Both the position numbers and the translations under genes were made by a program. Of a stretch of DNA of 30,772 bases, positions 1 to 30,772 are shown piece by piece. The notes beneath the pieces were generated by a model. That model made no database searches. It saw nothing but the letters and a program-made list of their open reading frames with translations, and was not told the origin of the DNA. Each line of letters starts with the position of its first letter. Within the stretch, counting starts at the first letter, position 1. Source of the stretch: a virus; the IMG/VR virus record IMGVR_UViG_3300035070_001783, positions 1 through 30,772 of that record; one strand, 5' to 3'.

Positions 1-968
1 TTGTTTCTAGTTTCTACTTTACCATTGAAGTATTGTATCCGATCTATTTTAAACGCTGCGTTAGATATATCTCTCGCATCATTCATGTACTCTTGTGCAA
101 ACTTATTAACTAGACCAGCTTCGATAAACTCTCTTTTCTTTGCTGCTAACTTCTTTAAAGAGAATTGGTCTTTCCAAATAGACTTACCATCTTCTATTGC
201 CCTCTTAAATGTTACTGCCCAAGGATAATCTCTACCTTCTTCCTGAGCTTTCTTGTTTCCATCTACTACTGCCTGTAAGAAACTATCAAAATGTACTATT
301 GTGCCAGCTAACCATATCCAACCCTCTCTACCCGGTGTTTCTTCTAGTGCGGGATACACTGTTGATACGATCCATTTTTTAATATCCGCTCTACGCTCTG
401 GCGTTTTAGTATTTAACTCTGATTCAAAGTCATCTAAGATGATACCAGTATAACGAACATCTACTTCTGCACGACCCCTAAGTCTTTGTGAAGTACCTTT
501 TGCTATTAACCTATCTCCTTTGGGAGTTACAATATCTTTTTCTGTCCAACGCTTTCCCGCTGCACCTCCATCTAAATTACCAAAGTAGTACCGAAGACGT
601 TTATTCATTTCAAAATGATTACGTAAATACTTTAAATGGTCAATAGACTGACTTTGTTCTTCGGAGACCCATGCAATAAAGTGCTGTTCATCATCTCTTG
701 CAAATACAAGTTTATGCATAATGGCTGCTTTAGATAAGATCGACTTACCAAAGCCCCTAGGCATAATGATACAACTACGGCTGCCGGGTTTAGATGTGAT
801 TAGTTTGTCTGCTACATCGTAATGAAACGCTGGAGACTTAGACTTTTTAAGAAAGTCATTTGGTAAGAAAGCCCTTCCAAAGTAAATAAGACTTTTATAG
901 GACTTGGCTAATACCTCATCCCGCTCTTTCATTTCAGATGGAGATGGATTAATATTAAAATTGTCCAT
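1..968 (-). CDS. terL: Terminase large subunit, ATPase part (3' end outside window)
   Basis: Motor ATPase and nuclease that packages DNA into the procapsid. The 322 visible residues hold the ATPase domain: FHYDVADKL (about 48-56) before a variant Walker A, PRGFGKS (70-76); Walker B GIILDDFE (175-182), with D179/D180 binding Mg and E182 as likely catalytic acid; and the AGT coupling motif (221-223). The RNase H-like nuclease domain must lie left of the window. Start ATG at 966-968 shares its A with the stop of the preceding 49-aa gene (TAATG), and no good ribosome site precedes it, so translation is probably coupled. It follows the small terminase, the usual phage order. Late gene. Confidence is high from the motif set. 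Confidence 0.93.
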   Translation of the reverse strand, partial: MDNFNINPSPSEMKERDEVLAKSYKSLIYFGRAFLPNDFLKKSKSPAFHYDVADKLITSKPGSRSCIIMPRGFGKSILSKAAIMHKLVFARDDEQHFIAWVSEEQSQSIDHLKYLRNHFEMNKRLRYYFGNLDGGAAGKRWTEKDIVTPKGDRLIAKGTSQRLRGRAEVDVRYTGIILDDFESELNTKTPERRADIKKWIVSTVYPALEETPGREGWIWLAGTIVHFDSFLQAVVDGNKKAQEEGRDYPWAVTFKRAIEDGKSIWKDQFSLKKLAAKKREFIEAGLVNKFAQEYMNDARDISNAAFKIDRIQYFNGKVETRN

Positions 969-1117
969 TATTTGCGTTTTAAAGACTTATTTGTTTTAAA
1001 TGATATGTTGTATAGACTATTACCTACTTTAATCCTTTTAGGTACTGTATAGCTCCAAATAGAGCTAGTCTGTGTATCCCAATAAGTACTGTTAACCGTT
1101 ACTGCTTGTATCACCAT
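968..1117 (-). CDS. Small hypothetical protein between terS and terL (49 aa)
   Basis: Unknown function. The frame opens inside the last 26 bases of the small terminase gene and closes with TAATG on the large-terminase start. An AAGGA ribosome site lies 8 nt before its ATG, better than that of terL. The product is rich in Ser/Thr/Tyr/Val (IWSYTVPKRIKVGN in the middle) with a basic C-terminus (KTNKSLKRK), suggesting a small beta-rich fold. There is no signal peptide, membrane segment or catalytic motif. The exact fit between neighbours and the strong ribosome site argue it is real. It may also serve to couple terL translation. Confidence 0.72.
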   Translation of the reverse strand: MVIQAVTVNSTYWDTQTSSIWSYTVPKRIKVGNSLYNISFKTNKSLKRK

Positions 1118-1865
1118 TTGTTAATTCCTTTTTCTTTTCACTTAACATGCCCTGCTCAAATGCTTTTAGTTTCTCTTTACTAAAGCCAGTAAACTCCTGT
1201 ATCAGTGCAATAGACTCTGATTTCTTCTCTGTATTAAGCATTCCTGATATCTTCATTAATGTTTCTAGTGCTCTAAGCTTATCATTATCTTTTACATCTG
1301 TTTTATCGACAACATCCTTAGTGCTTTCTAGTAAATACCTTTTGGTAATACCAACATCTGCCATTAACTCTTCTATTTCTTTATCCACTTGATCCCTCAC
1401 TGTTTTACTTTTTAATAATAGTTTTGATTTACGCCTAGCATCCTCAGAGTTTGTTGTTTTAGGATAGGCTTTGATATATGCACTTTCTGGGTCTAGTCCC
1501 ATTGCAATGTATTTAGAGAATATCTTTTTCTGTTTGGTCATGCCGCCATGTATTCTAGAATCATAGCTATGTCTTTTTACAAAACGGTAAAGACTATCTG
1601 TTATATCTCCAACTAAAGTAGTGCTTTTTCTAACTGTAATCATTCCTATTACAGTTCTAATGTATTTTTCTTCAGACTTATTACCTTTCATAGTATCCTT
1701 TAATAATACTTGAACTATTTTACCATCATCTGATAAACACCACTGACCTTGTTTGGCTTCTCTCCAGTCTTTAATTAGTTTTTCTGTAGGGTGTGCTGTG
1801 CGAAACTCTGCTTCGCTTTCATAAGCATAGTGCTTAACACCCTTTATGATTCTTGAGAGTGCCAC
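1092..1865 (-). CDS. terS: Terminase small subunit
   Basis: DNA-recognition subunit of the packaging motor. The middle of this 257-aa protein (about 110-205) carries the pattern of Terminase_2-type small subunits: TKQKKIFSKYIAMGLDPESA, an AYPKT helix-turn-helix segment, then RRKSKLLLKSKTV and a coiled oligomerisation region with a LRALETLMKISGML-like helix. The N-terminal ~100 residues are an extra domain I do not recognise, and the C-terminus is charged. The start is GTG, overlapping the previous gene's stop as TAGTG. No ATG precedes it in frame. It sits directly before the large subunit on the late strand. The family call is good, but residues that contact the pac/cos site cannot be named. 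Confidence 0.8.
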   Translation of the reverse strand: MALSRIIKGVKHYAYESEAEFRTAHPTEKLIKDWREAKQGQWCLSDDGKIVQVLLKDTMKGNKSEEKYIRTVIGMITVRKSTTLVGDITDSLYRFVKRHSYDSRIHGGMTKQKKIFSKYIAMGLDPESAYIKAYPKTTNSEDARRKSKLLLKSKTVRDQVDKEIEELMADVGITKRYLLESTKDVVDKTDVKDNDKLRALETLMKISGMLNTEKKSESIALIQEFTGFSKEKLKAFEQGMLSEKKKELTNGDTSSNG

Positions 1866-2101
1866 TAGTTGGGATTATTTAAACTATACTCGTCTATTTC
1901 TATGAGCTCTAACTCAGGCATGTTATTCACCCTATATACTAACTCAGCCATTAAGCTGACGTTTCTTGAATTGGGGTCTATAAGATCTAATATTCTAAGC
2001 TCACTGGATATCTCTCTACATCTTTGTATGTTTGTAAAGACATCTTTTATTTCATAATCACCAATTAAGGCTTTCTCAAACATTGTTCTTTCTCTATCCA
2101 T
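1865..2101 (-). CDS. Hypothetical protein upstream of terS (78 aa)
   Basis: Unknown. A small acidic helical protein (MDRERTMFEKALIG at the N-terminus, ELELIEIDEYS near the end). It is first in the late leftward run and joins terS by TAGTG. I chose ATG 2099-2101. An in-frame TTG at 2134 would add 11 hydrophobic residues but falls inside a palindromic site. Neither start has a Shine-Dalgarno sequence, so the mRNA may be leaderless or translated inefficiently. Its position suggests a packaging or late-regulation role, by inference only. Confidence 0.6.
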   Translation of the reverse strand: MDRERTMFEKALIGDYEIKDVFTNIQRCREISSELRILDLIDPNSRNVSLMAELVYRVNNMPELELIEIDEYSLNNPN

Positions 2102-2117
2102 ATTTAAATTTAATAAT

Positions 2118-2136
2118 AACTTGACAAGTTGCAACT
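2118..2136. promoter_or_regulatory. Overlapping palindromes upstream of the terS run
   Basis: A 13-nt inverted repeat AACTTG-A-CAAGTT (2118-2130) overlaps a 10-bp palindrome AGTTGCAACT (2127-2136). This gives three related half-sites (AACTTG/CAAGTT/CAACT) just before the first late gene. The arrangement is typical of an operator for a small dimeric repressor. No repressor is identified in the window. Confidence 0.35.
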
Positions 2137-2180
2137 ATATATAATAATATTATCTATCCCCCCCTATTTAGCCCGGTTGA

Positions 2181-2358
2181 ATTTATAATAGTACTATAGT
2201 ATATATAGTATAGTAGTATATATAGTATAGTAGTATTATTATATATTATATATATTATTATATATTATATATTATATATATATATTATATATATTATATA
2301 TATACTATATATAGTATAGTATTATATAGTATAGTAGTAAGTAGTATATATAGTATCC
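2181..2358. repeat. A/T-only low-complexity tract with TATATAGTATAGTA direct repeats
   Basis: From 2234 to 2304 there are 71 bases with no G or C, almost all TA steps and TAT units. On both sides lie copies of TATATAGTATAGTA: two in tandem at about 2200-2234 and further ones at about 2307-2357. The tract is nearly self-complementary, so it can extrude cruciforms and melts easily. Each repeat contains TATAGT, also the -10 sequence of two nearby promoters. It could be a DNA-unwinding element. Confidence 0.75.
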
Positions 2359-2470
2359 GCAGCTATATATTATAGTACCCGCTCTGGTAACAGATCCAAA
2401 ACTTTCAAAAAATTTAAAAAAAATATTTTAGTATGTGTCTTTCTCTTTTATTATACAGGTATACCCCCCT

Positions 2471-2492
2471 AAACCTATTTGAGATTAGGTTT
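2471..2492. other. Perfect 7-bp inverted repeat AAACCTA/TAGGTTT
   Basis: Stem 2471-2477 with 2486-2492, loop of 8 bases, just after a run of six C. No T tract follows on either strand, so it is not a standard intrinsic terminator. Possible operator or RNA hairpin. Confidence 0.35.
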
Positions 2493-2521
2493 CTTGGGTT
2501 GAAAAAATCAAAAATAATAAG

Positions 2522-2625
2522 GTATAGATAAATCTATACGTTATATATAATTAAATAAATAATAATGTATATCTAAAGATATACGTTATATATAATTAAA
2601 TAATAATGTATAGCTAAAGCTATCC
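2522..2625. repeat. Three tandem ~43-bp repeats, each with an 18-bp palindrome
   Basis: Palindromes lie at 2522-2539 (GTATAGAT-AA-ATCTATAC), 2567-2584 (GTATATCT-AA-AGATATAC) and 2608-2625 (GTATAGCT-AA-AGCTATCC, one mismatch). Start-to-start spacing is 45 and 41 bases. The linker GTTATATATAATTAAATA and AATAATG are shared. The outer GTATA and the AA centre are constant. The inner arm changes on both sides together, so pairing is kept. A weaker fourth copy (TAGCT-GG-AGCTA) is at 2698-2709. Confidence 0.85.
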
Positions 2626-2631
2626 ATATTC

Positions 2632-2660
2632 ATAACGTCGCAAAAAAAAATAACGTCGCA
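2632..2660. repeat. Paired ATAACGTCGCA direct repeats
   Basis: Two exact copies, 2632-2642 and 2650-2660, separated by a run of A. The core AACGTCGCA occurs again at 3961-3969 on the other side of the DUF932-like gene. All three are in non-coding DNA, as expected of a protein-binding site. Confidence 0.65.
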
Positions 2661-2697
2661 GTTTTTTATTTATTACAGGATTGAATTTTAAGGTGGG

Positions 2698-2727
2698 TAG
2701 CTGGAGCTATACAGAGATAACTCCAGC
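2698..2727 (-). terminator. Overlapping hairpins downstream of the DUF932-like gene
   Basis: A 7-bp stem GCTGGAG/CTCCAGC (2700-2706 with 2721-2727) begins 17 bases past the stop of the leftward DUF932-like gene. A second hairpin, TAGCT-GG-AGCTA (2698-2709), shares bases with it, so only one can form at a time. No clear U tract follows on the minus strand, so termination would be partial or factor-assisted. Confidence 0.35.
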
Positions 2728-2743
2728 CATTTGAGGTAAGGTA

Positions 2744-3742
2744 CTAGTTAGCGGAATCTAAGTCTAGTGTGTATTGATTTTCATCTAACTCCATTTTAGG
2801 TGATAAGATATCATTAGCGAAAGCAATACAACTATCTACAATTTTACCATTGTTATCAAAGTCGGCTTTTTTAATCTTATCCCTATGAGTAGTGATATAA
2901 GTTCCAGCTTGAGCTAAACCAAATAATGTCTGATTATTATCAGCAAAGTATTTAGTCATCATCTGACCGTATACGCCATCACCTAGAGCTTTAACATCAA
3001 GATATTTATTTCTGTAAAGAGCTAACATATCTGAATCTACATCAATAGCTAACTTATTAATATTAGCCTCCATAGTATTCATAAATGTGTCGCTTCCCTT
3101 ACCTACCATTGCCTGAGCAAAAGCAATAACCTGACTATCCCAATCAATATTACTTTGTCTATGTGAGAAAGAAATAGAGTTAGTAAGGTTTTTAGATATC
3201 CAACCATTTTCACATTCTAAGATTCTAGCGTACCTCATAAAAGCAGCTTTTAAGCTTCCATCATAACTATTAGTAACTTCATAGACTTCCTCTAGAGTAG
3301 CCCCAACACTAGCTAATGCTCTACTAGTATGAGGCTTTACCCACGCTTCTCTGAATTGAGAACCATTACACCATATAGATTGTAGTTTCCAATCACCATC
3401 TACTTTAGACCTAGCCTCAGCAAACCTATTAGATAGTGTCTTATTATCTATTATAAGATATTGCTCAGATACTTCACCTAGAGACTTTTTCTTATCATCT
3501 TCAAAGTAGATATTATACTTACCAAAATGATATCCAGTCTCTTTATCTACTTGAGGAACTTTAGTTACCTCTCTGAATGGGTCAATATTACCTGCTGTAT
3601 TTTTATCCCTAGTTTGTTCTAATACCTCAGAACCTTCAGAGATTGCTGAAGATATATTTATTGTAGAATTTATCTCCATTTCAGGATTAAGGTTAGATTC
3701 TGTAATATTACTATCATTATTAACTACTTGTAAATTGCTCAT
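2744..3742 (-). CDS. DUF932-like phage protein
   Basis: 332 aa from the chosen ATG (3740-3742), which has GAAAGGA 8 nt upstream. An earlier in-frame ATG at 3790 would lie only 4 nt past the promoter -10, so it is rejected. The N-terminal ~55 residues are Asn/Ser/Glu-rich and disordered. The rest resembles DUF932 (phage/plasmid-like protein): NSYDGSLKAAFMRYARILEC, an ENGW segment and a conserved H in SFSHRQS, followed by a helical C-terminus. DUF932 proteins are common near phage replication genes, and their biochemical role is not settled. It is flanked on both sides by repeat-rich non-coding DNA and has its own GGAACT-type promoter, which suggests early expression and a possible role at an origin (inference). 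Confidence 0.62.
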   Translation of the reverse strand: MSNLQVVNNDSNITESNLNPEMEINSTINISSAISEGSEVLEQTRDKNTAGNIDPFREVTKVPQVDKETGYHFGKYNIYFEDDKKKSLGEVSEQYLIIDNKTLSNRFAEARSKVDGDWKLQSIWCNGSQFREAWVKPHTSRALASVGATLEEVYEVTNSYDGSLKAAFMRYARILECENGWISKNLTNSISFSHRQSNIDWDSQVIAFAQAMVGKGSDTFMNTMEANINKLAIDVDSDMLALYRNKYLDVKALGDGVYGQMMTKYFADNNQTLFGLAQAGTYITTHRDKIKKADFDNNGKIVDSCIAFANDILSPKMELDENQYTLDLDSAN

Positions 3743-3794
3743 ATTATGAGTCCTTTCATTTTCTTGTTTTATTTTGAACGTCTTGTTCATATAT

Positions 3795-3823
3795 ACTATA
3801 CTATATAGTTCTGTAAAAGTTCC
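3795..3823 (-). promoter_or_regulatory. Promoter of the DUF932-like gene (GGAACT-N17-TATAGT)
   Basis: On the minus strand GGAACT (3823-3818), a 17-base spacer, then TATAGT (3800-3795). It is the only leftward member of the promoter family seen in the early arm. It predicts a transcript start near 3788 and a leader of about 45 bases before ATG 3742. Confidence 0.68.
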
Positions 3824-4210
3824 ATCTTTTTTGAATTATTTTAAATTATTTAAAAATAAATTATTTCGTAAAAACAATAGATCGTAGAATATTTATTTTA
3901 TTGTAGAATATATATATATTATGTGCACGCACGTAGGTAGGTGCTTCGCTCAAATTACACAACGTCGCAATATTTGTGCACGTTCGTAGATTATTTATTT
4001 ATATATAAGCACGCACGCACGTACATAGCCTGTAATAGTACCGCATTTGTACAATATCGCACGAATTACAGAGTTTTAGACGTGTTTAGTAATCAATTAC
4101 TTACTACGTACTTGCATACATTTATATAATATTTATTTATTATACACACAAGACCAACACACAAAGCACAGAACCCCCCGAAATATATTACATATTTTTT
4201 TATGTTTTTT
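3824..4210. other. Divergent intergenic region with short direct repeats
   Basis: Separates leftward and rightward transcription. Three copies of YGTAGAWTATWTATWT begin at 3883, 3902 and 3985. A GCACG-type repeat lies at 3923-3935, 3976-3988 and 4009-4023 (core GCACGCACGTA or GCACGTTCGTA). One AACGTCGCA is at 3961-3969 and a C6 tract at 4174-4179. I see no credible gene. A 62-codon frame at 3941-4129 has a GTG start, no ribosome site and a composition that follows the repeats. Candidate origin, enhancer or operator cluster. Confidence 0.5.
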
Positions 4211-4239
4211 GGAACTTTCTTAATACTTATTAGTATGAT
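4211..4239 (+). promoter_or_regulatory. First early promoter (GGAACT-N17-TATGAT)
   Basis: GGAACT 4211-4216, 17-base spacer, TATGAT 4234-4239. It is preceded by a T run and followed about 30 bases later by the first early gene. It places the start of the rightward arm near 4246. Confidence 0.68.
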
Positions 4240-4270
4240 ATATATAAACAAAATAATAGGAGTTTTTAAA

Positions 4271-4492
4271 ATGAGTATACAAGATAAATATATTACAGAA
4301 TATGAATGTAGTTTTGGAGAGGAATCAATTTTTACAATAATTAAAAGAGGTTCGGAACTACTTGCAGGTGGTGTAACGAATGCGGGATTTTATGAAAATT
4401 ATAATTGGGAGTACGACAAAGACTTTACATTAGATGAAAATTTAAATGATTTTATTGATTATATAAATGAATCAGAAATCAGATTAATTTAA
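4271..4492 (+). CDS. Hypothetical early protein (73 aa)
   Basis: First gene of the rightward arm. The start at 4271 has AGGAG at a good distance and lies downstream of the promoter. An upstream in-frame ATG at 4202 would precede the promoter and is rejected. The product is acidic (many D/E in the last 25 residues, FTLDENLNDFIDYINESE) with aromatic residues and no cysteine. No family recognised. First position and small size suit a host-takeover factor (inference). Confidence 0.7.
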   Translation: MSIQDKYITEYECSFGEESIFTIIKRGSELLAGGVTNAGFYENYNWEYDKDFTLDENLNDFIDYINESEIRLI

Positions 4493-4504
4493 TTAAAATA
4501 AATT

Positions 4505-4535
4505 GGAACTTTATTTAAATAGGATAGTTTATAAG
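4505..4535 (+). promoter_or_regulatory. Early promoter, weaker match
   Basis: GGAACT 4505-4510 directly after the preceding stop. The best -10 is TATAAG 4530-4535 with a 19-base spacer, or TTTATA at the standard 17. It is followed by AAGGAG and the start at 4559. Confidence 0.5.
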
Positions 4536-4558
4536 ATATAACAAGGAGTAAAAAAACA

Positions 4559-4891
4559 ATGGAACAAGTAAACAAAATAAAAATAAAATCAGGCTTTGGA
4601 CATATGAGAAAAGCGGTCAAAGCACGTTGTTGGAATGGTGTCGGCTTGTCATCGTGGAAAGAAATGCAAGTTTCACAATTAGAGGACGAAGGTAAAAACA
4701 TAGTTAGTATCCAAAGAGTACCAAACGAAGATTTTACAGACCAAAAAACACAAGCTAGTTTATTCTTTATGCTTGAGGATATCCCCTCACTAATTGCGAC
4801 ACTGACAAAAGTAGCTGAGGACACGCAAAAAACAGAGTTTAAAAACCGCATTGAATGGGAATTACAAGAAACAAATAAATTCAACAAATAA
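4559..4891 (+). CDS. Hypothetical early protein (110 aa)
   Basis: Strong AAGGAG ribosome site. The N-terminal half is basic and contains GFGHMRKAVKARCWNGVG. The C-terminal half has a helix ASLFFMLEDIPSLIATLTKV followed by a charged helix. Both halves look folded. I do not recognise the family. The next gene follows 15 bases later with its own AGGAGATTACA leader. Confidence 0.72.
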   Translation: MEQVNKIKIKSGFGHMRKAVKARCWNGVGLSSWKEMQVSQLEDEGKNIVSIQRVPNEDFTDQKTQASLFFMLEDIPSLIATLTKVAEDTQKTEFKNRIEWELQETNKFNK

Positions 4892-4906
4892 AGGAGATTA
4901 CACAAA

Positions 4907-5101
4907 ATGAGAACATTTGACAAATACAAACAGAATCTAAGAGCTACAGACAACCACGTATTTAGCTATGAAACGAAGGTGGCAGAGATTGACCACGAAA
5001 CAAGAACGATTAAGCCTCTTGGCTGGTGGTCTATGACAACCTCAAAGCATATAAATTACGTTGGTTCTGAGTACGGCTACGAAGTACAGAAAGTAAAGTA
5101 A
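4907..5101 (+). CDS. Hypothetical protein (64 aa)
   Basis: Start preceded by AGGAGATTACA. Basic N-terminus, then a beta-rich segment ending LGWWSMTTSKHINYVGSEYG. Such a pattern occurs in small phage proteins of unknown role. No catalytic motif. Confidence 0.68.
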   Translation: MRTFDKYKQNLRATDNHVFSYETKVAEIDHETRTIKPLGWWSMTTSKHINYVGSEYGYEVQKVK

Positions 5102-5129
5102 TTACACAATAAATAAGGGATTACAGAAT

Positions 5130-5210
5130 ATGGAAAACATAGCAGTTAAAAATAAAAATGGGAATTGGTACTATATTTATAAAACAAATTGGAGAGATAA
5201 AATATGTTAG
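5130..5210 (+). CDS. Very small hypothetical protein (26 aa)
   Basis: Short frame with a good leader (AAGGGATTACAGAAT). Its stop overlaps the next start by 7 bases. The product is aromatic and basic (NGNWYYIYKTNWRDK). Its leader nearly duplicates the one before the gene at 5434, and both products have W/Y-rich starts, so it could be a relic or a diverged paralog. It may chiefly couple translation of the next gene. Confidence 0.5.
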   Translation: MENIAVKNKNGNWYYIYKTNWRDKIC

Positions 5211-5404
5211 ATAATTTTAAACAATTACAGAAAGTATGCGATAGTATAGAAAGTCTTGAAAATATAATTAATTCTATGGATTTAAAACCTACATTAAATA
5301 AATCTGAAAGAGTTTTGCAAGTGCCAACAGATAAAATTGATGTATTGATACAAGCTAAAAAACTTATCAAAGAGTATAATTTATGGAAAGAGGAAGAAGA
5401 ATAA
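5204..5404 (+). CDS. Hypothetical helical protein (66 aa)
   Basis: Start within the end of the 26-aa gene, with GGAGAG upstream. Heptad-like Leu/Ile pattern over two helices (about 2-25 and 42-62) with Lys/Glu surfaces, so probably a small coiled-coil dimer. Function unknown. Confidence 0.65.
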   Translation: MLDNFKQLQKVCDSIESLENIINSMDLKPTLNKSERVLQVPTDKIDVLIQAKKLIKEYNLWKEEEE

Positions 5405-5433
5405 ATTACACAATTAACAAAGGATTACAGAAA

Positions 5434-5559
5434 ATGAAAACAATATATATATCTTATGGTGTAGATGGTTTATGGTACGAATGGACAGATTTTAAAGAGA
5501 TGCTAGAATACTACAAGGGACATCCTCAAGATAGATGGACTTGGACAATAAAAAAATAA
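5434..5559 (+). CDS. Hypothetical Trp-rich protein (41 aa)
   Basis: Leader AAAGGATTACAGAAA, nearly identical to the one at 5117. The product has four Trp and several Tyr (GLWYEW, DRWTWTIKK). It ends just before a GGAACT promoter. Unknown function. Confidence 0.58.
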   Translation: MKTIYISYGVDGLWYEWTDFKEMLEYYKGHPQDRWTWTIKK

Positions 5560-5571
5560 TTAAAATAATAC

Positions 5572-5600
5572 GGAACTATTTTTAAATGGATGCGTATAGT
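5572..5600 (+). promoter_or_regulatory. Early promoter (GGAACT-N17-TATAGT)
   Basis: GGAACT 5572-5577, spacer of 17 ending in GCG, TATAGT 5595-5600. It lies 12 bases past the previous stop and 20 before the next ATG. Its downstream sequence resembles that of the copy at 6622. Confidence 0.72.
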
Positions 5601-5620
5601 AATAAACAAAAGGATATAAA

Positions 5621-5959
5621 ATGGAATCATTCGAATTACAACCAATTATTTTACACGCTGACGGAAAGTTGGAGCATTCGGCTAGGGTGTGTAGTGTGTG
5701 TAATTGTGGAATGCTTAGTGGCTACGTTTTATGGGATGGAGAGAAGTATGCTTGTAGTGATAAATGCCTTTACAAGCTAGAAGATGCTGAAGGGAATTTA
5801 TGGACATTAGAATCATTTAGCGATTATGCAGAGCAAAGAGAATCCGAAGATGAAACATTCGGGACTGATTGTTATTGGACTGATTGGTATGAGTGCGATG
5901 AATACACGTGTTATATATGCGAACAAATTTATATTGAAAATAAAAAGAAAGGTAAATAA
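5621..5959 (+). CDS. Acidic zinc-finger protein, paralog 1 (112 aa)
   Basis: Start has AAAAGG upstream. A CSVC ... CSDKC pair (about residues 24-27 and 45-49) makes a compact two-knuckle zinc site around an aromatic GYVLWDGEKYAC hairpin. A second pair, CYIC, is near 95-98. The motif YWTDWYE (about 84-90) recurs as FWTEWYE in the gene at 6671. Strongly acidic after residue 50. Probably binds protein or nucleic acid rather than acting as an enzyme. Exact role unknown. Three related genes in a row suggest local duplication. Confidence 0.72.
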   Translation: MESFELQPIILHADGKLEHSARVCSVCNCGMLSGYVLWDGEKYACSDKCLYKLEDAEGNLWTLESFSDYAEQRESEDETFGTDCYWTDWYECDEYTCYICEQIYIENKKKGK

Positions 5960-5960
5960 A

Positions 5961-6206
5961 ATGACAAACCAAGAATTTGAAAAAGCAACAGAAGGTATTA
6001 CGTATAAGATTGTAAAATCTATGGAGCAGACAGAAATTGTTAATCATACAGAAGATTATCATTTGTACAAATATTCACACGACTCAGAATGTTGTGATGA
6101 TGATGGTTCAATCGTGGTACTAAAAGAAAATGAGACAGATGAAGAAATAGCAGTCGTTTTACTAGATAAAGACGAACAATTATTATTTGATATGTTAATA
6201 GACTAG
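5961..6206 (+). CDS. Hypothetical acidic protein (81 aa)
   Basis: Start at 5961 has AAAGG upstream, one base after the previous stop. An upstream ATG in the same frame lies inside the preceding gene and lacks a ribosome site. Mixed alpha/beta with a CCDDD stretch near the middle and about 25% D/E. Family not recognised. Confidence 0.65.
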   Translation: MTNQEFEKATEGITYKIVKSMEQTEIVNHTEDYHLYKYSHDSECCDDDGSIVVLKENETDEEIAVVLLDKDEQLLFDMLID

Positions 6207-6217
6207 GAGATTACAGG

Positions 6218-6619
6218 ATGAAAGATATATTATACAAACCCGCACCAATTACATGCCACCATTGCGACAGAGGATTATTTTGGGGTGTGCATATAGAAGG
6301 AATTAACGCATGTAGTGAGGAATGCAGAAAAGCATTAGGAATCACAGATGCAGACCTAGAAGAATGCGACCATGACGATAGCGAAATATATTACACAGAT
6401 TATATTGCAATGTACGATGAGTTAGAAGATTGGAGCAGACCACCGATTACAGAAGAGCATTACAATTACTTATATAAAATTGGATACATAAACAAAGACT
6501 ACGCATTTAAATATGATGAGAATAATATTCCAGATGATAGAGCATTCACGTATAGCGTAAACGGAATAACAGAAAACACGTGGGTAGTACCCGAGAAGAA
6601 AGAAAATAATCCATATTAA
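6218..6619 (+). CDS. Acidic zinc-finger protein, paralog 2 (133 aa)
   Basis: Leader AGGAGATTACAGG. Zinc knuckles CHHC (13-16) and CSEEC (about 32-36), with the same spacing as in the genes at 5621 and 6671. YYTDYI (near 58-63) takes the place of the YWTDWYE element. The C-terminal half is a longer domain unique to this copy (ITEEHYNYLYKIGYINKDYA). Function unknown. The family context suggests a small regulatory or inhibitory adaptor. Confidence 0.7.
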   Translation: MKDILYKPAPITCHHCDRGLFWGVHIEGINACSEECRKALGITDADLEECDHDDSEIYYTDYIAMYDELEDWSRPPITEEHYNYLYKIGYINKDYAFKYDENNIPDDRAFTYSVNGITENTWVVPEKKENNPY

Positions 6620-6621
6620 AT

Positions 6622-6650
6622 GGAACTTATTTAATTAATGAGCGTATTAC
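6622..6650 (+). promoter_or_regulatory. Early promoter (GGAACT-N17-TATTAC)
   Basis: GGAACT 6622-6627, TATTAC 6645-6650. The spacer and flanks match the copy at 6937 almost exactly (including AATGAGCGTAT), suggesting recent duplication. Its presence shows that the in-frame ATG at 6638 is not the start of the next gene. Confidence 0.68.
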
Positions 6651-6670
6651 TATTAAAACAAGGACATAAA

Positions 6671-6928
6671 ATGAATGTATGTGATATTTGTAATGAAGAA
6701 ATGTGGGATGGATGGACAACGGATTGCGGTAGTGTGTATATATGTAGTAAGAAATGTATGCAAGATAGATTAGTAAAGACGGCAAAGTTTACAGAACAGA
6801 GAGCAAAAGAAGTATTAGAGATGTATTATAAAGATGACTTTGATATAGAGGAAGATATAACAGATGAGGAATGGGAGTGGATTTCAGGATTATTTTGGAC
6901 TGAGTGGTACGAAGAAGACTTTGATTAA
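6671..6928 (+). CDS. Acidic zinc-finger protein, paralog 3 (85 aa)
   Basis: Start at 6671 (AAGGACATAAA upstream). CDIC (4-7) and CSKKC (about 26-30) flank an EMWDGW-type hairpin. After a basic helix the chain turns very acidic and ends in FWTEWYEEDFD. Shortest member of the family and probably the minimal unit: zinc knuckle, helix, WTEWYE tail. Function unknown. Confidence 0.7.
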   Translation: MNVCDICNEEMWDGWTTDCGSVYICSKKCMQDRLVKTAKFTEQRAKEVLEMYYKDDFDIEEDITDEEWEWISGLFWTEWYEEDFD

Positions 6929-6936
6929 TTTAATTT

Positions 6937-6965
6937 GGAACTTATTTGATTAATGAGCGTATAAA
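6937..6965 (+). promoter_or_regulatory. Early promoter (GGAACT-N17-TATAAA)
   Basis: GGAACT 6937-6942, TATAAA 6960-6965, directly after the previous stop. It gives the longest leader of the family, about 95 bases before ATG 7067. Confidence 0.72.
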
Positions 6966-7066
6966 AGATATAAACAAATAAAAATATAGTGAGTCTAGCA
7001 TAAAAAAACTATGTGAGTGAAGATAGACCGAGAAACCACACATTATTAAAACAAGGAGATAAAACA

Positions 7067-7267
7067 ATGAAACAACTATACAACATATATTATATTGACA
7101 CCACTTACGGAGACCCTCCTAGCTACGAAGGTACAACAGATAATTTTGAAGAATGGCTAAAACAACACAACAAAGATAGAGTTGCAGATGGAGAAGATGA
7201 AGAAAGTGAAGATGAGTTTGATGTAGAAGAAATACACCCAATATTATTTAACAAGGAGAGCAACTAA
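7067..7267 (+). CDS. Very acidic hypothetical protein (66 aa)
   Basis: Start at 7067 has an AAGGAG site. A GTG at 7013 in the same frame lacks one. The N-terminal YNIYYIDTTYGDPPSYEGT is beta-like. The following helix ends in a run of ten acidic residues among twelve (DGEDEESEDEFD). Such charge suggests a DNA-mimic or an inhibitor of a basic host protein (inference). Family otherwise unknown. Confidence 0.68.
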   Translation: MKQLYNIYYIDTTYGDPPSYEGTTDNFEEWLKQHNKDRVADGEDEESEDEFDVEEIHPILFNKESN

Positions 7268-7268
7268 A

Positions 7269-7577
7269 ATGAAGAGAACAATAACAGAGCATGAATTTAT
7301 AGACGGCTTTAAAGGTAGCTATGCAGATAGTTTTACGTATGAAGGTAAGAAAGCATTATATGAGTACTTTGAACAAATGGAAGAAGATACAGGATTTGAC
7401 ATGGAGTTCGATCCGATTGCAATACATTGCGACTTTACAGAATACGAAGACTTTACAGAATTTGCAGGGGAATACGAAGACTATGTAAAAGAGCATGATA
7501 TACAAGATGTAGAAACATTACACGAACATACCCAAGTTGTAGAATACAAGGGTGGTTTTATAATACAACAATTTTAA
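7269..7577 (+). CDS. Acidic conserved phage protein (102 aa)
   Basis: Follows the previous stop by one base, with AAGGAG in that gene's end. Contains YEGKKALYEYFEQMEEDTG then DPIAIHCDFTEYEDF. I recognise this layout, a helix with an EEDTG turn followed by a DxIAxxCxFTEY strand, as a widespread small phage family of unsettled function. Highly acidic. Could be anti-restriction or another host-defence inhibitor (inference). Confidence 0.72.
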   Translation: MKRTITEHEFIDGFKGSYADSFTYEGKKALYEYFEQMEEDTGFDMEFDPIAIHCDFTEYEDFTEFAGEYEDYVKEHDIQDVETLHEHTQVVEYKGGFIIQQF

Positions 7578-7591
7578 CGAAAGGAAATAAC

Positions 7592-7912
7592 ATGGAGATT
7601 ATACAATTATCATATCACAGAAACGGAGTTTGTGGAGATGGCTTTTATACAGGAATCATTAAAACGGAAGATGGCGAAAGAAAAGTATTTACGCATTTTC
7701 CCGACCATAGCGAAGAAGGTGAAATAATCAATGGAAATAACGTCAGAACGGCTATATTAGACCTTGATATATTAAAAGAAAAGGAAGAGACAAGATTTAT
7801 GGAGAACTCTTGGAGGGGCGACCACTACCACGATTTTATAGTGGATGCGATTGTGGACTACAATAAAGAAATTGTAAAAAAGTGGGAACAAAAGCATAAC
7901 AAGGTCGTATAA
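7592..7912 (+). CDS. Conserved hypothetical phage protein (106 aa)
   Basis: Ribosome site GAAAGGA. The N-terminal ISYHRNGV-like segment (here LSYHRNGVCGDGFYTGI) is a signature I associate with a small uncharacterised family in marine phages. Alpha/beta, mildly acidic, C-terminal Lys-rich helix. No catalytic set visible. Confidence 0.68.
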   Translation: MEIIQLSYHRNGVCGDGFYTGIIKTEDGERKVFTHFPDHSEEGEIINGNNVRTAILDLDILKEKEETRFMENSWRGDHYHDFIVDAIVDYNKEIVKKWEQKHNKVV

Positions 7913-7917
7913 AGGGT

Positions 7918-8025
7918 ATGATGAGAGCGTTAAAGATTGACTTGATAAAACGGCAGTTCGCAGGGATGCGTAAATTCCATAAAAGACCTGACACGCTCTT
8001 ATTTAACAAACAAGAAAGGAAATAA
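7918..8025 (+). CDS. Possible small basic protein (35 aa) within an inverted repeat
   Basis: Short frame filling the gap between neighbours, with AAAGG just before tandem ATGs. Basic product (ALKIDLIKRQFAGMRKFHKR, then PDTLLFNKQERK). Its first and last thirds form a 10-bp inverted repeat with one G-T pair (7921-7930 with 7993-8002). The stretch may be a coding gene, a structured leader for the next gene, or both. Confidence 0.42.
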   Translation: MMRALKIDLIKRQFAGMRKFHKRPDTLLFNKQERK

Positions 8026-8026
8026 A

Positions 8027-8335
8027 ATGTATAACGAAATTAAATTAACAAGTGAGGATAAAAAGAAAATAGTATCCGAACTATTACCCATATATGAGAA
8101 AGTAAAAAAGAAAACTCATATAGAAGAATATCATCATATTACTTTAGATAATGGACTAGTAGTTGATGGATGGATTAGAAACGCTAGTGGTTGGGAATTA
8201 GAAGAGGATGATGGGAAAGTTTGGTGTGCAGTATATGAGACACATGAAGAAGAAAAGGGTTTTTTAGTTACTGACTCATCTCATCATACTATTTGGGAGT
8301 TTGACATAAATAAAGAAAGGAAAAAATATGTATAA
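8027..8335 (+). CDS. Hypothetical protein (102 aa)
   Basis: Good GAAAGGA site, one base after the 35-aa frame. A charged N-terminal helix is followed by a beta-rich middle (ITLDNGLVVDGWIRNASGWE) and a C-terminal strand pair containing SSHHT. Overlaps the next gene by 8 bases. Unknown. Confidence 0.66.
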   Translation: MYNEIKLTSEDKKKIVSELLPIYEKVKKKTHIEEYHHITLDNGLVVDGWIRNASGWELEEDDGKVWCAVYETHEEEKGFLVTDSSHHTIWEFDINKERKKYV

Positions 8336-8618
8336 ATACAAAGTAAATCTAAGGCATGAACCTAACCCTGATATAGAGTATGCAAATGGTAGTGGGTATT
8401 GGGGATTACCTACTGACAAGAAAGAGATTACCATTAAGGCTAATACATTACGAGAAGTACAAGATAAGTTTGATGATTGGAAGAATAGAAATGCTTTAGG
8501 TGGTGGTAATGTACCCTACATTTACATACGAGATACAGAAAACAATAAGATTGCACATATAAGTTATAATTGTAGGATATGGGATATGAACAACAATGAA
8601 ATAACAGAGGAGTTGTGA
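8328..8618 (+). CDS. Hypothetical protein (96 aa)
   Basis: GAAAGGA lies within the end of the previous gene. Beta-rich with a GSGYWGLPTDKKEITI segment and a helix with DKFDDWKNRN, then two strands. Its stop overlaps the next start as TGATG. Family not recognised. Confidence 0.66.
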   Translation: MYKYKVNLRHEPNPDIEYANGSGYWGLPTDKKEITIKANTLREVQDKFDDWKNRNALGGGNVPYIYIRDTENNKIAHISYNCRIWDMNNNEITEEL

Positions 8619-8821
8619 TGAAAGTGAGTGAATTAATAAGTAGAATGTTAGTTATTTGTGAAAGAGGAGATGTTTCACCTGATGAAGTTGAAGTGTTATT
8701 TAGACCACATTATGATTCAGATGAGTATAATGTAAACTACGCACACGAAGACCTATACTATGAAGAAACAAATAATATATTAACTAGTATAATGTTACTA
8801 GAAGATGATAGCGAGGTATAA
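8618..8821 (+). CDS. Conserved small phage protein (67 aa)
   Basis: GAGGAG site and TGATG coupling fix the start at 8618. The helix-strand pattern KVSELISRMLVICERGDVSP followed by DEVEVLFRPHY resembles the small phage family in which a short helix precedes a decimated 'DPDAEVxV' strand. Function unknown. Acidic. Confidence 0.64.
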   Translation: MKVSELISRMLVICERGDVSPDEVEVLFRPHYDSDEYNVNYAHEDLYYEETNNILTSIMLLEDDSEV

Positions 8822-8822
8822 T

Positions 8823-9002
8823 ATGAGAATAGAAAATAAAATAAGTAAGATAGCTGATTGGATTTCTAATGAATCACAAGACAGATACGAAGAAGTAGAA
8901 TGGCTTTTGTATTCTGTTTACCAACCTAAGAAATCAGGTCTGACACGAGATATAGATGATGATTATGAATCTGTATTGAATTACAAAAAAGAAAGGAAAT
9001 AA
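8823..9002 (+). CDS. Hypothetical protein (59 aa)
   Basis: ATG 8823 is two bases past the previous stop. GAGG lies inside the preceding gene's last codons. Two helices, the second with VEWLLYSVYQPKKSG. Basic end. Unknown. Confidence 0.62.
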   Translation: MRIENKISKIADWISNESQDRYEEVEWLLYSVYQPKKSGLTRDIDDDYESVLNYKKERK

Positions 9003-9003
9003 T

Positions 9004-9147
9004 ATGGCTGATTTTAAATTAACATTAGAAGAAGTTTGCTACGAATCATTAAAAAGAAAATTAATTGAGTTAGGAGAAGAAGATTTCGTAGGGGATACAG
9101 AAAAAAATGAATATGATGAGTATTTAAAACTATATGATGGAGAATAA
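9004..9147 (+). CDS. Small acidic hypothetical protein (47 aa)
   Basis: GAAAGGA upstream, one base after the previous stop, two before the next ATG. Helical, with LTLEEVCYESLKRKLIELG, then an acidic tail. Tight packing supports it. Function unknown. Confidence 0.6.
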   Translation: MADFKLTLEEVCYESLKRKLIELGEEDFVGDTEKNEYDEYLKLYDGE

Positions 9148-9149
9148 TT

Positions 9150-9440
9150 ATGAATAGCGAAATAATATCAATGATACAAAAGAGATTGGAAAAAGGTAAA
9201 CGGCAGTACGGAGATGTAATAGATGTGTATGATGGTAGAGATTGGATACAAGAAACATTAGAAGAGTTATTGGATGCACAAGTTTATTTAACGGCAGAAC
9301 TATTAAAACTTAGAGACTCTAGGAAGCGAAAGAAAATAGAAGTGCCAGTATACCATTATAAAGATAAAAACGGAACGTATACCTATGATTTTGAAGCTAT
9401 GGTGGAGTTCTTTAATGAAAGGTTGGATGAATTAAGATGA
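9150..9440 (+). CDS. MazG-like nucleotide pyrophosphohydrolase fragment or relative (96 aa)
   Basis: Helical N-terminus with KRLEKGKRQYGD, then DWIQETLEELLDAQVYLTAE (31-50). The E35, E38, E39 and D42 spacing fits the metal-binding ExxE...D helix of all-alpha NTP pyrophosphatases (MazG/dUTPase superfamily). The KGxxxYG signature is common in small phage members that hydrolyse nucleoside triphosphates. At 96 aa it is about the size of one MazG unit, so it would need to dimerise. The C-terminal 40 residues are unlike MazG. Activity is an inference from one motif. Confidence 0.5.
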   Translation: MNSEIISMIQKRLEKGKRQYGDVIDVYDGRDWIQETLEELLDAQVYLTAELLKLRDSRKRKKIEVPVYHYKDKNGTYTYDFEAMVEFFNERLDELR

Positions 9441-9676
9441 TAAAACTATTAGGTAAAGGTAAGGACTTAGAACATAGTTACTATTCTGACTATAAAGCTG
9501 ATTACATAATTAAAGATCTAAAGCAGAATGGTTTTGAAGGTAAATATGTAGATGGAGTTATTGTTTATCCAAACTACCAAGAAGCTGACGAGATAGTATC
9601 TTCTTGGGTAATGGCAGACAATATGAATGAAGCAACAAATAATAGTTGGGAGTATATAGATGATAACAGAGAGTGA
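9437..9676 (+). CDS. Hypothetical protein (79 aa)
   Basis: Overlaps the previous gene by 4 bases (ATGA). Mixed alpha/beta with HSYYSDYKADYIIKDLKQNG and a GKYVDGVIVYP strand pair, then an acidic tail. Looks like a compact folded domain. Family unknown. Confidence 0.64.
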   Translation: MIKLLGKGKDLEHSYYSDYKADYIIKDLKQNGFEGKYVDGVIVYPNYQEADEIVSSWVMADNMNEATNNSWEYIDDNRE

Positions 9677-9848
9677 TTTAATATTTGATGAATTGTACGA
9701 TGAGTTTAAGCGTACAATAGAAGCTGATAGTGAGAACGTAAACCTACTTACATACGCAGATGAACACGACATTGATGATGATACAATGATGTTAATATGG
9801 GAGACATATATAATAGAAGTAGGTAAAAGAAAAGGAGTACAGAAATGA
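9660..9848 (+). CDS. Hypothetical acidic helical protein (62 aa)
   Basis: Start lies 17 bases inside the previous gene and has GGGAG 7 bases upstream. Helical, acidic, with HDIDDDTMMLIWETY near the centre, ending basic (KRKGVQK). Unknown. Confidence 0.62.
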   Translation: MITESDLIFDELYDEFKRTIEADSENVNLLTYADEHDIDDDTMMLIWETYIIEVGKRKGVQK

Positions 9849-10159
9849 AACGAATTAAGAAAGAGATAACAGAGAGTCCATTTAAAGGCATGATAGAGAG
9901 GAAAGATATATTCTCTGATGTAATGTTGGGGAACTTATTAAGTAGAAACAGAGTATATAAAGAAGTAAACAGAAAGAAGAAATACATACACGATACAGAT
10001 AAGGCAATTAAGGTATGTCCCAAGTGTGATAAGTGTTGGGAGAAAACAAGACTCACATCTACGCAAAGAGGTAAGAAAACAATACATTACAAAAACTTCC
10101 CAAAATATGGAAAAGAGATTAAAGTGTGTGATAATTGTGAACCACAAGAGGAGTTATAA
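9845..10159 (+). CDS. Zinc-ribbon protein (104 aa)
   Basis: ATGA overlap with the previous gene and a good AGGAG site. Basic N-terminal 55 residues, then CPKCDKC (58-64) and a distant CDNC (97-100), four cysteines in CxxC pairs separated by 30 residues as in zinc ribbons. Lys/Arg-rich between the pairs, so nucleic-acid binding is plausible. No enzymatic motif. Confidence 0.64.
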   Translation: MKRIKKEITESPFKGMIERKDIFSDVMLGNLLSRNRVYKEVNRKKKYIHDTDKAIKVCPKCDKCWEKTRLTSTQRGKKTIHYKNFPKYGKEIKVCDNCEPQEEL

Positions 10160-10393
10160 TTGTACAATAATGACAAAGATGCAATTTTTCTCGTACATAA
10201 AACTGGAGAAGCAGTAAAAGTTAAATTAAACCTAGCTAGAAATTATATTAAAAGCTTACAAAGAGGAGGTATACCCTTTCTAAGAAAGATTGGATGGGAT
10301 ATAGCAAAAGAAGATAAAAGAAAGTATAGAAATTGGAAAGATTTAAAAAGAGAAAGGATATTTAGTAATGACGAAGAAAAAAGGAATATGTAA
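10160..10393 (+). CDS. Hypothetical basic protein with TTG start (77 aa)
   Basis: The frame begins with TTG immediately after the previous stop, with GAGGAG at ideal spacing. There is no in-frame ATG until the final codon, so TTG is the only sensible start. Highly basic C-terminal half (KEDKRKYRNWKDLKRER), with a GGIPFLRKIGWD turn. Nucleic-acid binding is possible. Unknown family. Confidence 0.64.
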   Translation: MYNNDKDAIFLVHKTGEAVKVKLNLARNYIKSLQRGGIPFLRKIGWDIAKEDKRKYRNWKDLKRERIFSNDEEKRNM

Positions 10394-10673
10394 GGTATCA
10401 TTCAATGGAGATTTTCCTGATAAGGAGAAACTAGAGATACAATTTTATAAACATAAAGGATTACACAATTTTAATGACTTTGATAAATGCACCATATTAC
10501 AGAATATGATCGGATTACTGACTAAAGAGCAAGAATTGTATGCTGATAGATATTACAAAGAATTAGAAAGACGAGCAGATTCTTTAGGTAGTGGAATGTT
10601 TGAAGCTGATGAAAGATATTTAAAAAATTCTAAGAATTGGCAAGGTGAAGGCTTTGTTGAAACTAAAAATTAA
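10368..10673 (+). CDS. Hypothetical protein (101 aa)
   Basis: Starts 26 bases inside the previous gene, with AAAGG upstream. Mostly helical with YADRYYKELERRADSLGSGM. The first 35 residues are beta-like. Last gene before a new promoter. Confidence 0.62.
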   Translation: MTKKKGICKVSFNGDFPDKEKLEIQFYKHKGLHNFNDFDKCTILQNMIGLLTKEQELYADRYYKELERRADSLGSGMFEADERYLKNSKNWQGEGFVETKN

Positions 10674-10676
10674 TTT

Positions 10677-10705
10677 GGAACTTTTTGAAACTTGGTGCGT
10701 ATAAG
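10677..10705 (+). promoter_or_regulatory. Early promoter (GGAACT-N17-TATAAG)
   Basis: GGAACT 10677-10682, spacer ending GTGCG, TATAAG 10700-10705, directly after a stop codon. It reads into the run from 10751 to at least 16 kb. It is the last copy of the family I find in the rightward arm. Confidence 0.72.
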
Positions 10706-10750
10706 AAGTAAGCACGAAGCTTAAAATAAATAAAAAAACAAGGAGTTAAT

Positions 10751-10897
10751 ATGACAGATATAATGAGATTAGAAAGAGCAAAAGACCTAGTACAAAATCT
10801 TTTGGACACTAGAAAGATAAATGATATATCACTAAAACAAGTAGCAAGTGATGTAAAGTTTGTATTAGATAACTTAAAAGAAAAAACAAGGAGATAA
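10751..10897 (+). CDS. Small helical hypothetical protein (48 aa)
   Basis: AAGGAG site, first gene after the promoter. Helix-rich with LERAKDLVQNLLDTRKI and a second helix. No motif. Ends two bases before the next start. Confidence 0.62.
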   Translation: MTDIMRLERAKDLVQNLLDTRKINDISLKQVASDVKFVLDNLKEKTRR

Positions 10898-10898
10898 A

Positions 10899-11105
10899 AT
10901 GAGAAACACAAATTGTATTTTTAATTGGTCAGATAATCCTGAAACTTGTAAAAATAAGCCAAAATACAAAGGTGATGTATATGGTGAACCTGATGAAAGA
11001 GGTGTAAATGTAGTACCGATGATTGGTTTTTACTTTTGTGAGGAACATTACAAGGCTCGATTAAATCAAACTGATTATAAATTCAAGAACGTAGAAAAGC
11101 TATAA
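10899..11105 (+). CDS. Small Cys/His protein, likely zinc-binding (68 aa)
   Basis: AAGGAG upstream. C6, C17, C47 and H50 (a C-x10-C ... FCEEH pattern) could form a zinc site that frames a GEPDERGVNVVPM loop. Similar small CxxxH proteins occur in phages, and the role is unknown. Followed by a strong GC hairpin. Confidence 0.62.
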   Translation: MRNTNCIFNWSDNPETCKNKPKYKGDVYGEPDERGVNVVPMIGFYFCEEHYKARLNQTDYKFKNVEKL

Positions 11106-11112
11106 TTAACTA

Positions 11113-11132
11113 GGGGTGGGGAAACCCACCCC
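11113..11132 (+). terminator. Strong GC hairpin with GAAA tetraloop
   Basis: GGGGTGGG-GAAA-CCCACCCC, a perfect 8-bp stem closed by a GNRA loop. No U tract follows. A ribosome site and ATG come 18 bases later. It is more likely an RNA-stability, processing or partial attenuation element inside the operon than a full terminator. Confidence 0.6.
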
Positions 11133-11149
11133 ATAAACAAGGAGAGATT

Positions 11150-11293
11150 ATGAAAGAATTTTATTACACAATAAAAGTGACTGGCTACATAGAAGCTAAG
11201 AGCAAAAAGAAAGCACTCAAAGAAGTGAAGGAATACAAAGAACATTTTATGTGCGATGATCCATATCCCACAATAAAAGTAGAGGAGATATAA
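11150..11293 (+). CDS. Small hypothetical protein (47 aa)
   Basis: AAGGAG site. YTIKVTGYIEAKSKKKALKE then an EEI end: the strand-then-helix pattern of small 'xIxVxGxIxAkskkeA' domains (DpnD/PcfM-like in outline). Stop overlaps the next start as TAATG. Function unknown. Confidence 0.6.
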   Translation: MKEFYYTIKVTGYIEAKSKKKALKEVKEYKEHFMCDDPYPTIKVEEI

Positions 11294-11568
11294 TGAATAG
11301 ACAAACTATACAAGCATTACCAACCTCAGAACTTAGACGCTTTACAGAATTATACTCAGCTACAGAATTAGAGAATGCTTACATGGATGGGGAGTGCTCA
11401 CAAGCTGAGGGCGATAGAAGATATAAAGAAGCAATCAGGGAGTTTACAATGTACTTATATCGAATAAGAATGATTGGGGACTATGAGAAAGATATGGATT
11501 TTATGATGAAGGTGTGGAAGGTATTAAGATTAGCAGAGCTAGAATTAGATAAGAGAAAGGATAACTAA
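11293..11568 (+). CDS. Hypothetical helical protein (91 aa)
   Basis: Coupled to both neighbours by TAATG overlaps, with AGGAG upstream. Helical, with SELRRFTELYSATELENAYM and a C-terminal helix KVWKVLRLAELELDKRK. No known motif. Confidence 0.66.
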   Translation: MNRQTIQALPTSELRRFTELYSATELENAYMDGECSQAEGDRRYKEAIREFTMYLYRIRMIGDYEKDMDFMMKVWKVLRLAELELDKRKDN

Positions 11569-11810
11569 TGAAAGCAGTAAAAATAAATACAGCAGTTGTT
11601 GGTAAGGATAGTACTAAGGGTTTGCAAAAACCTAGATTTAGATTGTATAGTGGGGAGGCAGATGCTTCCGAACTGATGGTAGCACATTATGGAGTATCAC
11701 CTAAGTTTGTTAATCAGCAACCAGAGGTAGAAGTAACAAATGTTTACAGGGTAGTGGACATTTTAAATGAATATATTGATGAGTACCATGAGAAGCACAA
11801 AGAAGATTAA
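11568..11810 (+). CDS. Hypothetical protein (80 aa)
   Basis: TAATG overlap. The beta-rich N-terminus with KPRFRLYSGEADASELMVAH suggests a small barrel or sandwich. A charged C-terminal helix follows. Last gene before a short non-coding gap. Confidence 0.64.
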   Translation: MKAVKINTAVVGKDSTKGLQKPRFRLYSGEADASELMVAHYGVSPKFVNQQPEVEVTNVYRVVDILNEYIDEYHEKHKED

Positions 11811-11813
11811 CTT

Positions 11814-11854
11814 GGATTTGAACCACCTACAAACGTATATTAGTAGCCTACTAA
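11814..11854. other. Intergenic element: tRNA T-arm-like word and a 7-bp palindrome
   Basis: GGATTTGAACC (11814-11824) reads GGTTCAAATCC on the minus strand, identical to a common tRNA T-loop. The rest of a tRNA is absent. TTAGTAG-C-CTACTAA (11840-11854) is a perfect inverted repeat just before the next gene, an operator-like site. Both are short, so chance is possible. Confidence 0.3.
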
Positions 11855-11866
11855 ACTAAAAACAAG

Positions 11867-12124
11867 ATGGGAATAAGAGAAGAACTAGTGGACAGAAGTG
11901 GCAATGAAGAGATGCTATTTGCGGATGGCTATGATGATGCTATTATTGGATATACAGATGGGGGTGTAGCCGTTTATTCTATTGAAAGTATTATTATGAT
12001 AATGGTTACAAAAGAAGACATGACACATGAAGACGCATTAGATCATTTTTATTACAATGTATCAGGTGCTTATGTTGGAGAGTATACTCCAATCTTTGTA
12101 CACGATTTAGAATGGGGGGTGTAA
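11867..12124 (+). CDS. Conserved phage protein of unknown function (85 aa)
   Basis: The order NEEMLFADGYDDAIIG, then THEDALDHFYYNVSGAYVGE, then TPIFV matches a small family common in diverse phages, whose members keep LFADGFDxAIIG, a helix with EEA..YF.FNV.GA.VGE and TP.F. Function is not established. Strongly acidic. The start follows a weak site (ACAAG). Confidence 0.75.
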   Translation: MGIREELVDRSGNEEMLFADGYDDAIIGYTDGGVAVYSIESIIMIMVTKEDMTHEDALDHFYYNVSGAYVGEYTPIFVHDLEWGV

Positions 12125-12255
12125 TGCCTAATAAAAAAGCTAAAGATAAAAAAAGAAAAAGAAGATTAATAAATATAAAATTAAATAAAGATGGAAGGAC
12201 TGCAAACCAAATCAAGCGGAAAAGAAAGAAATTAAATGATAAAAAAATGCAGTAG
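12124..12255 (+). CDS. Tiny Lys/Arg-rich protein (43 aa)
   Basis: Starts on TAATG with the previous gene and overlaps the HNH start by 20 bases. The MPNKKAKDKKRKRR start, short LINIKLNKDGRTANQ centre and RKRKK end are typical of a small basic protein seen in many marine phages. The composition suggests RNA or DNA binding. Exact role unknown. Confidence 0.7.
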   Translation: MPNKKAKDKKRKRRLINIKLNKDGRTANQIKRKRKKLNDKKMQ

Positions 12256-12739
12256 TTGTAAGAAATATAAATTTAAATGGAAGTATAATAAGAATAGAAC
12301 AAAAAGAGATGGACTGCAACATCAATGTAGACCTTGTCAGCATGAATACCACAACAAGCAATGGTATCCTAAGAATAAAAAAGATAGATTAAAGTCTGTT
12401 AAAAAATATAAGTGGGAAAGAAGGCAAGATAACTACAAGCGAGTAATAAAAGAATATTTTGTTAAAGGTTGTGTAGATTGTGGTGAAAGTAATGTAAGAG
12501 TACTGGAGTTTGACCACGTAAGAGGGGTAAAAAGAAGGGTAGGAAAGAGAGGTTTAGAAGGAGTTTCTTATATGATTAGACATGGCTATAAATGGAAAAC
12601 CGTAAAAGAAGAAATAGATAAATGTGAAGTAAGGTGTCGTAATTGTCACAAGGAGAGAACTTGGGAGCAAAACAATTACTGGAAAGAATTTGAAGAAATA
12701 ACAAAAAATAATGGAACAAATAGAAAAGGAGCTAGTTAG
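12236..12739 (+). CDS. HNH endonuclease with two zinc sites
   Basis: 167 aa. An N-terminal zinc module CSSC (5-8) and CRPC (31-34) is followed by a basic linker and the HNH fold: CVDC (79-82), EFDH (91-94) with H94 as general base, and CRNCH (134-138) with N136/H138 in the metal loop. Cuts DNA with a single metal ion. Such free-standing HNH enzymes can be homing endonucleases or act in packaging. Here it lies far from the terminase genes and there is no visible intron, so a homing or DNA-processing role is more likely. Very basic. Confidence 0.86.
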   Translation: MIKKCSSCKKYKFKWKYNKNRTKRDGLQHQCRPCQHEYHNKQWYPKNKKDRLKSVKKYKWERRQDNYKRVIKEYFVKGCVDCGESNVRVLEFDHVRGVKRRVGKRGLEGVSYMIRHGYKWKTVKEEIDKCEVRCRNCHKERTWEQNNYWKEFEEITKNNGTNRKGAS

Positions 12740-12746
12740 AAAGGAT

Positions 12747-12896
12747 ATGAAGTTAAAAACAATAAGAGAGTATCAGGGACACAATGGGGAATGTCAGGTA
12801 GTAACCTACATTACTTTCGATCCAAACACAGGTAAAGAATATGATGTAGCTGATATAGTTGAAATGGAGAGCGAAGATGTTTACAATATTAAATAG
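12747..12896 (+). CDS. Small hypothetical protein (49 aa)
   Basis: Start uncertain: 12747 (AAAGG close upstream) is preferred over an in-frame ATG at 12711 inside the HNH gene. Beta-rich ECQVVTYITFDPNTGKEYDV, acidic end. Overlaps the next gene by 20 bases. Confidence 0.55.
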   Translation: MKLKTIREYQGHNGECQVVTYITFDPNTGKEYDVADIVEMESEDVYNIK

Positions 12897-13089
12897 TATA
12901 AAGAATGACATTCGTAGAGATATAAAATCTACAGAGCAAGAATGGAAGAATAATCCCAATAATGATTATTACTTTGCAGAGATATCAGGACTTACAAGAG
13001 CACTTAATTATGTAGTTAGAGCTGAGTCTAGAGAATATACTGCATTAGATAAATGGGCAAACTCATTACAAGAAAGGAATCAAGTATGA
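12877..13089 (+). CDS. Hypothetical helical protein (70 aa)
   Basis: ATG 12877 has GGAG 8 bases upstream. An in-frame TTG further up lacks one. Helical, with SIKNDIRRDIKSTEQEW and a FAEISGLTRALNYV helix. Unknown. ATGA overlap with the next gene. Confidence 0.62.
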   Translation: MFTILNSIKNDIRRDIKSTEQEWKNNPNNDYYFAEISGLTRALNYVVRAESREYTALDKWANSLQERNQV

Positions 13090-13262
13090 ACTTACAATTA
13101 GGCTTAGGGCAAGAAGTAAATATACATAATATAAAATCTATTGCCGTAGAACAAACTGAGAAAGCGTACAATGAATATTTTAAGACTTTGATTATTACTA
13201 CGCAAGATAATCAACAAATAGAAATAAATCTTTTTTCTAAAGATAGAGAAATATTATTATAA
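13086..13262 (+). CDS. Hypothetical protein (58 aa)
   Basis: AAAGGA site, ATGA coupling. Beta-rich with NIHNIKSIAVEQT and LIITTQDNQQIEINLFSKD, like a small beta-hairpin or barrel domain. No known motif. Confidence 0.6.
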   Translation: MNLQLGLGQEVNIHNIKSIAVEQTEKAYNEYFKTLIITTQDNQQIEINLFSKDREILL

Positions 13263-13267
13263 AGGAT

Positions 13268-13381
13268 ATGGAGGGGATAGTTTTGGTTGGTTTTATTGTC
13301 CTTCTTGTTTACCAACCTCTCACTTACAACGTCATGTATATTCTATCCCCTCCTCCTCACATACCAAAAGGAAAAAGATAA
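13268..13381 (+). CDS. Small membrane protein (37 aa) over an inverted repeat
   Basis: The frame fills the gap exactly: AAGGAT precedes its ATG, and its stop overlaps the Cas4-like start as TAATG. Residues 3-17 (GIVLVGFIVLLVYQP) form one membrane segment. The tail is Pro/Lys-rich (SPPPHIPKGKR). The same DNA holds an 11-bp perfect inverted repeat (13270-13280 with 13343-13353). Function unknown. It could be a short inhibitor, a leader peptide, or both. Confidence 0.6.
   Translation: MEGIVLVGFIVLLVYQPLTYNVMYILSPPPHIPKGKR
13270..13353. other. Nested inverted repeats before the nuclease module
   Basis: Outer stem GGAGGGGATAG (13270-13280) pairs perfectly with CTATCCCCTCC (13343-13353). Inside, GGTTGGT (13285-13291) pairs with ACCAACC (13311-13317). 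The downstream ribosome site (AAAAGGAAAAAG) is just outside. Candidate attenuator, RNase III site or operator. Confidence 0.65.
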
Positions 13382-14106
13382 TGGATATACAAAAAGTTTA
13401 CGATGAGTGGTTACGCTCAGAAAATGATTTACATTACAGAAAAAGATATGAGGGTAAAGAAGAATGGTTTCATGCATCAGCATCAGGAATGTGTATGCGT
13501 AAGCATTACTTTCAGCATGTGGCAGGAATAAAACCTAAGCCAGTTAATGATGATACTATGAGGTTATTTAGACTAGGGGACTTAGTGCATGGAGACATAC
13601 AAGAAGCAGTAAGAGATTATGCTGATAAGAATGGTGCACAAGTAATGATTGAACGAGAAATAACAATACCTGAAGTAAATGTAAGAGGATTCTTTGACTT
13701 ACTACTAGTAGAAGATGGTGCAATGATTGATATTAAGACTTGCAATGCTTGGAAATGGAGAGGTTTATTCGGTAGAAATCCTGATCCAAACCCAGCTATT
13801 AATTATTTTCTACAGCTAGGTACGTATGCTTGGTGGTATGAAGAAGATTCAGGGAACAAAATAGAAAAACTTGCGTTACTATATTATAATAAAGATAATA
13901 GTAGAATGAGAGAAAAGGTTATACCAATATCATATATAGACATGGCTAAAGAGTATTGGCGTGACGTTAAAAGTAAATTCAAAAAAGGTAATCCACCTAT
14001 TGAACTTGGTATTGCACCAGTATATAAATGGGAATGCAATATTAAATACTGCAACTTCTATGAAGTGTGTGGAGGTGGACTAAAAGAGAAAGGAACAGAC
14101 CTATGA
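13381..14106 (+). CDS. Cas4/RecB-like PD-(D/E)XK exonuclease with Fe-S cysteines
   Basis: 241 aa, the usual size of Cas4-type nucleases. Expected elements in order: C38 (ASGMCMRKHY), H70 in GDLVHGD, E91/E93, D106 in RGFFDLLL, D117-I-K119 (IDIKT), Q145-LGT-Y149, and C219, C224, C230. One early and three late cysteines are the 4Fe-4S arrangement of Cas4 and AddB. These enzymes degrade or resect DNA ends to make 3' tails. No other CRISPR gene or array is present, so a phage recombination or replication role is likely. It heads a coupled run with candidate ssDNA-binding proteins, as in exonuclease/annealing modules. Confidence 0.88.
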   Translation: MDIQKVYDEWLRSENDLHYRKRYEGKEEWFHASASGMCMRKHYFQHVAGIKPKPVNDDTMRLFRLGDLVHGDIQEAVRDYADKNGAQVMIEREITIPEVNVRGFFDLLLVEDGAMIDIKTCNAWKWRGLFGRNPDPNPAINYFLQLGTYAWWYEEDSGNKIEKLALLYYNKDNSRMREKVIPISYIDMAKEYWRDVKSKFKKGNPPIELGIAPVYKWECNIKYCNFYEVCGGGLKEKGTDL

Positions 14107-14507
14107 GTGATAAACAACCCGATTGGGATAAGATAACAGAAGGCAAGATAAGGCATGGTATTGCTGTAGAAGCTTTCAGTAATGGCATGGAACTTAATGC
14201 TGATAACATGAAGACTATGGAGAAGTGGGTGCAGTTTGTAATACATGGTTATGATGGTATTAAAGAGAAGTTAGATGCACATAAAGAAACAATGTCAGAG
14301 AAAGAGACTATAGATAAGGTTAAAGAAACCTTTGATGGTAAAGAAATAGACACTGATAAATACATTACTGAGCAGATAGAAAAAGCTTCTGTCGGTCTTG
14401 ATAGAAAGAATAAGAACATTGTTATGGCTAGGCTTAGAGATGGTAAGATAAACACAGATAATCTTGGTGCATGCTTAGAAAGAATAGAAGAACTAAAGAA
14501 GGCGTAG
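14103..14507 (+). CDS. Conserved hypothetical protein between nuclease and SSB-like gene (134 aa)
   Basis: Start set by the ATGA overlap (14103). A frame-extending ATG at 14067 lies inside the nuclease gene. Begins DWDKITEGKIRHGIAVEAFS, a pattern I associate with phage proteins next to Cas4-like nucleases. The rest is helical (DRKNKNIVMARLRDGKINTD). Likely partner of the recombination module. Biochemical role unknown. Confidence 0.68.
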   Translation: MSDKQPDWDKITEGKIRHGIAVEAFSNGMELNADNMKTMEKWVQFVIHGYDGIKEKLDAHKETMSEKETIDKVKETFDGKEIDTDKYITEQIEKASVGLDRKNKNIVMARLRDGKINTDNLGACLERIEELKKA

Positions 14508-14508
14508 T

Positions 14509-14985
14509 ATGGTTGACATTGGGGATGCTTACTATCCAAGTTCTTTGGATGATAATCAGTTTACTGTACCGAAAGGCAGATATACTGCTGTGATTACAGA
14601 TCTTTCTATATCTGAGGATGTCAGGTTTGGCAAGTATATTGCTGACGTATTCAAGCCAGTGTACCTTATTGACAAAGATAGTCATCCCCAATATGAAGGG
14701 TGCTCTGTTACAGATAATGGCATTTTCAGATATAAGAAAGTAGGCGATGCACTATACGACCATAGTAAAAACTGGGGTTTTGCTAAATACTTGTCCCTTA
14801 TGGGACTCCGCAGAAAGGATAGGGAAGGTGGGCAACTGCCTTTCCTATACCTAAATGATATAAAAGGTGCAGTCGTACTTATAGATGTATTTATGAAACG
14901 TTTTATAAATGATTTAGATTCTGAGATATCTTACCCAGTCTGTAGGGCAATCCAATTACAGAATAAACCAGAAGTACCATTCTAA
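14509..14985 (+). CDS. Putative ssDNA-binding or recombination-mediator protein (158 aa)
   Basis: Beta-rich core (KGRYTAVITDLSISEDVRFG, KYIADVFKPVYLID) and an LPFLYLNDIKGAVVLIDVF segment fit an OB-like fold. The chain ends in EVPF, like the acidic -PF tips of SSB proteins, though with little acidity before it. It sits one base after the previous stop in the nuclease run. The position fits SSB or a single-strand annealing helper. A DUF669-like protein is the alternative. Fold inferred from pattern only. Confidence 0.48.
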   Translation: MVDIGDAYYPSSLDDNQFTVPKGRYTAVITDLSISEDVRFGKYIADVFKPVYLIDKDSHPQYEGCSVTDNGIFRYKKVGDALYDHSKNWGFAKYLSLMGLRRKDREGGQLPFLYLNDIKGAVVLIDVFMKRFINDLDSEISYPVCRAIQLQNKPEVPF

Positions 14986-15437
14986 TGAAATTTAATGATT
15001 CATTAGTTAGTGGTAAACAATCTGAGAATATTATTTTAAAGATGGTAAAAGGTAAATATCCAAAGGCATACATTAAAGAAGGTTACCATAAAGAATATGA
15101 TATAATGATACCTGAGATAGATAAAACTATAGAAGTAAAAAAAGATTTTAAATCACAATATACTGGTAATGTAGTTATAGAAATGGAAATGAATAATAGA
15201 CCATCGGGATTACAATCTACTACTGCTGATTGGTGGGTGTTTCATTTAGATGAACAAGAGATTGTATGGATCACACTTAAAAGATTAAAAGACATGATAG
15301 AGTTTGGCAATTACAAATTAGTAGAGTTTATTGGAGAAGGCGATGAGATAAGTAAACAAGCTTACCTGATACCTAAAAAAGATTTATATATACAGAGTAA
15401 TAAAATAAAAGAATTAGTTAAGGATGATATATTATGA
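14985..15437 (+). CDS. PD-(D/E)XK endonuclease-like protein (150 aa)
   Basis: E14 in QSENI, D39 in HKEYDIMIP and E50-V-K52 (TIEVKKD) give a clean ExnDxnEXK site. It is followed by YTGNVVIEMEMNNRPSGLQS and the TADWWVF element of restriction-endonuclease-fold phage enzymes that act on branched or ssDNA. TAATG start and ATGA end overlaps show tight coupling. Likely a Holliday-junction-type or debranching nuclease. Substrate unknown. Confidence 0.75.
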   Translation: MKFNDSLVSGKQSENIILKMVKGKYPKAYIKEGYHKEYDIMIPEIDKTIEVKKDFKSQYTGNVVIEMEMNNRPSGLQSTTADWWVFHLDEQEIVWITLKRLKDMIEFGNYKLVEFIGEGDEISKQAYLIPKKDLYIQSNKIKELVKDDIL

Positions 15438-15694
15438 AGAAAAAAAAGTGCGTAGCAAATATCAAGTTCTCATTACAGGAAGTAGAGCTTATGATAAATG
15501 CATTAGAGAATTTAATTAAACTAGAGATACCATTTCAAGATAGTGCTGATTGGAGAAAGCCTTATGAGATGTTAACCAAAGACCTTAAAAAGATTAAGTT
15601 AGATATGAATAATAAAATAGAGGAAGCAATGCTAAATAGAGAACATCAAGAAACTTCTACAATATATGGTGAAGTATGTGAGGTATGTGAATGA
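15434..15694 (+). CDS. Hypothetical helical protein (86 aa)
   Basis: ATGA overlaps on both sides. A basic start, then two amphipathic helices (EVELMINALENLIKLEI and KDLKKIKLDMNNKIEEAML). It ends in CEVCE, a possible CxxC half-site. Partner of the neighbouring nucleases by position. Family unknown. Confidence 0.64.
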   Translation: MKKKKCVANIKFSLQEVELMINALENLIKLEIPFQDSADWRKPYEMLTKDLKKIKLDMNNKIEEAMLNREHQETSTIYGEVCEVCE

Positions 15695-16017
15695 AGAATA
15701 AAGAAAATGTTAGGAGAGGTAGAAGAGCTAGACAACGTGGTGCAGAACTACAGAGACAAGCTGTGCGGATGGCAAAAGAAGCAGGTCTTGAGGCATTTAA
15801 TCGTGATAGGGGTGGAGCACAGCATGAACAAGGTGATATAGAAATAGAAGGTCACTGGTATGGGTGTAAAAGAAGAACTAGAATTGCTAAATGGTTAAAG
15901 CCTGAGAAGGAAGAAGAAGGTGTAGTAGTAAGAGAAGATAGGGGTAAACCTTTTATCGTACTTGACTACGAATACTTTATAGGACTACTAGCCATAATGA
16001 AAGAAATGGCAGATTAA
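15691..16017 (+). CDS. Resolvase-like PD-(D/E)XK protein with altered active site (108 aa)
   Basis: Starts with RRGRRARQRGAELQRQAVR, continues NRDRGGAQHEQGDIEIEG and WYGCKRRTRI, and closes with a DYEYFIGLL helix. This is the layout of small phage Holliday-junction-resolvase-like nucleases: basic helix with E19, G-rich loop with D49, then ECKRR. Here the acidic residue of ECK is G58 (GCKRR), so catalysis may be lost or supplied by E53/E51. It may bind branched DNA without cutting. Last gene before the 17-bp hairpin. Confidence 0.6.
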   Translation: MKNKENVRRGRRARQRGAELQRQAVRMAKEAGLEAFNRDRGGAQHEQGDIEIEGHWYGCKRRTRIAKWLKPEKEEEGVVVREDRGKPFIVLDYEYFIGLLAIMKEMAD

Positions 16018-16029
16018 TTTTAAACAAAC

Positions 16030-16110
16030 GAGATGGTTTACTTTATATACTTGAAATGAGAGACTTTCGAATGAATTGGTTGGCGAACTAAAGATAAAGT
16101 AGACCATCTC
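16030..16110 (+). other. 17-bp inverted repeat in the leader of the next gene
   Basis: Stem 16030-16046 pairs fully with 16094-16110 (16 Watson-Crick pairs and one T-G), enclosing 47 bases. The loop contains TTGGTTGG, also present inside the repeat at 13283-13290. No U tract follows. AAGGAG and ATG 16130 come right after. A long-range RNA hairpin this good in a 112-base gap is unlikely by chance. Candidate translational switch, RNase III site or origin hairpin. Confidence 0.75.
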
Positions 16111-16129
16111 ATAATAAGGAGAAAACAGC

Positions 16130-16342
16130 ATGGCTGAATACAAACAAAAAGATCAGACTTTCAAGCTTTGGAAGAATGATTATAAAAAGGAAGGCGATAA
16201 AAAGCCTGACTATACTGGCTCTGGTTTAATCAATGGAGAAGAAAAACAAGTCTCTATGTGGATTAACGAAGATAAGAATGGAAAAAGATACTTATCTGGT
16301 TCAATTCAAGAGCCTTACAAGAAAAAAGATAGCCCTTTCTAG
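16130..16342 (+). CDS. Small SSB-like phage protein (70 aa)
   Basis: AAGGAG site. FKLWKNDYKKEGDKKPDYTG, then VSMWINEDKNGKRYLS, ending DSPF. Such short 'KPDYTGS ... W.N.DK.G..YLS' proteins are common in phages and bacteria (reminiscent of DUF736) and are thought to be small OB/beta proteins that bind ssDNA or protein. Highly basic with an acidic -PF tip. It is the last gene before a strong terminator. Confidence 0.6.
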   Translation: MAEYKQKDQTFKLWKNDYKKEGDKKPDYTGSGLINGEEKQVSMWINEDKNGKRYLSGSIQEPYKKKDSPF

Positions 16343-16366
16343 GGTTTTCAGTCTTGTTTAATAATG

Positions 16367-16388
16367 AGGGGGCTTACGCCCCCTTTTT
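16367..16388 (+). terminator. Intrinsic terminator of the nuclease run
   Basis: GGGGGC-TTAC-GCCCCC (16368-16383) followed by five T, with an extra A-T pair at the base. Classic rho-independent structure, 25 bases past the last stop. It ends the rightward operon. Confidence 0.92.
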
Positions 16389-16473
16389 ATTGATAAAATA
16401 ATTAAGCGATACTTATGTCGAAAAAACTTTTTTACGCCCATATAACTCATCCTAGGTGTACTTTTTTTATTTA
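16389..16473 (+). other. Short non-coding gap after the terminator
   Basis: 85 bases with no convincing promoter of the GGAACT family. TATAAC at 16441-16446 is the best -10-like word, without a good -35. The two following genes may be transcribed by read-through or a weak promoter here. Confidence 0.35.
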
Positions 16474-16713
16474 ATGTTTGATTTTTGTACGATGTTAGAT
16501 AAGGTTTGTGCATTTTGCACTAAATCCACATGGAATCCATATACTGAAGAATATGATGATAAAGAAAAGTTATTTTGTGGCGTTTCATCAGGGTTTGATA
16601 CTAGGGTTGAAGCTTTAGATGAGTGTTGGATGAAAATGACAAAGAGTAAACGTAATACCTTTTTAAAGAAAAAAAGAGAAGAGTACCAAATATTAACAAA
16701 CAATAGGAAATAA
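16474..16713 (+). CDS. Small Cys-rich hypothetical protein (79 aa)
   Basis: Start unclear (ATG 16474 or 16492, neither with a ribosome site). CAFC near the N-terminus, then an FCGVSSGFDTRVEALDECW stretch, then a very basic helix. The cysteines could bind zinc. Isolated after the terminator. Confidence 0.55.
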   Translation: MFDFCTMLDKVCAFCTKSTWNPYTEEYDDKEKLFCGVSSGFDTRVEALDECWMKMTKSKRNTFLKKKREEYQILTNNRK

Positions 16714-16714
16714 C

Positions 16715-16975
16715 ATGGATATATTAGATGATTACCCACAAGAAAGAAAAAGTATAAAATGGAATTACTTTAGTGATGATACAATCATACCTGAAAGTGA
16801 GCAATTAAAAGATGATGAAAGAAAAGAACTAACTAAGTTAGTAGGTATGTGTATGAATCGAGTTGTGAGTACTAATGAATATTACAGAAGACTAGCTGAG
16901 TTTTGGAGAAATGTTGGAGAAGATAGTTACGCTGAAGAAGCGTTGCAAATGATGGATGATGAAGATGATGATTAA
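16715..16975 (+). CDS. Acidic hypothetical protein at the convergence point (86 aa)
   Basis: AGGAAA upstream, one base after the previous stop. Helical, with RKELTKLVGMCMNRVVSTNE and an AEFWRNVGEDSYAEEALQMM helix, ending in a DDEDDD tail. Its stop overlaps the stop of the 1,304-aa virion gene on the other strand (TTAA). Function unknown. Confidence 0.64.
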   Translation: MDILDDYPQERKSIKWNYFSDDTIIPESEQLKDDERKELTKLVGMCMNRVVSTNEYYRRLAEFWRNVGEDSYAEEALQMMDDEDDD

Positions 16976-19900
16976 GGATTTATTTTTTTCTTAGCTTTCT
17001 TTAATATTCTATCTGTTATTTCTGATACACCTACATCATCATATAGTATTGGATTATTTGGAAATGATCTATTCCAGTTTTTTATAAGTCTTGTAGCTCT
17101 TATAGAGTCTCCTTCTATAAGATAATCTAATATTCGTGACCTTGTTAAACCTTTTCTGTATTTAGTATAGCTTTCTTTTTGTCCTTTAGGTTCTATTCTT
17201 TGAGCTAATCTTCTAGGAACTGTACCAAAAATAGGTGCAATATATTTAGGCATACGTTGCAAAGCACCAAGTCCACCATACTCTTCTAAATTTACCCAAG
17301 TTCTAGTCATTGCATCCCATATCTTATCAAAATCCTGTACTACAGCTGGCTTACCTGCAAACTCTATAGCTCTTATTGTATTCTCAGCGGCTACTATATC
17401 CATAGAAACTCCCATAGCACCTACAGAAGCAAACCTATCGAGAGCATCACCCCAAGTCATCCTATCTGTATTTATTAAAGAATCAATTTTTTTATGTCCA
17501 AATGCCACATCTTTTAAGTTACCATAATTAATAAACTTTTCATTTTCATTATAGACTTCTTCGCCAGCATAGAAACTAGCTAACTTATCTCTAGCAAGAG
17601 ATACAAACTCACCACCAAGAAGTCCAGCAGATGCTAACCTTAACATAGGAAACACATTACCTCTTTTTAATTCATTACCAAGCTGACCTCGTATCCAATT
17701 AAACTGCTTATAACCAAACTTTTTAAATAAAAATAATGGTCTAAATCTAGGGTCATTAAAGACTAAAGGTTCTTCTAATATATTTCTTTGAAGCTGAGTA
17801 TCTCTAGCAAACTTATACATAGCCTCTGCTTTCTGCCTATCCGTTATTTTATTTATATTATTTATATCTAAATCAGCTAAGTTTTTTCTAGCCCATTCTC
17901 GTCTTAATTTAAATTTACCAGTTCCCTTACCTTGAGCTATTGGCTGTAGCATATTTATAAATTCTTTAGCTGAAGCCGCAGATACTAAAGAGTTTATTTG
18001 GTTTATCTTTTTAAAACCAGATAACCATGTAGCACCTTCTGCGAACCTACCCATAAAAGAATCATTAGGATTAAGACCAGCTAATGATTGGTATATAGAT
18101 ATATTACTAACACCAGATTTAGCTACTTGATCTCTATATTCTTTTGATGTAGATAATTTATATATACCTTTTATAACAGGGTAGTAACCTGTTTTTACAG
18201 CAGTTGATATTGATATCTGAGTTAAGTTTGGTATTGTGGCAAATCCTAAACCAATCTTTGTACCAATTTGAAAATCTACTACATCACTCCAAAGTTTTCT
18301 AGCTTTAGGACTTTTCCAATTATAAGAAGAATCTAATTCTATTCTATTAGTGGATATTTTATATAACCTATCTATAACATCATGCTCTTCCTTTAGTATT
18401 CTTTGCTTCTTACTACCAGTTCTTTCTTTCTGTGCAGATTTACTTAAAACATCTAAAGATGCCTTCCAAAATTCTCCATACCTACCAAAGTTTTCTACTT
18501 CAGCAACTCTCCTAGAAAACTGATGAGCATATTTAGATAGCACAACTCTAGCATCTGTTTCTAATATAGATTCAGGTAAGTTCTTTGCTTTTCTAGCTAT
18601 CTCTAAATTTTTTGCTATATTATAAAATTGTGTATTAGTAGTATTATTTATGGTTTTAAACGCTGATGATATTCTAACATCAAAATCTGGCACTTGCTCT
18701 CTTGTAAGCTCCTTACTAATTCCAGCCATTTCATACAAAGCATCTTTCATTTCTTTTGATAACTTACCTTTACTTACAATCTCACCAATAACTTTTTGGA
18801 ACTCTGGTTTATTATAATTAGCACTTTCAGTAAAGAGTTGAGGGTTTTTTTCTCTCAACTTACCTAAGTCATTTGCAAATATTTTTAATACATTTTGTTT
18901 TACAATACGAGGAAAATAAAATTCTTCTCTTTTACCTAAATCAACACCAGCTTTTTGTGCAATATTCCACATATCATCTAGTATTTCTCTATACTTTCTA
19001 ACTTCTGGATCATTAGCAAATTTAGGGTCTTGTAACTTTCTACCTAGCTCAATAGCATTTTGCGATGCTTTATCTTTTTGTTTAGTAGATACAGCTTCTT
19101 TAAATTTTGCCATACCTTCAGGAAATAATCCTACATCCGTATATCTTTTATTTAAATCAGCCATTAAGGTCATGTACCTTTTATCAAAATTATCTATTCT
19201 CTTTTGTAATTCTGGACTTAAAGATGTTTGTAACCTCTTACCTGAGCGGTCTAATAATTTTATACCATGATAATCTGACAATGGTCTATCAGGTATCATT
19301 GTTGTTTCCCAGCCATTAGCTTTTAATGTTTTAGCTAAATTAACAACAACAGCTTCCTTTCTCATTGCATCTAAAAATTTTAATTGTTGAGCAGGAGTCA
19401 TTGATTTAACTATTTTTTCAGGACTTCCTGATTTTATTTCAGATTTTACAATCTTACCAGCTTCTGTTCTAAATCTATTATTATCTAAATTTAATTCTTT
19501 TTGTATACTAAATATTGCATTGACTCTCTTTTTTTGTAGTGCTTCTGGCGTATATTTACCACCACTTCTAGTAAAACCTCTGCTTTGAAATTCTGCAAAT
19601 GTAATTGGTTTTAACTGCTCATTTGTTTTAACGTCTTTAAATTTTACTATATCTTGCTCTAATACTTTTCTTTCTATACCACCTTGAATATTGGTTTTTG
19701 CTGTAGTTGTTTTCTGACTATCAAATATAACATCTTTTACTTTTACACCATTTATATCAGTATATACCTCTTTAGATTTAGCTATAGAAGTTTCCATTTC
19801 ACCAAATATCTTAGCACCTTGCTCCGCTGATAAAGCTACTTCTTTCTTAGCCTCTTTTATCTTTTTATACCCCTTTGTTATTTTACTAGTAGCATATCTC

Positions 19901-20886
19901 TGTGCACCTAATGCCCCAATAACACCAGCCGCATGAGCATAATCTTCAGGTGTTGGGAGTTCCCCTTCCATCAAAGGAGCTATCGTACCAAACTCTGCTG
20001 TCTCTACAGCCTTTACTGCTATCTCCTGTGTAGCCTTACTAAGATTAGGTTTAAGAACAGACCTCACTACTGGTGCACTACCTGCTGTAACAGCACCAAG
20101 GACTGCACCCTTAGATGCATTCTTTATATTCATCATAAGATCAAACTCTTGATTAGGGTCAGCAATCTGACCAAGACTAGATTGTAAACCACTATAAAAT
20201 CCAAGATTTAAACCACCTACTGCTCCAGCTTGTATTGCCTGATGAACTACTCTAGGTGCAACTTTTTCAATAATCTCATCAGCTTTTTTAAATCCAATAC
20301 CACCATAAACACCCAACCTTGTCTTTGCTTGCTCTCGTGTTTCTTTAGATATTATCTGCTTTACAAGGTCATCACTAACACTAACACCCTTACCTAAGTT
20401 TGATTGTAGTGCTTTCTTAACTGCTGCTTTTGTTGCAGACTTAGCTGCTACTCCACCTACTCCACCAGTAGCAATCATTAACCCTACGTCTGCTGGTTGT
20501 AAAAAAGAAACTAAGGTAGAACCAATATCTTCTAATAAATTTGGATTATAATTTTTTAAATCAAACTTTTCATTACCAGTAGCTATACGTTCTGTCAAAC
20601 CAGTTATACTTTGATTGTACCCAGCTTTTACCCAGTCTGGTAACCAATCTCCGGGTATAAAACCATAAAGATTCTCATCTTCTTTAGATGTTTTATATGA
20701 ATTGTTTTGATCTTCTACTGCTTTATAGTAGGAATCTATATCAAATAGATTATTGTCAAAGCTAGACTTCTCGTTTAAATAATCACCAGTTGTTTGCACT
20801 TTAGCAATAGTAGATTCACTAGCATTATCATCTAGCCCTTCTATTGTGTTGCTAAATAAACTATATATCCTAGTTGATTCAGGCAT
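16972..20886 (-). CDS. Large internal virion / DNA-ejection protein (1304 aa)
   Basis: Size matches T7 gp16-class ejection proteins (~1,300 aa), though no lytic transglycosylase motif is visible. Near the N-terminus PGDWLPDWVKAGYNQSITGL is followed by a Gly/Ala-rich hydrophobic stretch (about 120-160) and further ones near 220-270 and 315-335 that could insert in membranes. Long Lys/Glu helical regions follow. A conserved-looking segment VDFQIGTKIGLGFATIPNLT lies near 900. Probably released with the DNA to build a trans-envelope channel. Last gene of the late run. Start at 20886 lacks a clear ribosome site but follows the previous stop by 6 bases. Confidence 0.7.
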   Translation of the reverse strand: MPESTRIYSLFSNTIEGLDDNASESTIAKVQTTGDYLNEKSSFDNNLFDIDSYYKAVEDQNNSYKTSKEDENLYGFIPGDWLPDWVKAGYNQSITGLTERIATGNEKFDLKNYNPNLLEDIGSTLVSFLQPADVGLMIATGGVGGVAAKSATKAAVKKALQSNLGKGVSVSDDLVKQIISKETREQAKTRLGVYGGIGFKKADEIIEKVAPRVVHQAIQAGAVGGLNLGFYSGLQSSLGQIADPNQEFDLMMNIKNASKGAVLGAVTAGSAPVVRSVLKPNLSKATQEIAVKAVETAEFGTIAPLMEGELPTPEDYAHAAGVIGALGAQRYATSKITKGYKKIKEAKKEVALSAEQGAKIFGEMETSIAKSKEVYTDINGVKVKDVIFDSQKTTTAKTNIQGGIERKVLEQDIVKFKDVKTNEQLKPITFAEFQSRGFTRSGGKYTPEALQKKRVNAIFSIQKELNLDNNRFRTEAGKIVKSEIKSGSPEKIVKSMTPAQQLKFLDAMRKEAVVVNLAKTLKANGWETTMIPDRPLSDYHGIKLLDRSGKRLQTSLSPELQKRIDNFDKRYMTLMADLNKRYTDVGLFPEGMAKFKEAVSTKQKDKASQNAIELGRKLQDPKFANDPEVRKYREILDDMWNIAQKAGVDLGKREEFYFPRIVKQNVLKIFANDLGKLREKNPQLFTESANYNKPEFQKVIGEIVSKGKLSKEMKDALYEMAGISKELTREQVPDFDVRISSAFKTINNTTNTQFYNIAKNLEIARKAKNLPESILETDARVVLSKYAHQFSRRVAEVENFGRYGEFWKASLDVLSKSAQKERTGSKKQRILKEEHDVIDRLYKISTNRIELDSSYNWKSPKARKLWSDVVDFQIGTKIGLGFATIPNLTQISISTAVKTGYYPVIKGIYKLSTSKEYRDQVAKSGVSNISIYQSLAGLNPNDSFMGRFAEGATWLSGFKKINQINSLVSAASAKEFINMLQPIAQGKGTGKFKLRREWARKNLADLDINNINKITDRQKAEAMYKFARDTQLQRNILEEPLVFNDPRFRPLFLFKKFGYKQFNWIRGQLGNELKRGNVFPMLRLASAGLLGGEFVSLARDKLASFYAGEEVYNENEKFINYGNLKDVAFGHKKIDSLINTDRMTWGDALDRFASVGAMGVSMDIVAAENTIRAIEFAGKPAVVQDFDKIWDAMTRTWVNLEEYGGLGALQRMPKYIAPIFGTVPRRLAQRIEPKGQKESYTKYRKGLTRSRILDYLIEGDSIRATRLIKNWNRSFPNNPILYDDVGVSEITDRILKKAKKKINP

Positions 20887-20892
20887 GCCATA

Positions 20893-22593
20893 TTAATTTT
20901 GTGGTACTCTAACACCAGATGGTGCATCAGCTCTTATAGGTGCTATTGCTCTTATTAAGTTTTCTACAGCAGAACCAGTTTCCTGTTGTTCTTCAGGTTT
21001 GGATTCAAACCTAGCTAATATATCACGACTAATTTCATCTATTTTTTGCACATCTTCAGATTGTTTTACAAGTCTAGCACCGCCTTTTGCTCTAACCCAC
21101 CTCTGATTTAATGGATTGTCTTTGACAAGTTTGGTTAATCTTTTTATTTGTTCTGCATAAGATTTTGTTTTAGGTATTGCTTTTAAAGCTGTTTGTGCAT
21201 CTTTTATAGTTTGATCCCTCTCTGCAAGCTTACTATTTTCAGCCGCAATAGCTACATCAATATCACCACCATAATAAAACTGAGTATCTTTTGGGTTTTG
21301 CATACCACCAGCAGTTGCTCTTTGTTCAGCACCAGACTCTGATATAGTTTGTTCAGCTTGGTCTGTAACTCTTTCAAAATACTCTGGAGTAAACTCTTGC
21401 TTTGGGGGTAATTTAAATGCTCTAGCACCGGGGTCTATACCAAAACCAGTTTCGCCTGTCTGCTCTCTTTCTTGACCTGCAACACTAAGCCTTTCTCTTA
21501 AACCTGCAAATATACCAGATGGAGGTTTTGGAGTCCCTATATCAGTTTCTTTTAACTCACTAAAAGCACCTAACATTTCTTGTGCTTTTTTATATTCATC
21601 TGAATCTTCTGTAGCAGATGCTAGTGTATACATAGCCTCAGCTTGTTCTTCCATACTTAAAGCAGAACTAGGACTATCTGGCAGTTGAGACTGTATTAAT
21701 TGATCGGATGTATATAAAGATTCAGGGTCGTAATTAGGAGCTAAAGAACCACGACCTTCACCATATAAAACTGGTACTTCCTCACCCGGTAATTCATTTA
21801 CTGGTTCAGTTATTTTATATGCAGCATCGAGTTTTTTAATTTCTCCAGAAAATCTATTGACATCCCTAGTTAAGCTCCTTACTTCATCAGTAGGGTTAAT
21901 ACCACTTTCAGATAAAGTTTTTAATAAACCAGCACTATCTTCAAAATCCCTACCTCTAATATCAACACCTAAATCTGCGTAAGCTTTTACTAATGCATTC
22001 TCAGATTGTAAATATAACTTATTAAAGTTTTCATATTTAGTTTTATCAGATTGACTCATAGACCTCATACCAGTTCTTCTCTGAGTATCAAATCTTTTTT
22101 TAGAGTTTACTAATGTATCGTACCCAAACTTATCTCTTTCTGATAACATTTCAATATCTTCAGGACTAATATCTTTTGCTATTTTATCATAGTCAAAATA
22201 AGTTGCTTCTGTACCTAGGTTTTGAACTTGATTTATTTTATCTCTTAATCCAGACAATGTATTGCTTTGATTCTCTATCATAGAAGCAAATGACATTGAA
22301 TCATCTTCATAACCATATTGATCTGCAACTTTTTTCATATTTGCATAATCATATTTACCTAACCTTGATAATATTCTATCATAATCAGCTCTATTATCTC
22401 TTTCTTGTTGCCTCTTCACAGAGTCATCATATCTCTTATCAGCTAATTCTTGCTTTTGTAATTGTAATTGATTTTGTTGATACTGAGTTACATAACCCGG
22501 TATCGCATTAAGAAAGTCAGCTAGGGGAGTATCATAAGTCCCTGCTGGCATTGATTGCCTTCTACTATATATACTTCTTCTTCCGTTAGCCAT
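20893..22593 (-). CDS. Internal virion protein, coiled-coil (566 aa)
   Basis: Gln/Arg/Asp-rich helical chain. Residues 35-75 (QQNQLQLQKQELADKRYDD and on) and 220-260 are coiled-coil-like. The middle is Pro/Gly/Ser-rich and flexible. No enzymatic motif. AAAGG lies about 8 bases before ATG 22593. Position between the NTase-like gene and the ejection protein suggests an internal core or ejection partner, like T7 gp15 in place though not visibly in sequence. Confidence 0.6.
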   Translation of the reverse strand: MANGRRSIYSRRQSMPAGTYDTPLADFLNAIPGYVTQYQQNQLQLQKQELADKRYDDSVKRQQERDNRADYDRILSRLGKYDYANMKKVADQYGYEDDSMSFASMIENQSNTLSGLRDKINQVQNLGTEATYFDYDKIAKDISPEDIEMLSERDKFGYDTLVNSKKRFDTQRRTGMRSMSQSDKTKYENFNKLYLQSENALVKAYADLGVDIRGRDFEDSAGLLKTLSESGINPTDEVRSLTRDVNRFSGEIKKLDAAYKITEPVNELPGEEVPVLYGEGRGSLAPNYDPESLYTSDQLIQSQLPDSPSSALSMEEQAEAMYTLASATEDSDEYKKAQEMLGAFSELKETDIGTPKPPSGIFAGLRERLSVAGQEREQTGETGFGIDPGARAFKLPPKQEFTPEYFERVTDQAEQTISESGAEQRATAGGMQNPKDTQFYYGGDIDVAIAAENSKLAERDQTIKDAQTALKAIPKTKSYAEQIKRLTKLVKDNPLNQRWVRAKGGARLVKQSEDVQKIDEISRDILARFESKPEEQQETGSAVENLIRAIAPIRADAPSGVRVPQN

Positions 22594-22595
22594 AA

Positions 22596-23084
22596 CTATG
22601 CCTTTAGTAAAATTGGTTTACTTTTATAGATTCTTTTCATTTGTTTTTTAGTTGGATACGTTTTTTTAAATTGATATAAATTAGGATAAATTTCTACAGA
22701 ATTAGTCCAGTCAGTAATAACCTTACCATCTTGAACTATTCGATTACCTACAACAGTTTTTAAAACCTCTATTTCTTTTTTATTATTACTATAATCAAGA
22801 GGTTTTATATTCCAATGACAGATATCAACAAAAATATTATTATCAATACCTATTTTTATAGCACTTAACATAATATCATGCAACTCTTTAAAATTAAAAC
22901 TATTATTTAAAACAATATCTATATCTTTAGTTTCCCAATCTTCTCTAAAACCACTCGCTAACCAAACATTATACTTATTAATATTTTTTAATTTAAAAAA
23001 CTTATCTTTCCAAATATTAAACTTATCCATTGTGGGTGGTTTAAGATTACAATCAAACTCGTAATTACCGTATTGCCAAATCAT
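22596..23084 (-). CDS. Nucleotidyltransferase-fold protein in the virion module (162 aa)
   Basis: WLASGFREDWETKDIDIVLN (41-60) carries the SG and D54-I-D56 of the polymerase-beta-like NTase fold, and FVDICHW (85-91) supplies a third carboxylate, D87. This complete minimal triad suggests a catalytically able enzyme that transfers a nucleotide to a protein, RNA or small molecule. The C-terminal half is basic. TAATG links it to the preceding virion gene, so it is expressed late and perhaps packaged. Target unknown. Similar short NTases exist in antitoxin systems (MNT) and scattered phages. Confidence 0.68.
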   Translation of the reverse strand: MIWQYGNYEFDCNLKPPTMDKFNIWKDKFFKLKNINKYNVWLASGFREDWETKDIDIVLNNSFNFKELHDIMLSAIKIGIDNNIFVDICHWNIKPLDYSNNKKEIEVLKTVVGNRIVQDGKVITDWTNSVEIYPNLYQFKKTYPTKKQMKRIYKSKPILLKA

Positions 23085-24328
23085 TAACTGCCACCGTACC
23101 CATCATTACCATCATCGTACTGAGCTCTCTGGTCTTCATCGTACATATACTGATTAATCCAGCTATTACCATCCCAATAATAAGTTTTACCATCAAATGA
23201 ATACGTAGCACCAGTAGTAGAAGCTACAGGGGGATTCCAATTAGGATTATCAGTTGGGACATAATCTTGTGCAACTCTTTGTTTTCCAAATTCAGCACCA
23301 CCAGCTACTAAATCAGCAGCAGTACCTAGTGTTTGTGATTCAAATGCTTTTTGTGATTGCTCTGTAACATCACCAATCATATCTTGACCAGCACCTATAG
23401 CAGAAGTTGCCGCTCTTTGTTTAGCACCAAATCCACCGCCAGTACTAGATAGCCCCATACCACCAGTCATAGACATTAAACTTTGCTCTGCACCTGTTTT
23501 AGCTTGTTGTATTTGTGTAGGGTCGAATGATTGAAACAAAGCTAATTGATCTTCAGTTGGATCTAAACCTTGCTGTTGTAAAATATCTTGAGCTGTAAAT
23601 CCACCAGTTTGATAACCCGCTAAACCACCATCTTCAAACAAATTTAATAGTGGTTGGTTATAGCCCGGAAAAATCGGAGAAGAACCACCAGAAAAATTAG
23701 AAGAACTTGAAAAACTACTACCTACTAAGTTAGGTTTACTGCCAAATGGTAAGGGACTTGCACCTAAGTCAGAAAACAAAGAACTTGTATCAGCTACAGA
23801 AGCAGCTACTGGAGCTACTCCCCCTGTCGAAGGTAATGTTCTAAGCTTCCCACCTACCTTACCATACATACCACCACCGGGTGATAAACCAGCAGTTAAA
23901 GCCGTTTGAAGACCAGAGACTAAAGCTCTTTCACCCATACCTCTAGTATAGTCACGACTAGCTTGATTTACATCTCTAAAAGCTTGTTGTCCATATACAG
24001 TCCCAGAACTATCATATTTTTTAGATTTACCCGCACCTAAACCTTCACCTGCCCTTTTTCCTAATCCAGCACCTAAACCAGCGGCTAAAGCTAAACTTAA
24101 TCCACCTGTAGCAGGAGCAAGAGCTGCACCTAATAACCCACCAGCAAGACTACCAAGGCTACCAAACAAACCACCTCTTTTTTGCCTTCTAGCTTCTGAC
24201 CTCTGCTGTCTTTCTAACTTTTTTATATCTGATTGTCTTTGTAAAGCCCTAGCAAGAGCAGCTCCACCAGCAGAACTAGCTTGCCCTCCAGTCTGCATCA
24301 TGTTTAATAAATTATTTGGATTGTTCAT
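23084..24328 (-). CDS. Gly/Ala-rich internal virion protein (414 aa)
   Basis: After a short Arg/Gln helix (about 25-50) comes a Gly-zipper-like hydrophobic stretch (GSLGSLAGGLLGAALAPATG and on, 55-92), apt to cross or disturb membranes. The rest is Gly/Ser/Gln-rich and low-complexity, ending with Tyr/Asn/Asp motifs. AAAGGA before ATG. It fits a gp14-type ejection protein (amphipathic, ejected first), by analogy of composition and order. Confidence 0.6.
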   Translation of the reverse strand: MNNPNNLLNMMQTGGQASSAGGAALARALQRQSDIKKLERQQRSEARRQKRGGLFGSLGSLAGGLLGAALAPATGGLSLALAAGLGAGLGKRAGEGLGAGKSKKYDSSGTVYGQQAFRDVNQASRDYTRGMGERALVSGLQTALTAGLSPGGGMYGKVGGKLRTLPSTGGVAPVAASVADTSSLFSDLGASPLPFGSKPNLVGSSFSSSSNFSGGSSPIFPGYNQPLLNLFEDGGLAGYQTGGFTAQDILQQQGLDPTEDQLALFQSFDPTQIQQAKTGAEQSLMSMTGGMGLSSTGGGFGAKQRAATSAIGAGQDMIGDVTEQSQKAFESQTLGTAADLVAGGAEFGKQRVAQDYVPTDNPNWNPPVASTTGATYSFDGKTYYWDGNSWINQYMYDEDQRAQYDDGNDGYGGS

Positions 24329-24375
24329 GGTAAAATTCCTTTGAATTTAAGAATAAATATGTTATAACACACATA
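24329..24375 (-). other. Short leader within the late run
   Basis: 47 bases before the Gly/Ala-rich gene, with AAAGGA. No promoter of the GGAACT family and no terminator seen. It is one of few real gaps in the late run. Confidence 0.35.
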
Positions 24376-25071
24376 TTAAATAAGTATTTCTGTTTTCCAA
24401 ACCGATGTGATTTTCCATACTATTGTACCTCCATAATCCGAAACTGCCTCAATAGAAATACCGCAATTATCACCCATTTCAAATTTAGGATTATTATCAA
24501 AATCCGACTCGTTTACAACAAAAAAAGTATCTCCTGCTAAATCAGGTAGGTAAGTAGCTCTTGAAACTACATCAGCTACAGCATCACCATCATCCATCTT
24601 GTATAATTTAACAGCTAAATTAGCACTTGGGTTTGAAGTTATAGCCGAAGCTCTAAACATTATTTTATTTAATGTCATTGAATAAGGAGCTAAAAAAGAA
24701 GTTGAAACCCCTGTTAAATCAGATCCTTGTTTTATTCCAAACCAAGGTAAAAATGTTTCATCTGTATTAATGTCTACTTGCATATTATGTGGAATAATTT
24801 TATAACTTGTTATTTTAGATTTAACATCTAAAGTATCTACAGTTAAAGCACCACCTACATTTAAATCTTTGTTTACAGTATAGTTATTATCAGTATCCAT
24901 GTAAGATACCCATAACCTACCTTTTTCTTTTCTATATCTTTCTAGTCTGTTAGACTTAGATATATATATAGCTTCTTGACCTTCTCTAAGTGAGTTAACA
25001 GATGGCTGTGATTTAACTACCTGTATCTTATCTTGTTTAGAATTTTGTGTTCTTCTTGCTTCTCTAATCAT
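24376..25071 (-). CDS. Virion-associated protein with fibre-like core (231 aa)
   Basis: The N-terminus is basic. Residues 28-60 (GQEAIYISKSNRLERYRKEK) form an SH3-like strand pair seen in phage appendage proteins. Then KDLNVGGALTVDTLDVKSKI is the short beta repeat typical of fibre shafts. The C-terminal 150 residues are a beta-rich domain of unknown type. Probably a small tail-fibre or adaptor protein. TAATG coupling to the large tail gene. Confidence 0.58.
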   Translation of the reverse strand: MIREARRTQNSKQDKIQVVKSQPSVNSLREGQEAIYISKSNRLERYRKEKGRLWVSYMDTDNNYTVNKDLNVGGALTVDTLDVKSKITSYKIIPHNMQVDINTDETFLPWFGIKQGSDLTGVSTSFLAPYSMTLNKIMFRASAITSNPSANLAVKLYKMDDGDAVADVVSRATYLPDLAGDTFFVVNESDFDNNPKFEMGDNCGISIEAVSDYGGTIVWKITSVWKTEILI

Positions 25072-27665
25072 TAGCCAGATCTTTTATATATTTCTCTGTA
25101 TTCAATACTTATATCGTTTATTTCTACATTCCTAGAGTTTGAACTAGTATCAAGCTTTACAGATATTTTATTACAAGTAACAGGAGAACTAGGAGTTAGT
25201 TTTACCGTAGCATAATTAGTAGCATTTGTAGCTACAGTACCACTTAATGCATGTGATGTACCATCATCTTCTTCTAAAGTAAAATAACCTGTTAATGCAT
25301 CATTTGATTTATAAGTAACATATACTGCATATATTTTTTTTACCCTAGATGCATTACCAAAATCAAAATCTTTTGTTTGAAACAATGCATTTGATACAGC
25401 TTGAAAAGATCTATGTACTTGATAGAATTTTGTACGATTACCGCCATCGTCTTCTATAGTGCCCACTAAAACATTTGGAGTGTCAGAAAAACTAGTATCT
25501 ACTACATTTGTAATGTTGTCATGTGCAAAATCTTTTAAAAATGTAAAGTTACCCTTCTTTAAATCATACATATAAGCATCACCATCACCACCACAATTCT
25601 TAATTACATATATTAAGCTAGTAGCTTCATCATATATAATCATTGAGTTTGTAGATACGAAGGTATACCAAGTATTGTCATCTATTTTATTTTCTGATAA
25701 GTCTCTTATCTGAGAACCATCATAAAAATATAACCCTTGTTTATTTACCCAAACTACACCATATTGAGTCTTTACAACTGCACCATGAAACTCTACCCCC
25801 ATATAGTTCTTACTATCTTCTAAGAACCAATTAGCATCGCTAGGACTAGATATATTAATAATATCTAAGCTTCTTCTTTTGTAGGCTAATAATCTATCAG
25901 CAAATGATTCTATAGCTGTATACGAATCAGCATCTCCTTTAGCCGCTTCTATAAAATTAAATGAAGGAAAAGTATCCAATCTATTGGGCATAGAATACAT
26001 AATCCTATCAGGAAAATGAGTAACATCTGCTTCACCAGCTAATCCTGATATATTATGTTGTCCCTTATTTTCATCTTTAATTCTAGTATTACAAACAAAT
26101 ACCCTACTATTTGATACTACTGAATCTTTATATGTCTCACCAATACCACCAATATGATTTGAAAAGATATTAGATGGATAACCATTTATAGTTTCGTATG
26201 TTAAGAAACTTAAAGAATCAACATCTAAATATGTTGTTACTGAATCTCCAATATAAAACTCAGAGTTATTAGATGCATACTTCCAAGGTGTAAAATCTCC
26301 AGATAGATCTGTTCTTGCACCTTTTGTAAGGTCAATATCTAATAACAGGTTAAATTCATCATCAGTACCTGACTCTCTAATGTATATTCTACCACCAGAT
26401 ATTCTAGGGTCATAAGCCCCCTTAGCTCCTATTTGTACGCTTAGGCTTTTAAATGCAGTAGCTGATAAAGTTGTATCTAAAGTTGATACAGGTGAATTAT
26501 CTAGTTTATTATAATGACTTAATAAACTTTCTTGATTGCCATCATACACAAATGATTGTGCAAATTCGTATGTTTTTTCTTCTATCAATCCCTCGTTACT
26601 AGAAGAAAAGCATTTTAAATTAAATCCTAGCCCAGCAGTAGGATAAGCTAAAGAAGTACCGCTATCTTTTTCATATTGACCAAATGAAGGTGGTTTAAGG
26701 TCGTTATCTTTTGCATAATAACCACTATACTCATAAGTATATTGATTACCCGGATATGCAAAGTGTTGCCTAGATATCCAACCATACCATTTAACCCTAC
26801 CATTAGTATCTAAATTAGTATCAAAACAACGTATAGAATCTTCTGATTTATGATATAAAACTTTACTATTAGTATTGTCATCATCATAAGATTGCAGTGT
26901 AATAACATCAGTTGTCCATCCACCTTTTTGAGTTGAGTGAACATCTATTTTATGTTCATCAGGATGAGCAAGCAATAATACTTTATCCCCAGAAGGAATA
27001 CCGGATACTACTGCTGTTACATAAAGAATATTATCACCTTCTGCAAGACCACCTAAAGTAGTAGATATCATATTATTTGGAGGTCTATTTAAATACACAA
27101 TATTTGAACCGTTACCACCTACTACTGTATAGATACCATCCATAGACCCAGCAGTTATACTCACTCCACCAGTACCGGAAGTAGAACCAGATATTAATAT
27201 TTCAGTTCCAGTTGGAAACCAATTATGAAGATTAATTTGAGTCCCAGCAGATGCATTACTACCACTATCAGGATTTTGCTTTACATTACCATCACTTTGA
27301 GCAACTAAATAAATTCTTTGAGTTGATGTTACATAAACAAAAGTAAATCCTTGACCGCTACTTGCACTATTACCAGTTATATCTAAAGATCTAGTAACAC
27401 TGTCTGCAACAGCATGATCCGTTTCAAAATAACCCAATCCATAACCAGCTTCTAAATGATCTATATGATCACCAGCGGCTGTTTGATAAGCATCCCCTAG
27501 ATAATTACTAGAGGTCTTCATATTAAATGCACCGCCAATCGCACCTTGTTTTGTAAAGGTTAGATTAGATACATCTGCAACTTCATTATCTGCTATGTCG
27601 GCAGGGTCTTTTAGATTATTCAGTCCCCCTGAAAAATCTTTTATTTGGTATAGCCTTTTTGGCAA
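25071..27665 (-). CDS. Large tail protein, nozzle/tubular type (864 aa)
   Basis: Starts with TTG directly after the preceding stop (GGGGAAAG upstream). No in-frame ATG occurs until about residue 48, after the conserved region, so TTG is accepted. YQIKDFSGGLNNLKDPADIA (6-25) is the N-terminal signature of marine-phage tail proteins comparable to T7 gp12: FSGGLN, then DNEV. The rest is beta-rich with repeated strands and VGVEFHGAVV-like and WVNKQGLYFYDGS segments, as in beta-propeller nozzles. Exact homology to gp12 is inferred. Confidence 0.66.
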   Translation of the reverse strand: MPKRLYQIKDFSGGLNNLKDPADIADNEVADVSNLTFTKQGAIGGAFNMKTSSNYLGDAYQTAAGDHIDHLEAGYGLGYFETDHAVADSVTRSLDITGNSASSGQGFTFVYVTSTQRIYLVAQSDGNVKQNPDSGSNASAGTQINLHNWFPTGTEILISGSTSGTGGVSITAGSMDGIYTVVGGNGSNIVYLNRPPNNMISTTLGGLAEGDNILYVTAVVSGIPSGDKVLLLAHPDEHKIDVHSTQKGGWTTDVITLQSYDDDNTNSKVLYHKSEDSIRCFDTNLDTNGRVKWYGWISRQHFAYPGNQYTYEYSGYYAKDNDLKPPSFGQYEKDSGTSLAYPTAGLGFNLKCFSSSNEGLIEEKTYEFAQSFVYDGNQESLLSHYNKLDNSPVSTLDTTLSATAFKSLSVQIGAKGAYDPRISGGRIYIRESGTDDEFNLLLDIDLTKGARTDLSGDFTPWKYASNNSEFYIGDSVTTYLDVDSLSFLTYETINGYPSNIFSNHIGGIGETYKDSVVSNSRVFVCNTRIKDENKGQHNISGLAGEADVTHFPDRIMYSMPNRLDTFPSFNFIEAAKGDADSYTAIESFADRLLAYKRRSLDIINISSPSDANWFLEDSKNYMGVEFHGAVVKTQYGVVWVNKQGLYFYDGSQIRDLSENKIDDNTWYTFVSTNSMIIYDEATSLIYVIKNCGGDGDAYMYDLKKGNFTFLKDFAHDNITNVVDTSFSDTPNVLVGTIEDDGGNRTKFYQVHRSFQAVSNALFQTKDFDFGNASRVKKIYAVYVTYKSNDALTGYFTLEEDDGTSHALSGTVATNATNYATVKLTPSSPVTCNKISVKLDTSSNSRNVEINDISIEYREIYKRSG

Positions 27666-27899
27666 TTACTTTCCCCATACCATTCTAATTGCTACAGATA
27701 AGATGTCCATGCATTCTTTTGCAATTTCTTGCTTCTCTTTTGCACTAAGTTTACCATCTTTCATAGCTTCATTATATCTTTCAGCTACTTCTTTAAATTC
27801 TTTTAAGATAGGTCTCCACTTTACAGCAACTACACTCATGTAACCACCAATTAAAATAGCAGCCAAATATGCTGCATTACTTAACGATAACCATTCCAT
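27666..27899 (-). CDS. Small membrane protein, holin-like candidate (77 aa)
   Basis: One membrane segment (8-27, SNAAYLAAILIGGYMSVVAV), basic loop, then an amphipathic C-terminal helix (AKECMDILSVAIRMVWGK). The shape is common among phage small membrane proteins near lysis genes. No endolysin is seen nearby, so holin is only a candidate. TAATG overlap with the preceding gene. Confidence 0.52.
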   Translation of the reverse strand: MEWLSLSNAAYLAAILIGGYMSVVAVKWRPILKEFKEVAERYNEAMKDGKLSAKEKQEIAKECMDILSVAIRMVWGK

Positions 27900-28114
27900 T
27901 ATTTTTTCTCCTTTAGTATTTCTTTTATTTCTGCAATGTCTTCCATCATTACATCTAGTTTGTAAGCTATTAATTCTTTATCTGCTTTAAATTCTAATTC
28001 TTTCTTTAGTGCATCTATATCATACTTCATAAAGCCAAATGCCAATGTAACGGCACATATCATAGTAAAGATAGTTATAATATTTTCAACAGATATGTTT
28101 GTATTCAACTTCAC
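27899..28114 (-). CDS. Small membrane/coiled-coil protein, GTG start (71 aa)
   Basis: GTG start overlapping the preceding stop (GTGA). Membrane segment 10-29, then a single charged coiled coil (DIDALKKELEFKADKELIAY and on) to the end. One of four proteins of this plan in the region. Role unknown: holin regulator, spanin-like or virion-associated. Confidence 0.58.
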   Translation of the reverse strand: MKLNTNISVENIITIFTMICAVTLAFGFMKYDIDALKKELEFKADKELIAYKLDVMMEDIAEIKEILKEKK

Positions 28115-28512
28115 GACCTTCTTACTTTTCTTGCTACTTTCTTACTATATTTAGCTTTTTGCTTACCCTTGGCAGAAGCTTGTCTCTTCTTCCTATTGGT
28201 AGCCGCACGCTCAGAGGCACTGAGACTTTTCCTAACTGATTCAGGTAAATAACGACCTCTCTTAGCTCTTGGCTTTTTTTCATCTCCCTTGCTGACATAA
28301 TCCCATTTCTGTTTTGACCATTTAGATAAACTATTACTTGATGATTTAGCACCTTTGTACCCACCACCCTTTTTCTTGTAACGCTTTGTAGCGATCTGAG
28401 CTTTACGAGCAGACCATTGTCCGGGTCTACCCCCAGCACTGCCAGACTTAACAGATGATACAATGCGTTTCCACATTTTTTCATTTGTTTTCTTTGCAGA
28501 TTTAGTAGCCAT
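28111..28512 (-). CDS. DUF5872-like basic protein (133 aa)
   Basis: Extremely basic. GGRPGQWSARKAQIATKRYK (27-46) and a KKGGGYKG end form one unit. LSKWSKQKWDYVSKGDEKKP (62-81), then AKRGRYLPESVRKSLS and a Lys/Arg tail form the second. This is the two-part pattern of DUF5872, seen in phages and giant viruses. Likely binds nucleic acid, maybe packaged with DNA. TAATG start overlap. An alternative reading frame across it (28134-28484) is a shadow. Confidence 0.72.
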   Translation of the reverse strand: MATKSAKKTNEKMWKRIVSSVKSGSAGGRPGQWSARKAQIATKRYKKKGGGYKGAKSSSNSLSKWSKQKWDYVSKGDEKKPRAKRGRYLPESVRKSLSASERAATNRKKRQASAKGKQKAKYSKKVARKVRRS

Positions 28513-28667
28513 TACTTTTTCTTGTGTTTCATTTGCACCTTAAATGATGCCATTAAACTAGCACCTTTATGTGCTTTATAACCACCACTAGGATTCTTCA
28601 TTAACTTAAATCCTCTACCAGCTTTCATCCAGTGATATCCTGCTGGTGCTTTTACTTTCTTATTCAT
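28512..28667 (-). CDS. Small basic protein (51 aa)
   Basis: AGGAG upstream of ATG. VKAPAGYHWMKAGRGFKLMK then HKGASLMASFKVQMKHKKK. The APAGYHWM...G.GFKLM start recurs in marine phage genomes next to the DUF5872 and DUF6321 types. Function unknown, probably nucleic-acid or virion related. Confidence 0.72.
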   Translation of the reverse strand: MNKKVKAPAGYHWMKAGRGFKLMKNPSGGYKAHKGASLMASFKVQMKHKKK

Positions 28668-28676
28668 ACTATTCTC

Positions 28677-28967
28677 CTACCATTTAACTTTATCTGCCCA
28701 ATAAGCAGCTGACATTTTACCTTTAGCAATGTTTTTACCATGACGAGCTTTAAATGACTTACGCCTTGCTTTTTGTCTAGCTGATTCACCAGCCTTTGGT
28801 TTACCTGCTGTTTTCACACCTTGCTGTCCAAAGCGTATTGTTTTTATTTTTGTACCAACTTTAGCTACCACTACATGTGATTTCTTAGGGTGATTTGGAG
28901 TACGCTTAGGTTTATTAAATCCAGATACTCCTGCTCTAGCTAATCTTGAATCTTTCTTTTTTGGCAT
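28677..28967 (-). CDS. DUF6321-like basic phage protein (96 aa)
   Basis: Near-complete match by eye to a conserved phage family: DSRLARAGVSGFNKPKRTPN, then KSHVVVAKVGTKIKTIRFGQ, GVKTAGKPKAGESARQKARR, a KSFKARHGKN motif and SAAYWADKVKW. Conserved across many marine phages. Function is not known to me. The basic character suggests DNA association within the virion or packaging. TAATG start overlap. Confidence 0.8.
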   Translation of the reverse strand: MPKKKDSRLARAGVSGFNKPKRTPNHPKKSHVVVAKVGTKIKTIRFGQQGVKTAGKPKAGESARQKARRKSFKARHGKNIAKGKMSAAYWADKVKW

Positions 28968-29257
28968 TACATCTCTCCTTTATCTCTAAGTCTCTCTATT
29001 TCTTTTTCTAGCACTTTAATTCTTTCATTTTGTTTTATATCAGCAGGTATTTCAGCATCTTGATTAGCTTCAGCGTCTTCCTCTATATTGGTAATATGCT
29101 CTTCATTCATAGCTACTTGGTATTCTAAAAAAGATATACGAGCATTTAATTGACTATATCCCCATACTAACATAACAACAAATGTAACTGCTTGAACAAT
29201 CATTGGCAACGATATACTTAAACTACTACTATCTGATATTGGTTTAGTGTTTTCCAT
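28967..29257 (-). CDS. Membrane/coiled-coil protein A (96 aa)
   Basis: Ser-rich N-terminus, membrane segment 17-34 (LPMIVQAVTFVVMLVWGY), coiled coil 38-60 and a second helix 74-94. Its ISLxxxxxQ...LVxGY...RIxxLExxV pattern recurs in the gene at 29626, marking a duplication. It may be a spanin-like, holin-regulator or virion membrane component. Overlaps the next gene by 14 bases. Confidence 0.6.
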   Translation of the reverse strand: MENTKPISDSSSLSISLPMIVQAVTFVVMLVWGYSQLNARISFLEYQVAMNEEHITNIEEDAEANQDAEIPADIKQNERIKVLEKEIERLRDKGEM

Positions 29258-29561
29258 TTAACCTACTTATAATACCTTTTATTTCCGATACTTGATTGTC
29301 CAAATCATTAATTTCCTTCGTAATTGAATCAAACTTCCTGTCAAGCTTGTCGTCACTCTGATTCCAGCGGTTAATAAGCTTAATAACCATACCTTCCATG
29401 TTTTCAAGTGTTTCACTTTGACCTCTATTTTCTGTCTTTAGGTCGTTTAAATTTTCTTCCTGCACAGACCCTCTTTTGTTCATAGAGAATACCATATACA
29501 CTAGCAAAGCCCCTACGACAGCGATCATACCCCCTTCTGCGTAAATCTCCATAAATTCCAT
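29244..29561 (-). CDS. Membrane/coiled-coil protein B (105 aa)
   Basis: Membrane segment 9-27 (EGGMIAVVGALLVYMVFSM), then a polar stalk and a C-terminal coiled coil (DDKLDRKFDSITKEINDLDN). The ATG shares its A with the stop of the 32-aa frame (TAATG). Family not known to me, but the plan matches the neighbouring proteins. Confidence 0.6.
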   Translation of the reverse strand: MEFMEIYAEGGMIAVVGALLVYMVFSMNKRGSVQEENLNDLKTENRGQSETLENMEGMVIKLINRWNQSDDKLDRKFDSITKEINDLDNQVSEIKGIISRLNGKH

Positions 29562-29659
29562 TATCTTTTTCTCCGCACTTCACGATTTATAAAATAGTTA
29601 TGATTGAAATCATCTTCTGTTAAGATTACTTTCTTTTCTTTCTTTTTTTCTTTCCCCAT
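29561..29659 (-). CDS. Possible small charged protein (32 aa)
   Basis: Short frame overlapping the tail of the gene at 29626 in another frame and ending TAATG on the next start, so it fills the gap fully. Lys/Glu-rich start (MGKEKKKEKK), then VILTEDDFNHNYFINREVRR. The non-repetitive second half, encoded outside the overlap, supports a real gene. No ribosome site is clear. Confidence 0.45.
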   Translation of the reverse strand: MGKEKKKEKKVILTEDDFNHNYFINREVRRKR

Positions 29660-29952
29660 GATAAAGGATTTAAATTTAATTCTGTTTGATACCATTCTAA
29701 TTGTTCTTGCATTTGTGTTATTTTTTTATCTTCTTCTTCTATGTGCTTACTTACAAGGTCTTCAATGTTGGTATCAGCAAGTTCAACTCTTCGCTCAAGT
29801 TCTCCAATCCTGTTTTCAATACGTAAGTATCCCATAACAAGGATGCCAACTCCGACAATAATTTGACCAAGCCACTTAATGTTAAGACTGATACGAAAAT
29901 TATCATCAATCTTTGCCATACCGACTGACCTGTACGTCTTCTCATCGCTCAT
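29626..29952 (-). CDS. Membrane/coiled-coil protein C (108 aa)
   Basis: Paralog of the gene at 28967. N-terminal 20 residues polar, membrane segment 24-44 (NIKWLGQIIVGVGILVMGY), coiled coil 45-90 (RIENRIGELERRVELADTNI and on), basic end (GKKKRKKRK). ATGA overlap with the lipobox mini-gene. Possibly an inner-membrane partner of that small protein. Confidence 0.6.
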   Translation of the reverse strand: MSDEKTYRSVGMAKIDDNFRISLNIKWLGQIIVGVGILVMGYLRIENRIGELERRVELADTNIEDLVSKHIEEEDKKITQMQEQLEWYQTELNLNPLSWGKKKRKKRK

Positions 29953-30068
29953 ACCTCATATCCAGCTACTGACCAACCACCATCACAACTTCCAATCAGT
30001 ACTAAACCGCCAAGCACAATTATTAAAAATACTACTATAGATATATAATCTTTTAAATCTTCATTCAT
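29949..30068 (-). CDS. Mini membrane protein with lipobox-like IGSC (39 aa)
   Basis: MNEDLKDYIS, then a hydrophobic run (10-27) that ends I25-G26-S27-C28, followed by DGGWSVAGYEV. The lipobox rule [LVI]-x-[GAS]-C is met. The N-terminus has only one Lys and several acids, so export is uncertain. A Rz1-like outer spanin or another lipoprotein are options. ATGA coupling with the membrane/coiled-coil gene at 29626 makes a spanin-like pair worth testing. Confidence 0.52.
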   Translation of the reverse strand: MNEDLKDYISIVVFLIIVLGGLVLIGSCDGGWSVAGYEV

Positions 30069-30083
30069 AAGTTAAATTTACTT

Positions 30084-30512
30084 TTACTCAATACTAGATG
30101 TCCACTCACTACCAGCCAATACTGACATTACTTGAGAATGGCTTAGTTTATCGTAAGAACTGAATACGCTAGGATCATTATCTGCATCATTATCACAAGC
30201 AAACTTTAGTAGTGCTTTAGAACTATCTCCATCATCTCCGTTATTCTTGCGTAGTGTGTCTTTACCACTTTGTATTGCATTATCTATTAACGCATTAGAT
30301 ACAGGAATGGCTTGTAATAGGTCTGATTTGCTCATATCCGAGGTATATTCATAGCCATAGCTATCCATCCATGCTTTTATCTGTGCGATTGTTTTTGAAT
30401 CTGTAGGAGCATCTGCTGAATCAATATCAGCTACAGGCACAATCATATATGCCCTACCTGCCCATCTACCACTATAGTCATCTGACCATCTATTTGTTAT
30501 TTCTTCACTCAT
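30084..30512 (-). CDS. Virion protein with HeH/LEM-like motif (142 aa)
   Basis: N-terminus RWSDDYSGRWAGRAYMIVPV. Residues 40-70 (KTIAQIKAWMDSYGYEYTSD, then SKSDLLQAI) fit the two-helix HeH/SAP-like unit found in phage tail and head-tail proteins. The rest is Asp/Ser-rich. Probably a minor virion protein. AGGAAA upstream of ATG. Follows the fibre/lectin-like gene. Confidence 0.5.
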   Translation of the reverse strand: MSEEITNRWSDDYSGRWAGRAYMIVPVADIDSADAPTDSKTIAQIKAWMDSYGYEYTSDMSKSDLLQAIPVSNALIDNAIQSGKDTLRKNNGDDGDSSKALLKFACDNDADNDPSVFSSYDKLSHSQVMSVLAGSEWTSSIE

Positions 30513-30523
30513 ATTATTTTCCT

Positions 30524-30772
30524 TTAAGGTGTATTATTACTTCTATTAGTATCACTTTTGCTATACCCATTAGGTTCTGCGTTTGGTGGTGATTTTAAGT
30601 CTTCTGTGGCAGTACCAGAAGTTGTACCATGTACACTGTTCCCACTTCTATCATATATGGTGCTATCTGTGTCTGCAAGTCCTGAAGTAGCATCCAATGC
30701 TCCAAAAGCAAAATATGCTTTTAAATTATCTGAATAGCTATCCAATAGGTTTGTATGCCTTCCTGCTGTGTA
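30524..30772 (-). CDS. Fibre or lectin-like protein, C-terminal part (5' end outside window)
   Basis: The frame is open to the window edge, so the start lies right of 30772. The TTG at 30745 is not a start. The 82 visible residues include DNLKAYFAFGALDATSGLAD, then TIYDRSGNSVHGTTSG and EDLKSPPNAEPNGYSK. The YDRSGN..HGT element is how LamG/concanavalin-like domains of phage appendages begin. Likely a receptor-binding or fibre protein tail, low certainty because most of it is unseen. Confidence 0.5.
   Translation of the reverse strand, partial: YTAGRHTNLLDSYSDNLKAYFAFGALDATSGLADTDSTIYDRSGNSVHGTTSGTATEDLKSPPNAEPNGYSKSDTNRSNNTP

Follow-up and report, generated by a model that had tools for sequence, protein, structure and literature searches.

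An accessory array of small, covarying palindromes, possibly RNA hairpins, in the putative early/late control region of an uncultured marine phage family

Introduction

Lambda nut and HK022 put are leader-RNA elements of early phage transcripts, with small hairpins in the leader. Phage operators and iterons are tandem palindromic or repeated sites in intergenic control regions, and where such repeats are read as fixed protein words, symmetrical change of the inner bases is not expected. The hairpin promoters of the N4 virion RNA polymerase are repeated short hairpins whose stems combine fixed positions with variable ones that need only pair, and they require a giant virion polymerase, a purine loop and a G:C closing pair (PMC4496689). 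The DGR target hairpin or cruciform has a stem of 7-10 bp, free in sequence if paired, and a conserved 4-nt loop; its stem is GC-rich, its loop is of the GRNA type, it lies beside the variable repeat and it needs a reverse transcriptase (PMC3240598).

Here we compare these systems with a palindrome array in a 30,772-base virus record, a fragment of an uncultured phage (the whole stretch analysed is called the window).

Results

Comparison with described systems

As in N4 promoters, short hairpins recur in the array and some of their stem positions are fixed while others vary, but its stems are AT-rich and its 4-nt UAAA/UUUA loops (TTTA/TAAA as DNA, in all copies but one) are not short purine loops closed by G:C. 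No gene for a giant (~3,500 aa) virion RNA polymerase was found, the largest ORF of a 42.8-kb genome with overlapping ends being 1,332 aa; a search for PF00940 gave no match, but neither did its positive control. The likeness to DGR targets extends to stem length, the conserved 4-nt loop and a stem free to vary if paired, whereas the other DGR features differ: no palindrome copy has a GC-rich stem with a GRNA loop, and reverse transcriptase (PF00078) was absent in four genomes, with a positive control. Dispersal of the REP/IS200 type was not seen, the palindromes occupying one site per genome, and Y1 transposase (PF01797) was absent with its control positive. A scan for intrinsic terminators (GC-rich stem plus U tract) found none at the array, and an Rfam search of the region returned no family at or above the gathering score. 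Because the defining features of N4, DGR and REP elements fail and Rfam has no match, we assign the array to no named family and place it broadly among the small hairpins or palindromes that act in cis in phages.

Compensatory base-pair changes, as looked for in structured RNAs, are present, in few events. The array would share with nut and put the small hairpins in a putative early-transcript leader, but here they are tandem, near-identical and AT-rich, in 0-3 copies. With operator arrays and iterons it shares tandem palindromic sites in an intergenic control region, but its inner bases change symmetrically.

The array and its surroundings

An earlier note on this DNA had described three 18-base palindromes in tandem with inner arms that differ and still pair, and this description is accurate (Table 1). 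The palindromes start 45 and 41 bases apart, are joined by near-identical AT linkers and sit in the 610-base gap that separates the DUF932-like gene from a small ORF. In terS sense they read GTATAGA-TTTA-TCTATAC (copy 3), GTATATC-TTTA-GATATAC (copy 2) and GGATAGC-TTTA-GCTATAC (copy 1), the last with its outer mismatch. Positions 2399-2743 hold two perfect 7-bp/4-nt palindromes, compared with 0.016 on average over 2,000 dinucleotide shuffles, of which not one reached two. Between the first two 45-base units there are five differences, four of which form two mirrored, compensated pairs; given five random substitutions, equal mirroring arose by chance in 62 of 1,000,000 copies. The dense TACTATATA-type repeats at 2190-2370, upstream of terS, are present in the relatives read, and many contigs stop there.

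Table 1 Features of the window around the palindrome array.
Feature	Positions	Strand	Remarks
terL	3-968	-	cut by window edge
terS, terminase small subunit gene	1092-1865	-	
Small ORF	1865-2134	-	
Promoter-like TTGACA-N16-AATAAT	2121-2148	+	points toward array; TTGACA in 14 of 15 sequences compared
Conserved core CAAC..TAA..GGGGGG	2464-2501	-	family-wide; mosaic boundary
Palindrome copy 3, terS-proximal	2522-2539	.	GTATAGATAAATCTATAC; inner pairs GA/TC on terS-sense strand
Palindrome copy 2	2567-2584	.	GTATATCTAAAGATATAC; inner pairs TC/GA; + strand RNA has 12-bp stem, UAAA loop
Palindrome copy 1	2608-2625	.	GTATAGCTAAAGCTATCC; inner pairs GC/GC; one outer mismatch, kept in all relatives
GCGACGT box adjoining copy 1	2635-2641	-	kept in all palindrome-bearing relatives
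Second GCGACGT box	2653-2659	-	
13-bp 3'-UTR hairpin of DUF932-like gene, 6-nt loop	2698-2729	-	directly after stop codon; contains 2698-2709
DUF932-like gene	2744-3790	-	
GCGACGT box, far side of DUF932-like gene	3962-3968	-	

What the note had taken for a weaker fourth copy (2698-2709) is really one arm of the separate hairpin that follows the DUF932-like gene. Two compensatory pairs distinguish the alleles of this hairpin, which has G-U pairs when read as DUF932 mRNA. Some GC-richer hairpin follows each DUF932-like allele sampled, whichever way the gene points, so this one is probably a usual structure of an mRNA 3' end. Its two alleles, GGAG/CTCC and TGGG/CCCA, switch among phages that are otherwise very similar at this place (window and L002-L008).

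The neighbouring gene was correctly called DUF932-like, with 26 of 29 family members matching PF06067 (best E 1.5e-9). A structural model of its product (mean pLDDT 75, pTM 0.68) gave no confident match in a fold search, human Rad52 appearing only at E ~0.3 to 1. The gene is found in either orientation relative to terS (window and L010-L050), which looks like module exchange because the two orientations carry alleles of only about 30% identity; a recent inversion was rejected on the same grounds. Three GTGCACGCACGTAG-like repeats lie in the divergent region upstream of the gene (3920-4023), and small plus-strand genes of early type begin at 4202.

Covariation among relatives

Relatives were collected by protein search: 44 terS loci at first, later a wider set of which 80 were kept, together with 52 DUF932-like loci. 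Across 16 contigs we identified five inner-arm types, every one complementary: GC/GC, TC/GA, GA/TC, AC/GT and an all-AT form with a 3-nt loop (L045). Each main type is a single base-pair change away from GC/GC, and half-changed inner pairs occur in no copy. The TTTA loop and outer arms are fixed except at position 2 of copy 1, where G or A stands opposite A in every relative. The alignment proposed in the earlier note bore out the covariation: on six distinct copies, pairing cells reached 92.7% and the covariation score was 0.210 (shuffled mean, 0.049), with none of 500 shuffles as high on either measure. Counts of double changes were weaker alone, two pairs and three cells being matched in 58 and 11 of 500 shuffles, respectively. 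Of 36 occurrences of the outer frame outside the family, taken as a control, two had complementary inner bases, both all-AT; inside the family, 13 of 13 did. Orthology among copies is blurred by unit loss and duplication, and the covariation, while real, is small, amounting to about four independent base-pair changes.

Selection on pairing, as the note had argued, is upheld in part: change on both sides is confirmed in relatives, but position 2 of copy 1 is unpaired in every one, so pairing is not needed throughout. The mismatched arms that the note had named as evidence to the contrary are seen everywhere at this outer position of copy 1 and never as half-changed inner pairs. That the arms match despite a change of letters suggests that the elements may work as folded hairpins. 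Symmetrical change can also arise from template switching in DNA replication, a route that the note had not raised and a known mechanism by which one event yields paired changes (PMC8794818). It acts on short inverted repeats, and quasi-palindrome correction by this route would match the arms with neither selection nor function. Such a mutational by-product is rather unlikely here, however, given that the mismatch at position 2 of copy 1 has gone uncorrected in all relatives, the orientation of the loop is never flipped and the outer bases are nearly invariant in sequence.

Distribution and mosaic structure

The element was found only in one uncultured marine phage family, at a single site upstream of terS. 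The exact copy 1 pattern was found in 17 viral contigs, all within this family, while its three matches in bacterial genomes are about what chance would give (about 4 by arithmetic). No comparable hairpin arrays were found in other terS-bearing relatives by a wider-family search, and neither blastn of 1000-4300 against cultured phages nor tblastn with DUF932 returned a match. Arrays of three copies occur in the window and in L018, L030, L031, L032, L043 and L045, of two in L004, L010-L013 and L038-L042, and of one in L037; many relatives have none. Presence of the array is scattered over the terS tree, with at least eight changes, four of them forced by well-supported branches. Near relatives lack whole arrays, so the element is accessory.

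In L030, a 42.8-kb genome with overlapping ends, copies occur at this site only. The contig (L233 start, L235 end) has 42,844 bases and is listed as linear, but its ends overlap by roughly 150 bases, which probably makes it a complete genome with a circular map. We also considered contig ends near the AT tract as genome ends; since the ends of L030 overlap, they are more likely assembly breaks.

Identity profiles reveal exchange of the left module near the GGGGGG-centred core, left modules differing where right modules are near-identical, and on this pattern the array appears to move together with the left module. The GCGACGT boxes, found next to copy 1 and beyond the DUF932-like gene in array-bearing phages, are absent from near relatives lacking the array, but the near box is found in some distant array-free relatives, so that the array looks like a later insertion between two older elements. 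In a gene-presence comparison for a partner protein, no phage gene clearly tracked the array. ORFs 8027-8335 and 8805-9002 were present in two array-bearing genomes and none of the array-free genomes examined, a sampling too thin to weigh.

Folding and the putative leader RNA

Isolated 18-mers fold modestly (RNA, -3.3 to -4.9 kcal/mol; DNA, -2.1 to -2.7 kcal/mol), and the triloop form of L045 reaches -2.0 kcal/mol as either. Folded entire as + strand RNA, 10 of 11 arrays are more stable than shuffled sequence at z below -2 (z -2.8 to -7.4), and the + strand beats the - strand in 9 of 11, the exceptions being L004 and L040. This is explained in part by a C-A mismatch that adjoins many examples of copies 2 and 3; on the + strand it reads as G-U, and stems reach as much as 16 bp (L032). 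Flanking mismatches of these copies turn into G-U in 13 cases on the + strand versus 3. G-U pairs of copy 1 favour the - strand, which counts against a + strand RNA and makes the strand preference a lead, not proof.

The same palindromes could fold as DNA, as a cruciform or single-strand hairpin serving, for example, as a replication origin element. The surroundings are AT-rich, GC skew switches near 3.5-4 kb, and N4 promoters and DGR targets are small DNA hairpins able to act. This is nevertheless highly improbable: cruciform formation, raised in the earlier note, would have to start from AT-rich arms of 7-8 bp where 10 bp were calculated for 50% extrusion (PMC3834812), and neighbouring TATATA tracts should open first. 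Single-stranded DNA folds have only -2.0 to -2.7 kcal/mol, and many relatives do without the array. The suggestion of an origin fares no better, its sole pointer being a position at the strand-bias switch that transcription direction also explains.

Our favoured reading, to which we assign a probability of about 40% from sequence comparison, is that the small hairpins form an accessory array of the early/late control region and most likely act at the RNA level. The region would divide an early arm (DUF932 side) from a late arm (terS onward), and pairing would matter since the element would work when folded from a single strand, most likely the window + strand as RNA. The array would then lie in the long leader of transcripts from the promoter-like site, where copies 2 and 3 of several phages would pair as unbroken stems of 12 to 16 bp with a UAAA loop. 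L045 reads TTGACT there, and the surroundings of the conserved TTGACA change among sequences. Shuffling of the gap gave TTGACA in only 13 of 1,000 cases; an 11-of-12 promoter match arose in 50 of 1,000, so that the match is weak taken alone. Many relatives carry the DUF932-like gene in sense, downstream of the site, which would put the array within a leader of several hundred bases. Against a leader RNA, the predicted + transcript of window-type phages would run antisense to DUF932 before entering the plus-strand early genes. A host protein, or one common to the family, might further bind the hairpins and tune read-through or stability of the leader.

It also counts against hairpins that loop-proximal pairs vary and outer pairs are fixed. 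Most hairpin-binding sites show the reverse pattern, and a fixed outer part with a variable centre is typical of operator half-sites. A close rival of the RNA hairpin array, possible if on the unlikely side, is therefore a set of tandem operators for a dimeric DNA-binding protein, with GTATA/TATAC half-sites, a loosely contacted centre and one to three sites tuning early/late transcription. Nearly fixed outer five base pairs around a variable centre in all copies fit operators better than RNA hairpins, and the variable copy number and the position in the early/late control region agree with them. Operators, however, leave the joint change of both centre halves unexplained; asymmetrical centres are never seen, and a spacing of 41-47 bp does not hold helical phase.

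Discussion

If the array does act as RNA hairpins, a bolder proposal can be framed, which we regard as doubtful: hairpins with identical loops and variable copy number in an early leader would switch or protect transcription across the early/late boundary and be exchanged between phages as a module, making them a new kind of leader-RNA element. The locus offers a small natural case for telling selection on base pairing from homogenisation by template switching, in a family of marine phages among whose close relatives we found none in culture. Should the hairpins act in leader RNA, they would mark the early/late switch of this family.
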